Assembly: GCA_035502855.1 (NCBI GenBank)
Contig: DATJTX010000016.1
Coordinates: 62,001-126,000, forward strand
Source of the DNA: Candidatus Baltobacteraceae bacterium
GTDB lineage: Bacteria; Vulcanimicrobiota; Vulcanimicrobiia; Vulcanimicrobiales; Vulcanimicrobiaceae
Reading direction: 5' to 3'
Length of the DNA stretch: 64,000 nucleotides
The position numbers were made by a program, and so were the translations under genes. Below are positions 1-64,000 of the stretch, piece by piece (the stretch's first letter is position 1; the number at the start of each line of letters is the position of its first letter). The notes under the pieces are model-generated. The model made no database searches, was not told the DNA's origin, and was given only the letters and a program-made list of their open reading frames with translations.

Positions 1-183
1 AAAGTACGCGACGCCGGTGATCTTGCCGGACTCGTCGAGTGCCACGTGAAGGGCGCTGCGCGTGGTTGAGCCGAGATCGAAGAGGATCAGATACGTCAAG
101 AACACGTTCGCGTACGGCGCGAGCGCCAAATAGGCTAACGCGTCCCGCTCGTGCGCGCTGGTCAAGCGCGTGGTGCGCACCAT
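1..183 (-). CDS. GNAT-type acetyltransferase, N-terminal fragment
   Basis: Only the first 61 codons lie in the window; the rest runs off the left edge. The start ATG (183-181) shares one base with the TGA of the RskA-like gene, so the two are probably translationally coupled. The visible part begins MVRTTRLTSAHERDALAYL and continues with a segment of the type YANVFLTYLILFDL, then ALHVALDESGKITGVAYF. This resembles the N-terminal half of GNAT proteins with a DUF4081-like lead-in, where a short strand pair precedes the acetyl-CoA domain. The acetyl-CoA-binding motif is not in view, so the family call is tentative and no substrate can be proposed. Confidence 0.5.
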   Translation of the reverse strand, partial: MVRTTRLTSAHERDALAYLALAPYANVFLTYLILFDLGSTTRSALHVALDESGKITGVAYF

Positions 184-701
184 CAGTCGAGCTGTTCTAC
201 TACCAACGGCTTGGTCGTCAGCGTCTTGCTGCCGCCCTCGGGCTCGATGCTGATCGCGAGTGCCGCGATCTCTTTCGCATCGCCGGGGAGCGCCACGACG
301 GCGACGCCGTGCGCATCCGGGACGAACGTCAGCGAGGGCTGCGGCGCTTTGCCGGCGGCCGCTATCGTCCACGCCTGGTAAACTTTGCCGTGCGGCGCAG
401 CCGCGAGATCGTGCATCGTGATGTAGAGATGGCCGCGCACGCGCACGATCTGCCCACCGGGAATATCGAAGCGCTGCGCGCTCTCGTCCATGAGATCGGC
501 CATCGTCGAGCGTTCGCTATCGAGATCGCGCACGAGGCCGATCGAGTGCGACTGCGTGCGCGCCGCCTGCGCTTGTGCGGCCCGCAGTTGTTCGATCAAC
601 GAAAGGTTGACGAGCGAGACCGCAACGGCGATGGCGAAGCACACGGCCGCAACCAGATAGGCCGGCCAGGTGCGCGTGCGGACATCATCCTTGCCGCTCA
701 T
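183..701 (-). CDS. RskA-like anti-sigma-K C-terminal domain membrane protein
   Basis: A 172-aa protein: a short cytoplasmic N-terminus, one membrane helix at about residues 12-32, a predicted coiled segment (about 35-65) and then a beta-rich extracytoplasmic domain. The features GKVYQAWTI and ISIEPEGGS are typical of the RskA C-terminal domain found in anti-sigma-K factors. The N-terminal zinc-binding anti-sigma (ZAS) domain that holds the sigma factor is absent from the ATG at 701. An upstream start at 797 would only add arginine/proline-rich sequence that does not look like a ZAS domain. No sigma-factor gene is next to it in the window. It may therefore be a stand-alone sensor domain rather than a working anti-sigma factor. 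Confidence 0.7.
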   Translation of the reverse strand: MSGKDDVRTRTWPAYLVAAVCFAIAVAVSLVNLSLIEQLRAAQAQAARTQSHSIGLVRDLDSERSTMADLMDESAQRFDIPGGQIVRVRGHLYITMHDLAAAPHGKVYQAWTIAAAGKAPQPSLTFVPDAHGVAVVALPGDAKEIAALAISIEPEGGSKTLTTKPLVVEQLD

Positions 702-763
702 GTCGTGCCCCTTCGTCCGCCGCGCCGGTAGATTCCCGCAAGCACGCGGCGAAAGAGCCGGCG

Positions 764-1474
764 ATGGACGACCTGGTTCGACGATTGCGCGCAGCACGCG
801 CGGTTCTGGTGCTCACCGGCTCAGGCATCTCGGCCGAGAGCGGATTGCCGACGTTTCGCGGTGTGGGCGGACTTTGGCGCACGCATCGCGTTGAAGAACT
901 CGCGTCTCCGCAGGGATTTGCGGCCGACCCGCAATTGGTGTGGACGTGGTACAACGAGCGAAATGCCGCGCACCGGCGCGCACAACCGAATGCCGGTCAC
1001 TACGCGCTCGCTGCGCTCGAAGAACGCTATCGCGACTTCACGCTCGCCACCCAAAACGTCGATTCCCTGCATCTTCGTGCCGGCTCGCGCAACGTCGTCG
1101 AACTGCACGGCGCTCTGCGAACCGCACGCTGCACCGGGTGCGAGGAGCGAGAGCCGCTCGATTCGCTCGGGCTTGCGCTCCACCGTATCGAGCATCACTG
1201 CGGCGGACGTCTTCGTCCCGACATCGTCTGGTTCGGCGAACCGCTTCCGGCGGAGGGGTGGGAACGCGCCCGCGCGGCGGCCGATCGGGCCGACGTCATC
1301 CTGGTAATCGGAACCAGCGCGGTGGTCTATCCGGCAGCCGCGCTTGCCCGGCGCAACGGGGCTGCGTTCATCGCGGAGATCAACCCGGAACCCACTGCGA
1401 TCAGCGACCAGGTCGATTGCGTCGTGCGCGGTTCGGCGGCTGAAACGCTGCCGCGGCTTCTCTCATTGCTCTGA
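764..1474 (+). CDS. NAD-dependent protein deacylase (sirtuin), class III-like
   Basis: A full-length 236-aa Sir2-family enzyme that removes acyl groups from lysine with NAD. Visible motifs are GSGISAESGLPTFRG (about 19-33), TQNVD (96-100) and the catalytic His115 in ELHG. A YxxR pair (Tyr63, Arg66) sits in the acyl pocket; in CobB and SIRT5 this pair favours succinyl and malonyl groups. The zinc module is unusual: the first pair is Cys123/Cys126, but the second pair keeps only Cys146, preceded by His144-His145 instead of the normal Cys. The gene is divergent from the RskA-like gene with 62 bases between starts, and convergent with the cyclase-like gene. The function is confident; the acyl preference is inferred from YxxR. 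Confidence 0.92.
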   Translation: MDDLVRRLRAARAVLVLTGSGISAESGLPTFRGVGGLWRTHRVEELASPQGFAADPQLVWTWYNERNAAHRRAQPNAGHYALAALEERYRDFTLATQNVDSLHLRAGSRNVVELHGALRTARCTGCEEREPLDSLGLALHRIEHHCGGRLRPDIVWFGEPLPAEGWERARAAADRADVILVIGTSAVVYPAAALARRNGAAFIAEINPEPTAISDQVDCVVRGSAAETLPRLLSLL

Positions 1475-1489
1475 CGTTTGAGCGATGCG

Positions 1490-2539
1490 TCAGGGCGGCA
1501 GCTGCACGGGCGGCCCTTGATCGTCTTCGTAGGTTCCCACCACCGGCGGAGGCTCGGGAAGGGCCGGCGAGTCGTCGTCGTAGCGCGAGAAGTGCGTGAA
1601 TTCCGGCGGGGCTGTGGCGGTAACGCGTTCGTCGATGGCTTGTTGCGGCGCGGTTTCTTCGGGAGCAATGTACGAGTCCGGTTCGACTGCCGGGATCTCC
1701 TCGGCTTCGTACGAGTGAACTTTCGTTTCGTTGAACGCGCGCTGCGAGGGCAAGGTGAGCAGGTCGTCGTCGGCCGCGCGGCGCGTGAGCCCGCGAACGA
1801 TATACGCGTTTTGCAGCCGGCGCAGTCCGCGCAGCGGAAGCGAGGAGGTTGGAACCCCCACGAAGAGCTCGCGCACCACGTCGTAGGTGGCTTCCGAGGC
1901 AATGATTCCGGCGTTGAGCTCTTCGGAGGCCGCCTCTAACCGCGCCGCGACCTGCGCGGGATTTCCCACGATCGCAAATTCACGCCGGTCCTTGTAGCCC
2001 GTGTCGCCGGCGATGATTTTTCCGGAGTTGACGCCCATACCGACGGCGATCGGCTTACGTCCCTGCGCGCGCCAGCGCGCCTCCATCGCGTTGATTACAC
2101 GCATGACGTCCAGTCCGGCGCGCAGTGCGCGTTCTTCCTGAAATTTCTCTTCGATGAGCACGCCGAAGACGGCCGTCACGGTGTCGCCGCGCAAACTCTC
2201 GATCATGCCGCGGTGACGCTGCACCGCCTGGCCCACGATCGTGTAAAATTCGTTGAGGTAACGCAGCGTCTCTTCCGGTGAGAGCGATTCGGCGAAGAGG
2301 GCAAAGTTGCGAATCCGCGCGCACAGGATCGTGGCATAGTACTCTCGTGCTTCGAAGAGGCGCGCGTCCTTGCGGGCGAGCAGCTCCTCGACCACCGGTG
2401 AGGGCACGTAGCGTGAGAAGAGCGCAAGAACACGGCGATGATCTTGACGCGCGAGCACGTATCGCCGGAAGAAGATCGAGGCGTAGTAGATCGCCGCACC
2501 AGCGAGAGCTGCGAGTGCGAGGACCAGCAAGGCAGCCAT
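1490..2539 (-). CDS. Membrane-anchored class III cyclase-homology protein, probably inactive
   Basis: A 349-aa protein with an N-terminal membrane helix (about 3-23), a short linker containing the FSRYVPSPVVEEL motif usual before class III cyclase domains, a cyclase homology domain (about 66-255) and an acidic, proline-rich C-terminal tail. The fold is clear (RGDTVTAVFG, VGNPAQVAARLE). However, the first metal-binding Asp is replaced by Arg75 in CARIRNF, the base-selecting Lys is replaced by Ser in IESLRGD, and the VN of the transition-state motif is Ala-Gln (195-196). Asp119 and Arg200 are retained. This pattern argues for a pseudo-cyclase that binds a ligand or partner. A ribosome site CAGGAG precedes the ATG. 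Confidence 0.8.
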   Translation of the reverse strand: MAALLVLALAALAGAAIYYASIFFRRYVLARQDHRRVLALFSRYVPSPVVEELLARKDARLFEAREYYATILCARIRNFALFAESLSPEETLRYLNEFYTIVGQAVQRHRGMIESLRGDTVTAVFGVLIEEKFQEERALRAGLDVMRVINAMEARWRAQGRKPIAVGMGVNSGKIIAGDTGYKDRREFAIVGNPAQVAARLEAASEELNAGIIASEATYDVVRELFVGVPTSSLPLRGLRRLQNAYIVRGLTRRAADDDLLTLPSQRAFNETKVHSYEAEEIPAVEPDSYIAPEETAPQQAIDERVTATAPPEFTHFSRYDDDSPALPEPPPVVGTYEDDQGPPVQLPP

Positions 2540-2593
2540 CGGACTCCTGGAGTTCCCGAGGCCCCACGCGGAAACCCGTCGTAAGAGCCGCGA

Positions 2594-2989
2594 ATGGACG
2601 CTCTCTTGACATTACGCGGGAAAATCGCGGGCTTTCCCGGATACGGCGAGATGAGCGACCGGCATCGTGCGGACGAGATGGTACGAGCCTACCTCGGGGA
2701 GGCGCTGGCGCGCCTGCGGGAGCGTCTCGCTCCCACCGGTGACGCCGGCGAGCGGCTCGACGCCGCGATCCTGCGCACCGACTTCACCAATCAGAAGGTA
2801 TTCGGCTCCTTCGAGTCCGCCTCGACCGACGCCGGTACGGTCGATCGCATCAGCCGCGCCGATCTCGCCGCCGTGGAATTGGCCGACCGCGCCGAGGGCG
2901 TCGACGCCGCCGCGCTGCCCGCGTACATCGACGAGGTGAGCGCGGCGCTCGACGTGCGCGATCGCGCGATGGAAGCCGCGGCGGGATAG
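2594..2989 (+). CDS. Unknown small helical protein
   Basis: A 131-aa cytoplasmic protein, not recognised. It has no signal peptide or membrane segment and looks all-alpha: charged amphipathic stretches such as MVRAYLGEALARLRERL and the C-terminal DEVSAALDVRDRAMEAA. It lies divergent from the cyclase-like gene (54 bases between starts) and its TAG stop overlaps the GTG start of the GH20 gene by one base, so the two are almost certainly one transcript. Codon use resembles the neighbours. No function is proposed. Confidence 0.7.
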   Translation: MDALLTLRGKIAGFPGYGEMSDRHRADEMVRAYLGEALARLRERLAPTGDAGERLDAAILRTDFTNQKVFGSFESASTDAGTVDRISRADLAAVELADRAEGVDAAALPAYIDEVSAALDVRDRAMEAAAG

Positions 2990-4893
2990 TGCTGGCTCCG
3001 ATACTCGCCGCGGTCGCGCTGCACGTTCTTCCGCGGCCCGTCTCCCTCGTTCGCGGCGCGTGCTCGATTCCGCCGCCCCGATTTGCACCGATCGGCATCG
3101 ATCCGGGCGCGCTCGACGAATGGCAGCGCCGCTGGACCGCACTCGGCATTGCGCACGTCACGAGATCGCCGCGATCGAACGTTCGGTTCGTTCGCGATCC
3201 GTTGCTGCAGCCGCAGGCGTATCGCCTGGACGTGTCGCTGCGCGGCGTCACGATCCGCAGCGCCGACGGTGACGGCGCCTTCTACGGCGTGATGACGTTG
3301 GCGCAGCTCCCGGTGCGCGACGGCGGGCGATGGGTCGTTCCCTGCGTTCGCGTCGACGATGCGCCGGCGCTGCGGTGGCGCATTCTCTCCGACGACGTTT
3401 CGCGCGGACCGCTGCCGACGATGCGCTACTTCGAAGAGCGCATTCGCACGATCGCGGCATTCAAGATGAACGGCTACTCGCCGTACATGGAACACGTCTT
3501 CGCGAGTCCGACCGATCCGCTCCCGGCGCCGCCGGACGGGATCACGCCGGCGCAGCTGCACGCGCTCGCCCTGTACGCCGCGCGCTACCACGTCGCGCTG
3601 ATCCCCGAGCAGCAGACCTTCGCCCACATGCACAACACGCTGGCCGTCGAGCAATACGCGAGCGCCGCCGCCTTCCCTCACGGTTTCCTGCTCTCGCCCG
3701 CATCGGATTTGGCCGCCGAATACTTGCGGCGCATTATCGGAGGGGAGCTGGCGGCGGTTCCGCACCCGCCGTTCTTCCACATCGGTTCGGATGAAACGGC
3801 GACGCTGGGTGAAGGCGGCACCGCGGCCTACGTTGCGGCGCACGGCGGACGCAGCGCGGTTTACGCGCAACACGTCCGCGACATGAACGCACTGATCGCG
3901 CCTTCGGGCGCACGGATCATGCTTTGGGACGACGGCATCGAAGCCGACCCGTCGATCATGAAGCTGTTGCCGCGTAGCGCGGTCATCGTCAACTGGCATT
4001 ACGGCGCCGAGAAAACCTTCGAGCCGTATATTCGCCTGATCGCGAATGGCGGCTTCGAGCAAATGGTTGCCCCGGGTGCAAACAACTGGAGCCGTATTTT
4101 CCCCAATGTGACCGCGGCGCTCGCCAACGAGGGCCGTTTCATCGACGAGGGCAAACGCGCGCACGTCCTCGGCCTCTTCGAAACCGTTTGGAACGACGAC
4201 GGCGAGACGCTCTTCGAAGCCACATGGTACCCGGTCATTTACGCGGCGGCCGACGCGTGGAGTACCACCGACGGCTTCGAGCACGATTTTCCGAGCGCGT
4301 TCTTCGGCGTCGACGATCCGCGCTACGCGAGCGATGCGGTGCTGCTGGGTTCGATGACCGATCGCTTGCCCGAGTTCAGCGATCTGCTCGCCTGGGCGGA
4401 TCCGTTCGTGCCGGGAACGATCACCGACGAGATGAGCAAGGTCGATCTGCGCACGCTTCGGCTCGACGCGGAGCATGTCGAGACCGACCTGATCGCGGCG
4501 CATCCGCCGCTGCACGCCAACGCGGCGGCCGTCATGCTGCTCGCGGCACGGCGCTACGACGCGCTCGGACGGCGCTATCAGATCGCGGCGGAGGTGCGCG
4601 GGTACTACGCCGATGCCGCCGCGCATCCCAAGGACGCGCTGCGCGACCTCTTCTGGTGCAAGTATTGGTTTTGGGAGCAGCGCGACATCGACGAGCGGCT
4701 CGCGATTCCCTACGCGCGGGCGTGGCGGTACGAGGATCGCGAGGATCATTTGGCGAGCAACCTCGAGCGCTATCATCTCGACGCACAGCGGGCGATCGAG
4801 CGCGCCGACGCGATCGATCGCGTGATCTACAACCAGTACGTGCCGAGCAAGACGCTGCCCCCGCTCGATTCGGTTCTCGGCTTGCCGCAGTGA
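2989..4893 (+). CDS. GH20-family beta-N-acetylhexosaminidase-like protein
   Basis: A 634-aa protein with the GH20 layout: a GH20b-like alpha/beta domain (about 10-120, with DGAFYGVMTLAQL typical of its end) followed by a TIM barrel. The HxGxDE signature is present as HIGSDET, with Asp268 and Glu269 as the expected substrate-assist and acid/base residues. Such enzymes release terminal N-acetylglucosamine or galactosamine. The N-terminal hydrophobic stretch is short and no clear signal peptidase site is seen, so its location is uncertain. It starts with GTG overlapping the previous stop and ends in a GTGA overlap with the transporter gene, which suggests that liberated sugars or peptides are taken up by the products of the same operon. 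Confidence 0.85.
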   Translation: MLAPILAAVALHVLPRPVSLVRGACSIPPPRFAPIGIDPGALDEWQRRWTALGIAHVTRSPRSNVRFVRDPLLQPQAYRLDVSLRGVTIRSADGDGAFYGVMTLAQLPVRDGGRWVVPCVRVDDAPALRWRILSDDVSRGPLPTMRYFEERIRTIAAFKMNGYSPYMEHVFASPTDPLPAPPDGITPAQLHALALYAARYHVALIPEQQTFAHMHNTLAVEQYASAAAFPHGFLLSPASDLAAEYLRRIIGGELAAVPHPPFFHIGSDETATLGEGGTAAYVAAHGGRSAVYAQHVRDMNALIAPSGARIMLWDDGIEADPSIMKLLPRSAVIVNWHYGAEKTFEPYIRLIANGGFEQMVAPGANNWSRIFPNVTAALANEGRFIDEGKRAHVLGLFETVWNDDGETLFEATWYPVIYAAADAWSTTDGFEHDFPSAFFGVDDPRYASDAVLLGSMTDRLPEFSDLLAWADPFVPGTITDEMSKVDLRTLRLDAEHVETDLIAAHPPLHANAAAVMLLAARRYDALGRRYQIAAEVRGYYADAAAHPKDALRDLFWCKYWFWEQRDIDERLAIPYARAWRYEDREDHLASNLERYHLDAQRAIERADAIDRVIYNQYVPSKTLPPLDSVLGLPQ

Positions 4894-6872
4894 TCCACGG
4901 CGTCGCGCTGCTGGCGGTCTTTTTCGCGTTCGCGTTTGCGATGTACCGGCGAATGATGCCGGCGATCGTCGCGCTGCCGTGCATGGCCGTGCTGATGCTG
5001 CTCGTCGCCGGCGTGCCCGCAGGGCATCTTGCCGGTCTGATCACGCGCGGCGCCGTCGCGCTCGCCCCGGTCTACGTCACGGTGATTTTCGGTGCGCTGC
5101 TCGCACGCGTGACGCTCGATACCGGTATTGCCCGCGCGCTCGTCAATCTGGCGGCGGAATACGGCGGCGAAGCGCCCTTCGCGCTCGCGCTGGTTCTTTG
5201 CGCGGTCGTTGCGCTGCTCTTTACTTCGCTCTCCGGATTGGGAGCGATCATCATGGTCGGCGCGATCGTGTTGCCGGTGATGATGACGACGGGGGTGCCG
5301 CGCACCGTCGCCGCGACGCTCTTTCTCATGGCCTTTGCGCTCGGCTTCATCTTCAACCTCACCAACTGGCGCTTCTACACGCAACTCTTCGGCGTCGTCC
5401 CGCAGCAAATGACGCATTACGCACTATTGCTCGCGGCGATCGACGCGGTAGCGCTGATCGCGTACGCGGCGCTCAGCTTTGCCCGCGAGCGCGATTACGC
5501 CACCTATGCCGACGCCGGCGACGAGCCCGAGGCGCCGCGCGTTCCGGCCATCGCCCTGGTGACGCCGCTCCTGCCGATCGTGCTGTATTTCGTGCTGCAT
5601 CTCGATCCGACGATTTCCTTCGTCCTGGCCGCGATCTTCGGTGCCGTCGTGACGCGCGGTACACGCTGCGTCGAGACGCTCGTAGCTGCGGCGATTCGCG
5701 GCGTGGAAGACGTCGCGGCCGCGGTGTTGCTGTTCATCGGCATCGGGATACTCTTCGTTGCGACGCAAGAGCCGCTGTTCCGGGACGCGGTGCGGCCGCT
5801 GGTGAGCGGCTGGGCCGACAATCCGCTCGCGTATGTCGTGATATTCGGGCTGGGCAGCCCGCTCGTGCTCTATCGCGGACCGCTCAATCCGTTCGGCGTC
5901 GGCATCGCCGTCTTCACGGTACTCCTCTCGACCCATGCCCTGCCGCCGGTCGTGCTGGTCGCGGCCGTAATGGCGGTCGTGCAGGTGCAGAATGTTTGCG
6001 ATCCGACGAATACCGCCAACGTCTGGGTCGCAAACTTCACCGGCACGCCGCTCGATACCATTACGAAACGTACGTTGCCCTTTCAAGTGGCGGTCGCGAC
6101 GCTTGCCGTGCTTGCGGTCGCCGTGGGCGCGCCCCGGCTCTTCGGCGCGCGCGCGTTTGCGGCGGCGCTGCAGCCCGCGCTGGCCGCGCCCCTGCCCGGA
6201 CTCTTCGCGCCGGCGCGCGCAAGCGAACGCATCGCGGTCGACGACGACGGCTCGCCGCTCGCTCGCGCGGCAGCCGGCGCGGTGCTCACCGATCTGGGCC
6301 GGCCGCCGTGGACCGCTTTCGCAGATCACGACGATCCCGATGCGCGCGACTGCTCTTCCAAAGGATATGCGGCGTATGTCTACGTGAGCGCGGCAACGTT
6401 CCGGTTGATCGAGGGGACCGATTTGGATATCGGGCTGCGCTTGGAAGACTGCGGCGGATGGATCGTGCAGGAGTGGCACGATCATGCGGTCGAGCTCGAT
6501 TCGCCGACCGCGGCGCAGGCACAAGCGCTGGCGCATGAGGGAACCGCGCGGCTGCGGGCTTGGGCCCGGAGCGATCCGCGCGCGGATGAACTGTTCGCTC
6601 GCGGCCTTGCCCTGGCGCCCGGCCAGTCGCCCGGGTTTCTTTATGCGCTCTTTAAGACCGTCGACGGGAACATGCGCGTGTACGTGCGGGCCGGGGGCCC
6701 GGCCTACGCGGCCGGGCTGCGCACGGGCGACGTGGTAGAAAAACTCGACGGGCAGTTTTGGTGGGAATACGGCACCTATCAGACCGAACAGCGAGCATAC
6801 GACGGTAAACCGCACGATTTCGAAATCGAGCGCAATGGCCATACCATCGATATTTCACTTCCGTCATCCTAA
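4890..6872 (+). CDS. IT-superfamily-like transporter fused to a C-terminal PDZ domain
   Basis: Starts at GTG 4890 in a GTGA overlap with the GH20 gene; 660 aa. Residues 1 to about 430 are a polytopic membrane domain with about 11-12 helices. Two pseudo-symmetric halves and helix-break segments such as LSGLGAIIMVGAIVLPVMM and YRGPLNPFGVG recall the ion transporter (IT) superfamily (GntP, CitMHS, Dcu types). Residues of about 450-575 form a soluble domain with two cysteines (DARDCSSKGY, EDCGGW). Residues of about 580-660 look like PDZ (FLYALFKTVDGNMRVYV, PAYAAGLRTGDVVEKLDG). A transporter carrying its own PDZ domain is unusual. Substrate unknown; the hexosaminidase upstream and dipeptidase downstream suggest a sugar acid, amino sugar or peptide product. 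Confidence 0.75.
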   Translation: MIHGVALLAVFFAFAFAMYRRMMPAIVALPCMAVLMLLVAGVPAGHLAGLITRGAVALAPVYVTVIFGALLARVTLDTGIARALVNLAAEYGGEAPFALALVLCAVVALLFTSLSGLGAIIMVGAIVLPVMMTTGVPRTVAATLFLMAFALGFIFNLTNWRFYTQLFGVVPQQMTHYALLLAAIDAVALIAYAALSFARERDYATYADAGDEPEAPRVPAIALVTPLLPIVLYFVLHLDPTISFVLAAIFGAVVTRGTRCVETLVAAAIRGVEDVAAAVLLFIGIGILFVATQEPLFRDAVRPLVSGWADNPLAYVVIFGLGSPLVLYRGPLNPFGVGIAVFTVLLSTHALPPVVLVAAVMAVVQVQNVCDPTNTANVWVANFTGTPLDTITKRTLPFQVAVATLAVLAVAVGAPRLFGARAFAAALQPALAAPLPGLFAPARASERIAVDDDGSPLARAAAGAVLTDLGRPPWTAFADHDDPDARDCSSKGYAAYVYVSAATFRLIEGTDLDIGLRLEDCGGWIVQEWHDHAVELDSPTAAQAQALAHEGTARLRAWARSDPRADELFARGLALAPGQSPGFLYALFKTVDGNMRVYVRAGGPAYAAGLRTGDVVEKLDGQFWWEYGTYQTEQRAYDGKPHDFEIERNGHTIDISLPSS

Positions 6873-6885
6873 AGGTGCGAACGAG

Positions 6886-8277
6886 ATGAGCGTCAACGCG
6901 GCGATAGACCAGGAACTCGCGGCCTATTGCAGGGCCCATCGCGACTCGCATCTCGACGAGCTGAAGCGCTGGGTCGCGATCCCGTCGATCTCGGCCGATC
7001 CGGCGCATCGCGACGACGTGCGAACCTGCTGCGAGCGGTTGGTGGACCGCATGCGCGAGGTCGGATTGGATGCGCGCGTATTGGAAACGGCGGGGAATCC
7101 GCTGGCCTACGGGCAGTGGCTGGGCGCGCCGGACGCGCCCACCGTCTTGATTTACGGCCACTACGATGTGCAGCCGGCCGATCCGTTGGAACTGTGGAAG
7201 AGTCCGCCGTTCGCCGCGGAGGTGCGCGACGGAAAGATTTACGGGCGCGGAGCGGTGGACGACAAGGGCCAAGTGCTGATGCATTTTGCCGCGATCGAAG
7301 CGCATATGCGCACGCGCGGCCGTTTACCGATCAACGTCAAGATCGTCGTCGAAGGTGAAGAGGAGATCGGTTCACCCAGTTTCGAGAGCGCGCTCGAACG
7401 CTACCGCGATCTCGTCACCGCCGACGTTGCGGTAATCAGCGATACGGCGGTCTTTTCGGAAGACGTGCCGTCGCTGACCGCGAGTGTTCGCGGCTTGGTT
7501 CATTGGGAGATCGCGGTCCACGGACCGGCGGACGATACGCATTCGGGCTACTACGGCGGCGTCGTCGCCAACCCGATCGAAGCATTGGCGCGCATCATCG
7601 CCGGCCTGAAAGACGCGAGCGGCCGCGTGCTGGTTCCCGGATTCTACGACGGCGTGCCCGAACCCGACGCCGCGACGATCGACGAACTCACGAATCTCCC
7701 ATTCGACGAAGGGCGCGAAGCCGAGTTGCTCGGCGTCCCCGAGCTGTGCGGCGAGGCAGGACGAACGCCGCTCGAACGGATGTGGTTTCGTCCGACGCTC
7801 GAGTGCAACGGGATCTGGGGCGGTTATCAGGGCCCGGGCACCAAAACGATCATTCCAGCCTTTGCGCGCGCGAAGTTATCGGCGCGGCTGGTCGGTGAAC
7901 AGGATCCGGTCCACGTGCGCACGCTCGTCACCGAGTACGTTCGCGCGAACGCACCGCGCGGCGTGCGCGTCGAAGTCGAGTCGGGCGGCGACGTCGCGCC
8001 GGTCGTCCTCTCACGCGATCATCCGGCGGCGCTTGCGGCGGGACGCGCCATGCACGCGGGCTTCGGCATCGCTCCGGTGTACATCGGAACCGGCGGCTCG
8101 ATCGGTCCGGTGGCGAGCTTCGATCGCATTTTGGGAATCCCGCAAGTCATGATCGGCGTGGGATTACCGGACGATCACATTCACGCGCCCAACGAGAAGT
8201 TCAACCTCTCGCAGTTTTTCGGCGGAATCGTGACTATGGCCGTGCTCTACGATGAACTCGCCGCACTGAAGCGGTGA
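6886..8277 (+). CDS. M20-family dipeptidase/deacylase
   Basis: A 463-aa zinc hydrolase of the M20 family (CNDP/DapE-like dipeptidase branch). The metal and catalytic motifs are clear: YGHYDVQPADP (His and Asp), GRGAVDDKGQ (bridging Asp), VEGEEEIGSP (catalytic Glu and ligand Glu) and a dimerisation (lid) domain around HSGYYGGVVANPIEALAR, with the final ligand region in HAPNEKFN. The ATG at 6886 is chosen because an AAAGGTG ribosome site precedes it and the more upstream ATG lies inside the transporter gene. It hydrolyses short peptides or N-acyl amino acids in the cytoplasm. It overlaps the next gene by GTGA. Confidence 0.92.
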   Translation: MSVNAAIDQELAAYCRAHRDSHLDELKRWVAIPSISADPAHRDDVRTCCERLVDRMREVGLDARVLETAGNPLAYGQWLGAPDAPTVLIYGHYDVQPADPLELWKSPPFAAEVRDGKIYGRGAVDDKGQVLMHFAAIEAHMRTRGRLPINVKIVVEGEEEIGSPSFESALERYRDLVTADVAVISDTAVFSEDVPSLTASVRGLVHWEIAVHGPADDTHSGYYGGVVANPIEALARIIAGLKDASGRVLVPGFYDGVPEPDAATIDELTNLPFDEGREAELLGVPELCGEAGRTPLERMWFRPTLECNGIWGGYQGPGTKTIIPAFARAKLSARLVGEQDPVHVRTLVTEYVRANAPRGVRVEVESGGDVAPVVLSRDHPAALAAGRAMHAGFGIAPVYIGTGGSIGPVASFDRILGIPQVMIGVGLPDDHIHAPNEKFNLSQFFGGIVTMAVLYDELAALKR

Positions 8278-9011
8278 TCGCGTTGGTGCTCGTAGCCCTT
8301 CAGCCGATCGGACCGTCTCCGCTCTTTACGCCGACGACCGCACCGATCTCCGAACGCGCGATCCTCGAAGAAGAGATGCAAAGCGCGCAGGCGCGTGCGA
8401 AGACGCTTGGAGCAACGCTCGGCGTGAGGATCGTCGACCTGACGACCGGTGCAACGGCCAGCAGCGGCGGCGACGTCAACCTGCCGATGGCCGGCGTTCA
8501 ACGGCTTGCGTTGGCAATCGTGACCATGCGGGCCGTCGATGCGGGGGAGCTTGCGCTGACGCAAAGCCTCGACGGGGTGACCGTGCGCGACCTCATCTCC
8601 CGCATGGTGATGGATAACGACTATGCATCCGCGAACGCGCTGATTCAAGCGCTTGGGGGAGGCGACGCCGTCAACGCGCGGTTGCGCGCGCTCGGCTTCG
8701 ATGCGGTCTTCGTGGCGCCGGACGACGCCGGGTACGCGACGCCCAACGCGCTCGCGCGTCTCTTGAGCCAACTGGTAAACGGCGGATTGCTCGCGCCCGC
8801 AAGCACCAAACTGCTCTTGAACGAAATGAAGACGATGCACTTGACACATACGCAAACCTCGACGAACGAGGCGCAGATTCTCTATATCAATCGCCGCACC
8901 GTGGCGATCGCGGCGATGTTGAACGCGGGAAGCGGCAGCGATGAGGCCCGCGACGCGGTCATCGCTGCGCTCGTGCAAGCGGCCGCCGACGCAACCGCCG
9001 CAACGCCGTAG
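8274..9011 (+). CDS. Class A beta-lactamase-fold protein lacking catalytic residues
   Basis: A 245-aa protein starting at GTG in a GTGA overlap. Its helical core matches serine beta-lactamases and penicillin-binding-like hydrolases: a helix ending VTMRAVDAGELAL, then VRDLISRMVMDNDYASANALIQALGG, where the SDN loop would lie. The Ser-x-x-Lys nucleophile motif is replaced by GVQR, Ser of SDN is Met, and no KTG strand is seen near the C-terminus. It is therefore probably a non-enzymatic member of the fold, perhaps a sugar or peptidoglycan-fragment binder. The N-terminus is weakly hydrophobic, so export is possible but not shown. It is the last gene of the GH20-transporter-peptidase operon. Confidence 0.7.
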   Translation: MIALVLVALQPIGPSPLFTPTTAPISERAILEEEMQSAQARAKTLGATLGVRIVDLTTGATASSGGDVNLPMAGVQRLALAIVTMRAVDAGELALTQSLDGVTVRDLISRMVMDNDYASANALIQALGGGDAVNARLRALGFDAVFVAPDDAGYATPNALARLLSQLVNGGLLAPASTKLLLNEMKTMHLTHTQTSTNEAQILYINRRTVAIAAMLNAGSGSDEARDAVIAALVQAAADATAATP

Positions 9012-9111
9012 CACGGCCGCCAGGCGGGCTTACTCGGTTGCTTTGTGAGCCGAAGAATAGGCTCGCCGCAGCGCAATTGATGGTACGATAAGCTAGCATA
9101 AGGAGGGGTTT
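9012..9111 (+). promoter_or_regulatory. 100-base leader before the PQQ dehydrogenase gene
   Basis: A spacer between two plus-strand genes that ends in a very strong ribosome site, AAGGAGGGG (about 9100-9107), five bases before the ATG at 9112. No hairpin with a T-run is seen, so the upstream operon may read through. No convincing -35/-10 pair could be assigned by eye. Confidence 0.4.
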
Positions 9112-10758
9112 ATGTTGCGTTTTGCACCCGTTCTCGTGATTGCCGGCTTACTTTTTCTTTTGGCGATGCCCCCGTTGGAGGGGCAAAGCTCATGGCCAAC
9201 CTCCAGCTCGTATACGAACGCGATGGGAAACAACAGTGCTTGGATCCTACCGGCGCGCACCTACAGCGACAACCGTTACGTTCCCGCGGCCAAGCTCGGT
9301 GCCGGGGCTACGGCCAAGCTTCGGAAAGCGTGGTCGACGAGCGTCGATGCCCGTGGGCCACTCGAGGTATCGCCGATCGTTTGGCAGGGCACGATGTATG
9401 TCACGTCGTCGCACAACGACGTGTACGCGCTCGACGCTAAGACCGGCGCGATCAAGTGGCACTTCCATTACGTTCCGCACGTCATTGCGTTTTCGGCCAA
9501 CCGCGGCGTCGCGCTCGGCGACGGTAGGGTGTACGAAGCAACGCTCGACGGACACCTGATCGCGTTGAATGCGGCCACCGGAAAAATCGTGTGGAACGTT
9601 CTCGCGGCGCACGATCCGCGCAATACGTTCTTTACGATGCAGCCCGTGCCGTACAAGAACATGTTGCTGCTCGGCGCTTCCAACGGCGACTGGGGAGGCA
9701 TCGGCTACCTGAGCGCCTTCGACGCGGCGACGGGAAAGCGTCTGTGGGATTGGTACACGATCCCGGGTCCGGGCCAAGCCGGCCACAATACGTGGAGCGG
9801 CGACTCCTGGAAACGCGGCGGCGCCGCGATCTGGAGCGGCATCGCGATCGATCCGTCGACCGATACGCTCTACGCCGATCTCGGGAATCCGCAGCCGGAC
9901 TTCCTCGGCACGATTCGCGCCGGTTCAAATCTCTATAGCGATTCGATGGTCGCGCTCGACATCAGCGGCGCGAAACCGACGATGAAGTGGTATCACCAGT
10001 TCATCCCCCACGATACGCACGACTGGGATCCCGCCATGCCTCCGGTGCTCTTCACCGGACAAGTCGGCGGCTCGCCGCGAGATCTCGTTGCGGCGGGCGA
10101 CAAGGCCGGGAACTTCTGGGTCCTGGACGCCGGAACCGGAAAGCTCGTGTACCATCTCGCGGTGAGCATGCAGCGCGGACAAAACACGCAGCCGAGTAAG
10201 GCCGGCGACATCGCATGTCCCAACACCAACGGGGGCGTCGAGTTCAACGGCGGAAGTTACCTGCCCGAAACGAACTTCTTTTACGTACCGAGTACGAACC
10301 AATGCGGCATCTGGACCTCGCCGGGAACGGCGGCGTACATCGCCGGACAATTCTATCTCGGCGGCGCCTTTCCGAAACAATACGGACCGAGCACCGGCTA
10401 CATGAACGCAATCAACATCAATACCGGGAAGTTCGCGTGGCGTAAGAAACTGGCGTTCCCGCAAATCGGCGGGGCGCTCGCACTTTCGACCGGCGTGGTC
10501 TTCACCGGCGGCGTGAACGGTGACTTCAGGGCCTACGATGCCAAGACCGGCGCCGTCTTGTGGCATTATCCGACCGGATTGACGATTCAAGCACCGGCGA
10601 GTTATTACGAACTCGACGGCAAGCCGTACGTCGTCGTCGGGGCGGGGCCGGCGGGCGTGAACTTCGCCGATCCGCGCTTTGGCCAAGGTGCGCCGACGCT
10701 CGAAGGCACCTACAGTCACCCGGTTCGAGCGCTGATCACCGCGTTCACCACCCCGTGA
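9112..10758 (+). CDS. PQQ-type quinoprotein dehydrogenase, exported
   Basis: A 548-aa protein with an N-terminal signal peptide (hydrophobic 5-20) and an eight-bladed beta-propeller. Seven tryptophan-docking motifs of the form A-x-D-x-x-TG-x-x-x-W are visible (for example VYALDAKTGAIKW, LSAFDAATGKRLW, FRAYDAKTGAVLW). HDTHDWDPAMPP resembles the active-site segment of PQQ alcohol dehydrogenases with the catalytic-base Asp. The vicinal disulfide ring (Cys-Cys) of methanol dehydrogenases is absent. It would oxidise an alcohol, sugar or aldehyde in the periplasm and hand electrons to the cytochrome c encoded next. No PQQ synthesis gene lies in the window. Substrate unknown. Confidence 0.88.
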   Translation: MLRFAPVLVIAGLLFLLAMPPLEGQSSWPTSSSYTNAMGNNSAWILPARTYSDNRYVPAAKLGAGATAKLRKAWSTSVDARGPLEVSPIVWQGTMYVTSSHNDVYALDAKTGAIKWHFHYVPHVIAFSANRGVALGDGRVYEATLDGHLIALNAATGKIVWNVLAAHDPRNTFFTMQPVPYKNMLLLGASNGDWGGIGYLSAFDAATGKRLWDWYTIPGPGQAGHNTWSGDSWKRGGAAIWSGIAIDPSTDTLYADLGNPQPDFLGTIRAGSNLYSDSMVALDISGAKPTMKWYHQFIPHDTHDWDPAMPPVLFTGQVGGSPRDLVAAGDKAGNFWVLDAGTGKLVYHLAVSMQRGQNTQPSKAGDIACPNTNGGVEFNGGSYLPETNFFYVPSTNQCGIWTSPGTAAYIAGQFYLGGAFPKQYGPSTGYMNAININTGKFAWRKKLAFPQIGGALALSTGVVFTGGVNGDFRAYDAKTGAVLWHYPTGLTIQAPASYYELDGKPYVVVGAGPAGVNFADPRFGQGAPTLEGTYSHPVRALITAFTTP

Positions 10759-10760
10759 CG

Positions 10761-11858
10761 ATGCGCACGATCGCCGCGGTCCTCGTGGTCGTCTTCGCGC
10801 TCAACGCGACGGCGAACGCGAAGTCGTCGCGCGACGATCACGGCGACGCGATCGCGGCGCTGGCCGGCCTGCAGTCGGCCGTCGCGGAGATCGTGCACAT
10901 CGAGGATAGCTACGCCGTCGGGCGCACCGCTTACCGGAACGCCGCGCGCCGCGCGCTCGGCGAAGTCAGCGGTGCGCTCGATCGTGTCAATCACCTGTTG
11001 GATCAGGTCGCGACGCCGCCATGGCAACCCGCCGTCGAGGGCACGAAAGTGAACCTCCTCGAAGCGCAGGAGAACTTGAATGACGCGCTTGGCGAACGCG
11101 AATTGGACGATTACCGGTTCGATCTCACGCGCGCGCTGGCAAGCCTCGCGCTGGCCATCGGCCGGCCCTCACAAGACGGTGTTCTCGGCGGGCTCAGCGG
11201 CGCGCTCGCAAACACCGAACTCGCCGTTCCGGCCGGCGCGGTTCGCGTCGCCGGATGCGGCGTGCCTGCACGCGCTCCGGCCTACGGCATCAACGCGGGA
11301 GCTTTGGTATACGTGGCACTGCCGCGCGCCGCGGCGGCCGCGCGGGTTCCGGCGAATCTCGCAATTCGGTCGGTCGCCGTGCGCGGAGACGAAATCGTGC
11401 TTTACACCGCGCACGCCGCGACGTGCAAACTCCAGCGCGCGCACGACGTCGCGGCGGCGACGCCGGCGATGCCGATGCTCTACACCGCCGCGCAGGCGCA
11501 CGCCGGAAAGATCGTTTACGTCCGGCATTGCCTGCAATGTCACGGGACCGATCTTCAGGGAACCGCCGGCCCGGCGGTCGCCGGAACCGATTTCCTGAAA
11601 ACCGCGAAGTTCGACGGTTGGACGCTGCGCGACGTGCGCACGACGGTATTCGAGAATATGCCGTTCTCGGATCCGGGTTCGCTGAGCGCGCAGCAATACG
11701 CCGACGTGATGGCCTTCCTGCTTGCCTCCAGCTGCTACCCGGCTGGGACGAAACCGTTCCCGCAGTCGGACCAAGCCTCGTTCGCGTCGATCAAGCTCGG
11801 CCCGATGAGCGGCGTACGGGCGACGAATCCAAAGAATGGAACCTGTGCCGTCAAATAA
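10761..11858 (+). CDS. Exported c-type cytochrome with unknown N-terminal domain
   Basis: A 365-aa protein with a clean signal peptide (MRTIAAVLVVVFALNATANA). The N-terminal 220 residues are a helical plus beta domain that is not recognised. The C-terminal part is a class I cytochrome c with CLQCH (Cys257, Cys260, His261) and a likely methionine ligand in FENMPFSDPGS. The gene starts two bases after the dehydrogenase stop (GTG at 10755 in a GTGA overlap is an alternative start). It is the probable electron acceptor of the PQQ dehydrogenase and may pass electrons to the caa3 oxidase encoded at 18.6-22.6 kb. Confidence 0.85.
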   Translation: MRTIAAVLVVVFALNATANAKSSRDDHGDAIAALAGLQSAVAEIVHIEDSYAVGRTAYRNAARRALGEVSGALDRVNHLLDQVATPPWQPAVEGTKVNLLEAQENLNDALGERELDDYRFDLTRALASLALAIGRPSQDGVLGGLSGALANTELAVPAGAVRVAGCGVPARAPAYGINAGALVYVALPRAAAAARVPANLAIRSVAVRGDEIVLYTAHAATCKLQRAHDVAAATPAMPMLYTAAQAHAGKIVYVRHCLQCHGTDLQGTAGPAVAGTDFLKTAKFDGWTLRDVRTTVFENMPFSDPGSLSAQQYADVMAFLLASSCYPAGTKPFPQSDQASFASIKLGPMSGVRATNPKNGTCAVK

Positions 11859-11867
11859 CCCTCGGCG

Positions 11868-13877
11868 GTGACGAAAATTCGTTTGGGCGTCGACGTCGGG
11901 GGCACGTTTACCGACGTCGTCGCAATCGACGCTTCTACGCGAGCGTTGCTTGCGCGCGTCAAGGTTCCAACCACGCACGATGCGCCCGCGGGCGTCGCGG
12001 CCGGAATCGTGACCGGTATCGCGCGCATCCTAGACGAGAACGGGATCGTGCCGGAGGCGGTAACCTTTATCGCCCATTCGACGACGCAGGCGACCAACGC
12101 GCTGCTGGAAGGCGACGTGGCGAAGGTCGGCGTGCTCGGTTTGACCCATACGCCGGCGTGGTTTGCGCGCGCACACATGCGCTTCGCGCCCGTCCGGCTC
12201 GCGCCGGGGGTGGATTTCTCGCCGTCATTCGTTTTTGCGCGCGGTACCGATGAGAAGGCGATCGAACGCGCGATCGAGCGTCTGGTGGAATCGGGTGTAA
12301 CCGCGATCGCCGCGAGCGAACCGTTCGGCGTCGACCGGCCCGCGTACGAACGCGCGGTCACGGATTCGGTGCGCGCGCTTGGCATCGCTGCGACCAGCGG
12401 GCACGACGTCAGTACGATGTACGGCTTGCGCGCGCGCACGCGAACGGCAGCGCTCAACGCGGCGATCCTGCCGAAGATGCTGGAGACCGCGCAGTCGACG
12501 GCAGCCTCGGTGGCGCGTTCCGGCATCGCGGCGCCGCTGATGATCATGCGCAGCGATGGCGGGGTGATGAACGTCGGCGAGGTCGAGCGCCGCCCCATTC
12601 TCACCCTGCTTTCCGGGCCGGCCGCCGGCGTGGCGGGCGCGTTGCTCTACGAGAACGTGACCGACGGTGTCTTTCTCGAAGTCGGCGGCACGAGCGTCGA
12701 TTGCTCGGCGATCCGGTTCGGGCGCCCGCAAATGCGCGCGGCGCGCGTGGGCGGATTGCGAACGATGCTGCAGACGATCGACTCGCGCACGCTCGGAATC
12801 GCGGGCGGAAGTATGCCGCGGATCGGCGCACACGCGATCACCGACGTCGGCCCGCGCTCGGCGCACATCGCCGGTTTGCGCTATGCGAGCTTTCTGCGGC
12901 GGTTGGATTTCGAGGGCGCGCGGATCGAACGGTTTGCTCCGCGTCCGCACGATCCGGCGAATTATCTGCGATTTGCCCTGCGTGACGGCGGGCATGCCGC
13001 GGTGACGCCGACATGCGCGAGCAATCTGCTCGGTTACGTTCCCGAGGGTGCGTTTGCGCGCGGAGACGCGCAGGCGGCGCTGGCGGCATTTACGCTGCTC
13101 GCGCGCGAACTGGGCGGCGACGCGCGCATGCATGCGCGGCGCATATTGGAGCTTGCCGCCGCCAAGGTGCGCCCGTGCGTCGAAGAGTTGATCGCGCACT
13201 ACGAGATGCCGCGCGATCGCACGGTGCTGATCGGGGGCGGAGGTGGTGCAGCCGCGCTCGTGCCGTTTTTGGCCGAGGCGATGGAAATGCCGTACCGCAT
13301 CGCGCGCGACGCCGAGGTCATTTCTCCGATCGGCGTCGCGCTGGCACTGGTGCGCGACGTGGTCGAGCGAACGATCGTCGATCCGACCCCCGCCGACATC
13401 GTCCGCTTGCGGCGGGAGGTCGAGGATCGCGTCATCGCCGCCGGCGCAGCACCGGATCGCGTCGAGGTCAGCATCGAGATCGACACGCAGCGCAACCGGG
13501 TGCGGGCGACCGCCTCGGGCGCGACCGCGCTTTCCGAATCGGCCGCGCCTGCGTCGCTTCATATCGAGCGGGACGGGGAGAGCGTGCGCGTGGTCGACGA
13601 GCGCGGCGTCGTTCGCCTGGCGCCGCCGGGAGCCCGCGTCGCGCACACGACCGTGGCGCAGCTCGATGACGCGCTCGAGACCGCGATGGAATCCGAGACC
13701 TCGTTCGGAGACGTGGGCCGAAGTCTACCGTCGGTGCACGTGCTCTACGCCGGGCGCATCGCGGATTTCAGCGGTCTGGCGAGCATCGAGCAGGCGCGCG
13801 CGCTTGCGCGCGAAGAGGTGAGCGGGCGCGACGGCGGCGAGGCGGTGACGATCCTTACGGTAAAGCGGCGCCCGTAG
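11868..13877 (+). CDS. Hydantoinase/oxoprolinase A-subunit-like ATPase (HyuA family), solitary
   Basis: A 669-aa member of the HyuA (N-methylhydantoinase A, 5-oxoprolinase beta) family of ASKHA-fold ATPases. Evidence: GVDVGGTFTDVVA (phosphate-binding loop), AHSTTQATNALLEG, LSGPAAGVAGA, VGGTSVDCSAIRFG and IGGGGGAAALVP in the expected order. These proteins normally work with a HyuB partner in ATP-dependent opening of cyclic imides or lactams, acetone carboxylation and similar reactions. No HyuB is adjacent here; the last about 130 residues are extra relative to the core. It starts with GTG nine bases after the cytochrome gene, and its 3' end overlaps the convergent permease gene by 23 bases. 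Substrate unknown. Confidence 0.88.
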   Translation: MTKIRLGVDVGGTFTDVVAIDASTRALLARVKVPTTHDAPAGVAAGIVTGIARILDENGIVPEAVTFIAHSTTQATNALLEGDVAKVGVLGLTHTPAWFARAHMRFAPVRLAPGVDFSPSFVFARGTDEKAIERAIERLVESGVTAIAASEPFGVDRPAYERAVTDSVRALGIAATSGHDVSTMYGLRARTRTAALNAAILPKMLETAQSTAASVARSGIAAPLMIMRSDGGVMNVGEVERRPILTLLSGPAAGVAGALLYENVTDGVFLEVGGTSVDCSAIRFGRPQMRAARVGGLRTMLQTIDSRTLGIAGGSMPRIGAHAITDVGPRSAHIAGLRYASFLRRLDFEGARIERFAPRPHDPANYLRFALRDGGHAAVTPTCASNLLGYVPEGAFARGDAQAALAAFTLLARELGGDARMHARRILELAAAKVRPCVEELIAHYEMPRDRTVLIGGGGGAAALVPFLAEAMEMPYRIARDAEVISPIGVALALVRDVVERTIVDPTPADIVRLRREVEDRVIAAGAAPDRVEVSIEIDTQRNRVRATASGATALSESAAPASLHIERDGESVRVVDERGVVRLAPPGARVAHTTVAQLDDALETAMESETSFGDVGRSLPSVHVLYAGRIADFSGLASIEQARALAREEVSGRDGGEAVTILTVKRRP

Positions 13878-15324
13878 CTTCCTCTCTGCCGACGGTGCTG
13901 TGGGAACGGCTGTAGATGAAGTACACGACCAGGCCAATGATGAGCCAGACGATAAAGCCGAACCAAGGCAGCGGAATTCCGTATATGTGGCCGATGCCTT
14001 CGTCGAAGAACGGCGCGAGCAAGAGCGCGAAGGCGAGTACCGCTGAGATCACCGGAATGACGTAAGGGCCGAAGGGAACGGTAAATCCCCGTGTCGTCGG
14101 GTAGCGCTTGCGAAGGATGGGCAGCGATATCGAGACCAAGACGAACGCCGCCAGCGTGCCCATGTTCGTCAGCGAGCCGACGACGGCTATCGGCGTGAAC
14201 GCCGCGACTAACGCGATCAGAATCGTGAAGAGAATCGTCGAGAGCCCCGGCGTGCGGAAGCGCGGATGCACTTTCGAGAACACCGAGGGCAGCAAGCCGT
14301 CGCGCGCCATCGCGAAGAAGACGCGCGTCTGGCCGAACATCATGACGAGCAGAACCGTCGTCAGCCCGGCGATGGCGCCCAGGGAGATGATCACGCTCGC
14401 CCACGGCAAGCCGACTTGCTCGACGGCGTATGCGACCGGCTGCGGAACGTTGAGGTGGTTGTACGGAACCATGCCGGTGAGAATCGCGGCCACGATGATG
14501 TAGAGCACGGTGCAGATCGCCAAGCTTCCGATGATGCCGATCGGCATGTCCTTCTTTGGGTCCTTCGCTTCTTCAGCCGCGGTCGAAACCGCGTCGAAAC
14601 CGATGTACGCGAAGAAGATGAAGAACGCTCCGAAGAACGTGCCGCCCCAACCGAACGGAAAATACGGCGTCCAGTTCCCGGGCTGCACGTGACCGAAACC
14701 AATCGCGATGAAAAACAAGACGACCAGCACTTTGGCCGTGACCACGATGTTGTTGAAGAGCGCCGACTCGCGGGTGCCGCGATAGAGCAAGACGCCGATC
14801 AGGCAGATGATGCAGAACGCCGGAAGGTTCATGAAACCGTGGAGCGGCTCGCCCATCGGCCCCGTGTCCCACGGATTGTGCAGCAGCGCCGCCGGAATGT
14901 TCCAGCCGAAGAGATTCCGCACGAGCGTCACAAAGTACCCCGCCCACCCGATGCTCACCGTCGACGCGCCGAGCGCGTATTCGAGAACGAGATCCCAGCC
15001 GATGATCCAGGCGATGAATTCGCCGAGCGAGGCATAGGCAAAGGTGTACGCGCTGCCGGCGATCGGTACGCGGCTCGCGACCTCGGAATAGCACAGCGCT
15101 GCGAACGCGCTGACGATACCCGAAATGACGAAGGAGATCGTCAGCGAGGGCCCGGCGAACTTCGCCGAAGCCACGCCCGTGAGCACGAAGATGCCGGTGC
15201 CGATGATCGCACCGATCCCCATCGCGATGAGCGAGAACGGCCCCAGCGTCTTCTTTAGACTATGGCCTTGCTCTTGAGTCTCCGCCAATAGGCGCTCGAG
15301 CGGCTTCACACGTTGTAGCAGCAT
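13855..15324 (-). CDS. APC-superfamily amino acid permease
   Basis: A 489-aa integral membrane protein with about 12-14 helices. It matches the cationic amino acid transporter (CAT/YfnA-like) branch: GIGAIIGTGIFVLTG at the broken first helix, ALCYSEVASRVPIAGSAY, FFAYIGFDAVSTAAEEAKDP in the sixth helix and RVFFAMARDGLLP. It probably imports amino acids by proton symport. The ATG at 15324 is chosen because GGAGG lies just upstream and the transporter signature begins 30 residues later; longer readings upstream are not protein-like. It is divergent from the FAD oxidoreductase gene with 66 bases between starts. Confidence 0.93.
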   Translation of the reverse strand: MLLQRVKPLERLLAETQEQGHSLKKTLGPFSLIAMGIGAIIGTGIFVLTGVASAKFAGPSLTISFVISGIVSAFAALCYSEVASRVPIAGSAYTFAYASLGEFIAWIIGWDLVLEYALGASTVSIGWAGYFVTLVRNLFGWNIPAALLHNPWDTGPMGEPLHGFMNLPAFCIICLIGVLLYRGTRESALFNNIVVTAKVLVVLFFIAIGFGHVQPGNWTPYFPFGWGGTFFGAFFIFFAYIGFDAVSTAAEEAKDPKKDMPIGIIGSLAICTVLYIIVAAILTGMVPYNHLNVPQPVAYAVEQVGLPWASVIISLGAIAGLTTVLLVMMFGQTRVFFAMARDGLLPSVFSKVHPRFRTPGLSTILFTILIALVAAFTPIAVVGSLTNMGTLAAFVLVSISLPILRKRYPTTRGFTVPFGPYVIPVISAVLAFALLLAPFFDEGIGHIYGIPLPWFGFIVWLIIGLVVYFIYSRSHSTVGREEATGAALP

Positions 15325-15390
15325 TAAGGAGCCTCCGAAGAAGTCGCTGTACCAGCAGCGGAATACTTGTCTTGACAGGCGTACCCCTGC

Positions 15391-16752
15391 GTGGTGAGTA
15401 CCGCGGGCACGTACGACGTGCTGGTCATCGGCGGCGGCAATGCCGGATGTGCGGCAGCGTTGGCGGCCGCGCGTCACGGCGCTCGCACGCTTTTGGTCGA
15501 GCGCTACGGATTCCTCGGCGGCACCGCCACCGCGGCGATGGTCGGCCCGTGGATGACGTTCCATTCGGGAAGTGAGCGCATCGTCGGCGGCATCGCGCAG
15601 GAGATCGTAGAGCGCTTGGTTCGCCGCGGCGCCTCGCCCGGCCATATCACGGACTCCTCCGATTACGTTCCGACGATCACGCCGTTCGATCCCGAAATCC
15701 ACAAGGCGCTGCTTTTCGAGATGACGCGCGAAGCGGGCGTCGAGCTGTTACTGCATGCGTGGTTTCTGGGGACGCACGTCGAGGACGAACGCGTGATCGG
15801 TGCAAGCGTCGCGACGGTCGGCGGCGGACGCAGCTATCGGGCGCGCGTCGTGATCGACGCGACCGCGGATGCCTACGTGGCGGCGTCGGCCGGCGTTCCC
15901 ACCCAGAAAGGCGACGAACGCGGCCGCGTGCAGCCGGCGAGTCTGATGTTCCGCTTGAGTCACGTCGACCTTTCGAAAACCGCGACGTATCTGCGTATGC
16001 ACGCCGACCAAATGCGCACGTCGCTCAAAGCCCACGAGCGCACCGCGCCCGCGCTTACCGCCGTCGCGGGATTGTACGAGTTGTGGGAACAGGCACGCGA
16101 GGATGGGATCGTCGACGTCCCCCGCGAACTCGCTTCGTTTTTCATCTCCCCCTATCCCGACGAAGTGACGGTGAACATGACGCGCGTCACCGATATCGAT
16201 CCGCTCGACCCGGTCGATCTCACGCGGGCGGAAGTCGATGCGCGGCTGCAAGTGATGCAGCTTCTGCGTTTCTTTCGCGAACGCGTTCCCGGCTTCGAAA
16301 ATGCGCGTCTCGCGGCGACCGGTACGCAAGTAGGCATTCGCGAGTCGCGCCGCATCGAGGGCCGCTACACGCTGACCGCGCAGGACGTGCTGCAGGCCCG
16401 CACGTTCCCCGATGCGGTCGCGCGCAGCGCGTACCCGATCGACATTCACAATCCGTCGGGGAGCGGAACCACGACGCACCGGCCGCCGCCCGGTTCGAGC
16501 TACGAGATCCCGTATCGTTGTTTGGTTCCGATCAATCGCGAACAGTTGTTGGTTGCCGGACGCTGCATCTCGACGACGCACGAAGCGCTTGCGTCGACGC
16601 GCCTCACGCCGACCGTCATGACGCTCGGCCAGGCGGCCGGAACCGCCGCGGCGCTCGCGAATCAATCCGGCGTGCTTGCCGGCGACATCGATACCGATCA
16701 CTTGCGTTCGGCGCTCGTCGCGGACGGCGTCGACCTGCGCAGGGCGACGTGA
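15391..16752 (+). CDS. FAD-dependent oxidoreductase (PF12831-type)
   Basis: A 453-aa flavoprotein with an N-terminal Rossmann dinucleotide-binding motif (GGGNAGCAAALAAARHG) and LLVERYGFLGGTATAAMVGP, the signature of the FAD-dependent oxidoreductases found next to glycoside catabolism genes. Near the C-terminus LLVAGRCISTTHEALASTRL and GQAAGTAAALA form the second FAD contact. It starts at GTG 15391 (a second GTG follows directly). It overlaps the zincin gene by GTGA and heads an amino-sugar operon, so it may oxidise a sugar or sugar lactone. The reaction itself is not known. Confidence 0.85.
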   Translation: MVSTAGTYDVLVIGGGNAGCAAALAAARHGARTLLVERYGFLGGTATAAMVGPWMTFHSGSERIVGGIAQEIVERLVRRGASPGHITDSSDYVPTITPFDPEIHKALLFEMTREAGVELLLHAWFLGTHVEDERVIGASVATVGGGRSYRARVVIDATADAYVAASAGVPTQKGDERGRVQPASLMFRLSHVDLSKTATYLRMHADQMRTSLKAHERTAPALTAVAGLYELWEQAREDGIVDVPRELASFFISPYPDEVTVNMTRVTDIDPLDPVDLTRAEVDARLQVMQLLRFFRERVPGFENARLAATGTQVGIRESRRIEGRYTLTAQDVLQARTFPDAVARSAYPIDIHNPSGSGTTTHRPPPGSSYEIPYRCLVPINREQLLVAGRCISTTHEALASTRLTPTVMTLGQAAGTAAALANQSGVLAGDIDTDHLRSALVADGVDLRRAT

Positions 16753-17054
16753 GCACGGCGCTTCGCATCGCGCGCGAATACGGGGTAAGCGTCGTTTTTG
16801 CCGATCTGGGCGATTGGGGCGTCGACGAGCTGCGCTCCGAATACGACCCGAAGGGACCGGTCATTCGCATCAACTCGCGCATCGCCGAACGGCTGGGGCC
16901 GGCCGAACTCGGCGAGTTCGTCGGGTTCTGTGTCGGACACGAACTCTACCACCACCGCGAGGCGATCGGCGAAGTAGAGCGGCTTCCGCAACGCAAGGAC
17001 CGCGAAGTCGCCGCCAACGAATTCGCGCACGCGCTGCTGACCAGGCGCGAGTGA
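16749..17054 (+). CDS. Small ImmA/IrrE-like (M78) metallopeptidase
   Basis: A 101-aa protein starting at GTG in a GTGA overlap. It has the zincin motif HExxH in GHELYHHRE and, 20 residues later, the segment EVAANEFAHALL, which closely matches the third-ligand helix of ImmA/IrrE-family proteins (PF06114, E-x-x-A-N-x-F-A-x-x-L). The metal site is therefore complete although the protein is shorter than usual family members. ImmA cleaves a partner repressor and IrrE/DdrO act similarly; here the gene sits inside a sugar-catabolic operon and no DNA-binding partner is adjacent. Target unknown. Confidence 0.75.
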   Translation: MSTALRIAREYGVSVVFADLGDWGVDELRSEYDPKGPVIRINSRIAERLGPAELGEFVGFCVGHELYHHREAIGEVERLPQRKDREVAANEFAHALLTRRE

Positions 17055-17890
17055 TGCTCTTTGCCGGGATCGACGGCGGTCAAAGCACGACGACGGCGGC
17101 AATCGGTGACGGCACGCGGGTCCTCGCGCGCGGGCGCGGCGGCCCGGCCGACGAGGTCGGCGCCGGTCCGGACTCGACCCGGCTGCGCGACGCCCTCGAA
17201 GGCGCGCTGGCCGATGCGCTCGCTCGGGCCGGGCTCCCGCTCGACGCGCGGTTCGAAGCGATCGTCGCCGGCATTTCCGGCTACGAAGGGCGCGTCTACG
17301 GAGCGCAGCCGCGGCTGCCGGCCGCACGATTCGTGTTGATGCACGATGCGCCCATCGCCCACGCCGGCGCGCTCTACGGAAGAGCGGGCGTCGTGGTGAT
17401 CGCCGGCACGGGATCGGTCGCGTATACGGTCGCGCGTGACGGCCGCACGAAGACGACCGGTGGGTGGGGCTATCTCTTCGGCGACGAAGGCAGCGCGTTC
17501 TGGATTGCGCGAGCCTTCGTTTCGCAGGCGATCGGCGATGAATCACGCGCAGCGCCGGCGTTACGATTTTTCGGCGTTTCGAATCTGCGCGAACTCGTGC
17601 GCGCTTTGTACAGCGGCGCGATCACGCGCGATCGCTTCGCGTCCTTCGCACCGGTGGCGCTTACCGAGGGCGAGGTCGCGGAGGCCGCCGCGCGCGAGCT
17701 CGCTGCACTCGCCGCCCACGCCGTACTCGAGCGTCCCTGCGCGATCGCGTTTACCGGCGGCTTGATGCGCGATTCACAATTTGCGCGGCGCGTCGGCGAG
17801 GCGACGCGCGAGCGGCTGCCCGATTGTACGCTGGTCGAGCCTGCCGCCGATCCGGCCGAGGGCGCGCTGATCTTGGCTACGCGCACGTGA
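17054..17890 (+). CDS. BadF/BcrA-fold sugar kinase, N-acetylglucosamine/mannosamine kinase-like
   Basis: A 278-aa ASKHA-fold kinase. FAGIDGGQSTTTAAI is the first phosphate loop, IAGTGSVAY the second, GGWGYLFGDEGSAFWIAR is the family hallmark of NagK-like kinases, and FTGGLMRDSQF is the adenosine loop. The ATG overlaps the zincin stop by one base (TGATG). Its direct coupling by GTGA to nanE suggests that it phosphorylates N-acetylmannosamine or N-acetylglucosamine so that the 6-phosphate can be epimerised or enter glycolysis. The exact sugar is inferred from context. Confidence 0.85.
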   Translation: MLFAGIDGGQSTTTAAIGDGTRVLARGRGGPADEVGAGPDSTRLRDALEGALADALARAGLPLDARFEAIVAGISGYEGRVYGAQPRLPAARFVLMHDAPIAHAGALYGRAGVVVIAGTGSVAYTVARDGRTKTTGGWGYLFGDEGSAFWIARAFVSQAIGDESRAAPALRFFGVSNLRELVRALYSGAITRDRFASFAPVALTEGEVAEAAARELAALAAHAVLERPCAIAFTGGLMRDSQFARRVGEATRERLPDCTLVEPAADPAEGALILATRT

Positions 17891-18585
17891 AGACGCTCGA
17901 TCGGTTGCGCGGCGGACTCATCGTTTCCGTTCAGGCGTGGCCGGGCTCACCGATCGACGAGCCGGGCATTCTCGCGGCGATGGCTCGATCGGCGCAGCGC
18001 AACGGCGCCGCCGGCGTGCGGATGCAGAGCGTCGAGAACATACGCGCCGCGCGCGCGCAACTCGACCTGCCGATGATCGGCATCATCAAGACCGAGTATC
18101 CCGGATTCGCGCCGTACATCACGCCGAGCGTGAAGGAAGTGCAGGCGCTCGCGGCGTGCGGCGTGGAGATCGTCGCCTTCGATGCGACCCCGCGCCCGCG
18201 CCCCGATGGGGCGAGCGTCGAGACGCTGGTGGAGGCGATCCACGACGCCGGCTGCGTCGCGATGGCTGACTGTGCCACCGTGGGCGACGCGCTCTGCGCA
18301 CAGGCTGCGGGAGCCGAAATGCTCGCCACCACCCTGTGCGGCTATACCGAGGAAACGAGCGGGACGCCCTTGCCCGCACTCGCCCTGGTTGCGGAACTCG
18401 CGGAGCTCGACGCGTTCGTCGTGTGCGAGGGCGGCGTCGCTCGGCCCGAACGCGTGTCCGACGCGTTCGACGCAGGTGCCGACGCGGTCGTGGTCGGCAG
18501 TGCGATCACGAATGTCGACTGGCTCGTCCGGGAGTTTGCCTCCCGCGCGCCTAAAAGGCCCCCTACGGCGCAGGGAACACGCTAA
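17887..18585 (+). CDS. nanE: N-acetylmannosamine-6-phosphate 2-epimerase
   Basis: A 232-aa TIM-barrel protein of the NanE family, which turns ManNAc-6-P into GlcNAc-6-P. Visible signatures are LIVSVQAWPGSPI at the N-terminus, IIKTEYPG with the catalytic Lys, AFDATPRPRP, MADCATVGDA, GYTEET and CEGGVARPE with GADAVVVGSAIT as the phosphate site. The length is normal. It starts at GTG in a GTGA overlap with the kinase gene and is the last gene of the operon. Together with the kinase it completes a ManNAc-to-GlcNAc-6-P route; NagA, NagB and a sialic acid lyase are not in the window. Confidence 0.92.
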   Translation: MKTLDRLRGGLIVSVQAWPGSPIDEPGILAAMARSAQRNGAAGVRMQSVENIRAARAQLDLPMIGIIKTEYPGFAPYITPSVKEVQALAACGVEIVAFDATPRPRPDGASVETLVEAIHDAGCVAMADCATVGDALCAQAAGAEMLATTLCGYTEETSGTPLPALALVAELAELDAFVVCEGGVARPERVSDAFDAGADAVVVGSAITNVDWLVREFASRAPKRPPTAQGTR

Positions 18586-18654
18586 AGTCGATGCTGGTAG
18601 GCCCGGTGCTCAATATAGTGGAGAGAAGTCTCGCGGGTTTAGGGAGAGGAATTC
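18586..18654 (+). promoter_or_regulatory. Leader of the cytochrome oxidase operon
   Basis: A 69-base gap that changes function from sugar catabolism to respiration. It holds a candidate -10 box TATAGT (18614-18619) without a clear -35 partner and a strong ribosome site AGGGAGAGGA (18641-18650). The ribosome site fixes the TTG at 18655 as the coxB start, four bases later. The promoter call is weak; the ribosome site is clear. Confidence 0.4.
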
Positions 18655-19791
18655 TTGGTTGAGAATCGCGCTGCGCCCGTTTCGCTGGGTCGCGGCTTCT
18701 GGACTATTACCGCCGTGCTCGCGATCATTTCGATCGTGGGTATCGTCTTTTGGACGGTGGGACCGCTCGATCTCGTTCTGCCGCCGGTCGCGGGCGAGCC
18801 GGGATCGCAGGTCGATTCGTTGTTGCGCTTCATGGCGGCCTCCGGAACCGCGCTCTTCGTTTTCGTTGCCGGCTACATCATTTATTTCTGCATCGCCTTC
18901 CGTGCACGCCCGAGCGATTCGCCGGACGCGATCGGCGTTCAGATTCACGACAATCACGTGCTCGAGTTTTGGTGGACGCTGATCCCCACGCTCTTCGTCG
19001 TGCTGCTCTCATACTTGAGCATCCGGATTTGGTACCAGATCCAGATCGCGCAGCCGGCCAACGGTCTGGCAGTCGAGTCGATCGGACACCAGTGGTACTT
19101 CACCTTCCGCTATCCGCAGATCAACGGCGAAGTTACCGGCGAGATGCATCTGCCGATCGATCAGCCGGTCGTGCTCAACGTCACCTCGAGCGACGTGATT
19201 CACTCGTTCTGGGTGCCGGCGTTCCGGCTCAAGGCCGACATGGTGCCGGGCCTGATCAACACCATTCGCTTCACGCCGACGAAATTGGGCCGCTATCCGA
19301 TCGTCTGTACCGAATTCTGCGGTACCGAACACGGGCTGATGAACGCGATGGTTCCCGGCGTGGACGGCAAGCCCAATCCGAGCGCGGCCTGGGTCGTGGT
19401 CGACACCCCATCCGCTTTCCAGCAGTGGTACCACGGCTGGCAAGTCAAGAACGCTCATGTGAGCAACGCGCTGCCGAGTACCACGGGTACGGTCTCGCTC
19501 GCGGGGGGTAATGCAACGGCCGGCCAGGCGCTATTCTCGCAGAAGTGCAGCGCTTGTCACGCGCTTGGGCCGTTCTCGCAGCGCATCGTCGGTCCGGGGC
19601 TCAAAGGCGTGCTGCACGATCCGACGCATCCCAATCTCGTCGACGGCGATCCAGCAACGCCGGCCAACGTCGCGAAGATTCTGCAGCAGGGCTATACCGG
19701 TTCGATCGGCACCATGCCCAACGCCACCCAAAACGGCCTTTCCAGTTCGGACATCGCGAATCTGGTCGCTTTCTTGGATTCGCTAAAGTAA
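18655..19791 (+). CDS. coxB: Cytochrome c oxidase subunit II with fused cytochrome c (caa3 type)
   Basis: A 378-aa subunit II: two membrane helices (about 18-38 and 60-80), a cupredoxin domain with the CuA site CTEFCGTEHGLM (Cys218, Cys222, His226, Met229) plus the upstream His in DVIHSFWVP, and a C-terminal cytochrome c domain with CSACH (Cys298, Cys301, His302) and a methionine in TMPNATQN. The fused haem domain defines a caa3-type oxidase that accepts electrons from soluble or membrane cytochromes c. Translation starts at TTG behind AGGGAGAGGA. It is the first gene of the oxidase operon; ctaA and ctaB lie in the opposing operon. Confidence 0.97.
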   Translation: MVENRAAPVSLGRGFWTITAVLAIISIVGIVFWTVGPLDLVLPPVAGEPGSQVDSLLRFMAASGTALFVFVAGYIIYFCIAFRARPSDSPDAIGVQIHDNHVLEFWWTLIPTLFVVLLSYLSIRIWYQIQIAQPANGLAVESIGHQWYFTFRYPQINGEVTGEMHLPIDQPVVLNVTSSDVIHSFWVPAFRLKADMVPGLINTIRFTPTKLGRYPIVCTEFCGTEHGLMNAMVPGVDGKPNPSAAWVVVDTPSAFQQWYHGWQVKNAHVSNALPSTTGTVSLAGGNATAGQALFSQKCSACHALGPFSQRIVGPGLKGVLHDPTHPNLVDGDPATPANVAKILQQGYTGSIGTMPNATQNGLSSSDIANLVAFLDSLK

Positions 19792-19809
19792 ACCGGGAGC
19801 AATCATTTC

Positions 19810-21480
19810 ATGTCAGCAACAGCGGTGCACGGCGGAATTGCCGACCATATCCATCCTGAGCCGCAGGGGTTCGTCCGGCGGTACATCTTCTCGATCGATC
19901 ACAAGATCATCGGAATTCAGTACCTGATCACGGGCTTCGTTTTCTTGATTCTCGGCGGTCTGCTCGCCGAGGTGATTCGCACGCAACTGCTGCACGCCAA
20001 CGGCGGCTTCGTCAGCCCCGACGTCTACGACGAAGTCTACTCGATGCACGGCTCGACGATGGTCTGGCTCGTCGTTATTCCGCTGCTCACGGGCGCCTTC
20101 GGCAACATCATCATGCCGCTTCAGATCGGTGCGCGCGACGTCGCGTTCCCCTGGCTCAACATGATCAGCTTCTGGATCTTCCCGGTCGCGGGCTTGATGC
20201 TGTTCTCGTCGTTTCTGATCGGCGCACCGGTCGCGGGATGGACCGAGTATCCGCCGATGTCGCTGCAGGCCGGCCCCGGCACCTCGATGTGGGCGGCAGC
20301 AATCTTCTTAGTCGGGGTGAGCTCGACGCTGACCGGTATCAACTTCCTGGTGACGATCTACCAGATGCGCGCGCCGGGCATGACCTTCACCCGCATGCCG
20401 CTTTTCGTCTGGGGACAATTCGCGACCGCGCCCCTGCTGATGATCGCGACGACGGCGCTCGCGGCAGCGCTCGCGGCGCTCTTCATGGAACGCCAATTCG
20501 GCGTGCCGTTCTACGATCCGACCAAAGGCGGAAGCCCGATCATGTGGCAGCATATGTTCTGGTTCTATTCGCACCCGGCCGTCTATATCATGATCCTACC
20601 CGCGTTCGGCATGATCTCGGAGATCATCCCGACCTTCGCCCGCAAACCGATCTTCGGCTACAAGATGATCGCGTTTTCTTCGATGGCGATCGCGCTAGCC
20701 GGTTTCATGGTTTGGGCCCACCACATGTTCACCTCGGGTCTGGCGCCGTATCTCCAGTTGCCCTTCATGATTCTCACCTTCACGATCGCGATTCCGACCG
20801 GCGTAAAGATCTTCTCGTGGACGGCGACCCTGTGGGGCGGCAGGATTCACTTCACGACCGCGATGCTGTTCGCGGTCGGGTTCGTCGCGCTCTTCACGCT
20901 GGGCGGCATCACCGGCGTCTTCTTGGCCGCGGTGCCGTTCGATCTCCACGTGCACGGCACGTACTTCGTGGTCGCGCATCTGCACTACGTCCTGGTCGGC
21001 GGCTCGCTGATGGGCATCTTCGCCGGCACCTACTTCTACTTCCCGAAGATGAGCGGGCGCCTCATGAACGAGCACCTCGGCAAATGGCACTTCTGGCTGT
21101 TCGTCATCGGCTTCAACGGGACGTTCCTACCGTTGCACTGGGTCGGGATGCTCGGCATGCCGCGGCGCGTGCCCGAGTACGATCCGCAATTCCAGTTCTG
21201 GAACGACGTTGCGTCGATCTCGTCGTACGTGATGACGTTCGCGATCTTGCTCTTCTTCATCAATATCGTATGGAGCATTCGCAACGGCAAGAAATCCGGT
21301 CCGAATCCGTGGGGCGGCCGTACGCTCGACTGGCAAATTCCTTCGCCGCCGAACTACTACAATTTCAAGCACATCCCGACCGTCTACGGCTTGCCGTACA
21401 ACTTCGGACAGCCGCTGCCGTATAGGGGACTCGAGGAAGAACTCACCGACACGCCGCCGGTCACGGCGGGAGCGCACTGA
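19810..21480 (+). CDS. coxA: Cytochrome c oxidase subunit I
   Basis: A 556-aa haem-copper oxidase subunit I with 12 or more helices. It has the CuB/haem a3 signatures WQHMFWFYSHPAVYIMILP (His-Pro-x-x-x-Tyr cross-link site), WAHHMFTSG and HGTYFVVAHLHYVLVGG, and the low-spin haem ligand in YSMHGSTMVW. K- and D-channel type features are those of the A-type family. It reduces oxygen to water and pumps protons. The gene follows coxB after 18 bases and precedes coxC by 8. Confidence 0.97.
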   Translation: MSATAVHGGIADHIHPEPQGFVRRYIFSIDHKIIGIQYLITGFVFLILGGLLAEVIRTQLLHANGGFVSPDVYDEVYSMHGSTMVWLVVIPLLTGAFGNIIMPLQIGARDVAFPWLNMISFWIFPVAGLMLFSSFLIGAPVAGWTEYPPMSLQAGPGTSMWAAAIFLVGVSSTLTGINFLVTIYQMRAPGMTFTRMPLFVWGQFATAPLLMIATTALAAALAALFMERQFGVPFYDPTKGGSPIMWQHMFWFYSHPAVYIMILPAFGMISEIIPTFARKPIFGYKMIAFSSMAIALAGFMVWAHHMFTSGLAPYLQLPFMILTFTIAIPTGVKIFSWTATLWGGRIHFTTAMLFAVGFVALFTLGGITGVFLAAVPFDLHVHGTYFVVAHLHYVLVGGSLMGIFAGTYFYFPKMSGRLMNEHLGKWHFWLFVIGFNGTFLPLHWVGMLGMPRRVPEYDPQFQFWNDVASISSYVMTFAILLFFINIVWSIRNGKKSGPNPWGGRTLDWQIPSPPNYYNFKHIPTVYGLPYNFGQPLPYRGLEEELTDTPPVTAGAH

Positions 21481-21488
21481 GGAGCGAT

Positions 21489-22112
21489 ATGGCAGTAGCG
21501 ACTCTCTCGCACGGCGCGGCAGCCGAGCATGGAACCGCGGATCAGCTCTACGTCGAGACGCGCCAGCTGCGTCTGATGGGCTTTCTCCTCTTCCTCGTTT
21601 CGGACTGCGTCCTGTTCTCGTCGTTCATCTTTGCGTATCTCTACATGCGCAACAGCGGTCAGGGCTGGCCGCCGCCCGGCATCAGCCGTCTCGATGTGGC
21701 GTTCGCCTCGCTCAACTCGGTCGTACTCTTCGGTTCGGGCGCGACGATGCACTACGCGCTCGAGAATTGGAAGCACAACAACTTCGGGCGTTATGCGTTC
21801 TTCATAATCGCAACGATCATTCTCGGCGTCGGCTTCCTCAGCGGTCAGGCGTACGAGTACACGCATCTGATCTTTCAGGATCACGTCACGTGGGCGGGCA
21901 GTGGGATTTTCGGCGCGTCGTTCTTCACGCTGACCGGCATGCACGGTTTTCACGTGTCCGTCGGCGTGGCTTACCTGATCATCCTCTTCTTGCAATCGGT
22001 TCACGGCGTCTACGACAAGGACCGGTATTTCGGCCTTACCGCCGGCACGCTCTACTGGCACTTCGTCGACGTGATCTGGGTTGTACTGTTTTCCATCTTT
22101 TACCTTATATAG
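21489..22112 (+). CDS. coxC: Cytochrome c oxidase subunit III
   Basis: A 207-aa membrane protein with five predicted helices, the short form of subunit III. Typical segments are LRLMGFLLFLVSDCVLFSSFIFAYLYMR near the N-terminus, GASFFTLTGMHGFHVSVGVAYL and the C-terminal YWHFVDVIWVVLFSIFYL. It stabilises subunit I during turnover. A GAGGAGCG ribosome site precedes the ATG. Its TAG stop lies inside the next ribosome site (AGGAGG, 22111-22116). Confidence 0.95.
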   Translation: MAVATLSHGAAAEHGTADQLYVETRQLRLMGFLLFLVSDCVLFSSFIFAYLYMRNSGQGWPPPGISRLDVAFASLNSVVLFGSGATMHYALENWKHNNFGRYAFFIIATIILGVGFLSGQAYEYTHLIFQDHVTWAGSGIFGASFFTLTGMHGFHVSVGVAYLIILFLQSVHGVYDKDRYFGLTAGTLYWHFVDVIWVVLFSIFYLI

Positions 22113-22123
22113 GAGGACGTATT

Positions 22124-22213
22124 TTGCGCAGCTCTTCGTCGCCTCGGTCCTCGCGTGCCCCTGCACGCGTCGGACGTCGGCTCCTCAATCTGCACAAAAT
22201 CCATTCCTCCTAA
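22124..22213 (+). CDS. Possible 29-residue basic peptide in the oxidase operon
   Basis: A very short frame: TTG at 22124, seven bases after a perfect AGGAGG (22111-22116), ending TAA at 22213. The peptide is rich in Arg and Ser (MRSSSSPRSSRAPARVGRRL...) and has no membrane helix. The same combination of a strong ribosome site and a TTG start is used by coxB, which gives some support. It fills almost exactly the space between coxC and the next small membrane protein. It could also be a leader or chance frame. Confidence 0.3.
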   Translation: MRSSSSPRSSRAPARVGRRLLNLHKIHSS

Positions 22214-22227
22214 AAAGGACCCGGCGC

Positions 22228-22443
22228 ATGCATATCGATCTTCCCGTTCTCGAGAGAACGATCGCCATCATCGGCGGCATCGTCGTCGCAATAACGTCGG
22301 CGAAGGCGCTCAAAGACGATTGGACGACTCCCGGCGTCGACAACAACGTGTTCAAGCTGATGCTCGGGCTGCTGTGCGTTGGCGCGGTGATCGCGATCCT
22401 GGCAGGGGCGGGCGTGCTCGGCAACTTCCCGAAGGCGGCCTAG
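22228..22443 (+). CDS. Small membrane protein of the oxidase operon
   Basis: A 71-aa protein with two predicted membrane helices (about 10-27 and 43-63). It is not recognised by sequence. The ATG at 22228 lies behind the AAAAAGGA segment (22213-22219), and the gene is followed after two bases by another small membrane protein. Position and size resemble the subunit IV-type or accessory proteins often encoded after coxC, which do not carry redox centres. Confidence 0.7.
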   Translation: MHIDLPVLERTIAIIGGIVVAITSAKALKDDWTTPGVDNNVFKLMLGLLCVGAVIAILAGAGVLGNFPKAA

Positions 22444-22445
22444 AG

Positions 22446-22646
22446 ATGATCGAACACCAGGACGTCATTGATTTCAGCAACCTGCCGCAGTCCAAGGGCA
22501 TCGGCACCGGCACGAGGTGGATTCTCGCGGTCGGCATCGTGATGATCTTTTGCATCGGCGGCCTTACGGTGGGCTTCGCCTACTGGGGCCACATGTGGCC
22601 TTCGGATCACACGCTGCGCATGGACCTCGGCAACCTCTCGAAATAG
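22446..22646 (+). CDS. Small single-helix membrane protein of the oxidase operon
   Basis: A 66-aa protein with one strong membrane helix (about 26-47, ending FAYWGHMW) and short charged ends. It starts two bases after the previous stop. No family is recognised. It is the last gene of the oxidase operon and converges on the opposing membrane-protein gene with 25 bases between. It is probably a small accessory subunit. Confidence 0.7.
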   Translation: MIEHQDVIDFSNLPQSKGIGTGTRWILAVGIVMIFCIGGLTVGFAYWGHMWPSDHTLRMDLGNLSK

Positions 22647-22671
22647 GACCGCCTTTGTCATCACCATGACT

Positions 22672-23265
22672 TTATGGGTCCGGGTGAGGTCCTTTGCGGG
22701 GCGCAATGCCGATCGCGAGCAGCGGCAGCTCGTCCGGCAGGAGGCCGGTTGAACGTCCGTTGATCTTGTGGATTCCCGCGAAGACCGAAAATTCGATCAT
22801 CGCGGCAATCGTAACGTTCTCGAGTTTCCGTTTGCCGAAATACTCCCACTCGCACGCCACCGTCTGATCTTCGAAGAGCGTAGCCACGTAGCCCTGGCCG
22901 TCTTCACCGGAGTGCTCGTCCGGTTCACGATAGCGCACGTAGCCGTCGACGATATAGATCGGTTTGTAGGTTTGAAGGTAGGCGAGGAACGGCGCCACCA
23001 GCACCGCGACGAAGTAACCGAAGAAGGCGATGGCACCGATCGCAAAGATCCACGCGATCTTGATCAGCGTGCGTTCGGCCGGAACGTGTTGCGAGCGATA
23101 GACGATGCCCCAGGTCAGGAACGTCATGAAGATCATGCCGAGGAAGGGCTCGATCGCGATCGCCATGCGCCCGGTCAGTCCCCGCCACACGACTTTGCGT
23201 TCCGCCTCGGTCCAGCGGCGGTGCGCCAACTGCCGGGTACGGCGATCGAAGAGCCGGTGCTTCAT
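22672..23265 (-). CDS. Unknown membrane protein with two helices
   Basis: A 197-aa protein. The ATG (23265-23263) overlaps the stop of the acyl-CoA dehydrogenase gene (ATGA). It has an arginine-rich N-terminus, two membrane helices (about 31-52 and 62-90) and a C-terminal soluble domain of about 100 residues with predicted strands (KPIYIVDGYVRYREPD, ACEWEYFGKRKLENVTI). It is not recognised. It ends the ctaA-ctaB operon on the minus strand. Confidence 0.7.
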   Translation of the reverse strand: MKHRLFDRRTRQLAHRRWTEAERKVVWRGLTGRMAIAIEPFLGMIFMTFLTWGIVYRSQHVPAERTLIKIAWIFAIGAIAFFGYFVAVLVAPFLAYLQTYKPIYIVDGYVRYREPDEHSGEDGQGYVATLFEDQTVACEWEYFGKRKLENVTIAAMIEFSVFAGIHKINGRSTGLLPDELPLLAIGIAPRKGPHPDP

Positions 23266-24911
23266 CGCGCCGGCGATGCAGCCGAAATCTCGCGTGGAGC
23301 GGCGCGGTCGACGATCGCGCGCAGCGTGGTCTTGATCGGCAGCGTCCCCAGCGTACGGCCGCTCCCGCCTTCTAGGCGGCTCGCAATGAAGGCATCGCTG
23401 ACGTACTCCGGAGCTTGTTGCAGCAATAGGCTGGACTGCCACAGCAGCGCCATGCGCTCGACCAGCGCGCGTGCGCGCCACTCGACGTCCTCTTCCGCCA
23501 GGTCGGTGCGCAACGAACGTGCGACGCCGGCAAGGCGCGCATCGCCGAGCACCGGATCGATCTCGGCAATCAGTGCCTCCACGGCCTCGGGCTGCTTGCG
23601 CAAAATCCGTACGACGTCGAGCGCGTTGATGTTTCCGCAACCTTCCCAGATCGAGTTCAGCGGCGCCTCACGATAGAGGCGCGGGATGATCGACTCCTCC
23701 ACGTAGCCGTTTCCGCCCAAACACTCGAGCGCTTCGGCCGCAGCGGCGGGTGCGCGCTTGCAGATGTAATACTTTGCGACCGCCGTGCCGATGCGCTTGA
23801 GTGCGGCAGCCTGCGCATCGCGCGGCGCCTCGTCGGCCGCGCGCGCCAGGCGCACGAAGAGCGCGGTGGCCGCTTCGGACTCGAGCGCGAGGTCGGCCAG
23901 CACGTTCTGCATCAGCCCGTGGTCGATCAGCGCCGCGCCGAACGTCTTGCGATAGGTCGCGTGATGAATTGCTTGAGCCAATGCCGCGCGCAGAAGCGCG
24001 GCCGAGCCGATCACGCAGTCGAGACGGGTGCCGTTGACCATGTCGACGATCGTCTGAACGCCGCGCCCCTCTTCGCCGACGATCCATCCGTGCGTGCCGG
24101 TAAACTCGACCTCGCTCGACGCGTTGCTGCGGTTTCCGAGTTTGTCTTTGAGACGCTGCAGGGCAAACGGATTTCGCGTGCCGTCCGGTAGGACGCGCGG
24201 TACCAAAAAACAGCTGAGGCCGCGATCGGCTTGCGCGAGCACGAGAAACGCGTCGCTCATCGGCGCGGAGCAGAACCACTTATGGCCCTCGAGCACGTAC
24301 TCGCCGTCGGTGCCGGCACGGGCGGCACGCGTTTCGTTGGCGCGCACGTCGCTGCCGCCTTGGCGCTCGGTCATGCCCATGCCGCAGATCGCGCTCGCTT
24401 TTTGCGTAATCGGGAGCAGGCGCGGATCGTATTCACGGGCTGCCAGCTTCGAGATCCAATGCGGGGCGAGCGTCGGCGCGTGCTCGAGCGCGGGCACCGC
24501 GGCGTAGGTCATCGAGATCGGGCACAGGTGTCCGGCTTCCACTTGCGACCACACGAAAAATTTCACCGCCCGCTGCAGATGCGCGTGCGGACTGCGCTCG
24601 ATCCACGGTGCGCCGTGCAGGCCGTGCTTGGTAGCAACGCCCATCAACACATGCCAGGCCGGATGGAAGCGCACTTCATCGATGCGCTCGCCGAAGCGAT
24701 CGTGCGTTTGTAATTCCGGCGGATTGCGATCGGCATCGAAACCGGCGGCGATCATCGCCGGATCGCCCGCAAGCTCTCCGAGGACGGCAGGCTCGCTGCG
24801 ATCGAACGCCGGGGCGGCACGCTCGACGAAATCGAGCAGCGCGCGATCGGTGGAGAAGAGATTGTAGTCTTGGAGCGGCGGGGCCTGATTTGCGTCGTGT
24901 GAGGATCCCAT
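23262..24911 (-). CDS. AidB-like acyl-CoA dehydrogenase
   Basis: A 549-aa flavoenzyme of the AidB branch of acyl-CoA dehydrogenases, which is longer than ordinary members and has a distinct N-terminal domain. Evidence: CGMGMTERQGGSDVRANET (flavin contact, AidB-specific wording), HKWFCSAPMSDAFLVLAQ, RLKDKLGNRSNASSEVEF, ALECLGGNGYVEES and YREAPLNSIWEGCGNINALD with the putative catalytic Glu. E. coli AidB binds DNA and protects from alkylating agents and shows isovaleryl-CoA dehydrogenase activity. Here it sits between an MFS transporter and a membrane protein in an operon with haem A genes, so its role is unclear. Confidence 0.88.
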   Translation of the reverse strand: MGSSHDANQAPPLQDYNLFSTDRALLDFVERAAPAFDRSEPAVLGELAGDPAMIAAGFDADRNPPELQTHDRFGERIDEVRFHPAWHVLMGVATKHGLHGAPWIERSPHAHLQRAVKFFVWSQVEAGHLCPISMTYAAVPALEHAPTLAPHWISKLAAREYDPRLLPITQKASAICGMGMTERQGGSDVRANETRAARAGTDGEYVLEGHKWFCSAPMSDAFLVLAQADRGLSCFLVPRVLPDGTRNPFALQRLKDKLGNRSNASSEVEFTGTHGWIVGEEGRGVQTIVDMVNGTRLDCVIGSAALLRAALAQAIHHATYRKTFGAALIDHGLMQNVLADLALESEAATALFVRLARAADEAPRDAQAAALKRIGTAVAKYYICKRAPAAAAEALECLGGNGYVEESIIPRLYREAPLNSIWEGCGNINALDVVRILRKQPEAVEALIAEIDPVLGDARLAGVARSLRTDLAEEDVEWRARALVERMALLWQSSLLLQQAPEYVSDAFIASRLEGGSGRTLGTLPIKTTLRAIVDRAAPREISAASPAR

Positions 24912-24920
24912 CAGGAAGAG

Positions 24921-26270
24921 CTATTGGATGGGGAGCGCCGATTGCTTCTTGAGCGGAGTCCCGCGTTCTTGATTGCGGGGTTTGAGGGTGGCGGCGATGG
25001 CCAACGCCACCAGGGCAACGCCGCAAAAGCACAGGTACGCGTCGCGATAGCCGTGCAGCTCGTTCGTCGCGAGTCCGATCACCCCGCCGGCCAGCGATCC
25101 GCCGAGAATTTGTCCCACGATCAGCGCTTGGCTCAAGAGCCCGACAGCGGTCGCGCGCGAGGCCTCGTCGACCTCACCGGTCACGATGTAGCGCGTCGGA
25201 GCGCCGAGCAGCGCACCGAAGCCGCATCCCGCGACGATCATCGAAACGATCGTGAGTGCAAGCGAGTGGAACCCGACCGCGAAGAGCGCGAGGCCCAGCT
25301 CCGTCAACAACCCGCCCGCAAGCAACACGTCGCGACTTCCGAGGCGATCGAGCGCGCGGCCTGAGACGGGGATGACGATGACGAACATCAGCGCGCCGAG
25401 CGCGGCGATCAATCCCGCGGCGGCATACGACAGCCCCTGCGCGCCGACGATCACGGTTGGAATGAAGAAAAGCGAGCCTTCGAGCACGCCGATCGCGATC
25501 TCCAGAATATACGTCTTCGCAAGTTGCGGCGTGAAGAGGGAGGGCGGAACGATCGGAAACTCGGCGTTGCGTTCCCACCACGCGAAGGCGGCCAGCGCGC
25601 CGGCACCGAGCACGGCGTTGAGCGCGCGTGCGGTGATCAGGCCGTCCATCAACAACAGCAGCCCGATGCAGAGCAGCGTAAGGCCGAGGCCGTCGAGCGG
25701 CCCGCGCCGGCGCGGCGCATTGTTCGGGACGTAGCGATACGCGAGAACGAGCACGATCGCCGCGAGCGGAAAGTTGAGCGCGAAGATCGCGCGCCACGAA
25801 ATGAAATGCGTCACGATACCACCGAACGTGGGGCCGATGATCGCGGCCAATCCCCACGTGGCGGCAACCAAGCCGAGTGCGGCCCCACGCCGCTCGGGTT
25901 CGACCACGTCGCCGATTGCCGCGGTCGCGACCGGAAAGATGCCGCCCGCGCCGAGCGCCTGCAGCACGCGCGCAAAGAGCAGCATGCCGTAATTCGGTGC
26001 CGTCACCGCCACGATGCTGCCGAGCGCAAAAAGGCCGATGCACGCCGCGTAAACGGTGCGCCGTCCTAAGCGATCGGCCAAGCTGCTCGCGATCGCAATC
26101 GACGCAACCGTCACCAGCAGATACAGCGTGAAAATCCAGGCCAGGTCGCCGGTCGGGACGCCGAATTCGCGCCCGATCGCGGGCAGGGCGGGGGAGAGAA
26201 CGCCGAGGTCGAGCGCTCCGGCGAAGACCCCCAGCGCGAGTGTCAGCAGGAACGGACGATTGTTACGCAA
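24921..26270 (-). CDS. MFS efflux transporter (DHA-type)
   Basis: A 449-aa transporter with 12-14 helices. The N-terminal half carries the multidrug-type motifs LDLGVLSPALPAIGREFGV (motif D1), LADRLGRRTVYAA (motif A) and LFARVLQALGAGGIFPVATA (motif B), followed by WGLAAIIGPTFGGIV (motif C, typical of drug/H+ antiporters). Its start overlaps the end of ctaB by eight bases, so it is co-translated with haem synthesis genes. Export of a small molecule is likely; the cargo cannot be named. Confidence 0.88.
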   Translation of the reverse strand: MRNNRPFLLTLALGVFAGALDLGVLSPALPAIGREFGVPTGDLAWIFTLYLLVTVASIAIASSLADRLGRRTVYAACIGLFALGSIVAVTAPNYGMLLFARVLQALGAGGIFPVATAAIGDVVEPERRGAALGLVAATWGLAAIIGPTFGGIVTHFISWRAIFALNFPLAAIVLVLAYRYVPNNAPRRRGPLDGLGLTLLCIGLLLLMDGLITARALNAVLGAGALAAFAWWERNAEFPIVPPSLFTPQLAKTYILEIAIGVLEGSLFFIPTVIVGAQGLSYAAAGLIAALGALMFVIVIPVSGRALDRLGSRDVLLAGGLLTELGLALFAVGFHSLALTIVSMIVAGCGFGALLGAPTRYIVTGEVDEASRATAVGLLSQALIVGQILGGSLAGGVIGLATNELHGYRDAYLCFCGVALVALAIAATLKPRNQERGTPLKKQSALPIQ

Positions 26271-27123
26271 TGATCCGATCGACGACCATCACCAGGCACA
26301 TGAGCGCCAAGTAGAGCAATGAGAATTTAAAGGTACGGCGCGCCCACTGCGTACCGCCGTCTTTCCACGTGCGGATCGTGTCGTAGAGAAAGATCGCGCC
26401 GAGCACCGCGGCGGCAGCCGTGTAGAGCGCGCCCATCACGTGCAGCGGATAAAGAACGAGCGAAGCAAGAACGAGGAGGATCGTGTAATAGATGATCTCG
26501 CGTTTCGTGCGCTCGTCGCCCGCGACGTTCGGCATCATCGGTACGTGCGCTTTGTCATAATCCGTCTCGGTCATGAGTGCGAGCGACCAAAAGTGCGGAG
26601 GTGTCCAGAGGAAGATCAGCGCGAAGAGTCCCAGGGCGGGCGCGCCGATTTGATGCGTTACCGCGGCCCACCCGACGAGCGGCGGAACGGCTCCGGCCGC
26701 ACCGCCGATGACGATGTTGAGCGGCGTCGTTCGCTTGAGCCACATGGTGTAGATCGCAACGTAAAAGACGTTTCCGGCCAGCGAAAGCCACGCGGCAAGC
26801 GGATTGACCAGGAGATAGAGCAGCGCGAACCCCGCGACGCCCAGGAGGACCGCAAAGACCGTTGCGTTCGTAACCGAGATTCGGCCGCGCGGAATCGGGC
26901 GATCCATCGTGCGCCGCATCACCGCGTCGATGTCGGCGTCGAAGACGCAGTTGAGCGCCCCGGCCGATCCGGCCGCCAGCGCGCCGCCGAGCAAGGTCCA
27001 GAAGACGAGGGCAAACGGCGGAACGCCGCGCTGCGCCATGATCATCGCTGCCGCCGTCGTGATCAAGAGGAGTACGATGATGCGCGGCTTGACCAGCGCG
27101 AAATAATCGACGATCGCGCTCAC
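26263..27123 (-). CDS. ctaB: Protohaem IX farnesyltransferase (haem O synthase)
   Basis: A 286-aa UbiA-family membrane enzyme with about nine helices. The two aspartate-rich prenyl-diphosphate sites are visible: NCVFDADIDAVMRRTMDRP and, in the second half, TETDYDKAHVPMMPNVAGD. It adds a farnesyl group to haem B for haem A formation. The ATG at 27123 overlaps the ctaA stop (ATGA). It serves the caa3 oxidase encoded convergently. Confidence 0.96.
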   Translation of the reverse strand: MSAIVDYFALVKPRIIVLLLITTAAAMIMAQRGVPPFALVFWTLLGGALAAGSAGALNCVFDADIDAVMRRTMDRPIPRGRISVTNATVFAVLLGVAGFALLYLLVNPLAAWLSLAGNVFYVAIYTMWLKRTTPLNIVIGGAAGAVPPLVGWAAVTHQIGAPALGLFALIFLWTPPHFWSLALMTETDYDKAHVPMMPNVAGDERTKREIIYYTILLVLASLVLYPLHVMGALYTAAAAVLGAIFLYDTIRTWKDGGTQWARRTFKFSLLYLALMCLVMVVDRIIA

Positions 27124-28037
27124 GTCGGCGTGCGGCTCGACTCGAGGCGGAGCTCGCGCGCGTCGAGCGCCGCGAGCAGCGTCGCAATCACGAAGGCGAG
27201 AAAGAGCAGTGCGGCGTTAAACGCATGTGCTTCGCGAAGATCCATCGGCAAGCGCAGCACCACGTTGAGCAGGCCGAGAACGATTTGTACGAATACCAAA
27301 CCCAAGCCGGTGGTGACGGCGATCCGGACGCGCACCGAAACCGGCCGCATCCACGCAAACGCGAAGCTGGAAACGGCACAGAGTAGAGTAGCGGCGGCAA
27401 TCGCGCGATGCAACATTTGAACGTACTGTCCTTGCGTGTATACGACAATGGTTCCCGCGCATCCCGGAATCGAAAGGCAGGCAAGACCGTCACCGCTCGA
27501 ACTGACGTACGCGCCGATGCACATGGTGACGAAGGTCACCAGCGTGGTGCCTGCCAGGATACCGACGAGCGCGATTTCGGCGTGCGAAGCCGACGCAGGC
27601 GGTTGCGCATCATCGGGATTTCCGGCGAAGAGCATCATCGCGCAGAGCGCGGCGATGAATGCCATCGCCGTCGCCCAGTGCGATACGACCGAGATCGGGC
27701 TGTTTGCCAGATGCACCGTTGCCGCACCGAGCAAGCACTGCACGACGAAAAGCGCACCGATGACGCCGAGCGTCGGGGTGACGTAGCGGGCTCGGTCGCG
27801 CACGCGCCAGGCGGCGATCATGACCGCGAGCACCAGCGGAGCGACGCTGAACGCGAACAGACGGTGCATCCACTCCCAGATCGTTCCGCCGCCCATCGAT
27901 GGAATGAGCATCCCGTGGCAGAGCGGCCAGTCGGGACAGGTCATGCCGGCGCCGTTGATACGGGTCCAGCTACCGAGCAACACCGTGCCCAGCGCAACGA
28001 CCACCGACGCGGCCGATAGACGTCGCAGGGTCTTCAT
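27120..28037 (-). CDS. ctaA: Haem A synthase
   Basis: A 305-aa membrane protein with eight helices in two four-helix halves. The N-terminal half contains GSWTRINGAGMTCPDWPLCHG and, later, the haem ligand histidines in WMHRLFAF and SHWATAMAFIAAL; the C-terminal half has MLHRAIAAATLL. It oxidises the C8 methyl of haem O. It is the first gene of a minus-strand operon (ctaA-ctaB-MFS-acyl-CoA dehydrogenase-membrane protein) that converges on the oxidase genes. Confidence 0.95.
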   Translation of the reverse strand: MKTLRRLSAASVVVALGTVLLGSWTRINGAGMTCPDWPLCHGMLIPSMGGGTIWEWMHRLFAFSVAPLVLAVMIAAWRVRDRARYVTPTLGVIGALFVVQCLLGAATVHLANSPISVVSHWATAMAFIAALCAMMLFAGNPDDAQPPASASHAEIALVGILAGTTLVTFVTMCIGAYVSSSGDGLACLSIPGCAGTIVVYTQGQYVQMLHRAIAAATLLCAVSSFAFAWMRPVSVRVRIAVTTGLGLVFVQIVLGLLNVVLRLPMDLREAHAFNAALLFLAFVIATLLAALDARELRLESSRTPT

Positions 28038-28088
28038 CAGAGCCTCAAGCGTACGCGGGGTGCCCCTGGCAGGGCAACGATTATCGTC
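28038..28088 (-). promoter_or_regulatory. Gap before ctaA with an interrupted palindrome
   Basis: A 51-base gap upstream of ctaA on the minus strand. It contains TGCCC-ctggca-GGGCA (about 28061-28076), a five-base inverted repeat. No T-run follows on either strand, so it is more likely a protein site or chance than a terminator. Confidence 0.25.
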
Positions 28089-28823
28089 TTAGCAGTTATC
28101 TGCGGCTTGTTCGATCCGTCCGCCGGCGGTCATCTCGTCCCGCTCGACCGCGAGCATGCGATCTTGGAAATCTGAGGATGCGGACGCCGCCATGCGCACG
28201 TCGTCGTCGACGGACTCGTGGCCGACCATGAGCGGGGCGGGGAGCAGATAACGATCGTACCCCGGGGGAAGCCAATAGGCGGCCGGCCCGTCGTTTTCGA
28301 CCGCGCCGTTCTCGATGTCCGAACCGCCGAGGCTGCGAGCAGCGTTCGATTCGGCTTCGTCCCAGCCGCCGCGCATGTCGGCAGTCTCGAGGTAGGATAC
28401 GAAACCGTCGAGGTCGCGTTGCATCAGATGCTGCCGGTACAGGGTGCCGCCGAGCGCGTCGGCCGAATCCTTCAACGCGGCCTTCTCCTGCGGATCGGTC
28501 GTCTTGCTCGCCAAGTCACGCAATATACCGACTTCGCGTTCCCCCGCCCGATATTGCCGGTAGATGCTATCGGCGAGATCGCTCAAGCGGTGCAGCTCCG
28601 CGGTACGGTCGATCGTGCCCGCCGCCAGGTCATTCGAGCGCAGCGCCAGGATCGTCGAACCGAGGCTCGCATCGTTGAGCACAGCCGAACCGATCGCGGC
28701 GTTGGCATGCGCCGCGAATTCGCCGCAGAGGGGCGACGATTTCACGGTAACGATAGTCTTGAGCAACGGAGTCGGTGACGGGCTCGGTGAGACCGTCATC
28801 GCCGCGAGCACGAGCGCTAGCAT
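28089..28823 (-). CDS. Unknown exported alpha-helical protein
   Basis: A 244-aa protein not recognised by family. The N-terminus is a short hydrophobic segment followed by SPSPSPTPLL, suggesting export with a proline/serine linker. The middle is strongly helical and charged (AELHRLSDLADSIYRQYRAGEREVGILRDLASK). Two cysteines exist (one near 33, one as the last residue). It is divergent from the lipoprotein gene at 28905 and upstream of ctaA by 51 bases. Confidence 0.6.
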   Translation of the reverse strand: MLALVLAAMTVSPSPSPTPLLKTIVTVKSSPLCGEFAAHANAAIGSAVLNDASLGSTILALRSNDLAAGTIDRTAELHRLSDLADSIYRQYRAGEREVGILRDLASKTTDPQEKAALKDSADALGGTLYRQHLMQRDLDGFVSYLETADMRGGWDEAESNAARSLGGSDIENGAVENDGPAAYWLPPGYDRYLLPAPLMVGHESVDDDVRMAASASSDFQDRMLAVERDEMTAGGRIEQAADNC

Positions 28824-28904
28824 GACTCATTCTACAACGCCCGACCGGGGAAGGTGGTGACAGGAGGAATGTCTCGCGGTCGGGCATGCGAAAACGAGGA
28901 GCCT

Positions 28905-29336
28905 GTGAAGCGCTGGATGGCCCTCGTGGCGCTGCTGCTCCTCGCCGGTTGTCGCGAGGTACGCGTGCAGACGCTGAGCGTCGGCACGACGACCGCACCG
29001 GGCGGCAATCAAATCGTCGTCGTTCGCGATCCGGACTCCCTGGCGCGCCTGGGGATCAAGGCCCCGATCCGCTTCAAAGGCGAGTTCGGAGTGGTTTTGC
29101 TCATGGGGCCGCATTCGCGCAGCGGATACCGACAGGTCGTCGAATCGATTCGCGCGACCGATCAAGGCGTTCGAGTGGTCGCCTTCGAGCAGGCGCCTGC
29201 CGACGGCGGCGAACCTTCACCCGACTACCGAACGTATACGCTCTGGATCGTTCCGAACTCGGTGTATCGTCGCGGCATCCACGTCCAAGTCGTGACGCCG
29301 AGCAACGATCCCATTGTCCAAACGGTCCTCCCCTAA
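28905..29336 (+). CDS. Lipoprotein, PrcB-like domain possible
   Basis: A 143-aa protein starting at GTG 28905, set by the GAGGAG ribosome site at 28895-28900. The signal ends in a lipobox (LLLLAGC), so it should be anchored in the outer or inner membrane. The mature part has a central segment FGVVLLMGPHSRSGYRQVVESI followed by strands and P-x-x-G, which resembles the PrcB C-terminal domain fold (small beta protein, often P-T-G-G-Y). The match is weak. It is followed four bases later by the GH130-like gene. Confidence 0.65.
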   Translation: MKRWMALVALLLLAGCREVRVQTLSVGTTTAPGGNQIVVVRDPDSLARLGIKAPIRFKGEFGVVLLMGPHSRSGYRQVVESIRATDQGVRVVAFEQAPADGGEPSPDYRTYTLWIVPNSVYRRGIHVQVVTPSNDPIVQTVLP

Positions 29337-29339
29337 CGC

Positions 29340-30380
29340 ATGATGCAAACGATCGTCGAACGACTCGGTCTGGTCCTCGTGCCGGACGGCGACCCGCGTG
29401 AAGCGGAGGGGACTTTGAATCCCGCGAGCGCGCGCACCCGTGACGGAAAGCTGTTGCTCTATCCGCGCGACGTCGCGAAGGGAAATATTTCGCGTGTCGG
29501 GCGCGTTCGCGTCGATCAGATCGACGGACGGTTTGACGTCGAACGCGACGGATTTGCACTCGAACCGCAGGCCGAATACGAACGCCGCCCTTCTCCCGGG
29601 TTCGGCTGCGAGGATCCGCGCGTCACGTTCGTCCCGGTTCTCGACCGGTACGTGATGGCGTACACCGCCTTCGGGCCGCCGGGTCCGCGGATCGCGCTGG
29701 CGCTCTCCGACGACGGTTATTCGTGGGAACGGATCGGCCTCTTGCGCTTCAATCAACCGGGAATGGACGGCGGCGACGACAAGGATGCCGCGTTCTTTCC
29801 GGAACCGGTGACCTCGCCGCGCGGTGTTCGTTCGCTCGCTTTCTATCACCGCCCAATGCTGCATCTCTCGGCGGTCGACGGACGCGCGGCCATTCCGATC
29901 ATCGAACGTTTACCCTATGAAGACCGCGAATCGATTCGCATCGGCTACATTCCGCTGGAGGCCGCCTTGCGCGATCGCGACGCGTTGCTGGAGGTGCGCG
30001 AGAGCGTCATCGTGCTCTCGCCCGACGAGCATTGGGGATCGATCAAGGTCGGTGCGGGCACGCCGCCCGTTCGCGTGCGCGAAGGATGGCTCTCGCTGTT
30101 CCATGGCGTCGATTTGATCGACAACAGCGGTTCCCGGCCAAAATTTCGCTACAGTGCCGGAGTCGTCGTTCACGACTACCGGCGTCCGCACCACGTTCTG
30201 TATCGTTCACCGGCGCCGGTGCTCGTGCCCGAGACGGCGCGCGAGCGCGAGGGTATCGTCGACAACGTCGTCTTTCCGTCCGGGATCGACGCGCGAGAGG
30301 ATCTCGGCGAGCGCGTTTTCGATTTCTACTACGGCATGGCTGACTACGCGGTCGGGGCGGCCCGTATGACGTTGCGTTAG
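29340..30380 (+). CDS. GH130-family glycoside phosphorylase/hydrolase-like protein
   Basis: A 346-aa five-bladed beta-propeller protein of the GH130 type (mannosyl phosphorylases and beta-mannosidases). Evidence: NPASARTRDGKLLLYPR, GFGCEDPRVT with the catalytic Asp, MDGGDDKDAAFFPEPV, GTPPVRVREGWLSLFHGV and VFPSGI in the family order. GH130 members either phosphorolyse or hydrolyse beta-mannosides. Which activity applies depends on phosphate-site residues that could not be judged reliably. It starts at tandem ATG codons and ends two bases before the next gene. Confidence 0.85.
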   Translation: MMQTIVERLGLVLVPDGDPREAEGTLNPASARTRDGKLLLYPRDVAKGNISRVGRVRVDQIDGRFDVERDGFALEPQAEYERRPSPGFGCEDPRVTFVPVLDRYVMAYTAFGPPGPRIALALSDDGYSWERIGLLRFNQPGMDGGDDKDAAFFPEPVTSPRGVRSLAFYHRPMLHLSAVDGRAAIPIIERLPYEDRESIRIGYIPLEAALRDRDALLEVRESVIVLSPDEHWGSIKVGAGTPPVRVREGWLSLFHGVDLIDNSGSRPKFRYSAGVVVHDYRRPHHVLYRSPAPVLVPETAREREGIVDNVVFPSGIDAREDLGERVFDFYYGMADYAVGAARMTLR

Positions 30381-30382
30381 CC

Positions 30383-30874
30383 GTGCTCCGGTATCTTGCG
30401 ATTTCGACGGTGATCGTCCTCGCCGTTGCCGTGCTCGCCACCGCCTGGTACAACCGCGATTTCCTCCGCTTCCGTCTCGCGAGCTCGAAGCATCCGATGC
30501 CGCCGCAGCACCTGAAAATCGCGGAAGGCGGCGGCGGAGCGGCGGACTCGGGCGTAACCGGGGATGCGCCGTGGGCGCTTTCGGCGCTTCCCGATTGTTT
30601 CGTCCAACGCAGCGAATCGCGCGGCGGCCCGGCCTACGTGCGCGCACGGATTCCGGCGGGAGCGCAACCCGTGCCGGCCGGAACGCGTCTATCGTACGGA
30701 CCCTGCACGATCGTGGTGCGAAGCGGCGAGCTGCTGGTCGACCGCGGTTCGGATCGCTTGCGCGTTCCGCCGCGTGCGACGCTCTATCGCGTCGGCGATT
30801 CGCTTGCGCTCTTTCGCGTCGACGGCGGGACCGCCGTATTGCGCACCTACGACGTGACGAGCAATCATCGATGA
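30383..30874 (+). CDS. Membrane-anchored unknown protein
   Basis: A 163-aa protein with an N-terminal anchor helix (about 4-23), a flexible glycine-rich stretch (AEGGGGAADSG) and a C-terminal beta domain of about 95 residues with two cysteines (LPDCFVQ, YGPCTIVV), likely extracytoplasmic. Not recognised. It starts at GTG two bases after the GH130 gene and ends in an ATGA overlap with prfC. Confidence 0.65.
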   Translation: MLRYLAISTVIVLAVAVLATAWYNRDFLRFRLASSKHPMPPQHLKIAEGGGGAADSGVTGDAPWALSALPDCFVQRSESRGGPAYVRARIPAGAQPVPAGTRLSYGPCTIVVRSGELLVDRGSDRLRVPPRATLYRVGDSLALFRVDGGTAVLRTYDVTSNHR

Positions 30875-32457
30875 GCATTACCGAAGAAGTTTCGCGGCGA
30901 CGCACGTTCGCCATCATCTCGCATCCCGACGCGGGCAAGACCACGCTAACCGAAAAGCTGCTGCTCTACGGTGGTGCGATTCACGTTGCGGGCCAGGTCT
31001 CGGCACGGCGCCGGCAGCGCGCCGTCACCAGCGATTGGATGGAACTCGAGCGGGAGCGTGGGATATCGATCACCTCGACGGTTCTCCAGTTTCCGTATCA
31101 CGGGTACACGATCAACTTGCTCGATACGCCCGGCCACCAAGACTTCGGCGAAGATACGTACCGCACGCTCCTCGCCGCCGATGCGGCGGTGATGCTGATC
31201 GACGCGGCCAAGGGCGTCGAGCCGCAGACGAAAAAACTCTTTGCGATCTGCCGCGATCGCAAAGTGCCGCTTTTTACGTTTATCAACAAGATGGACCGGC
31301 CCAGCCGCGACCCGCTCGAATTGCTCGACGAACTGGAGCGCGTACTCGGCATCGCCGCCTATCCGATGAATTGGCCGCTCGGCAACGGTGAAACGTTTCG
31401 GGGCGTCTACGACCGGCGTACTCGCGAACTGCATCTCTTCGAGCGCAGCGCGCACGGCGCAACCAAAGCGCTGGTCCAAACGGCCGACGCGCGCGATCCG
31501 CAGCTGAGGCAGCTGGTGGACGGCGTCACCTTCACCTCGTTCGTCGAGGGTCTCGATCTGCTGGAAGGCGCGGGCGGTGCGTTCGATCGCGCGGCGATGC
31601 TGCGCGGCGGGGTCACGCCGGTCTTCTTCGGGTCGGCGGTGACCAACTTCGGCGTGCAGCTCTTTCTCGATGAGTTCGTCGAAATGAGCCCGCCGCCGGC
31701 CGGCCGCGGGATGATCGATCCGAACGACGAGCGCTTCACCGGATTCGTCTTCAAGATTCAAGCCAATATGGATCCGCGCCATCGCGACCGGGTCGCGTTC
31801 GTGCGCGTGTGCTCCGGAAAATTCGAACGCGACATGACGGTGCGCAACGAGCGCACCGGCAAGGACGTACGCCTGGCGCGCGCGATGAAACTTTTTGCCG
31901 ACGAACGCGAATCGCTCGAGGCGGCGTACGCCGGTGACGTGGTCGGGCTGGCAAACCCGGGCGTCTTCGCGATCGGCGACACGCTTTACGAGGGCGCGCC
32001 GGTCGTCTTTCCGCCGATTCCGGCCTTCCCGCCGGAACATTTCGCGTCCGTGCGTAGTATCGATACGTCGAGCTACAAGTCGTTTGCCAAAGGCGTCGCG
32101 CAGCTGCGCGAAGAGGGAGCGGTGCAGGTCTTTTACCCCTGGGCATCCACCCGTACGGAGCCGATCTTCGGCGTCGTCGGCGAGCTGCAGTTCGAGGTGG
32201 CGAAATACCGGCTCGAAGCCGAGTACAGCGTGAAAACGCACGTTTCACCGCTGGCGCTCGCGCTGGCGCTGCGGATCGGCGGGGACCCGGATGCGGCCGC
32301 GCGCGCGCAGCTGCCCACCAATGCCCGTTTGGTCGAAGATTGGGAAGGCCGGCCGGTCGCGCTTTTCGAGAACGAGTGGAGCGTCCGTTTAGCGCAGGAA
32401 TGGAACCCGTCGCTCACGTTTTTGCCGTACGTCACCCGGGAGGTCATATCGACGTGA
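30871..32457 (+). CDS. prfC: Peptide chain release factor 3
   Basis: A 528-aa translational GTPase of normal RF3 length. G motifs are HPDAGKTTLTEKLL (P-loop), DTPGHQDFGEDTYR (G3) and NKMDR (G4); SDWMELERERGISITS is the switch I region of RF3/EF-G proteins. It recycles RF1/RF2 from the ribosome after peptide release. The start ATG overlaps the previous stop. The gene ends in a GTGA overlap with a lipoprotein gene. Confidence 0.97.
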   Translation: MSITEEVSRRRTFAIISHPDAGKTTLTEKLLLYGGAIHVAGQVSARRRQRAVTSDWMELERERGISITSTVLQFPYHGYTINLLDTPGHQDFGEDTYRTLLAADAAVMLIDAAKGVEPQTKKLFAICRDRKVPLFTFINKMDRPSRDPLELLDELERVLGIAAYPMNWPLGNGETFRGVYDRRTRELHLFERSAHGATKALVQTADARDPQLRQLVDGVTFTSFVEGLDLLEGAGGAFDRAAMLRGGVTPVFFGSAVTNFGVQLFLDEFVEMSPPPAGRGMIDPNDERFTGFVFKIQANMDPRHRDRVAFVRVCSGKFERDMTVRNERTGKDVRLARAMKLFADERESLEAAYAGDVVGLANPGVFAIGDTLYEGAPVVFPPIPAFPPEHFASVRSIDTSSYKSFAKGVAQLREEGAVQVFYPWASTRTEPIFGVVGELQFEVAKYRLEAEYSVKTHVSPLALALALRIGGDPDAAARAQLPTNARLVEDWEGRPVALFENEWSVRLAQEWNPSLTFLPYVTREVIST

Positions 32458-32819
32458 AGGTTGCCAAAATCGCCGCGGTGCTCGCGTGCGCGGCCGTCCT
32501 TTTGAGCGGTTGCGCGTCGGAAAACAAATACGAGCGCGAGGCCGATCGTATCACGCGAGCGGTGATGAACAACGACCTCGCGCCGGTCAAGAACGACATT
32601 GCGCCCGGGGTGAATATCACGCGGCTGCAGGTGGCGCAGTGGGCCGACGAACTCGACGACCAAGGAAAATTGCTCTCGGTCAAGGAGGTGACGCCCTGCG
32701 ATCCCGGTGCGCATTGCTTCGACGTCAAGTTCGAGAAGCACACCTACCGCGAGGAGCTGGCGATCGACGATCAGGACAAGGTAACGGCCTGGCGCTTTCA
32801 TATGATCGATGCCCGTTAG
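32454..32819 (+). CDS. Small lipoprotein of unknown function
   Basis: A 121-aa protein starting at GTG in a GTGA overlap with prfC. The signal peptide ends in LLSGC, a classical lipobox. The mature part looks like a small alpha+beta domain (EREADRITRAVMNNDLAPVKNDI, then strands around CFDVKFEKHTYREELAIDDQDKVTAWRF), reminiscent of NTF2- or DUF4878-like lipoproteins. It carries one cysteine pair (TPCDPGAHCF). The family is not certain. Confidence 0.7.
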   Translation: MKVAKIAAVLACAAVLLSGCASENKYEREADRITRAVMNNDLAPVKNDIAPGVNITRLQVAQWADELDDQGKLLSVKEVTPCDPGAHCFDVKFEKHTYREELAIDDQDKVTAWRFHMIDAR

Positions 32820-33771
32820 CTTCAGCGACGTCGTCGAGGCGGCGCAGTGCATTCGCGGCGTGGCACACCACACGCCGACGCTGACTTCGCAGACGTTCGA
32901 CCGGCTCACCGGCGCGCAGTTGTTCTTCAAATGCGAGAACCTGCAGCGCATGGGCGCCTTCAAGTTTCGCGGAGCGTACAATCGTCTGGCCCAGCTCTCG
33001 CCGGAAGAACGGCGCGCGGGCGTCGTCGCCTATTCGAGCGGCAATCACGCGCAAGGCGTGGCGCTGGCGGCCAAATTGCTCGATATTCCGGCGGCGATCG
33101 TGATGCCGCGCGACGCACCGGAGAGCAAGCTCGCGGCCACCCGCGGATATGGCGCCGAGGTCGTCCTCTACGAACGCTCGGAAGAGAACCGTGCGGTGAT
33201 CGCGCAGGGCATCGCGGCGGAGCGCGGCGCCACGATCGTGCCGCCCTACGATGACGAGCGGATCGTCGCCGGCGCGGGCACGACCGCGCTCGAATTACTG
33301 CACGACGCGGGTCCGCTCGACGCGATCGTGACACCGGTCGGCGGCGGCGGGCTGTTCGGCGGTTGCTGTGTCGCGGCGCACGGCCTCGATGCGGATATCG
33401 AGATGTGGGGCGTCGAGCCGCAGGCCGGCAACGACGTGCAGCAGTCGTTCGAGCGCGGCGAACGCGTGCTGATCGCCGTTCCAAAGACGATCGCCGACGG
33501 TTTGCAGACGCAGATGGTGGGCGAGGTGACCTTTCCGATCGTGCGCGATCACGCGCGGGGTATCGTCACCGTGAGCGATGACGAGCTGGTCGAGGCGATG
33601 CGCCTTGTCTTCGAACGCATGAAACTGGTCGTCGAGCCGAGCGGCGTCGCCGGTTTCGCCGCCGTATTGAACGGCCGGATTCCCGTCGAGGGCCGGCGCG
33701 TGGGCATCGTGTTGAGCGGCGGAAACGTGGACAAGGATCGATTTGCGGAACTTTTGTCATCCCGAGCGTAG
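32809..33771 (+). CDS. PLP-dependent threonine dehydratase / serine racemase-like enzyme
   Basis: A 320-aa fold-type II PLP enzyme, the catabolic/short form without an ACT domain. FKFRGAYNRL holds the Schiff-base Lys52, SSGNHAQGVA binds the carboxylate, VGGGGLFGG is the phosphate loop and VLSGGNVD contacts the pyridine ring. It deaminates threonine or serine to the keto acid, or racemises serine; the two activities cannot be told apart here. The ATG lies 11 bases inside the lipoprotein gene. The last codons and the TAG are contributed by a repeat-like sequence (see that entry). Confidence 0.9.
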   Translation: MPVSFSDVVEAAQCIRGVAHHTPTLTSQTFDRLTGAQLFFKCENLQRMGAFKFRGAYNRLAQLSPEERRAGVVAYSSGNHAQGVALAAKLLDIPAAIVMPRDAPESKLAATRGYGAEVVLYERSEENRAVIAQGIAAERGATIVPPYDDERIVAGAGTTALELLHDAGPLDAIVTPVGGGGLFGGCCVAAHGLDADIEMWGVEPQAGNDVQQSFERGERVLIAVPKTIADGLQTQMVGEVTFPIVRDHARGIVTVSDDELVEAMRLVFERMKLVVEPSGVAGFAAVLNGRIPVEGRRVGIVLSGGNVDKDRFAELLSSRA

Positions 33772-33786
33772 TGAGCGCAGCGAACG
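33755..33786. repeat. Short dispersed-repeat-like sequence at a gene end
   Basis: The stretch begins TTGTCATCCCGAGCG and continues with GTGAGCGCAGCGAACG. Sequences of the type GTCATCC-(C/T)-GAGCG-...-AGCG are known as recurrent intergenic repeats in many bacterial genomes. Only one copy is in the window, so the repeat status is inferred. It supplies the last four codons and the stop of the dehydratase gene and sits between two convergent genes. Confidence 0.4.
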
Positions 33787-33791
33787 TACAA

Positions 33792-35921
33792 CTACGTTCC
33801 CTTCTCGGCGCCGACGTAGCGGATCCACTTGAGGAAGAGCGCGGGTTCGGTCGAGAGATCGTTCGCGTTCCCGTAGACCAGGTAGAACTCGTTGCGCGCG
33901 TAGAGGAAGTGTGCCGCCAGCGAGACGTTGCCGGCGTTCACGAAACAGCCTGCCAAATATGGATCGGCGGCGCAGGATGACGCCGCGTAGGTGAGCGGCT
34001 CGAACGAGTTCGGCAGGTTACCGCCGATGATCCGGCGCAGGCCGACGTCGAATTGCAGCACTTTGCTGGGCTGCCAGTCGAGCGAGGTGCGTTCGAGCCA
34101 CTGATTCGTCGTCAGCTCGCCTGGATATGCGGTGAGGTACTTGTCTTCGTCGGTCTCCAGCGCGAGGTGGACGCGGCGTGTGATCGGCAAGGTCGCCAGA
34201 TAAATCCACGAGTCCAGGTGCCCATGATAATATGGTCCGCCGGTATACGCAACGTATGCGGGCGTGTTGGTGTTGATCCGGTATCCGAGAAGAGCGCCGC
34301 TCTGGTCGAACGGCAGAAACTCGTTTGCGAACGTGCGAACCCCGTTCGAGGCGTTATAGACGTGGACCGTCATCAGGTTGCGAAAGTCGACGTTGACCTG
34401 CGGATCTTCGTCGGTCTGCGAGAGCAGATCGAAATGGTTGTTGTAACGAGCGAAGTAATTCGTCACCAAAATGTCGTGAAGCCAGAACGACGGCGAGAAA
34501 TTCATCATCTGGCTCGTATAGATTTGATACCCCAAGATGTCGCTTTGCGCGGTGTACCCGTCGAGCGGGTCGAATTGGGCGCCGATGCGCTGGATGCCGG
34601 CGAGAATCGTCGTGAGCGCGGTTGCGTAGCCGATGCCGCCGTCGTGATAGGTGCCCAGGCCCGGATCGGTGACGAGCGTGCCGGTCTCGACGCCGTTGTT
34701 GGTATAGACCAGCAAACGCGTTCGCTGATCGATATACCCGCCGTCATAGGTGAACGTGTTGTCCTGTAGCCCGTAGGCCGCGACGTTGACGCGCTGCAGC
34801 TCCCAGCCGAAGCTGTCTTTGGTGTCGGCGTAGTTGTAGTTGAGCGTTTCGGCTTGATCGGTCCGGTCGAAGCCCAAAGCGTCGAAGGCGGCGAAGTTCG
34901 TGTGCCCCTGTGTCCCCTCGATGCCGTAACCCTGGGAGAAGACCGGAATTGCCGGCGTATAAAGAGTCGTCGTGCAGTTGTCGCAGCCGGTGTGCGCGTT
35001 GAAGAACGACGCGAGCTGCGTGAAAAAGGGACGCACCTCGACGTACTGCCGGGCGAAGGCCGTCGGCGCGATCGTCTGCTGATCGGTCTCGACGTTGGAG
35101 TAGTCCGGATGCACGGTGCCGACAAACGAGGCGGTCGGCGTCAGGGGGAGAGAAAAATCCGCGCCGACGCGCGAGGTGCTTCCGCCGTTCGCGTGGGAGG
35201 TTGCCTCACCGAGAACGTAGGGCTGAATGCGCACGGGATTGCGCGCGGCGCCGCCGCGTCCGCCGGCGGGCGCAATCCCGATTCCCGCGAGCGTGCCGAT
35301 GAAGGTGGGATCGATCGCCGTGGTCGCGACGGGCGAGTACGCCCACACGTCGAGCGAGTTGGTCGCGACCGTGAAACGGACGAACTGCGCGCTCCACACG
35401 CGTGAACCGGCGGTGCGTATGATGCGCAGCGGAATGCGCATGGTCACGACGTAGCCGCCGGCGGTTCGCTTGGCGACCGCGATCCACTCGGGCGAATAGG
35501 CGCTGTTCTCGCTCGAGGTTTGATACCGCGCGCCGTTGGGATTGGCGAAGAAGCCGTAGTCGAATCCACGCTGCCCTTGCGGATCGAGGTAGACGCCGAC
35601 ATAGTCGTCGCTTTGCACCGAACTGCCGTTGGTGTGCTGGTTCGCGGTCAGCGGCTCAGCCTGCGTCACCTCGAAGGCAACGTAGATTGCGGTTCCGTCT
35701 TCGGCGACTCGCACCTCAGTCGGCTCGGTGGCGCTGCGCCGATAGGTGAAGTCGTGGTCGAGGTGAAGTGTCGCTGCTTTTGCCCAGGACGCGTCGATGG
35801 TCCCGGCAACCGACGGCGCGGCAAGGGCGGGCACCCTCGCAGCCGGCGGCGGATCGCCGGCCCGGGCAACGCCGGTCAAGGCTGCAACGAGCGCGCAGCA
35901 AGCAAGGAACGGTCGCCTCAT
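33792..35921 (-). CDS. DUF5916-like exported protein with CBM9-type domain and predicted barrel
   Basis: A 709-aa protein with a signal peptide (ending ARAG). Residues of about 35-215 resemble a CBM9/DOMON-like sandwich (GTIDASWAKAATL, TEVRVAEDGTAIYVAFEV, VQSDDYVGVYLDPQGQRG), the usual N-terminal part of DUF5916 proteins. The rest is a chain of alternating strands with many Tyr/Asn/Asp turns ending in an aromatic-rich strand (EFYLVYGNANDLSTEPALFLKW), as expected for an outer-membrane barrel. Start: ATG 35921; a TTG two codons upstream is possible. Such proteins are often encoded near peptidases or glycan genes, but their task is unknown. Confidence 0.75.
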   Translation of the reverse strand: MRRPFLACCALVAALTGVARAGDPPPAARVPALAAPSVAGTIDASWAKAATLHLDHDFTYRRSATEPTEVRVAEDGTAIYVAFEVTQAEPLTANQHTNGSSVQSDDYVGVYLDPQGQRGFDYGFFANPNGARYQTSSENSAYSPEWIAVAKRTAGGYVVTMRIPLRIIRTAGSRVWSAQFVRFTVATNSLDVWAYSPVATTAIDPTFIGTLAGIGIAPAGGRGGAARNPVRIQPYVLGEATSHANGGSTSRVGADFSLPLTPTASFVGTVHPDYSNVETDQQTIAPTAFARQYVEVRPFFTQLASFFNAHTGCDNCTTTLYTPAIPVFSQGYGIEGTQGHTNFAAFDALGFDRTDQAETLNYNYADTKDSFGWELQRVNVAAYGLQDNTFTYDGGYIDQRTRLLVYTNNGVETGTLVTDPGLGTYHDGGIGYATALTTILAGIQRIGAQFDPLDGYTAQSDILGYQIYTSQMMNFSPSFWLHDILVTNYFARYNNHFDLLSQTDEDPQVNVDFRNLMTVHVYNASNGVRTFANEFLPFDQSGALLGYRINTNTPAYVAYTGGPYYHGHLDSWIYLATLPITRRVHLALETDEDKYLTAYPGELTTNQWLERTSLDWQPSKVLQFDVGLRRIIGGNLPNSFEPLTYAASSCAADPYLAGCFVNAGNVSLAAHFLYARNEFYLVYGNANDLSTEPALFLKWIRYVGAEKGT

Positions 35922-35937
35922 CGTCAATCACATACGC

Positions 35938-35973
35938 AAAAACGGCGGGCCGGTTTCAGCGGCGCGCCGTTTT
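35938..35973 (-). terminator. Rho-independent terminator behind the 36414-36001 gene
   Basis: Arms AAAACGGCG (35939-35947) and CGCCGTTTT (35965-35973) pair perfectly, with an inner GCCG/CGGC extension and one mismatch between them. Read on the minus strand the stem ends in TTTTT, which fits a terminator for the small exported protein gene. The plus-strand side also ends in TTTT, so it could act in both directions. Confidence 0.75.
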
Positions 35974-36000
35974 GAGCGATCTTTGAGCGGGTTTTTAAAG

Positions 36001-36414
36001 CTACGCCTTGATGTTCCCGCATGAAACGTAGGTGCCGAGATCGGTGCCGCTCTTGTGCACGTTGATCGCGTAGGTCCCGGCGAGCAGCTGATCCAGCGTG
36101 ACGCCTTTGACGGTGGAAAGACCGGAGCCGTTCACCGTGTTGCTGAGCGGGTATTCCGGCGCCTTGTTGATGTGTCCGCAGTTCCCGATGTGAATGTGGG
36201 TCGGCTGCGGAACGTCTTGCGGGGTTCCGTCGAGCTTGACCGCGATACGCACGCCGTCGGACACTTGCGTGAGCACCGCCGTTCCATTCTCGCCGCTATC
36301 GTTTTGCGCGACCATCTTGACCGTCAGCGTCGTCACCGGCGCCGCGGCCGCCGTGCTTGAAGCGAGCACGCCCGCAAGCGTAGCTGCTAGGAGAGCGAAG
36401 CGAAGATTCTTCAT
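36001..36414 (-). CDS. Small exported beta-protein (CHRD/Cu-Zn SOD-like)
   Basis: A 137-aa protein with a clear signal peptide (MKNLRFALLAATLAGVLASSTAAAA). The mature domain is all-beta: repeated strands with NGTAVLTQVSDGVRIAVKLDG and PTHIHIGNCGHIN, where the His-x-His plus Cys arrangement recalls CHRD and Cu/Zn superoxide dismutase-fold proteins. Two cysteines (NCGH and the C-terminal VSCGNIKA) may form a disulfide. AAGGAG lies upstream of the ATG at 36414. No enzymatic activity can be claimed because the full metal set is not seen. Confidence 0.7.
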   Translation of the reverse strand: MKNLRFALLAATLAGVLASSTAAAAPVTTLTVKMVAQNDSGENGTAVLTQVSDGVRIAVKLDGTPQDVPQPTHIHIGNCGHINKAPEYPLSNTVNGSGLSTVKGVTLDQLLAGTYAINVHKSGTDLGTYVSCGNIKA

Positions 36415-36448
36415 GAGTGCGAGTCTCCTTATTGGCATCTGTGAAAAC

Positions 36449-39436
36449 CTAACGACCGCAATCGGGGTTGCGGATGACCGGACTGCTGACCGGACTGCCT
36501 AGTGCTCGCAGCACCTGCGAACGAAGCGAACAATAGGCGGCGACCGTGCCGGCGGGGACGGGCGCGTCCGCGCCGTCGACGAGGCCGATCAGGAAGGTGA
36601 GGGAGTCGTTCAGCTTCGAGAACGTCGCCGCCGAGGCTGCGTTCTTGCGCGCCTCGGCGCGTCCGCGCGCCTCATAGGTACGGTCGATCAGCTTAGCCAC
36701 GTCATGCGCGATGCGATACTGCCGCTCGAGCGCCGCCGCCGCGATGCGAATCCGCGGATCCATGAGGACGGTCAGCGGTGCGGTGGGCACGATGCCGTCC
36801 GCATCGAGCCGCACCGTGTAGCGTCCCGGGACGACGAGCGCGCCTTGGGGCACACGCGGCGTGTCGTGGTCGACGGCCGAGATCGGCAGATCGACGGAAA
36901 CCGAGCGCGGCGCCGGCTCGCGCAGATCCCAGACGAAGCGGTGCATGCCGGCATCGGCCGAGGGACGCACGAACGGCTTCTCCCAATAAGTAGGCTTGTC
37001 GAACTCGACCGGCGCCGGCGCGGGATCGTTGCTCGCATACGCGCGCACGAGTCTGCCGTGCGCGTCGTAAATCGAGATCGTAACCCGTGTGGCCGGTTTG
37101 GAGAGCGTGTAGTAGAAAATTGCGCCGTCGGGCGGATTCATACCGTGCGGCACCTCGGGCGGAAGCGGCGTATCGGTATTGGTGTCGCGCCGAACGCGAT
37201 ATGCCGCCACCGGTGCGAAGAGATGCGGGCCGTTCCAGGCGGCGGTGCGCGCCAGCTCGCGCAGCGGCTCGACGTCGTCGAGGATCCAGAACCCGCGGCC
37301 ATGCGTGGCGACCACCAAATCGTTGCCGTGCACGTCGAGATCGCGCATCGAGGTGTGCGGAAGATTGAGCTGGAGCGATTGCCAGCGCTCCCCGTCGTCG
37401 AACGAAACAAACACGTTGCCTTCGGTGCCTGCATAAAGCAAGCCCGGGACTCGCGGATCGGCGCGCACCGCGTTCACCGGCTCGTCGGCCGGCAAGCCGG
37501 CCGTGATCAGCGTCCAATGCGCGCCCCCGTCGTGCGTGCGGTAAATCCACGGGCGCAGGTCATCGAGCCGGAAACGATTGACCGCGATGTAGGCCGTATC
37601 GTCGTCGAAGCGTGACGCATCGATGATCGAAATCTTGCTCCAGGCGGTGAGCGAAGGCGGCGTGACGTTGCGCCAGTGCGCACCGCCGTCGCGCGTGATC
37701 CATACCAAACCGTCATCGGTGCCGGCCCACAGCGTGCCCGCATGTTTGTACGAGGGCGCGAGCGCGTAGACGACGCCGCGATGCATCCCCCTGCGCGGAT
37801 CGTTGCCTTCGAAGGCGGTGATGACACTTGGAATCTTCGGGTGTTTCCGGGTGAGATCGGGACTGATCGTGTGCCAGTTCATCCCGCCGTTGCGCGTTGC
37901 GTAGATGCGGTTGGCGCCGAAGTACATCAGGGAGCGGTCGAAGTGATCGAAGGCGATCGGCTCGGTGCGAACGACGCGATAGCCGTTCGAGCGTAGCGGG
38001 TTCGGCGAGACCTCCTGTGCCTGCGTCGTGCGCTCGTCGTATTTCTCGACCTTGCCGCCGTAATCGATGCCGGGATGCAGCGGATCGGGGACGACGTAGC
38101 CGTATTCCTCCGCGCCGGCCGTATGCCAGTCGCGCTCGGTGATCTCACCCCAATCGCCGCGGCTCGAGACGCACGCCGAACCCGATTCCTGTTGACCGCC
38201 GCAGACTTCGTACGGGAAACGGTCGTCGGTGTTGACGTGGTACATCTGCGCGGTCGGCTGGTTGTACCACGAACTCCAGGTTGCACCGTGATCGAGCGAG
38301 ATCGTTGCACCCTGATCGCTGGTGAGCGCGATGATGTTCGTATCGTTCGGATTGATCCAAACGTTCTGATAATCGTCGCCGCCCGGTGCGCCCTTGATCG
38401 CGACGAACGTTTTGCCGCCGTCGGTCGAGCGGTAGGTCGAGGTGTTGGTGACGTAGAGCGTGCTGGGGTCCTTGGGATCGACGGCGATTGCGACCAAGTC
38501 GTCACCGCGCTTGCCGACCGTGGTTTGGTCGTCGTTCATCAGCGAGAAATGCTCGCCGCCGTTGGTGCTGCGGAATACCGAACCGCCCGAATCGCCGTAA
38601 CCGTCGACGAAGGCGTAGACGGTTTGCGGATCCGAGGGCGCGATCGCGATCTCGGCGCGTCCCATCGCGACCGGTAGCCCGCCTTGCAACCGCGTCCAGT
38701 GATCGCCGCCGTCCGTCGACTTGAAGATCCCGCTTCCCGGCCGTTCGTACGACGAGCCCATCTCCCACGGCGCCTGCCGCGCCGCCCACAGCGTTGCGTA
38801 AACGATTCGCGGATTCGACGGATCGATGCGCACGTCGTAGGCGCCGGTGTTTTCGTCGCGATAGAGCACTTGAGTGAAGGTAGCGCCGCCGTCGGTCGAA
38901 CGATAGATGCCGCGCTGCGGATTGGGACCATACGGATGTCCGAGCACCGCGACGAAGAGCCGCTGCGGATCGGTCGGATCGACCGCGATTTGCGGAATCT
39001 GCTCGCCGTCGCGCAGGCCGAGGTGTTTCCAGGTAGCGCCGCCGTCGGTCGATTTATAGATGCCGTTCCCGACCGAAAGATCGGGACGCTGCAACCCCTC
39101 GCCGCTGCCGGCGTAGATCACGTTCGGATCGCTCGGTGCTACCGCGAGCGAGCCGATCGAGCCGGTCGATTCGGCCCCGAAGATCGGCGTCCAGGTGCGC
39201 CCGGCGTTATCGGTTCGCCAGATGCCGCCGTCGACCGCGCCGATGTAGAAGCGGTTGGGCATGCTCGGCACGCCTGCGAGCGCTTTGGTGCGCCCACCCC
39301 GCAGCGGGCCGATGAAACGCCAGCGCAGCCCCGCGTAGGACGAGACGGACGGCTGCGCCTGAACCGGCGTGAGTTGTGCGAGGAAAGCCAGCGCGGCGCA
39401 AAGCGCAAGGGCGCGGCGAACGATCGTCGGCGTCAT
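36449..39436 (-). CDS. Large exported BNR/Asp-box beta-propeller protein
   Basis: A 995-aa secreted protein with a signal peptide ending at about residue 27 (TPVQAQ). It has many sortilin/VPS10-type Asp-box repeats: GIYKSTDGGATWKHLG, GIYRSTDGGATFTQ, GIFKSTDGGDHWTRL, TYRSTDGGKTF, WITRDGGAHWRNV, IYRTHDGGAHWTL, which form two seven-to-ten-bladed propellers. The last about 250 residues form a fibronectin-like part (TRVTISIYDAHGRLVRAY) and a helical tail. This architecture matches the exported glycosyl-hydrolase-annotated proteins common in soil bacteria; no catalytic residues are assigned, so binding or scaffold functions are equally possible. Confidence 0.85.
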   Translation of the reverse strand: MTPTIVRRALALCAALAFLAQLTPVQAQPSVSSYAGLRWRFIGPLRGGRTKALAGVPSMPNRFYIGAVDGGIWRTDNAGRTWTPIFGAESTGSIGSLAVAPSDPNVIYAGSGEGLQRPDLSVGNGIYKSTDGGATWKHLGLRDGEQIPQIAVDPTDPQRLFVAVLGHPYGPNPQRGIYRSTDGGATFTQVLYRDENTGAYDVRIDPSNPRIVYATLWAARQAPWEMGSSYERPGSGIFKSTDGGDHWTRLQGGLPVAMGRAEIAIAPSDPQTVYAFVDGYGDSGGSVFRSTNGGEHFSLMNDDQTTVGKRGDDLVAIAVDPKDPSTLYVTNTSTYRSTDGGKTFVAIKGAPGGDDYQNVWINPNDTNIIALTSDQGATISLDHGATWSSWYNQPTAQMYHVNTDDRFPYEVCGGQQESGSACVSSRGDWGEITERDWHTAGAEEYGYVVPDPLHPGIDYGGKVEKYDERTTQAQEVSPNPLRSNGYRVVRTEPIAFDHFDRSLMYFGANRIYATRNGGMNWHTISPDLTRKHPKIPSVITAFEGNDPRRGMHRGVVYALAPSYKHAGTLWAGTDDGLVWITRDGGAHWRNVTPPSLTAWSKISIIDASRFDDDTAYIAVNRFRLDDLRPWIYRTHDGGAHWTLITAGLPADEPVNAVRADPRVPGLLYAGTEGNVFVSFDDGERWQSLQLNLPHTSMRDLDVHGNDLVVATHGRGFWILDDVEPLRELARTAAWNGPHLFAPVAAYRVRRDTNTDTPLPPEVPHGMNPPDGAIFYYTLSKPATRVTISIYDAHGRLVRAYASNDPAPAPVEFDKPTYWEKPFVRPSADAGMHRFVWDLREPAPRSVSVDLPISAVDHDTPRVPQGALVVPGRYTVRLDADGIVPTAPLTVLMDPRIRIAAAALERQYRIAHDVAKLIDRTYEARGRAEARKNAASAATFSKLNDSLTFLIGLVDGADAPVPAGTVAAYCSLRSQVLRALGSPVSSPVIRNPDCGR

Positions 39437-39466
39437 ATTCGCCTAACTACCGGCGAACGAAAGCGG

Positions 39467-40147
39467 TTACCTCCGTTTCGTTCCGTTACGCCGTTTGGCA
39501 TTCGGTCTGAAGGCCGGACCGATCTTCAACTTCGCGCGATGCGAGAGCGCCGTGTCGACGTCTTGGCATCCGATCGGCGTGAAATCGCCGCAATCGTGTG
39601 GGCGCGCCTCGTAAATCCCACAATAGTACTTTCCGCTTTTGCTGCCCATCAAGAACACGCAGTTATCGGCCAGATCGTCGCTCACTTTGCGAAGCCAGCC
39701 GACGTGGAAGCCGTCGGCCGAGGGCCGCTTGACGACGTACTCGTCCATCACCTGTGCATACGTCATTCCTAGGTGCGCTGCGATGCGTTCGACGTCGGCA
39801 CGGCTCACGAACGGTTCATATCCGGCGCAGCATTCGGCGCAGCCGGGTGGGCAGGCGACGTTCTCCGGTAAATCCTTGAGGTGTTTGCGCGCCAGTTCGA
39901 TGACCTTACCGATCGCGCGTACGAATTCCGGGTCATCGTTATATTTATAGACCCACTCGCGCTTGGTGATCTCGTTGGCGTTGTAGTAGCGCGTCGTCTC
40001 TTCGTCGTAGCTGATCGTAATGTGTTCTTCGGTGATCTCGATCTCGTTGACGTGCTGCATCGGGCGCGCATCGAGCAGCTCGGGGTGTGTGGGTTGCCCG
40101 GTTCTCTTGGTAAAGTTGCGCAGGCCGATCAGATCGATGGTTTCCAT
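39467..40147 (-). CDS. YkgJ-family cysteine cluster protein
   Basis: A 226-aa protein with the zinc- or iron-chelating cysteine pattern of PF03692: CPPGCAECC in the middle, CVFL, then CGIYEARPHDCGDFTPIGC. The cysteines probably coordinate a metal or Fe-S cluster. The N-terminal about 100 residues form an extra domain not usually present. The ATG at 40147 was chosen because the sequence upstream is arginine-rich and lies in the divergent promoter region. It is divergent from the ROK kinase gene. Confidence 0.85.
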   Translation of the reverse strand: METIDLIGLRNFTKRTGQPTHPELLDARPMQHVNEIEITEEHITISYDEETTRYYNANEITKREWVYKYNDDPEFVRAIGKVIELARKHLKDLPENVACPPGCAECCAGYEPFVSRADVERIAAHLGMTYAQVMDEYVVKRPSADGFHVGWLRKVSDDLADNCVFLMGSKSGKYYCGIYEARPHDCGDFTPIGCQDVDTALSHRAKLKIGPAFRPNAKRRNGTKRR

Positions 40148-40190
40148 AATTCGACCGGAGTTCGATACTCGTTGCGGGTGCGGCCTGGTG

Positions 40191-40212
40191 GGGCGGATAA
40201 GATTATCCGCCC
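40191..40212. promoter_or_regulatory. Perfect 10-bp palindrome (operator) in a divergent promoter
   Basis: GGGCGGATAA (40191-40200), two spacer bases GA, then TTATCCGCCC (40203-40212). The arms are exact complements. It lies between the divergent YkgJ-type gene (start 40147) and the ROK gene (start 40243), so a dimeric regulator bound here could control both. It has no T-run and is not a terminator. The regulator is not identified. Confidence 0.55.
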
Positions 40213-40242
40213 GGCGGGTCTTTGATGTAGGGGGATGATTTC

Positions 40243-41202
40243 TTGCGCACCGCAATCGGCGTCGACCTCGGCGGGTCACACGTCACGGCCTCCGTCGTCA
40301 GTGAAGACGGCACGATCCATCGCCAGCACGAGGTCGATCTCGAGGACCTCTCGTTCAAAGTGGTCAGCGAGGTGCTCTTCTCGACGATCGAACAAGCGCT
40401 GCGCGATCCCGATGCCAAGGAGGTCGTCGGTATCGGCATCGGGTCGCCCGGCAACGTCGAGGCGCGCTCCGGCGCGATCCTATACAGCCCGAATTTCAAG
40501 TGGACGAACATCCCGCTGGGAGAGACGTTGCGTTCCCACTTCGACATGCCGGTCTTCGTCGGCAACGACGCGCGCTGCGCCACGCTGGGCGAGTACACCT
40601 ATGGTATGGGTCGCGGGACGCGCAACTTCGTGCTCCTCACCCTGGGGACCGGGATCGGCGGCGGCATCGTTGCCGACGGCGATTTGATCTTGGGGAACCG
40701 ATTCGGGGCCGGCGAAATCGGGCATCATCAGATCCGGCCGACCGACGGCTTCGTCTGCTCGTGCGGCAAGATCGGATGCTTTGAGGCACAAGCCTCGGGC
40801 ACCGGATTGATCCGCCATGCCTTTGCGGTCGCGCCCTCGTTCCCGCGCAGTACGCTGCTCGATATGGATCGCGACAAACTCGGGTCGAAGAAGATTCGCA
40901 AGCTCGCGCAGGCCGGCGATCAACATGCGCTCGCCGCCTGGAAGAATTTCACGGCCGATCTTGCGATCGGACTGGCCAACGTCATCGCTTTCGTCAATCC
41001 CGAAGTGATCGCACTCGGCGGCGGCGTTTCGAGCGCGTCCGACTTCATGCTCGATGCGGTGCGCGGGCGTGTCGACGAGCTCACGACGATGGTTCCGCGC
41101 GGAACGACGCGCATCGTCGTCGCCCAGCTTGGAAATGACGCGGGCCAAGTCGGGGCGGCTACGATGGCGTTCCGCGGCGGGCTCACGACGCTCGGGTCAT
41201 GA
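40243..41202 (+). CDS. ROK-family sugar kinase (glucokinase-like)
   Basis: A 319-aa ROK kinase starting at TTG, set by the ribosome site AGGGGGA (40229-40235). GVDLGGSHVTASVV binds phosphate, VGNDARCATLGEY contains the catalytic Asp, LTLGTGIGGGIV is the second phosphate motif and the zinc site is GHHQIRPTDGFVCSCGKIGCFE. No N-terminal helix-turn-helix is present, so it is a kinase and not a repressor. Glucose is the usual substrate; mannose, fructose or N-acetylglucosamine are alternatives. It ends in an ATGA overlap with the SDR gene. Confidence 0.92.
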   Translation: MRTAIGVDLGGSHVTASVVSEDGTIHRQHEVDLEDLSFKVVSEVLFSTIEQALRDPDAKEVVGIGIGSPGNVEARSGAILYSPNFKWTNIPLGETLRSHFDMPVFVGNDARCATLGEYTYGMGRGTRNFVLLTLGTGIGGGIVADGDLILGNRFGAGEIGHHQIRPTDGFVCSCGKIGCFEAQASGTGLIRHAFAVAPSFPRSTLLDMDRDKLGSKKIRKLAQAGDQHALAAWKNFTADLAIGLANVIAFVNPEVIALGGGVSSASDFMLDAVRGRVDELTTMVPRGTTRIVVAQLGNDAGQVGAATMAFRGGLTTLGS

Positions 41203-41972
41203 TTGCAACCGCGCCCCGAGCGATCGTCACCGGCGCATCGGGTGGACTCGGCCTCGAGTTCGCGAGATTGCTGGCCGCAGACGGGATCGATCTCGTCCTG
41301 GTCGCGCGCTCGCGCGATGCGCTCGAGGCCGAGGCCGCGGATTTGCGCACCCGCTGCGGCGTTGCGGTGGAGACGCTGGCCGAGGATCTCGCTACGCTCG
41401 ATTCCGCCGCGCGGGTGTTCGCGCGCGTTCCTTCCTGCGATATCTTGATCAACAACGCGGGCTTTGGGAGCAACGGCGCGTTCGATACGTTGCCGCTCGA
41501 ACGCATCCGCGAGGAGCTGCTCCTGAACGTCGTCGCGCTCACCGAACTGACGCGCCGCTACCTGCCGGGCATGCGGGAGCGCGGAAGCGGCCGCATCATG
41601 AACGTCGCCTCGACTGCGGCCTTTCTGCCCGGTCCGTTCATGGCGGTCTACTACGCTACGAAGGCCTACGTGCTCTCGTTTTCACAAGCGCTCGCCGAAG
41701 AGCTGCGCGGCAGCGGGGTCACGGTGAGCTGCCTCTGCCCCGGTGCCACCGCGACCGGATTCGCTCGCCGCGCGCATGTCGAAGCCTCCGGCCTCTTCCG
41801 TCTTCCGGTCGCCGACGCACCATCCGTCGCGCGGGCGGGATATACCGGGATGATGAACGGCAAGGATCTCATCGTTCCGGGCCTCTTCAATAAACTCGTC
41901 GGATTATCGCCGAAAATCACTCCGCGCCGGCTGCTGCTCGCCATTTCGCGCAGGCTCGTCGAACCACGATAG
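41199..41972 (+). CDS. Short-chain dehydrogenase/reductase
   Basis: A 257-aa classical SDR. The cofactor motif is TGASGGLGLEFARLLA, NNAGFGSNG is the NNAG motif, and Ser in NVASTAAFLPGPFM with YYATKAY (Tyr-x-x-x-Lys) completes the catalytic set. The C-terminal part ends in arginine-rich sequence and may associate with membranes, as in YqjQ/DltE-like SDRs. It is co-translated with the ROK kinase (ATGA), but the substrate cannot be named. Confidence 0.92.
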   Translation: MIATAPRAIVTGASGGLGLEFARLLAADGIDLVLVARSRDALEAEAADLRTRCGVAVETLAEDLATLDSAARVFARVPSCDILINNAGFGSNGAFDTLPLERIREELLLNVVALTELTRRYLPGMRERGSGRIMNVASTAAFLPGPFMAVYYATKAYVLSFSQALAEELRGSGVTVSCLCPGATATGFARRAHVEASGLFRLPVADAPSVARAGYTGMMNGKDLIVPGLFNKLVGLSPKITPRRLLLAISRRLVEPR

Positions 41973-42118
41973 CACGGGCCGCTCGGCAGCGGTGCCTCCA
42001 TATATGCGAACTGCACATATGAGAAACGCCGTTCTGTCGCTTTGACCGTCTTTACAGTAGATTAATGCAATGCGTGCCGCTGTGCGCACTGCATGTTGCT
42101 GCTACTGCTAGGAGTCTT
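41973..42118 (+). promoter_or_regulatory. Leader of the sedolisin gene
   Basis: A 146-base spacer, AT-richer than its surroundings. It holds an imperfect inverted repeat CATATATGC / GCACATATG (about 41999-42021), a TTGACC at 42042-42047 without a well-spaced -10 box, and the ribosome site AGGAG (42110-42114) five bases before the ATG. A promoter is expected because the gene stands alone, but its boxes cannot be fixed by eye. Confidence 0.35.
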
Positions 42119-44524
42119 ATGCGAAAATCGTACAGGATTCTGGCGGGGTCTCTGGTCCTGGCGATGTCGGTTTCCGCTTGCGGCGGACACTCATCGCTTC
42201 CGGGAACCGGCCCTGCCGGCTCTACTCTCGGTACTCAGTCCGTCGGTCAAGCGTCCGCTTCGGCGCCGATGATTTCGATTCCGAAGACGTATGGATCACT
42301 TGCGTACACCGATCTCGGTCGGCGTGCGGCCACCGCCCCCGTCAGCGTTGCGATTCTGCTGCGATACAACAACCAAAGCGCGCTCGATCAATTCGTCGCA
42401 AGCGCGAGCGGACCGCACGGATCGCATCAGTTCCTTACGCCGGCCGAGTTCAACAGCGAATTCGCGCCGACGGTTCAGCAGGAACAAGCGGTTATAACCG
42501 CACTGCAAAACGCCGGCTTCACGATTACGCACACGTATGCGAATCGTACGATGGTCGACGCGAGCGCGCCTAGCTCGGTCGTCGAGAAATTCTTCTCGAC
42601 CCAGATGCACACGGTTTCACAAGGCAAATACGGGCAGCGCTTTGCGAACCTGACCGCCGCAACCGTTCCCTCGTCGATCGCGCAGTACGTCAACACGGCG
42701 TCGCTGAGCGACGTCGTAATCGCGGAAACGAAAGTCGCGCAAGACGGCGGAGCGATCAACCAATCCCCGAGCGCACCGGGACTAAAGCCCATGGGCGGCA
42801 CGCCGGCTGGTCAGGAAGCGCCGGCGACGATGCGCACGTTGGCCACCGGCTGCACCGGTCAACTCCTGCTCAACCCGGGCTTCGAATCGGGTGACGTCGA
42901 CTGGACCTCGACGGCCGACGTGATTACCGACGATCCCTCGTACGCGTACCAAGGCGATTGGTTCGCCTGGCTGGACGGCTACGACGAGGCCGAGACCGAC
43001 ACGCTCTCGCAGACCGTCTCGATTCCGTCGGGCTGCACTGCGACGCTGACCTATTACCTCTACGTCTCGACGTCGGAGCGCAAAAGCGCCGGTGCGATCG
43101 ACACGATGGCGCTCACGGTGAACGGTACGACCGAGCAGTCGTTCTCGAATAAGACGACCACCGACGGCTACGTGGAGGAGACCGTCAACCTCTCGTCGTT
43201 CGCCGGTTCCAGCGCCAAGATTCTCTGGACGTCGAATCAGACGGGAAGCCGTGAAACGAGCTTCTTCATCGACTCGACCGCGCTGGCGCTCAGCGGCGGG
43301 ACGAGCACCCCAACGCCGTCTCCCTCGCCGACGGCCAGCCCAACCGCGAAGCCGACGGCAACGCCGACGAGCGGGCCAACCGCAACCCCGACCGCGGCCC
43401 CGACGGCAACGCCGACCACCGCACCGACGAGTTCGCCGAGCAGCGGGTGTAACGGCGCGGCCGCCGATAGCGGACCGCTCACGAACTCGGATGGCACGCT
43501 GGCTACCGGACTTGCCAAGCCGTTCGACTTCCCGGTTCAGCACGGGTGCAACGGTGCGGGGTACACGGCCGCGATCGTGATCGACGACCCGGTCGACACC
43601 AGCTACGTCGCGACCTATCTCAGCGCGGCCGGCGTAACGCAAACCGGCACCATCACCAATGAAGCCGTCGACGGCGGCGGCAGCGGCGACGATCCGGAAA
43701 CGGATCTCGACGTGCAGACGATCTCCGGTCTTGCGCCGGGCGCGAACATCATCGTGTACGACGAAGGCTCGCTCTCGGATCAAAACATCGAAGACGCCTA
43801 CAATCAGGTGCTCAGCGATGGTAAGGCGAGCGCGGTGAACTCCTCGTTCGGCGGCTGCGAATCGAGCGATACGTCGTTCGAATCCGCCACCAACTCGATC
43901 GCGGAACAAGGCGCTGCCGAAGGCGTCGAGTTCTCGGCCTCGGCCGGCGACACCGGCTCGGACGAATGCGGTTCCGACGACAACGAGAAGGGCGTGAGTT
44001 CACCGGCCGGTGATCCGTACTTCACGTCGGTCGGCGGCATCAACTTCACCGAGAACAGCAGCACCGGCGCACTCGAAACCGTCACGGCGGGCGATGCGTC
44101 CTGCTCGGGCGGTGTCGACGACACGTGCTACGGCGGCGGCGGCGTCTCGACGGTCGTCGCGCTGCCGAGCTGGCAGAGCGGCATCGCGGGTATGATCACC
44201 TCGGGCCGCAATCAACCCGACATCTCGTTGCCGTTCGACTACGTTGCCGTCTACACGGGCGGCGCGTGGGGCGAATACCTCGGTACGTCGTGGTCTTCAC
44301 CGGCATCGGTGGCATTGTTCATCGAAGCCGACGAACTCCACGCGAGTAAGCTCGGATGGCTCAACTCGACGCTGTACAGCCTGTTCTCATCGACCGGCTA
44401 CAGCGACTACTACACGCCCTGCACCTCCGGCGACAATATCGCGTACTCGTGCAGCGCCACCGAGTACAACCAAGCCGCGGGGATCGGCGCACCAAAGGGC
44501 TGGGCCCTGGCGAACGCGTTGTAA
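42119..44524 (+). CDS. Modular sedolisin (S53) peptidase lipoprotein with pro-domain and lectin-like insert
   Basis: An 801-aa exported protein. Residues 1-21 form a lipoprotein-type signal (SVSAC). About 55-205 is a pro-kumamolisin activation domain (FLTPAEFNSEFAPT, VVEKFFSTQMH). About 243-393 is an inserted jelly-roll, carbohydrate-binding-like domain (LLLNPGFESGDVDW). Residues 394-442 are a Thr/Pro/Ala linker. The peptidase domain (about 444-801) keeps Glu527 and Asp531 (PETDLD), the oxyanion Asp611 (SASAGD) and the nucleophile Ser724 (GTSWSSP). Sedolisins are acid-active secreted proteases. The C-terminal calcium site is not obvious. The gene stands alone and ends at a strong terminator. 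Confidence 0.92.
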   Translation: MRKSYRILAGSLVLAMSVSACGGHSSLPGTGPAGSTLGTQSVGQASASAPMISIPKTYGSLAYTDLGRRAATAPVSVAILLRYNNQSALDQFVASASGPHGSHQFLTPAEFNSEFAPTVQQEQAVITALQNAGFTITHTYANRTMVDASAPSSVVEKFFSTQMHTVSQGKYGQRFANLTAATVPSSIAQYVNTASLSDVVIAETKVAQDGGAINQSPSAPGLKPMGGTPAGQEAPATMRTLATGCTGQLLLNPGFESGDVDWTSTADVITDDPSYAYQGDWFAWLDGYDEAETDTLSQTVSIPSGCTATLTYYLYVSTSERKSAGAIDTMALTVNGTTEQSFSNKTTTDGYVEETVNLSSFAGSSAKILWTSNQTGSRETSFFIDSTALALSGGTSTPTPSPSPTASPTAKPTATPTSGPTATPTAAPTATPTTAPTSSPSSGCNGAAADSGPLTNSDGTLATGLAKPFDFPVQHGCNGAGYTAAIVIDDPVDTSYVATYLSAAGVTQTGTITNEAVDGGGSGDDPETDLDVQTISGLAPGANIIVYDEGSLSDQNIEDAYNQVLSDGKASAVNSSFGGCESSDTSFESATNSIAEQGAAEGVEFSASAGDTGSDECGSDDNEKGVSSPAGDPYFTSVGGINFTENSSTGALETVTAGDASCSGGVDDTCYGGGGVSTVVALPSWQSGIAGMITSGRNQPDISLPFDYVAVYTGGAWGEYLGTSWSSPASVALFIEADELHASKLGWLNSTLYSLFSSTGYSDYYTPCTSGDNIAYSCSATEYNQAAGIGAPKGWALANAL

Positions 44525-44623
44525 TGTTCGCCCTGGTGTCGTCGCCGGGAGGCTCATGGTCGCTCTTGATCACGTCGCCTCCCGGCGCCTAACCAGAACG
44601 AAAATTCCCGAGGTTCGCGCGTT

Positions 44624-44654
44624 AAAAGGGCCGGCAGAAATGCCGGCCCTTTTT
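44624..44654 (+). terminator. Rho-independent terminator behind the sedolisin gene
   Basis: A ten-base perfect stem AGGGCCGGCA / TGCCGGCCCT (44627-44636 and 44641-44650) with a GAAA tetraloop, preceded by AAA and followed by TTTT. It is the clearest intrinsic terminator in the window. Confidence 0.95.
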
Positions 44655-44685
44655 CTGTGTCTCGTGACGCGATGAGAACCGGCGC

Positions 44686-45063
44686 TTACTGCCAGTAGTA
44701 GTTGTCGCTACCTTTCATCAGCGTCTTGCTCGTTGGATATCCGGGTCCGATCTCGACCTTCGCGGTCGTGTCATAAATCTTCTTGCCTTGATCGTTCATG
44801 ACGTCACCGCGAACGTAATACGTATTGCCTTCGATCAACTCTTGGGTGAACGACTTGCCGGGCTCCATCCAGCCGCCCGCGATCATCTTGCGAATGCCGA
44901 ACGTTTCCGTTTTGTACCACGTTACCCATGTCTTCGTGTTGATTTTGCTGTAGACCACGTACTTCATCCGGTCGCCGGGCTTTGCCGACACGGTTTGCGT
45001 AACGGTCAGGGAGGTGAGCATCATGGTCGCTAGAGCTATAAACAAAAAAGAGCGTCGCTTCAT
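44686..45063 (-). CDS. Small exported protein of unknown function
   Basis: A 125-aa protein with a signal peptide (MKRRSFLFIALATMMLTSLTVTQTVSA) and a mature beta-rich domain of about 98 residues, rich in Lys, Tyr, Thr and Trp (KTWVTWYKTETFGIRKMIAGG). It has no cysteine. A perfect GAGGAGG lies upstream of the ATG at 45063. Its lower GC content and lysine richness set it apart from most neighbours. It is transcribed toward the sedolisin terminator. No family recognised. Confidence 0.7.
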   Translation of the reverse strand: MKRRSFLFIALATMMLTSLTVTQTVSAKPGDRMKYVVYSKINTKTWVTWYKTETFGIRKMIAGGWMEPGKSFTQELIEGNTYYVRGDVMNDQGKKIYDTTAKVEIGPGYPTSKTLMKGSDNYYWQ

Positions 45064-45116
45064 CGTTAGTCCTCCTCACGTCGACTAGCGACGGAGCGCC
45101 CGCTGAATCCTTTACA

Positions 45117-45451
45117 GCGAAGCAGCCACGGCGAGGCCCCGCGGCGGCATATCATCCTGCGCCGGAAGCGTTCCCGTGTTCGCAACCTGCGCGATCAACG
45201 CGGCAATGCGGCGCGAGCTGTGTTTTGGCGCGACCAATTCCTGATTGCGTCGAATCTCGTCGAGCCGGTGCGGCGTGCGAATCATCGCGCGCACCGCGCG
45301 CACGACCTCGGCGGCGCTATGGATGGCGATCGCGCCCAGGCCGTTGTGCCGGACGAACTCGACGTTGCCGCGCTCCTGTCCGGGCACGTAGTCGTAGACG
45401 ACCATTGGAAGCTGGGCGGCGTTGGCCTCGGCAATGGACCCGGGCCCGGCT
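45117..45451 (-). repeat. Direct repeat, block 1 left copy
   Basis: 335 bases matching 53370-53704 with 11 mismatches counted by hand (96.7 percent). Same orientation as the right copy; the distance between copies is 8253 bases. Confidence 0.95.
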
Positions 45452-45705
45452 GTGGATGGATCGGCTGACCCAGGAGCCGCAGCCGGTTAGGCGAGATACC
45501 GCGCGAGAGGGCGCGTTCGTAGACTTCGCGCGCCGGCACGACGACCGCGTCGGCATCGGGCATGAGCCAGGACTCGTGGACCTTCCCGAGATCCGTGATG
45601 ACGGTCACGATCGGCACGTGTTCCAGCTGCGCATCGGCTCGCGCGCGCAGCGCGGCGTGATTGAGAAGCGGATGGACCGAGACGATCACGTCCGGTCCAT
45701 AGCTC
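45452..45705 (-). repeat. Direct repeat, block 2 left copy
   Basis: 254 bases matching 54003-54256 with 3 mismatches counted by hand (98.8 percent). Immediately adjacent to block 1 here, but separated from it by 298 bases in the intact gene. Similarity stops abruptly after TAGCTC. Confidence 0.95.
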
Positions 45706-45722
45706 TCGGAGCGGCGATCACG

Positions 45723-46097
45723 TTAGGTCGTCGACCCGTGCGCCCCCGGATTCCCTGCAAACGCCATCGAGAGCGCGAGAAGCAGCGCGAGCACGCCCAT
45801 GACCGGCCCCCACCACTGCATTGGAATCCAGAAGAGCGAATGCGTCCGGCGAAGTACGACCTGCGAGCCGTCGCTGGGATCGACGAGCACACGTCCCGGC
45901 TCTGAATTCCACCTGACGCCCAGTATCCACACCAGGTATGCACCGATCGCGCCGCCGACGGCAACGCCAACGGCGCTTGCTATCGGCGAAATCATGGCAC
46001 CGATCACGGCGCACACGAAGACGAGGACGAGCGGGATGAGAACCGCGAGAAATCCCCAGCCGCGCCAGATGATGAAAAACATGGTCTCAGCATACAC
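45723..46097 (-). CDS. Small tryptophan-rich membrane protein
   Basis: A 124-aa protein with three predicted helices (about 7-30, 32-60, 95-113). Between helices two and three lies a soluble stretch (NSEPGRVLVDPSDGSQVVLRRTHSLFW) followed by IPMQWWGPVMG. The GTG at 46097 is three bases after the previous stop; ATG at 46082 is a good alternative. It is the last gene of the island operon. The pattern R-R-T-H-S-L-F-x-I-P-x-x-x-W is seen in small uncharacterised membrane proteins; no function is known. Confidence 0.7.
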   Translation of the reverse strand: MYAETMFFIIWRGWGFLAVLIPLVLVFVCAVIGAMISPIASAVGVAVGGAIGAYLVWILGVRWNSEPGRVLVDPSDGSQVVLRRTHSLFWIPMQWWGPVMGVLALLLALSMAFAGNPGAHGSTT

Positions 46098-46100
46098 CTT

Positions 46101-46586
46101 TCAGCAAGCGTTTTCGATTTGAACGCGTCCTATGCGCGCGAAGGGAATATATCTCTGGTTTTTTCGACCGCCCGGCGTTTCTTCGGACATATAGACGCCG
46201 CTCGTAACGACGCGCCGCACGCTGCACGCGCCGCACCACGTTTTGCCGGAGGTGTCGAAAACATCGAGCGCGCCGGTACGCGATACGAAAAACGAATCCC
46301 AGCTCGAGATTGCGGGAGGGTCGAGTCCGAAGCGCCGCAGCCAAGCGCTTTGCTCGGAAATCGTCCAGCGCCCGCGCTCGGTTGCTAGAAAAGAGCGAAT
46401 CTGCGCGACCGGCACGATCTCCGGCCAGTCGCAATCCGCCTCATTCGTGCCGTTGTCGAGTAACGTGACGGCCAGCGGCGTTGCCGCGACGATCTGCACG
46501 TTCGTCATCGTTCCGCAGCACGCGGTCGAGAGGTTGCCGGCGCTCCCGGCACGCAGCGACGCCGACAGCACGACCGCAAGGATCAT
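46101..46586 (-). CDS. Exported cysteine-containing protein of unknown function
   Basis: A 161-aa protein whose ATG overlaps the stop of the CHASE2-TIR gene (ATGA); the GAGGAGG ribosome site lies in the last codons of that gene. It has a short signal-like N-terminus and six cysteines (23, 24, 52, 118, 121, 161), including a WCGAC pair of thioredoxin-like spacing at 117-121. The C-terminal half is strand-rich (VRRVVTSGVYMSEE, RYIPFARIGRVQIE). Tight coupling suggests that it acts with the receptor, for example as an outer ligand-binding or redox-sensing partner. No family recognised. Confidence 0.65.
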   Translation of the reverse strand: MILAVVLSASLRAGSAGNLSTACCGTMTNVQIVAATPLAVTLLDNGTNEADCDWPEIVPVAQIRSFLATERGRWTISEQSAWLRRFGLDPPAISSWDSFFVSRTGALDVFDTSGKTWCGACSVRRVVTSGVYMSEETPGGRKNQRYIPFARIGRVQIENAC

Positions 46587-48337
46587 ACGCTAACCTCCTC
46601 ATCCGCGCGCGTGAGGCGCCGGACGATATCGGCGATGATGTCATCTAATTTATCGGGGCCGACTGCGTTGACACGCTGGAATTCCTGCGGAATGTTGGGC
46701 GCCCCGATCATGATGGGGCGCAGAAACGATGGATCGCCGGTCTCTATCCAACGTTTGTACGCGCACGTCAACTCGTGATAGCAATACCCTTTCTCCCCCT
46801 GCTTGAAATAGCTGTCGGAGTATATCGCTATGACAAAACGGCTGTTCATGACGTCGCGCGTGAGTTGCGGGAGCCAATCGATTCCCGACTCGAGACTGTC
46901 CCAGTCTTTATCGAAGAAGACGTTGAGTTTCCGGTTCGGCAGCGTCACCTTGTCGAGCGGGACCTTGATGTGGCTGTAAACCCAGTCGATGTCGGCGTGT
47001 GCATAGCTCAGGAAAACATCCCAATCGCGTTTGGCTCGCGGGTCGTCTTCCCACGTCGGAACTTGACTCGCCCGGACTCCCGAAAGTACGGCACTCAGAA
47101 GAATCCCCGCATACGCGAGCGAGACTTGCGGATAGACCGCCGGCGGGCTCAAGACGTCGATCGAGATCTTCCCCGCGACGAACAATGCAAGCGCCGTCAC
47201 CATCAGTCCAAGCGTTGCACTTATCGCAGGCAGCAGATAGCGCGCTCCCCGCAGACGGAAACGGCGCAGCAGCAGAAAGAACGCCGCGGTGGCGAACGCG
47301 GTCACGAGCGAGCAGAGCACGACGAAGACGAGAAGCCCGCTCTCGAGTGGTTTCACCTGGTATCCGGCGCCACCAATCATATCGCTTAGCGCCCAAGCCA
47401 AAAGCATAGGTCCTGGAACATCGACAAAGCCCGGTCCATGCAGCTGATTCAGCGATTCGATCACATTCGCTGTCGCCGCCGTATTCAGATGTTGAAACGG
47501 AAGGTCGTTTTCGAACGTCCCGACGATGATGTACGCACCGGGATTCTCGCGCAGACCGGCCGGCAGGGCGCGATCGGAGTCATGGACCGTATAGAATTGC
47601 GCGTTCGCCGGGCCGTTCGGTTTGGCATAATCGTCCTTCGACCAGTCACCGATCGAAACAAAGAGATTGCCCGTATCGCACGGGGTGCTCGTATCATGGC
47701 CTTGCCGCAGCACGTCCATCATCGACCAGACGTCCCAAGACGCCGCATCGCTCGATGGCGGAAATTCCGCGCCCGAGTAGCAGTGCCGATAGAAGACGAC
47801 ACCCGAATCGTGCGCGCCGAAGCGCGTATGAGCCGCGCCGGAAAGCGTCGCGTAGATCGGTCCGTCGTCCGCTTCCCGCCCCGTAGGAGCACCGGTCAGG
47901 TCGTCGGTTTGCAACAGCTCGACTGCATAAAGCTGCCAACCGTCCTTTCTGAGCCGCGAGAGCGCGTTGACAAGTCCCGTGCGAGCTTGCAGTGCCTGCC
48001 CTTCGCACGGCTCGCACGGCAGGAAGTGCAGGTCGAGAATCAGACGCCGCTCGTTCGGGTGCAGACCGTCGAGGCGCGTGAGGAGCATGGCGAGGCTGCG
48101 CTGATTTGCCGGGCGGTTTCCTGCGATATAGCTTCCCAGATCGACGAGCGTGATCTGCGGGCTGAGTCGCGATTGCAGCACGCTGTAACGCGCGGCGAGC
48201 TGCATATCCAATCCGTGCCAGGGGAACCACCAATAGGCAGCGATCATCAGCACCGCATAAATGAGGCACAGCACCACCGTCTGGCGTATCCATCGCGGAA
48301 TGAGCCGCCAGCGGTTGATCGCTCGCTTCATCGACAA
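46583..48337 (-). CDS. CHASE2-TIR transmembrane receptor
   Basis: A 584-aa protein. Helix 1 is at about 20-38. Residues 42-330 form an extracytoplasmic CHASE2-like sensor (SPQITLVDLGSYIAGNR, RRLILDLHFLP, GAYIIVGTFENDLPFQHLNT). Three more helices follow (about 332-353, 367-388, 400-420). Residues 438-575 form a cytoplasmic TIR domain (WDVFLSYAHADIDW, KLNVFFDKDWDSLESGIDWLPQL, FVIAIYSDSYF) whose catalytic Glu522 is kept in YCYHE. TIR domains with this Glu often cleave NAD or make cyclic ADP-ribose signals, as in Thoeris and related defence systems. CHASE2 is normally joined to cyclases or kinases, so a TIR output is striking. The NADase role is inference. Confidence 0.85.
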   Translation of the reverse strand: MSMKRAINRWRLIPRWIRQTVVLCLIYAVLMIAAYWWFPWHGLDMQLAARYSVLQSRLSPQITLVDLGSYIAGNRPANQRSLAMLLTRLDGLHPNERRLILDLHFLPCEPCEGQALQARTGLVNALSRLRKDGWQLYAVELLQTDDLTGAPTGREADDGPIYATLSGAAHTRFGAHDSGVVFYRHCYSGAEFPPSSDAASWDVWSMMDVLRQGHDTSTPCDTGNLFVSIGDWSKDDYAKPNGPANAQFYTVHDSDRALPAGLRENPGAYIIVGTFENDLPFQHLNTAATANVIESLNQLHGPGFVDVPGPMLLAWALSDMIGGAGYQVKPLESGLLVFVVLCSLVTAFATAAFFLLLRRFRLRGARYLLPAISATLGLMVTALALFVAGKISIDVLSPPAVYPQVSLAYAGILLSAVLSGVRASQVPTWEDDPRAKRDWDVFLSYAHADIDWVYSHIKVPLDKVTLPNRKLNVFFDKDWDSLESGIDWLPQLTRDVMNSRFVIAIYSDSYFKQGEKGYCYHELTCAYKRWIETGDPSFLRPIMIGAPNIPQEFQRVNAVGPDKLDDIIADIVRRLTRADEEVSV

Positions 48338-48346
48338 CCGGAGTGC

Positions 48347-50029
48347 CTAGTTATCGAAGGTCACGTTCGCGCGATTCACGACGTTGAGCAGCTCTTGGAA
48401 CATCGTCGTGACTTGCGCGGCAACCTTCGGGCCGGCGCTGCTGGATACGTCTTTGATATCGCCGTTGGCTTTATAGGTCACGTTGATGCTTCCGAGTCCG
48501 GTGACGGCGATGACCGTTGGATGGCCGTCCGCGTCGTACGCGAACGTCATTACGTGCGCTCCACTCGTAATCGAAGCGATCTGCCCCTTGTCGTCGTAGG
48601 TAAGCGCCAGGTCGTGACCATCGCTGTCGAGCGCATGCGTGACGTTGCCCTTGGAGTCGTACGTGAATTTAGACCACGTCGTCTTCTTTCCAATCGTGTC
48701 GGCGACGTAGCTTGGCTTACCCGTCTCGGGATCGTATTGCAATGCAACCTTCTCGTACGGGGTCTGCTTCATGACGACGCGTTCCAGCGAGTCGTAGGCA
48801 AAGGCCGACCAACCATCTGCCGTCGTAATCTTTAGCGGATACCCCGCAGCGTCGTAGATCGTGTCCTTCCAATCGCCGTCGGTGTTTTCGTAGAGCTCGT
48901 GGAGCTGGAGTGGTTCGGTCGTGCCAAGATACGTGTACCGATCCAGCTGCTGCGATTTGGCGCCGTCTTGCCCGGTCGTCGTAACGACCGCGGTCTGCAC
49001 GCTGTTTCCGCCGCGCACCGTTTGAAAGTACTTATATTGGCTCAAAACGCCGTCACTCGTCTTGACGCTCTTGACGTTCTCGAGCTGGTCGTACGGGTAG
49101 TAGGCGATGGCATAACTCGTGCCCCCTCCCGGCGTCCCCGAAACCTTGACGGCAACGAGATTGTGCCGTCCGTCGTACGTGTAGTCGTACACGTGGCCGT
49201 CTACGTCGACGGCGTGAACGAGATCCTTGCCGCTATAGCTGTATTGCGCCGTTTTGCCGGACGCTTCGGTTACCGACGCCACAAAGCCGTTCGCGTCCAC
49301 GTGGAAGATCAAGCGATCTCCCTTGCTGTTGTCGATCTCCGTGAGATGCCCATTCGCATCGTAGGTATACGAAACGGAATTACCGTTCGAATCCTCGGCT
49401 CGCACCAGGTGCCCGGAAGGATCGAAGAGCTGCGTTTTTCCGTCTGGCGTATCGCGGCGGTAGCCATCGGCGGTGCGTGTGACGATCTGTGTTGAAAACC
49501 GGCCGCTGAAGAATCGCTCGCCGACTGGTAGAACCAGCGGCGCGATGAGATTCCGCTCGCGATAGTACTCCCATTGCTTCTCGAGATAGTCTCCCTGCAA
49601 CGAAGACTCGTACTTGCGCTTCGCATCGTCACTCGAGAAAGCACCGCTCTTGGTCGCCGCGTCCATCACCTCGGCGACGATCGTGTCCTGGGTTCTCAAA
49701 GGAACGTCCCGCGGCGCGAAATGATTGTCCGCGCCGCCGCCGTACTCATGGACGACGAGCGACCCATCGGCTTGCACGCGCAAGTTCACTTCGAAGTCGG
49801 CGCCCCAGCCCTCGCCGAACATACCGGTGAAGTCGGTCTTGCTGTTGTACACGCGCTCGACCTGCGTGTCGAGGGATCCGACCGCATAATCGTCGGTGTC
49901 CGTGTACGCGATGAAAAAATTTCCGTTTTTCAAGCTGACGTTCGCGCTCGCGTTTTCGACCCCGAGCACGAACATGCCCACGCAAGCGACAATCGTAAGG
50001 CAATGTCTCTGCTTCCCCGCGATGCCCAT
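48347..50029 (-). CDS. Exported RHS/YD-repeat protein without toxin domain
   Basis: A 560-aa protein with a signal peptide (KQRHCLTIVACVGMFVLG ... ASA). Residues of about 30-175 form an N-terminal domain with SLDTQVERVYNSKTDFTGMFGEGWG, the common opening of RHS/DUF6531-type shells. It is followed by about ten YD repeats (LVRAEDSNGNSVSYTYDANGH, VDGHVYDYTYDGRHNL, WSAFAYDSLERVV, KFTYDSKGNVTHALD, LALTYDDKGQIASI). It lacks the RHS core-autocleavage motif and any C-terminal toxin. The ATG at 50029 follows GAGGAGA. It is separated by 9 bases from the CHASE2-TIR gene and by 22 from the TPR gene. It could be a surface ligand for the sensor. Confidence 0.82.
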   Translation of the reverse strand: MGIAGKQRHCLTIVACVGMFVLGVENASANVSLKNGNFFIAYTDTDDYAVGSLDTQVERVYNSKTDFTGMFGEGWGADFEVNLRVQADGSLVVHEYGGGADNHFAPRDVPLRTQDTIVAEVMDAATKSGAFSSDDAKRKYESSLQGDYLEKQWEYYRERNLIAPLVLPVGERFFSGRFSTQIVTRTADGYRRDTPDGKTQLFDPSGHLVRAEDSNGNSVSYTYDANGHLTEIDNSKGDRLIFHVDANGFVASVTEASGKTAQYSYSGKDLVHAVDVDGHVYDYTYDGRHNLVAVKVSGTPGGGTSYAIAYYPYDQLENVKSVKTSDGVLSQYKYFQTVRGGNSVQTAVVTTTGQDGAKSQQLDRYTYLGTTEPLQLHELYENTDGDWKDTIYDAAGYPLKITTADGWSAFAYDSLERVVMKQTPYEKVALQYDPETGKPSYVADTIGKKTTWSKFTYDSKGNVTHALDSDGHDLALTYDDKGQIASITSGAHVMTFAYDADGHPTVIAVTGLGSINVTYKANGDIKDVSSSAGPKVAAQVTTMFQELLNVVNRANVTFDN

Positions 50030-50051
50030 GAACCGGTCTCCTCTCACGTTG

Positions 50052-52913
50052 CTAGTGCCAGAGCGGCGCTCCGGTGCCGCTCAGGAGTGACTGGATGGCA
50101 GGCACGTTCGGCGAATCGACGCCGTGCTGCCGGTAGCGTGTAAAATCCGCGAGCGCGATCGCCGCAAAGGTTTCGCCGGAATCGCCGTACCTCGCATCGC
50201 GGATCCGCAGGTAGAGCGGCTTTGCCGAAGCAAGGTCGTTCGAGTACAGATACGCATGTGCGAGCCGCAGCAAGAGTAGCGGGTTCGTCGCGTCGACCTG
50301 CAGACCGGCCTGCGCGATCCGGACGGCGTCGGCCGGCGCACCGTTCAAAATGTCCTCATCCGCGAGCGCCTCGGCATCATCGACGAATTCAGTCTTGGCG
50401 CTTGGAGAATCCGACCGGAACGCGCTCGCGAGCCGGTCGCGCGCAGCGCCGTTCCCTTTCAGCATAGCCTCGATCTCGCTCGACTGCGCGACGTCGACGC
50501 CGCCGGTCCGGTACGCGTCGATCGCCTTGATCAGCACATCTCCCGCGTCGTCGAAGATGACGGGCGTCGCGGAGACCTGAATCGGCCGGTCGTGGTAACG
50601 TAAAAACACGCTAGCGGCCGAATCCGCATCGCCCGAATAGAGCGCACCTTCGCCAAGCGCGAGTTGCAGCTCGACCGCCTCGGGCAGGAGCGCGTCGATT
50701 CTTGCGAGATCCGTCGCGACCCGCTGAGGTTGATGCGCTTTGACGTCCGCATCGGCCAGATCCCGGAAGGCGAGCTCGACCGTCCCCGTGTCGAGCGGCC
50801 CGAGATGATTGAGCGAGCTTGCGTTGCGGCCGCCCAGCGTGACGAGATCGAGAGCGAGTGAATAGAGCGAACGCGCGCGATCGAGATCGTTTGCATCGAG
50901 CGCCTGGATGCCGCCCGCGAAGATACGCGGTGCGACGTACCGAACGCCGTCGTCGTAGACGTCGTTGGGCCACGCACCGCCGGCGGCGGTCGCGGCGCCA
51001 TAGGCTAACTCCTCGCCTTTGGCAGCGGTGAGATAGTCCGCAGCATCCGCCGCCTCCCTTCCCAAAGACTCATCCGCCACGAGAACGGTCCGCGCGTCGA
51101 GGTGCTCGCTCGTCGCGAGATTCGCGGCAGACTGATAATTGGCTTCGGCCTGCGCCAGATACGAGGGCTCGCGGGAAGAAAGGTTCCACTGCGTCCGCGC
51201 AACGTCTTCGTAAGCCCAAACCAGCTCGTCGGGAGCGTCGGACATTTCCTTTGCGGTCGCGAGTTCCATCTGCGCATAGCGAATCGACGCGTCGTCATCG
51301 TGGAGCCCGTTTGCGATACCGCTCAATTCAGCGTACGTCTCGCGGTTTTCCGCGGGATTACCGTGGCCCTCGAGCTCCTTGGCATAGCTCAGCGCCTTGA
51401 GATACGCTTGCTTCTCCGCATCGTCGTCGTGCAAGTGCGAATCGATCTCGCCGAGTTCCCAATACATCTCGTAGTCGTCCTCGGCCGGGACGTTCGGCAG
51501 CACGTCGAGGATCGAGATCGCATGCTGCGTCAGCGCAAGCGCTTTCACGTAATCTTGTTTGTCGATGTAAGCGAGAATCAACGGACGAATGCCTTGCCCC
51601 ACGACTTTCTCGGCCTTCTCCGTTCCGAGCAAGTGCAACCACGCGTCGTACGCTCTCTGCGCGTACGATAGCGCCAAATCGGGATTGTCCGTGTTCCCAT
51701 AGGCGATCGACACTTGCTGAAGAAGGCGCGCGACCGTCGGCGTGGTGGCGTTTGCACCCCCGAGATTCTTCGCGACGGAGAGCGCCTGTAGAACATAGCC
51801 AAGCTCCTTTTGCGTATCGATGCTGTAATACGCATTTCCGAGGCGTTCCAGCGCTACGACATCGCCTCGACCGGGCTTATTCTCGGCGGCCCGAAAAATC
51901 TTGAGTTCCTGCGTGTACGCGTCGATTGCTCGTTCGAATCGGCCGAGGTCCATGAACACGTCGGCTTCCGACCCGAGCGCCCATGCGTGCCCTTTCTGCG
52001 TGCCGGCCGGATCCAGCCGGTTCCACATCGCGACCGACGCTTGCGCCATCGAGAGCGCTTGCGCGTCCTCGTCGTTGCTGTTCAAAGCGGCGGCGAGCGT
52101 GGAGTACTCATTCGCGACGTCGGCGTTGTCGCCAGTAAAGCGTTGCTGCGCCAATTTCAGAGCGTCTCGCGCGTGCTCTTCTTCGCTCTTGTAATCGCCG
52201 CTATCACCTTCGACGCGGGAGAGTGCGTCCAGCGCGGTTTCTATCCGGTCGGGATCGCCGCTGTGCTGCGCCTCTGCCAATCGATCCTTGTAATACTGCA
52301 CGGCACCGACGAGCGTCCCGAAGCTCTTGATATACTGCCCCTCGGTGAAACTGTAGTATTTTGCATCGTTTGGCCCGATGACGTCGATCTCGCGTACGTT
52401 GGGAACTTCGCTGCCCGAATCTTTTATGAAGACCGTCGCCGTGCTCGTGGCGTTCACGCGGCCCGCGCTGCAGGAAACGGTGACTCCATGCTCGTCTGCT
52501 TCGACCGTGTAGACCGGGTCCTCGGCGGCAGCATCGACGCCGTGCGCGCTCACGGTGTAGAATCCGCGCGGATCGTTCAGCGCCGCTTTACACGCGGCAA
52601 CGCAGGCGACATTTTCATGCGTCCCGATCTTTTGGAATCGGTACGATCCTGAGAAAAGCGTCACGGTTTGCGCCCCCGCGACGATCGCTACGCTCACGCC
52701 GGCCGGCACTGCAACTTGAAACGCATCGGGAAGCGGCGCGTTCCCCTGAAGTTGCGCCTGCGTAATTTGCGCAGCAAACCGTAGATCCGGACGGCGCGCC
52801 TCGGGCCAAACGCTTCCGACCCTCAACGTTCCCGAATCGGCCGCACTCGTACGCCCGCTCGCACAGAATGCGAGCAGGGTGACGATCATAACAATCCGTC
52901 GCTGCAGTCTCAT
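50052..52913 (-). CDS. Large exported TPR-repeat protein
   Basis: A 953-aa protein with a signal peptide (VMIVTLLAFCASGRTSA). Residues of about 25-200 form a beta-rich domain with four cysteines (NVACVAACKAAL, VSCSAGRV). From about 205 to the end it is built of helical pairs of tetratricopeptide type (AHAWALGSEADVFMDLGRFERAIDAYTQEL, NAYYSIDTQKELGYVLQALSVA, LRLAHAYLYSNDLASAKPLYLRI). No enzyme domain is seen. It is the first gene of the island operon; GTG at 52919 is an alternative start. It is likely a periplasmic or surface scaffold. Confidence 0.82.
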   Translation of the reverse strand: MRLQRRIVMIVTLLAFCASGRTSAADSGTLRVGSVWPEARRPDLRFAAQITQAQLQGNAPLPDAFQVAVPAGVSVAIVAGAQTVTLFSGSYRFQKIGTHENVACVAACKAALNDPRGFYTVSAHGVDAAAEDPVYTVEADEHGVTVSCSAGRVNATSTATVFIKDSGSEVPNVREIDVIGPNDAKYYSFTEGQYIKSFGTLVGAVQYYKDRLAEAQHSGDPDRIETALDALSRVEGDSGDYKSEEEHARDALKLAQQRFTGDNADVANEYSTLAAALNSNDEDAQALSMAQASVAMWNRLDPAGTQKGHAWALGSEADVFMDLGRFERAIDAYTQELKIFRAAENKPGRGDVVALERLGNAYYSIDTQKELGYVLQALSVAKNLGGANATTPTVARLLQQVSIAYGNTDNPDLALSYAQRAYDAWLHLLGTEKAEKVVGQGIRPLILAYIDKQDYVKALALTQHAISILDVLPNVPAEDDYEMYWELGEIDSHLHDDDAEKQAYLKALSYAKELEGHGNPAENRETYAELSGIANGLHDDDASIRYAQMELATAKEMSDAPDELVWAYEDVARTQWNLSSREPSYLAQAEANYQSAANLATSEHLDARTVLVADESLGREAADAADYLTAAKGEELAYGAATAAGGAWPNDVYDDGVRYVAPRIFAGGIQALDANDLDRARSLYSLALDLVTLGGRNASSLNHLGPLDTGTVELAFRDLADADVKAHQPQRVATDLARIDALLPEAVELQLALGEGALYSGDADSAASVFLRYHDRPIQVSATPVIFDDAGDVLIKAIDAYRTGGVDVAQSSEIEAMLKGNGAARDRLASAFRSDSPSAKTEFVDDAEALADEDILNGAPADAVRIAQAGLQVDATNPLLLLRLAHAYLYSNDLASAKPLYLRIRDARYGDSGETFAAIALADFTRYRQHGVDSPNVPAIQSLLSGTGAPLWH

Positions 52914-53364
52914 CGTCACTCTTCGGCAGTGCTGGAGCGTTCTGTAGCGCGGGCTGCGAACCTCTCGCTAGGTCTCTTCTCGACTGCCCTTATCGTGACG
53001 ACCGCCTCCAACGCCATCGGAATCGAGCGTGCGAACGGAGTGCGTGCGTGCGCCGGTCGCCGTGCGGTCGGGCGGCAGTCGGCGCACGACGCGCGCAATG
53101 CGATCGAGTGCCCTGCACTGAGAACTGCCGCTTTGCGGGGGGTTGTAATACGCTACAGCAGGCCGTACGCTATAACGTTCCCGTTCTGATCCGAGCAGTC
53201 GACCCAGCCACAGCGGAATGCGTTCGCATCCAAATAGCGTACGCATCCGTTGTCGTCGGTACTCTGTCAGCCAGCCCCATGACGCGGGCCTCCCCGCTTA
53301 CGAATGGTCGTGGCGCGTCGCCCTGGTTCGCCTCAACACCCGGGCAGTCCTAAGGCGTACCCGA
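52914..53364. other. 451-base stretch without a supported gene
   Basis: It lies between the start of the island operon and the end of the intact glycosyltransferase gene. Short open frames exist on both strands, the best being 53246-52968 on the minus strand (92 codons, no ribosome site). None has a recognisable domain. The island promoter should be here, on the minus strand, but no clear -35/-10 pair was found. No tRNA, inverted repeat or attachment-like sequence was recognised. Confidence 0.5.
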
Positions 53365-54561
53365 CTAAAGCGAAGCAGCCACGGCGAGGCCGCGCGGCGG
53401 CATATCATCCTGGGCCGGTAGCGTTCCCGAGTTCGCAACCTGCGCGATCAATGCGGCAATGCGGCGCGAGCTGTGTTTTGGCGCGACCAACTCCTGATTG
53501 CGTCGAATCTCCTCGAGCCGGTGCGGCGTGCGAATCATCGCGCGCACCGAGCGCACGACCTCGGCGGCGCTGTGGATGGCGATCGCGCCTAGGCCGTTGT
53601 GCCGGACGAACTCGACGTTGCCGCGTTCCTGTCCGGGCACGTAGTCGTAGACGACCATTGGAAGCTGGGCGGCGTTGGCCTCGGCAATGGACCCGGGCCC
53701 GGCTTTGGTCACCAACAGATCGACGGCGCGGAAATATTCGGGAATCTTGTCGGTGAAGCCGAGCACCGAGATCGGCGTCGGCAGCCGCCGGGCGATCTCT
53801 TCCAGCCGGACGCGGAGCGTTTCGTTGCGGCCGCACACGACCAGCAAATGGATCGGCAAGCGCGCTTTCGCGAGCGCCAGCGTCGTCGGAAGAAGTTTGC
53901 CGCCGCCCTCGCCGCCTGCCATCAGCATGACGACGAGCCGATCGCCCGGTAGGCCGAGCTGAGCGCGCAGCATCGGTTTGGTCCCGACCACGTCGTCGAA
54001 CCGTGGATGGATCGGCTGACCCAGGAGCCGCAGCCGGCTAGGCGAGATACCGCGCGAGAGGGCGCGTTCGTAGACTTCGCGCGCCGGCACGACGACCGCG
54101 TCGGCATCGGGCATGAGCCACGACTCGTGGACCTTCCCGAGATCGGTGATGACGGTCACGATCGGCACGTGTTCCAGCTGCGCATCGGCTCGCGCGCGCA
54201 GCGCGGCGTGATTGAGAAGCGGATGGACCGAGACGATCACGTCCGGTCCATAGCTCAGGAAAAGGTCGCGCAGGCGTTCGCGGTAGAGCGGTTCACAGAA
54301 GCGGACCAACGCCCGGTAACGACGGCGCCCGTTGGTCGCATAGTACAGCGCGCCATAGACCGGCGGTGCGTAGCGCAGCGCCATGCTGTAGCCCAGACCG
54401 AGTTGGGTGAGCGGGAAGGAGCAGTGGGCGGCGACGTCTTCGATGCGGTGCTCGAATGAAACGGGCTCCGTGATTTCGTCCAAGGCTGCGGTGATTGCGT
54501 TCGATGCGCTTCGGTGCCCGCCGCCCGTGTCCGAAATCAGGAAGAGCGCCCGTTTGGTCAT
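53365..54561 (-). CDS. GT28-type glycolipid glycosyltransferase (MGDG synthase-like)
   Basis: A 398-aa glycosyltransferase of the MurG/diacylglycerol glucosyltransferase class. The N-terminal domain opens with LISDTGGGHRSASNAI and continues with the processive-type acceptor region (GYSMALRYAPPVYGALYY, DVIVSVHPLL). The donor domain has MLMAGGEGGGKLLPT and the nucleotide-sugar motif TKAGPGSIAEANAAQLP. It would add sugars to diacylglycerol or a similar lipid on the inner membrane face. The GGAG ribosome site precedes the ATG. It follows a fatty-acid-hydroxylase-like gene by 17 bases, suggesting synthesis of a modified glycolipid. Its last two thirds are duplicated at 45.1 kb. Confidence 0.9.
   Translation of the reverse strand: MTKRALFLISDTGGGHRSASNAITAALDEITEPVSFEHRIEDVAAHCSFPLTQLGLGYSMALRYAPPVYGALYYATNGRRRYRALVRFCEPLYRERLRDLFLSYGPDVIVSVHPLLNHAALRARADAQLEHVPIVTVITDLGKVHESWLMPDADAVVVPAREVYERALSRGISPSRLRLLGQPIHPRFDDVVGTKPMLRAQLGLPGDRLVVMLMAGGEGGGKLLPTTLALAKARLPIHLLVVCGRNETLRVRLEEIARRLPTPISVLGFTDKIPEYFRAVDLLVTKAGPGSIAEANAAQLPMVVYDYVPGQERGNVEFVRHNGLGAIAIHSAAEVVRSVRAMIRTPHRLEEIRRNQELVAPKHSSRRIAALIAQVANSGTLPAQDDMPPRGLAVAASL
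53370..53704 (-). repeat. Direct repeat, block 1 right copy
   Basis: Right-hand copy of the 335-base block, inside the intact glycosyltransferase gene; encodes its C-terminal region. Pairs with 45117-45451. Confidence 0.95.
54003..54256 (-). repeat. Direct repeat, block 2 right copy
   Basis: Right-hand copy of the 254-base block inside the intact glycosyltransferase gene. Pairs with 45452-45705. The 298 bases between the two right-hand blocks are absent from the left copy. Confidence 0.95.
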
Positions 54562-54578
54562 TCAGTCTCCGCTATCGT

Positions 54579-55106
54579 CTATGCGCGCACCGGAGCCCGT
54601 TTCGATCGCCGGAGCGCGGCATTGCGCACGCGGCGGGAAGTGGGGGCAAGTTTGGCCAGCAGATACCGGGCTGGTGCGTCATAGAAGCGAAAAATGTCGC
54701 CAAACTCGATATCGGGGTTTCGGTGGTGGCCGTCGTGGTCCTCGGGGAGCACGATCTGCATGGGCCGGGCCACCGCCAGTAGCCACGCCGGCGTCTTCCA
54801 GCCCAACTCCGTGGTGTGGCGCCACCACACGTGCAGCTGCCCGAGAACCAGGCCGAGCAGTGCCCCGGGTATCGAGAGTTGCCAGACCAGGGTCGCGACG
54901 ATCAGATAGGGGACGGCGCCGAGAAAGCCGTCGAGCAGCACTTCACCGTTGGTGGAGAGGACCGCATGATCCCAGTACGACCGCCGGCGATCGTGATGCG
55001 TGCGCAGATGCAACGTAAACCAAAGATGTTGTGGGACATGGTAGAAGAACGTCGATGCGAAATCTCCCACCACGAGAACGATCAACATTGCAAGTGCAAG
55101 TGCCAT
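54579..55106 (-). CDS. Fatty acid hydroxylase-superfamily membrane protein
   Basis: A 175-aa protein with two to four membrane segments and the histidine clusters of PF04116: HVPQH, HLRTHH, HVWWRH and HDGHH, ending NPDIEFGDIFRFYDAP, where the usual text is a WDRLFGT-like strand. These histidines bind a di-iron centre that hydroxylates or desaturates lipid chains. It is shorter than typical members because the N-terminal helix pair is reduced. It lies 17 bases upstream of the glycosyltransferase gene in the same direction. Its 5' end overlaps the divergent transglycosylase gene by a few bases. Confidence 0.82.
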   Translation of the reverse strand: MALALAMLIVLVVGDFASTFFYHVPQHLWFTLHLRTHHDRRRSYWDHAVLSTNGEVLLDGFLGAVPYLIVATLVWQLSIPGALLGLVLGQLHVWWRHTTELGWKTPAWLLAVARPMQIVLPEDHDGHHRNPDIEFGDIFRFYDAPARYLLAKLAPTSRRVRNAALRRSKRAPVRA

Positions 55107-55819
55107 GTATCCGCTTCCTTCGTCCGAAGACGGTCTTCGTCCTAGCCGCTGCGGCCATGTTGTGCGGCTGCAACGCTTCTACCTTTGACCGTACTACGGT
55201 GATGCAGCGGATGGCAATTCCCAACCTGAAATTTGCCTTTAACACCACGTTAAGCTGGCCGGCGCCCTCGCACGTCGACGCACTGTTCGGAGCTCGTCTG
55301 ATTGAAGACGGCGGGCGCTTGGATTCAGCCGAGCTGGCAATCGCGCGTGCGATTCTTCGCACCAACCCACGGATCACCGCGATTGGTTCGCTCTCACTTG
55401 CCGACGCGACGGTCCGCGCCGCACGCGCGTCCGGGTTGCCGCCCGAATTTCTGGCGGCAACGATCCTGCAAGAGAGCGCATACGATCCGCGAGCGCTTTC
55501 CTCCGCGGGTGCGATCGGGATCGCACAATTCGAGATCGGAACGGCGGACGATCATGGCGTCGATCCGTTCGATCCGTACCGCGCGATTCCGGGCGCCGCG
55601 TCGCTGTTGGCGTCGTATGTCGCCGCGTATCGCGCGGCCTATGCAAATCCCTATGCGATTGCCCTCGCGGCGTATAACGCGGGACCGGGCGCGGTCGCGT
55701 ATTACCGCGGCGTTCCGCCGTATCCCGAGACACGCGAATACATCGAGTTGATCTACGAACGGTGGGCGCGGATCGCCGGCTACGAGCGTCGCGGGGCGGA
55801 TTTCGTCGCACAGCGTTGA
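55100..55819 (+). CDS. Lytic transglycosylase, SLT domain lipoprotein
   Basis: A 239-aa protein read from GTG 55100; nearby GTG 55094 is also possible and no ribosome site decides. The N-terminus is basic and then hydrophobic (RFLRPKTVFVLAAAAMLCGC), a lipoprotein-like signal. The catalytic domain has LQESAYDPRALSSAGAIGIAQF with the catalytic Glu, and ALAAYNAGPGAV further on, the hallmarks of the SLT fold. It cleaves the MurNAc-GlcNAc bond of peptidoglycan. The start overlaps the start of the divergent hydroxylase gene. Confidence 0.87.
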   Translation: MPCIRFLRPKTVFVLAAAAMLCGCNASTFDRTTVMQRMAIPNLKFAFNTTLSWPAPSHVDALFGARLIEDGGRLDSAELAIARAILRTNPRITAIGSLSLADATVRAARASGLPPEFLAATILQESAYDPRALSSAGAIGIAQFEIGTADDHGVDPFDPYRAIPGAASLLASYVAAYRAAYANPYAIALAAYNAGPGAVAYYRGVPPYPETREYIELIYERWARIAGYERRGADFVAQR

Positions 55820-55830
55820 AGCGGACGCGC

Positions 55831-56310
55831 ATGAATCTGCATCGCTGTTTTTCCGGTGCGGCCGCAATCGCCGTACTTGCGAGCTGCGGAAGCGCCGGCG
55901 AAGCCTTGACCTTCAAAGCGCCCGCCGGTTATACGTCGGTCATGTCCCTCGGACCGTTCATGCAAATGTGGCGGGGTCCGAACCAGGGCGTGCTGATGCT
56001 GATGGCGATGCCGACCGAGATCGATCTCGACAAGGCCGTCTCCAGTTCCGACGTACGCGACGCGGAGATTCAGAAGAAGGCCACGATCCGAATCTGCGGC
56101 GGCGGCCAGCAAGCCGTGTACGTATCGATGATCGGCGAGCGCGACGTGCTCGGCTCCCCGGCGCCGGGTTCGAACGCCGAAAAGCGGCAGATCGATTTTC
56201 TCGCCACCAATGCGAACGGCAAGACCTATATGGCGATGTACATGCGGCCGCTCGGGACGCCGCAAGATCCGGCTGCCGAAGGGGCCATCCACGAAATCTG
56301 CCCCAAGTAG
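55831..56310 (+). CDS. Small lipoprotein of unknown function
   Basis: A 159-aa protein. The N-terminus RCFSGAAAIAVLASC is a lipobox-bearing signal. The mature domain of about 135 residues begins LTFKAPAGYTSVMSLGPFMQMWRGPN and is strand-rich, with IRICGGGQQAVYV and a C-terminal HEICPK that may form a disulfide. TTG at 55816 (TTGA overlap with the previous gene) is an alternative start with a more basic N-terminus. No family recognised. Confidence 0.65.
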   Translation: MNLHRCFSGAAAIAVLASCGSAGEALTFKAPAGYTSVMSLGPFMQMWRGPNQGVLMLMAMPTEIDLDKAVSSSDVRDAEIQKKATIRICGGGQQAVYVSMIGERDVLGSPAPGSNAEKRQIDFLATNANGKTYMAMYMRPLGTPQDPAAEGAIHEICPK

Positions 56311-56346
56311 GCAACTAAACCGCCCCTTCCCTGGGTATAGGGGGGC

Positions 56347-57348
56347 ATGCAGTTGCGGGTTACCATCCCCCGGGATCGGCTTGAAATCGTCGAAGTTGCG
56401 GGCGCTGCCGCCGACCATCACTTTGCCGACGACGTCCGCCGCGGACTCTCCGCGCGGTCCAAAGCCCTCTCGCCGAAGTATTTCTACGACGAATTGGGCT
56501 CAGCGCTCTTCGATGCGGTCACCTATACGCCCGAGTATTACCTGACGTCGAGTGAAACCGAGATCCTGCGTGAATGGGGTTGGGAGATCGTGCGCGTGCT
56601 CGATGAACCGGTCGACTTTCTCGAACTGGGCAGCGGCAGCGCGAACAAAACGCGGCTGTTGATCGAAGAGGCGCTGCGCGTTCAACCCAACCTGCACTAC
56701 AGCCCGATCGATATTTCAGCCGACGCGCTGCGCAACGCGTCGCTTGCGTTGGTGGAGCGGTATGCGGCGCTCTCGGTGCGGGCATATGCGGGCGACTACT
56801 TCACCGTACTGCGCTCCGGGGCGCTCAGATTCGAGCGGCGCGTCCTGGCAATGCTGATGGGATCCAACCTCGGCAATTACGAGCCCCAGACGGCGCGCGA
56901 ACTCGTCGCCCTGATTGCGCGCGCTCTACGCCCGGGCGACGGTCTGCTGCTCGGCCTCGACCGCAAGAAGGATCGAGCTACGTTGGAGCTCGCGTACGAC
57001 GATCCGACCGGCGTTACCGCGGCATTCGACAAGAATTTGCTCGGACGGATCAATCGAGAACTAGGCGGGGCGTTCGACTTACATACGTTCGAGCACGTCG
57101 CGCGTTACAACCAGGAGCGCGGATGCATCGAGTCCTTCTTGCGTTCTGATCGTGACCAACGGGTGCGGATCGAAGCGATCGACCTCGACGTCGCCTTTGC
57201 GCGCGGTGAGTCCATTCATACCGAGTCCTCCTACAAATTCGACGATGCGGACGTCGCCGAGCTGGCGTCGGGCGCCGGCTTCACGCTGGTCAAGCGCTGG
57301 ACCGACTCCGCGCAGCGGTTTGCTCTCTACCTTTTAGTGCGCGGTTAG
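56347..57348 (+). CDS. egtD: L-histidine N-alpha-methyltransferase (EgtD family)
   Basis: A 333-aa SAM-dependent enzyme that trimethylates histidine to hercynine, the first step of ergothioneine synthesis. Evidence: SPKYFYDELGSALFDAVTYTPEYYL, the SAM motif FLELGSGSANKT (91-102), and the histidine-binding residues known from mycobacterial EgtD: Asn177 (GSNLGN), Tyr217 (AYDD), and Glu293 and Ser295 (HTESSYKF) are all kept. That supports a true histidine methyltransferase rather than a paralogue. EgtB, the sulfoxide synthase, is not in the window. Its end overlaps the convergent ABC permease gene by four bases. Confidence 0.92.
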   Translation: MQLRVTIPRDRLEIVEVAGAAADHHFADDVRRGLSARSKALSPKYFYDELGSALFDAVTYTPEYYLTSSETEILREWGWEIVRVLDEPVDFLELGSGSANKTRLLIEEALRVQPNLHYSPIDISADALRNASLALVERYAALSVRAYAGDYFTVLRSGALRFERRVLAMLMGSNLGNYEPQTARELVALIARALRPGDGLLLGLDRKKDRATLELAYDDPTGVTAAFDKNLLGRINRELGGAFDLHTFEHVARYNQERGCIESFLRSDRDQRVRIEAIDLDVAFARGESIHTESSYKFDDADVAELASGAGFTLVKRWTDSAQRFALYLLVRG

Positions 57349-57959
57349 TTCACGCGAACGAGCCGTTCCAGCAGGCGCAGCGATCCGTCGATCGCGATCG
57401 CCAACGCACAGGCGGCTACGCTGCCGGCTACGATTTCGTCGGTATGATGGATGGTGAAGCCGATGAAGATCAGCGATCCGAGGCCGCCGGCCCCGACATA
57501 ACCACCGAGCGTCGCGAGCGCCACCATCGCAACCGCGGCAACGCGGACGCCGCCGACGACGACCGGCAGGGCCTGCGGAACGATGACGCGCCAGGTGCGC
57601 TGAACGGCCGACATGCCCATGCCGAGCGCGGCGTCACGCTGCGCCGGATCGACGCCGCGCACGCCTGCGATGACGTTACGCACGAGCACGAACTGGGCGT
57701 AGGCGACCAGCGCGACGAAAATCGGTGCGGAACCAAGGCCGATCAATTCGACCAGCACGGCGAGCAGCGCGAGGCTGGGGATCGTGTAGATCGCACCGAG
57801 CACGCCGAGAACCAGGTTCGAGGCGTGTTCCCGCCGGGCAAGGACCAGCCCGAGTGGAAGCGCGATCGCAAGTGCTGCGGCAAGCGCCGTCGCGACCAAG
57901 GCGAGATGCGCGGCGCCGAGGGCTGCAACGTGCAGCGGATGCGCGAAGAGATAGCTCAT
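57345..57959 (-). CDS. Quaternary-amine ABC transporter permease (OpuCD-like)
   Basis: A 204-aa inner-membrane permease with six helices of the OpuC/ProW type. The coupling EAA-like loop is seen as DAALGMGMSAVQRTWRVIVPQALP, and GYVGAGGLGSLIFIG is typical. It starts with an ATGA overlap to the ATPase gene and is the last gene of the importer operon on the minus strand. It converges on egtD with a four-base overlap. Confidence 0.92.
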   Translation of the reverse strand: MSYLFAHPLHVAALGAAHLALVATALAAALAIALPLGLVLARREHASNLVLGVLGAIYTIPSLALLAVLVELIGLGSAPIFVALVAYAQFVLVRNVIAGVRGVDPAQRDAALGMGMSAVQRTWRVIVPQALPVVVGGVRVAAVAMVALATLGGYVGAGGLGSLIFIGFTIHHTDEIVAGSVAACALAIAIDGSLRLLERLVRVN

Positions 57960-58732
57960 CCGTGCTTTGCTCGCTCGCGCAGTTTGGCCACCGCCGCGTC
58001 ATCGGCGAAGAGATCGCGCACGTGCTCGTTTGCCGGGTCGGCCAGGACCTCCAGCGGCGTCGCGCACTGTTCTATCCGGCCGGCGTTCATCACCGCAATG
58101 CGATCGGCCAGCAGCAGCGACTCGTTCACGTCGTGGGTTACGAACAGCGTCGTCGTGCCTGCCCCTCGGACGATGTCGTGCAATTCGTGCTGGAGTTCGC
58201 GGCGCACGATCGCATCGAGCGCACCGAACGGCTCATCCATCAAGAGCGCGCGCGGGCGCGCCGCCAGCGCGCGAGCGACGCCGACGCGCTGTGCTTCTCC
58301 GCCCGAGAGTTCGTGTGGCCGGCGATGACGATATTGGCGCGGATCCAACCGCGCGAGCTCGAGCATTTCGTCGACGCGCGCGTCGATGGCGGCGCGATCC
58401 CAGCCCAGCAGCGAAGGGACGACGCCGACGTTGGCCGCTACATCCATGTGCGCGAAGAGCCCGACGGCCTGAATCGCATAGCCGATCGTGCGGCGCATCG
58501 CCACCGGATCGAGGCCGGCGATGTCGGTACCGTCAAACTCGATGCGCCCGGCCTCGATCGGAACCAGCCGGTTGATCGTGCGCAGCAACGTGCTCTTGCC
58601 ACATCCCGACGGACCAACGAGCGCGATGAATTCGCCCGGCTGTACGTCGAGGTCGATTGCGTCGATCGCAGGCCTCGTGCTATTTGAGTAGGTTGCGCGT
58701 ACGCCCGAGAGGTGAATCGCCGCGCCGCTCAT
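57956..58732 (-). CDS. Quaternary-amine ABC transporter ATPase (OpuCA-like, no CBS domains)
   Basis: A 258-aa ABC ATPase. Walker A GPSGCGKST, Q-loop IQAVGLFAHM, signature LSGGEAQR, Walker B ALLMDEPFGALD and switch HDV are all intact. The EAVGLF-type Q-loop wording is typical of glycine betaine importers. The tandem CBS regulatory domains of OpuCA and the long ProV tail are absent, so ionic-strength control by CBS is not expected. It overlaps both neighbours by four bases. Confidence 0.93.
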   Translation of the reverse strand: MSGAAIHLSGVRATYSNSTRPAIDAIDLDVQPGEFIALVGPSGCGKSTLLRTINRLVPIEAGRIEFDGTDIAGLDPVAMRRTIGYAIQAVGLFAHMDVAANVGVVPSLLGWDRAAIDARVDEMLELARLDPRQYRHRRPHELSGGEAQRVGVARALAARPRALLMDEPFGALDAIVRRELQHELHDIVRGAGTTTLFVTHDVNESLLLADRIAVMNAGRIEQCATPLEVLADPANEHVRDLFADDAAVAKLRERAKHG

Positions 58733-59604
58733 GCGGCCCCCTTCAAGAAGTCGGCGGCCACGTCGGCTGGATCGCGATCCCGGCTTTCGACGGCCGCGTT
58801 CATCATGCGCGCGCGCTCGTCGTTGATCCGGGGGGAGATTTCGTCCAGCACGCGCGCGATGCGCGGTTCGCGCGCGAGCGTCGCGGCGCGTACGACTGGT
58901 GCGACGTTATAGGCCGGCCAGAGATGCTTGTCGTCTTCGAGAACGACGAGCCGATCGACGACGATCGCACCGTCGGTCGTAAACGCGGTGGCGACGTCGG
59001 CGTTGCCGGTGAGCAGCGCTTGGTACTTCAGCGCGATGTCGTACACATGAACCGACTTGAAACGAAAGCCGCCGTAGACGCGCTGCAGGCCGGGGAGTCC
59101 GTCGGGCCGGCTGATGAATTCGGGAATCGTCGCCAGGCGCAAGCGCGGCGCGGCCAGAGCAAGCTGCGAGAGCGTACGCAGATGATAGCGCGCAGCGATG
59201 GCGGCGGTCGTGGCGAGCCCTTGGGAATCGTTCATCGGCGAGGGGGTGAGCCAAACGAGATCGTAGCGACGTTTGAATTCGTCTCTGACGTAATCGTAAC
59301 TCGCGCGCGCGTCACGGATCGGCGCGTGATGCAGCACATCGATCAACGCCGTCCCCGTATATTCGGGATACAGATCGATATCGCCGCGCGCCATCGCCGC
59401 GAGCGCGATCTGGGTCGAACCGAGGTTCAGCCGCCGTTCGACGGGCAGCCCGGCGCGTTCGAGCGCCTGCGCGTAAATCTCCGCGATCACGATCGATTCG
59501 GTGAAGTTCTTCGATCCAACCGCAATCGCGTTGCGCGCGGTGCATGCGGTCGCGATCGGCAGCGAGGCGAGCAGCGCGAGTGCGCGAGCGCGCGAGATCG
59601 TCAC
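58729..59604 (-). CDS. Quaternary-amine substrate-binding lipoprotein (OpuCC-like)
   Basis: A 291-aa protein starting at GTG in a GTGA overlap. The signal ends LASLPIATAC (lipoprotein-like). The mature part opens VGSKNFTESIVIAEIYAQALE and has DIDLYPEYTGTALIDVL, both hallmarks of OpuAC-type binding proteins (PF04069) for glycine betaine, choline, carnitine and similar compounds. The ligand cannot be fixed from sequence; the neighbouring egtD makes hercynine or ergothioneine attractive candidates, since EgtU binding proteins belong to this family. Confidence 0.9.
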   Translation of the reverse strand: MTISRARALALLASLPIATACTARNAIAVGSKNFTESIVIAEIYAQALERAGLPVERRLNLGSTQIALAAMARGDIDLYPEYTGTALIDVLHHAPIRDARASYDYVRDEFKRRYDLVWLTPSPMNDSQGLATTAAIAARYHLRTLSQLALAAPRLRLATIPEFISRPDGLPGLQRVYGGFRFKSVHVYDIALKYQALLTGNADVATAFTTDGAIVVDRLVVLEDDKHLWPAYNVAPVVRAATLAREPRIARVLDEISPRINDERARMMNAAVESRDRDPADVAADFLKGAA

Positions 59605-60167
59605 GAGCGAATGCCCGCGAGAAAGGCAAGCGCCGCGACCAGGATCGATGCCGCGATCAACAGCGCGGAGTCGGCGGTTTGCAAGCCGCGAACGATGTCG
59701 TCGCCCAGTCCGCCGGCGCCGACGAAGGTCGCGAGCGCGGCGCTGCCGATCACTTCGATCGACGCGGTGCGCACGCCGGCCAGCGCCGTCGGAAGTGCGA
59801 ACGGAACAACGACGCGAACGAAGCGTTGGCGCGCGGTCATCCCGAGGCCGGTAGCAACGTCGAGCGCCGCAGCCGGAGCGCTGCGAACGGCCAAATCGAC
59901 ATTGAACACGATCGGCGGGAGCGCGAGAAGCGTGAGCGCCGCGATCGCCGGCGGCGCGCCGACGCCGAGCAGCGGAACGAGCAGCGCGAGGACCGCGATG
60001 CTCGGAAGCGTGCGTCCGAGCGCGGCAGCCGCGAGGATCGGCGAGCGTGCCCAGCCGCGCGAGGCGGCGAGCAGGCCGAAAGGCGCGCCGATCGAGCAGG
60101 CGAGGACGAGCGCGCTGAGGGCCAGCTCGGCATGGCGCAGGGTATCGGGGAACAACGTTTGCCACAT
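59601..60167 (-). CDS. Quaternary-amine ABC transporter permease (OpuCB-like)
   Basis: A 188-aa permease with five or six helices. LGMTARQRFVRVVVPFALPTALAGV is the ATPase-coupling loop and ATFVGAGGLGDDIVRGL is the usual C-terminal motif. ATG at 60167 is preferred; an ATG at 60203 would add 12 polar residues and run almost up to the divergent ppk start. It heads the importer operon (permease, binding protein, ATPase, permease). Transcription is divergent from ppk. Confidence 0.9.
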   Translation of the reverse strand: MWQTLFPDTLRHAELALSALVLACSIGAPFGLLAASRGWARSPILAAAALGRTLPSIAVLALLVPLLGVGAPPAIAALTLLALPPIVFNVDLAVRSAPAAALDVATGLGMTARQRFVRVVVPFALPTALAGVRTASIEVIGSAALATFVGAGGLGDDIVRGLQTADSALLIAASILVAALAFLAGIRS

Positions 60168-60208
60168 ATTCGCTGGATTTTTACCTGACCGGGGCGAAAC
60201 CATCGACG

Positions 60209-62314
60209 ATGCTCACGCAGGAAGACCCAGCGCTCGAGCGGCCGCCCCTCCCGCTCGACGATCCTTCACTGTACTTCAGCCGCGAACTTTCGTGGCTGGA
60301 GTTCAACGACCGCGTTTTGGAGGAAGCGCTGGATTCGAGCAATCCGCTCTTCGAACGGCTCAAATTCGTCGCGATCTACGGTACGAATCTCGACGAATTC
60401 TTCATGATTCGCGTCGCGGCGATCAAACAGCAGATCGAAGCTCAAGTCGTATGGCGCTCGGATGACGGGCGCATGCCCGCCGAGCATCTCGCCGCGGTAT
60501 CGACGCGGCTTCGCACCTCGCTCGCCACGCAGACGCGTCTGCTCAACGAGGAGCTGCTGCCGGCGCTCGAACGCGAGGGCATCCAAGTCCTGCGCATCTC
60601 GGAATTACCCGAAGATCGCCAGCTCGCGCTCGAGCGCACGTTCGACGACCGTCTCTTTCCGGTACTGACCCCGCTCGCCGTCGATTCCGGGCACCCGTTT
60701 CCGTACATTTCGAACCTCTCGCTCTCGCTTGCGGTCGAACTCGAGGAGCCGACGGCCGAGGGCGTCGAGCTGCATTTCGCGCGGGTCAAGATTCCGCCGA
60801 CGGTGCCGCGTTTCGTTCCGTTGGAAGGCACCCCGGAGGGCGAGCGGCATTTCGTGCTCATCGAAGATCTGATCGCGCACCACCTCGACGCGCTCTTCCC
60901 CGGGATGACCGTGCGCGAAGCGTACCTCTTTCGCGTGACGCGCGACGCCGATCTCGAATTGCAGGAAGACGAAGCCGACGATTTGCTGCGGGCGATCGAG
61001 TCGGAACTGCAGCGCCGCCGCTTCGGCGAACCGGTACGGCTCGAAGTCGAGCGCGGCATGCCCGAGTACATGCGCGACTTTCTCTTGAAATCGCTCGAGC
61101 TCGGCGACGTGGATTGCTATGAAGTCGACGGGCTGATGGCGCTTTCCGATCTTTGGCAGATCGTGAATCTACCCGATTACGAATCGCTACGCGATGCGCC
61201 CTTCATGCCGGCGATTCCGCGGATGCTGGTCGGTAAAACCGATCTCTTCGCATTGATCCGCGAGAGCGATCTGCTCTTGCACCACCCGTACGAGTCCTTC
61301 GATCCGGTGCTGCAATTCTTGCAGCAGGCCGCCGAGGACGAACAGGTACTGGCGATCAAGGCGACGCTATACCGCACCTCCGGGAAAAATTCTCCGATCG
61401 TGCGCGCGCTGCTCGAGGCGGCCGAGAACGAGAAGCAAGTTGCCGTCGTCATCGAACTGAAAGCGCGCTTCGACGAGGAGAACAACATCGAATGGGCGCG
61501 GCGGCTAGAACGGGCGGGCGTACACGTCGTCTACGGATTCCCCGGTCAGAAGGTGCACGCCAAAACGCTGATGGTCGTGCGCCAGGAAGAGGACGGCATC
61601 CGCCGTTACATGCACTTCGGCACCGGCAACTACAACGAGAAGACCGCGCGCCTCTATACCGACCTGAGCCTGTTCACCTGCCGGCATGAACTCGGAGCCG
61701 ACGTGACGCAGCTCTTCAATGCGCTCACCGGCTTCTCGAACATCACCGATTACGAGGACCTCTTGGTGGCGCCGGTGACGCTGCGGCGCGAGATGCTGGC
61801 GATGATCGATCGCGAGACCGATCATGCGCGCGCCGGCCGGCCGGCGGGCATCCGCGCCAAACTGAACGCGATCACCGACCCCGAGATCGTGCGCGCGCTC
61901 TATCGCGCCTCGCAAGCCGGCGTGCCGATCGAGTTGCTCGTTCGCGGCATGTGTATTTTGCGCCCGGGAATCCCCGGTGTAAGCGAGACGATCCGCGTGC
62001 GAAGCATCGTCGGCCGGTTCCTCGAGCACTCGCGCATCTACGTTTTCGAAAACGGCGGCGACCGCGAGGTCTATATGTCGAGCGCGGATTGGATGGGCCG
62101 CAACCTGGATCGCCGGGTCGAGCTGGCCGTGCCGGTCATGGACCCGGTGCTGGCCGAGACGTTGACCAGCGGGGTTCTTTCGGTCTTGCTCTCGGATAAC
62201 GTCAAGGGCCGCGTGCTCAATCCGGACGGGTCCTATTCGCGATTGCAAATTCCCGCTAGAGAGATGCCAATACATGCACAACGCATCTATTTGGCCCAGG
62301 CACAATCGGCATAA
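60209..62314 (+). CDS. ppk1: Polyphosphate kinase 1
   Basis: A 701-aa enzyme that makes polyphosphate from ATP. The N-terminal domain opens YFSRELSWLEFNDRVLEEA and YGTNLDEFFMIRVA; the central region has PYESFDPVLQFLQQAAEDEQVLAIKATLYRTS; the autophosphorylated His lies in PGQKVHAKTLMVV, and FGTGNYNEKTARLYTDLSLFT is the second phosphate site. Length and order are normal. It is divergent from the importer operon with about 41 bases between starts. Confidence 0.97.
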   Translation: MLTQEDPALERPPLPLDDPSLYFSRELSWLEFNDRVLEEALDSSNPLFERLKFVAIYGTNLDEFFMIRVAAIKQQIEAQVVWRSDDGRMPAEHLAAVSTRLRTSLATQTRLLNEELLPALEREGIQVLRISELPEDRQLALERTFDDRLFPVLTPLAVDSGHPFPYISNLSLSLAVELEEPTAEGVELHFARVKIPPTVPRFVPLEGTPEGERHFVLIEDLIAHHLDALFPGMTVREAYLFRVTRDADLELQEDEADDLLRAIESELQRRRFGEPVRLEVERGMPEYMRDFLLKSLELGDVDCYEVDGLMALSDLWQIVNLPDYESLRDAPFMPAIPRMLVGKTDLFALIRESDLLLHHPYESFDPVLQFLQQAAEDEQVLAIKATLYRTSGKNSPIVRALLEAAENEKQVAVVIELKARFDEENNIEWARRLERAGVHVVYGFPGQKVHAKTLMVVRQEEDGIRRYMHFGTGNYNEKTARLYTDLSLFTCRHELGADVTQLFNALTGFSNITDYEDLLVAPVTLRREMLAMIDRETDHARAGRPAGIRAKLNAITDPEIVRALYRASQAGVPIELLVRGMCILRPGIPGVSETIRVRSIVGRFLEHSRIYVFENGGDREVYMSSADWMGRNLDRRVELAVPVMDPVLAETLTSGVLSVLLSDNVKGRVLNPDGSYSRLQIPAREMPIHAQRIYLAQAQSA

Positions 62315-62425
62315 TCGTCCTGAACATAATGACTTCTTAATTCGCGCACGCTTACGCTCGTCGGAGAATCTGCTCCGGTGATCCGCGGCAGGTGGTGCTG
62401 TATTTGCTTTCGACATGGAGGCCGC
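62315..62425 (+). promoter_or_regulatory. Leader of the TonB-dependent receptor gene
   Basis: A 111-base gap after ppk1. It contains the small inverted repeat CGGAG-aatctg-CTCCG (62362-62377) and the ribosome site GGAGG (62417-62421) just before the GTG at 62426. No T-run follows the hairpin, so it is not a convincing terminator. Confidence 0.35.
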
Positions 62426-64000
62426 GTGCATAGATTCGTTGGAGCTTTCCTCGCCGCGTTGCTTGCCTGCTCAATCGCGCAACCTGTTTTCGCGCAGGCA
62501 ACCTCGTCGACGACAGGAGCGGTTCGGGGCACCGTAAGCGACGAGACCGGCGCGCCCGTGGTAGGGGCGAGGGTGACCGTGCACGGCGCCAGCACATACG
62601 ACACGACGACTGACGCGAAGGGCCAGTTCGTAGTGGAGGGCGTTGCCCCGGGGCTGTACGTATTTACGGTACAGAAGGCCGGATACAATACGGCGAGCGA
62701 GTCCGATTTCGCGATCTTCTCGGGCGAGGTCGAGCATTTGAATGTCACCTTGCATACGGCTACATTTTCGTCGCTGCGAACGATCGCGACCGTCCGCGCG
62801 TACGGGCAGGGTACTTTCAACACGTCGACGGCTTCCGTCAACGTAGTTCCGTCGCAGACCTTTGAGGATCAAGCGGCTACGCAAGTCAATCGGGTTCTCA
62901 ATCAGATCCCGGGCGTCCAGATCAGCTTACCGTCCGATGACGCGAACGGCGCCGCGCTCGGCGCGGTCACCTTTCCCGATATCCGCGGCGGACTGAGTTA
63001 CGAAACCGCGACCTTGATCGACGGGCATCCGCTCGCAACGCAGTCGTTCGGCGATTATGTGACCACGTATCTCAATAGCTTCATGCTAGGTTCGGTCGAA
63101 GTGATCAAGGGACCGGGGGCCATGGCTCCCGAGGTCAACAACGCGATCGGCGGTACGGTGAACTTCGAGACCAAGGACCCGACGCTCACATTTACACCGG
63201 ATTACACATTCGGAGTGACCAACCACGGCGGAACATATTACAATTTCGGCGTTTCAGACACGGTCGGGCGCGTAGGCTTCGTCTTTGACTTCGCGGGATA
63301 CGACGACCCTTCGGCGCTGAACGGGCAGCGGGTCTGGTATGACCCCACGAGCGAGGGCGATGACGGAGCCGTCGGCAACGTTCCGTCGGGCCAGGGCTAC
63401 GCCTTGACCTCCGTGTCGCAAGGGCGCAGCCTGATTCCGGGCACGGCGAGTTACGTGTACAATCTGTACCCGCTCGTCGCATGCTGCTACACGATCCTCG
63501 GCGATTACGACAATGCCTCCGAACTGCTCAAGCTGCGCTACAAGCTCTCAGGGGCAACCACGGCCACGTTCACCTATCTCGGCGGTCAGACCACGGCAGA
63601 CGAAAATGGCGATAACTCCTCGTACACGCCTAGCCTGTTTACTCCGGGGGCATCATACACCGGCACCGCGCTGGCTCCCAACTCCCCGCTGCTGATATCG
63701 AACGTTTTTGCCAGTGGTCAACCCGTTCTCACGAACAACAATGAGCCCATCCTCGAGGGAGAGGTTCGCACTACGCTCGGAAACGACACGATCCTTGGGC
63801 GCTTTTATCACGCCGGGATCGTGCGATTGGTGCTGCAAGGTGAGGAGCCCAACGTTCCGACCGAGCTAACCGAACAACTCTACGGCGTCGGCAATAATGG
63901 CAGCGGTGTGCCGGTCACCTACAACGGGACGCCGACGCCCGTGTACTATTTCGATTATTTTCAGGAAAATGAAACCGACAAACTCAACGGCTATTCGGTC
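62426..64000 (+). CDS. TonB-dependent outer-membrane receptor, N-terminal part
   Basis: An open frame of 525 codons that runs off the right edge without a stop. It starts at GTG behind GGAGG with a signal peptide (MHRFVGAFLAALLACSIAQPVFAQ). Residues of about 30-110 form a carboxypeptidase-regulatory-like domain (GAVRGTVSDETGAPVVGARVTV). About 115-245 is the plug (VNRVLNQIPGVQISLPS, FPDIRGGLSYETATLIDGHPL, VEVIKGPGAMAPEVNNAIGGTVNF). Barrel strands follow. It imports a large nutrient across the outer membrane with energy from TonB. A cysteine pair (VACCYT) lies in the barrel part. Substrate unknown. Confidence 0.92.
   Translation, partial: MHRFVGAFLAALLACSIAQPVFAQATSSTTGAVRGTVSDETGAPVVGARVTVHGASTYDTTTDAKGQFVVEGVAPGLYVFTVQKAGYNTASESDFAIFSGEVEHLNVTLHTATFSSLRTIATVRAYGQGTFNTSTASVNVVPSQTFEDQAATQVNRVLNQIPGVQISLPSDDANGAALGAVTFPDIRGGLSYETATLIDGHPLATQSFGDYVTTYLNSFMLGSVEVIKGPGAMAPEVNNAIGGTVNFETKDPTLTFTPDYTFGVTNHGGTYYNFGVSDTVGRVGFVFDFAGYDDPSALNGQRVWYDPTSEGDDGAVGNVPSGQGYALTSVSQGRSLIPGTASYVYNLYPLVACCYTILGDYDNASELLKLRYKLSGATTATFTYLGGQTTADENGDNSSYTPSLFTPGASYTGTALAPNSPLLISNVFASGQPVLTNNNEPILEGEVRTTLGNDTILGRFYHAGIVRLVLQGEEPNVPTELTEQLYGVGNNGSGVPVTYNGTPTPVYYFDYFQENETDKLNGYSV

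What the first reader, a model, noticed from the sequence alone, without database searches (positions are those of the whole stretch)
45723..52913. Five-gene island operon built around a CHASE2-TIR membrane receptor
Seen directly: one minus-strand run with gaps of 22 and 9 bases, one ATGA overlap and a 3-base gap encodes, in order, a secreted TPR protein (953 aa), a secreted RHS/YD-repeat protein (560 aa), a protein with CHASE2-like sensor, four helices and a TIR domain with Glu522 kept, an exported protein with WCGAC, and a three-helix membrane protein. Known: CHASE2 senses extracytoplasmic signals for cyclases and kinases; TIR domains with this Glu cleave NAD or make cyclic nucleotides in bacterial immunity. 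Inference: an outside-in alarm in which surface proteins (TPR, RHS) present a signal, CHASE2 senses it and TIR depletes NAD or makes a messenger. I know of no described system with this set.
Basis: partly seen in the sequence, partly recalled or inferred. Interest (0 to 1): 0.78.

Follow-up and report, generated by a model that had tools for sequence, protein, structure and literature searches.

The report
Bacterial envelope receptor with TIR output
A soil bacterium of the phylum Vulcanimicrobiota (Eremiobacterota) carries, on a recently inserted gene island, a membrane receptor that appears to sense something outside the cell and to pass it inward to a TIR domain, a module used in immune signalling across life; its constant partner is a secreted FecR-like repeat protein, and the wiring is related to known bacterial sensors that end in kinases or cyclases.

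Summary
The five minus-strand genes are real, at the stated coordinates. The central protein is an N-terminal helix, a divergent CHASE2-like extracytoplasmic domain, three helices and a TIR domain; the catalytic-type Glu is invariant in all 14 relatives found, all in Eremiobacterota, three of them in this genome. A secreted FecR-TPR/Sel1 gene sits beside 12 of the 13 other CHASE2-TIR genes. FecR-CHASE2 pairing is known for kinases and cyclases, so this is a TIR-output variant of a known envelope-sensing module. The RHS protein is not random: all seven other full-length relatives in the phylum follow a TIR gene plus a membrane nSTAND1-WD40 gene. It has no RHS-core autoprotease motif or toxin tail. 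Neighbours of other CHASE2-TIR loci (SLOG-SLATT, MAP3K/TPR-S, CapV-like patatin) point to conflict or cell-death signalling. The full five-gene set occurs nowhere else searched; the 161-aa and 124-aa genes are poorly conserved accessories. The block is an insertion: the sister genome shows the empty site, and a truncated copy of the adjacent glycosyltransferase gene marks the junction. NAD cleavage and the signal sensed remain inference.

The parts
46583..48331 (-). CHASE2-like/4-TM/TIR receptor, 582 aa (584 from TTG 48337): TM 18-36, extracytoplasmic 37-332, TM 333-351, 367-385, 403-421, TIR 436-582
   Evidence: Pfam TIR_2 E 2e-11; family alignment of 14; hydropathy and positive-inside topology; AF2 model, TIR matches SARM1/SPARTA/MyD88 TIR in PDB
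   Evidence: invariant in 14/14 homologues; sequence check
50052..52913 (-). secreted FecR-like + TPR protein, 953 aa, first gene; extracytoplasmic partner
   Evidence: TPR_12 E 3e-8; signal-like N-terminal helix; N-terminal 230 aa vs FecR-partner profile A4: hhalign probability 98.9, E 2.3e-17; members of A4 hit Pfam FecR
48347..50029 (-). secreted RHS/YD-repeat protein, 560 aa, no RHS-core autoprotease motif and no toxin tail
   Evidence: RHS_repeat E 5e-29; RHS fold in AF2/Foldseek; 7 full-length relatives follow TIR + nSTAND1-WD40 genes; motif check
46101..46586 (-). 161-aa protein with WCGAC (CxxC), translationally coupled (ATGA) to the TIR gene; accessory, export unproven
   Evidence: one weak relative (G088, 23%, CRSC) not next to a TIR gene
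45723..46097 (-). 124-aa small membrane protein, 3 predicted helices; accessory
   Evidence: relatives in 4 of 98 family genomes, one on the contig of the G103 TIR-nSTAND1-WD40-RHS operon
53365..54561 (-). intact MGDG-synthase-like glycosyltransferase gene at the upstream edge of the island (not part of the system)
   Evidence: Pfam MGDG_synth E 9e-25
45112..45705 (-). truncated second copy of the same glycosyltransferase gene (96-99% identical, ~294-nt internal deletion) at the downstream edge: insertion scar
44525..53364 (.). inserted segment (island) relative to the sister genome G033, where the glycosyltransferase and S53 protease genes are 278 nt apart

Best explanation
It is a transmembrane TIR receptor operon. 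A secreted FecR-like/TPR protein, here joined by a secreted RHS-repeat protein, binds or presents a signal in the cell envelope to the CHASE2-like domain. The signal crosses the membrane through four helices and clusters the cytosolic TIR domains. These then most likely cleave NAD, either to make an ADP-ribose-type messenger for SLOG- or TPR-S-bearing effectors (present next to many sister loci, and as a SLOG-SLATT gene elsewhere in this genome) or to deplete NAD directly. The likely role is a conflict, cell-death or envelope-threat response. Shown: domain architecture, topology by prediction, constant FecR partner, recurrence of the RHS family with TIR operons, insertion of the block. Inferred: complex formation, NAD cleavage, messenger, biological trigger.
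For: 14-member CHASE2-TIR family with invariant TIR Glu, Ser-Tyr, Arg and Asp positions; TIR_2 in 14/14, CHASE2 in 7/14; TIR fold matches NAD-hydrolysing SARM1 and SPARTA TIRs. FecR-TPR/Sel1 gene adjacent in 12/13 other loci and homologous to the window's first gene; the two proteins' trees share their main clades. In the phylum 44 of 91 listed CHASE2 genes have a FecR gene within 4 kb, all 44 on the same strand. RHS relatives in 7/7 cases follow a TIR gene and an nSTAND1-WD40 gene, a single-pass membrane protein in those checked. SLOG-SLATT genes lie within 5 kb of 7 of 11 CHASE2-TIR loci in other genomes; MAP3K/TPR-S and patatin genes also adjoin, and a patatin of this group matches CBASS phospholipase models (E 2.6e-36).
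Against: No enzymatic data; TLR TIR domains keep a similar Glu, so it is not proof of catalysis (aligned). The window operon itself has no SLOG, patatin or other effector, and its TIR and FecR proteins are among the most divergent of the family (long branches). One of 13 other loci (L019) lacks the FecR gene. PADLOC finds no known defence system in the window operon. Neighbour evidence comes from few lineages of MAGs.
Confidence: 0.6

Rival explanations
1. The same receptor, but for ordinary envelope or nutrient physiology rather than immunity: TIR replaces the cyclase or kinase of the FecR-CHASE2 module to make a physiological second messenger, with no cell death.
For: FecR-CHASE2 modules with kinase control biofilm (PMC5192318) and with cyclase make cAMP (PMC9239204); same-strand pairing is widespread in the phylum; three copies in one genome suggest a regulatory family; several other loci (L006, L007, L017) had at least 7 kb of flank on each side and showed no SLOG, patatin or MAP3K neighbour.
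Against: SLOG-SLATT, MAP3K/TPR-S and patatin genes beside many sister loci; the RHS family otherwise sits with TIR-nSTAND1 receptors; patchy distribution, 10 of 149 genomes, and insertion fit conflict genes better.
Confidence: 0.27
2. The TIR domain is a non-enzymatic adaptor that recruits another TIR protein (the genome has a separate TIR-NB-ARC-type protein at G000:C6), as animal TLR TIR domains do.
For: TIR profile aligns with TLR2/TLR15 as well as with bacterial and plant TIRs; PDB match to MyD88 TIR; other TIR proteins in the genome.
Against: Catalytic-type Glu and surrounding positions invariant in 14 divergent homologues; best structural match is NAD-bound SARM1.
Confidence: 0.1
3. Only CHASE2-TIR and FecR-TPR form the system; RHS, 161-aa and 124-aa genes are unrelated passengers picked up with the island.
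For: No other CHASE2-TIR locus has RHS, 161-aa or 124-aa genes; 161-aa and 124-aa relatives are rare.
Against: RHS relatives are TIR-operon genes in 7/7 cases; short gaps and an ATGA overlap.
Confidence: 0.25
4. An RHS polymorphic-toxin locus in which the TIR receptor is immunity or regulation.
For: RHS repeats and secretion signal; RHS fold match.
Against: The protein ends after the repeats: no RHS-core DPxG...GxNxYxY element at the C-terminus (only a lone DPxG at residue 203), no C-terminal toxin domain found; 560 aa looks too short for a closed RHS shell.
Confidence: 0.04

Closest known systems
FecR + CHASE2 sensory modules (Burkholderia BiofilmReg operon, PMC5192318; Campylobacterota CHASE2 adenylate cyclase cluster with FecR and TPR proteins, PMC9239204)
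   Same: secreted or outer-membrane FecR-domain protein encoded beside a membrane protein with an extracytoplasmic CHASE2 domain; TPR protein also present in Campylobacterota
   Different: output is a TIR domain instead of a histidine kinase or adenylate cyclase; no response regulator or phosphodiesterase; FecR fused to TPR/Sel1 repeats; RHS partner added here
Thoeris (ThsB TIR + ThsA SLOG-SIR2; PMC7272460, PMC11204291)
   Same: TIR domain with catalytic-type Glu; SLOG-domain proteins often nearby in sister loci
   Different: TIR is fused to a membrane sensor; no ThsA/SIR2; no SLOG gene in the window operon
TIR / nSTAND1-WD40 / RHS operons of Eremiobacterota (found here; nSTAND conflict systems in general: PMC10907252, PMC8195603)
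   Same: TIR output, membrane-anchored receptor with a predicted extracytoplasmic domain, the same secreted RHS family, SLOG-SLATT and patatin neighbours
   Different: receptor is nSTAND1-WD40 with a separate TIR gene; no FecR or CHASE2
Animal Toll-like receptors
   Same: extracellular sensing domain, membrane crossing, cytosolic TIR
   Different: no homology outside TIR; single helix and LRRs instead of CHASE2 and four helices; mechanism by adaptor assembly (from general knowledge)

Membership tests
CHASE2 sensor proteins (Pfam PF05226) | profile match to CHASE2 | tested here: inconclusive
   window protein no hit at E 1; 7/14 family members hit, paralogue L007 and L014 over the cut-off; profile-profile E 4e-5, probability 70%; single sequence alone no match
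CHASE2 sensor proteins (Pfam PF05226) | N-terminal helix, ~300-aa extracytoplasmic domain, three helices, then cytosolic output | tested here: met
   helices at 18, 333, 367, 403 with positive-inside pattern; AF2 helices agree
TIR-domain NADases | TIR fold | tested here: met
   TIR_2 E 2e-11; Foldseek probability 1.00 to SARM1, SPARTA, MyD88 TIRs
TIR-domain NADases | catalytic-type Glu on the helix after the YC/WC motif | tested here: met
   E520 invariant in 14/14
TIR-domain NADases | NAD cleavage or cyclisation | not testable with these tools
   needs an enzyme assay
FecR-CHASE2 sensory module | secreted FecR-domain gene next to the CHASE2 gene, same strand | tested here: met
   12/13 other CHASE2-TIR loci; window first gene homologous, with RHS between
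FecR-CHASE2 sensory module | kinase or cyclase output | tested here: not met
   output is TIR; hence called a variant, not a member
Thoeris | ThsA (SLOG-SIR2 or macro effector) partner | tested here: not met
   no such domain in the five genes
CBASS / Pycsar | CD-NTase or cyclase gene | tested here: not met
   none in the five genes
RHS polymorphic toxins | RHS core autoprotease and variable C-terminal toxin | tested here: not met
   no core motif at the C-terminus, protein ends after the repeats
STAND/NLR TIR receptors | STAND NTPase domain | tested here: not met
   absent from the five genes; present in the RHS-sharing operons

The most novel reading that the evidence does not exclude
Bacteria independently built Toll-like surface receptors: an extracytoplasmic sensor (CHASE2 with a FecR-TPR co-receptor, or WD40 propellers with nSTAND1), shared secreted RHS co-receptors, and a cytosolic TIR that makes a NAD-derived messenger read by SLOG-SLATT pores and CapV-like patatin lipases. 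The island in the window is a chimera of the two receptor classes.
Probability: 0.3. Interest if true: 0.85.

Novelty: new variant of a known kind. Interest (0 to 1): 0.66.

Why it matters
Characterised bacterial TIR immunity (Thoeris, TIR-CBASS, SPARTA) triggers inside the cell. A conserved family in which an extracytoplasmic sensor and secreted partners feed a cytosolic TIR domain would be a bacterial counterpart, in layout, of Toll-like receptors, and would show that the FecR-CHASE2 envelope sensor can be plugged into an immune-type output. It gives a concrete, testable set: one receptor, one constant partner, candidate effectors (SLOG-SLATT, patatin), and a point mutant.

Tried and rejected
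PADLOC, NCBIfam and PHROGs on the five proteins gave no system. No relatives on plasmids or viral contigs. RHS-toxin reading rejected (no core motif, no toxin end). The idea that the five-gene set is a conserved unit was rejected. Promoter and terminator scans were at the shuffle level. A search outside the phylum with the family profile could not be run ('of' needs a genome handle), and the single genome-contig scan used two short peptide patterns, so 'only in Eremiobacterota' is not established. The window protein alone against a CHASE2 profile gave no match; only the family profile did.
Full report
Observation. The five ORFs exist as described on the minus strand, 52913 to 45723, with gaps of 22, 9 (15 if the TIR gene starts at ATG 48331), an ATGA overlap and a 3-nt gap. 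Pfam identifies TPR, RHS repeats and TIR_2; the 161-aa and 124-aa proteins match nothing convincing. CHASE2 is not detected in the window protein itself.

Host. The window is contig C16 of a 3.33-Mb, 97% complete genome whose named relatives are all Vulcanimicrobiota/Eremiobacterota; the phylum assignment is inferred from these.

The receptor family. Two paralogues lie elsewhere in the genome and 11 more in relatives, 14 in all, every one from Eremiobacterota. All 14 match TIR_2 and 7 match CHASE2. The family's sensor profile aligns end to end with CHASE2 domains from the phylum (E 4e-5, probability 70%), although the window sequence alone does not. Hydropathy gives one N-terminal helix and three after the sensor, with positive charges placing the TIR inside; the AF2 model (mean pLDDT 73) agrees and its TIR part finds SARM1, SPARTA, MyD88 and TIR-STING TIRs in the PDB. 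The TIR Glu (520), Ser442-Tyr443, Asp474, Arg498 and Cys517 are invariant. TLRs align too, so the Glu is necessary but not proof of catalysis.

The constant partner. In 12 of the 13 other loci a secreted FecR-domain protein with TPR or Sel1 repeats is the adjacent downstream gene, mostly overlapping or nearly so; L014 has one on each side, L019 none. The window's first gene has the same N-terminal domain (hhalign probability 98.9, E 2.3e-17). The two proteins' trees share their main clades, with the window a long branch in both. In the whole phylum 44 of 91 CHASE2 genes taken from the listing have a FecR gene within 4 kb, all on the same strand (both lists were truncated by the tool, so this is a lower bound). 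This pairing is published for a kinase (PMC5192318) and for cyclases with an additional TPR protein (PMC9239204). Hence: a known sensory module, new output.

The RHS gene. Its seven other full-length relatives in 149 genomes (G103, G120, G129, G018, G019, G020, G025) all follow a TIR gene and an nSTAND1-WD40 gene. The nSTAND1-WD40 proteins checked carry one helix that would put the WD40 part outside, and the RHS proteins have signal-like N-termini. So this RHS family looks like an extracytoplasmic partner of membrane TIR signalling of two classes, and the window operon combines both. It lacks the RHS core at its C-terminus and any toxin end; the predicted fold is a YD-repeat sheet like RHS/teneurin proteins.

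Conflict neighbourhood. Next to sister CHASE2-TIR loci lie SLOG-SLATT proteins (7 of 11 non-own loci within 5 kb; divergent or 21 nt away in some), MAP3K-TRAF-binding/TPR-S relatives (L021, L024), patatins (one of the group matches CBASS phospholipase effectors), and in L023 a TIR-DUF4062 + nSTAND1 pair. These span at least four genera. SLATT proteins have been predicted to be nucleotide-signal-responsive pores in conflict systems (PMC7159879), and DUF4062 is reported to be a TIR-like NADase (preprint PMC13174449). The window operon has none of these, but the genome has a SLOG-SLATT gene at C5:8017-9627, not near a TIR gene.

Accessories. The 161-aa protein has one weak relative (G088; CxxC kept, not near a TIR gene). 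The 124-aa protein has relatives in four other genomes, one on the same contig as the G103 RHS operon.

Island. In the same-genus genome G033 the glycosyltransferase gene is followed after 278 nt by the S53 protease gene, without the operon. In the window 8.8 kb lie between them, including a truncated copy of the glycosyltransferase gene, 96-99% identical with an internal deletion. This fits insertion by recombination at, or duplication of, that gene. No plasmid or viral relatives were found.

Mechanism. Shown by computation: architecture, partner, recurrence, insertion. Inferred: FecR-TPR (and RHS) present a signal to CHASE2; TIR clusters; NAD is cleaved to a messenger or depleted; SLOG/TPR-S effectors respond where present. 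An immune or cell-death role is favoured over plain physiology by the neighbours and patchy distribution, but not decisively.

Noticed in passing
window 45112-45705 vs 53365-54561: Truncated, 96-99% identical second copy of an MGDG-synthase-like gene with a ~294-nt internal deletion sharing CCAC at its ends (microhomology); marks the island edge.
   Followed up: yes
L094, L095, L103, L119-L122 (G120, G129, G103, G020, G018, G019, G025): Undescribed-looking operon class: TIR protein, single-pass membrane nSTAND1-WD40 protein, secreted RHS protein; CHAT-TPR protease gene downstream in G103; SLOG-SLATT beside or near six of the seven.
   Followed up: partly
L094:6205-10870, L021, L022, L024, L020: MAP3K-TRAF-binding/TPR-S, SLOG-SLATT and patatin(-SLOG) genes recur together near TIR receptors; the L094 patatin matches CBASS phospholipase models (E 2.6e-36).
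   Followed up: partly
L006:6623-7596: An Xre/MbcA/ParS-like antitoxin (below Pfam cut-off) and a RES-domain toxin gene (E 3e-10; RES toxins degrade NAD, from general knowledge) lie 0.5 kb upstream of the C24 CHASE2-TIR paralogue.
   Followed up: partly
L104:4463-6000 (G126:C252): A CHASE2-TIR remnant (116 aa, N-terminal part only) abuts a separate 397-aa TIR protein: probably a decayed extra copy.
   Followed up: no
L154:7830-10490 (G000:C6): An 886-aa TIR-NB-ARC/STAND-like protein, the fourth TIR protein of this genome.
   Followed up: no
window 44686-45063: 125-aa signal-peptide-like protein without Pfam match, inside the inserted segment and downstream of the truncated gene.
   Followed up: no
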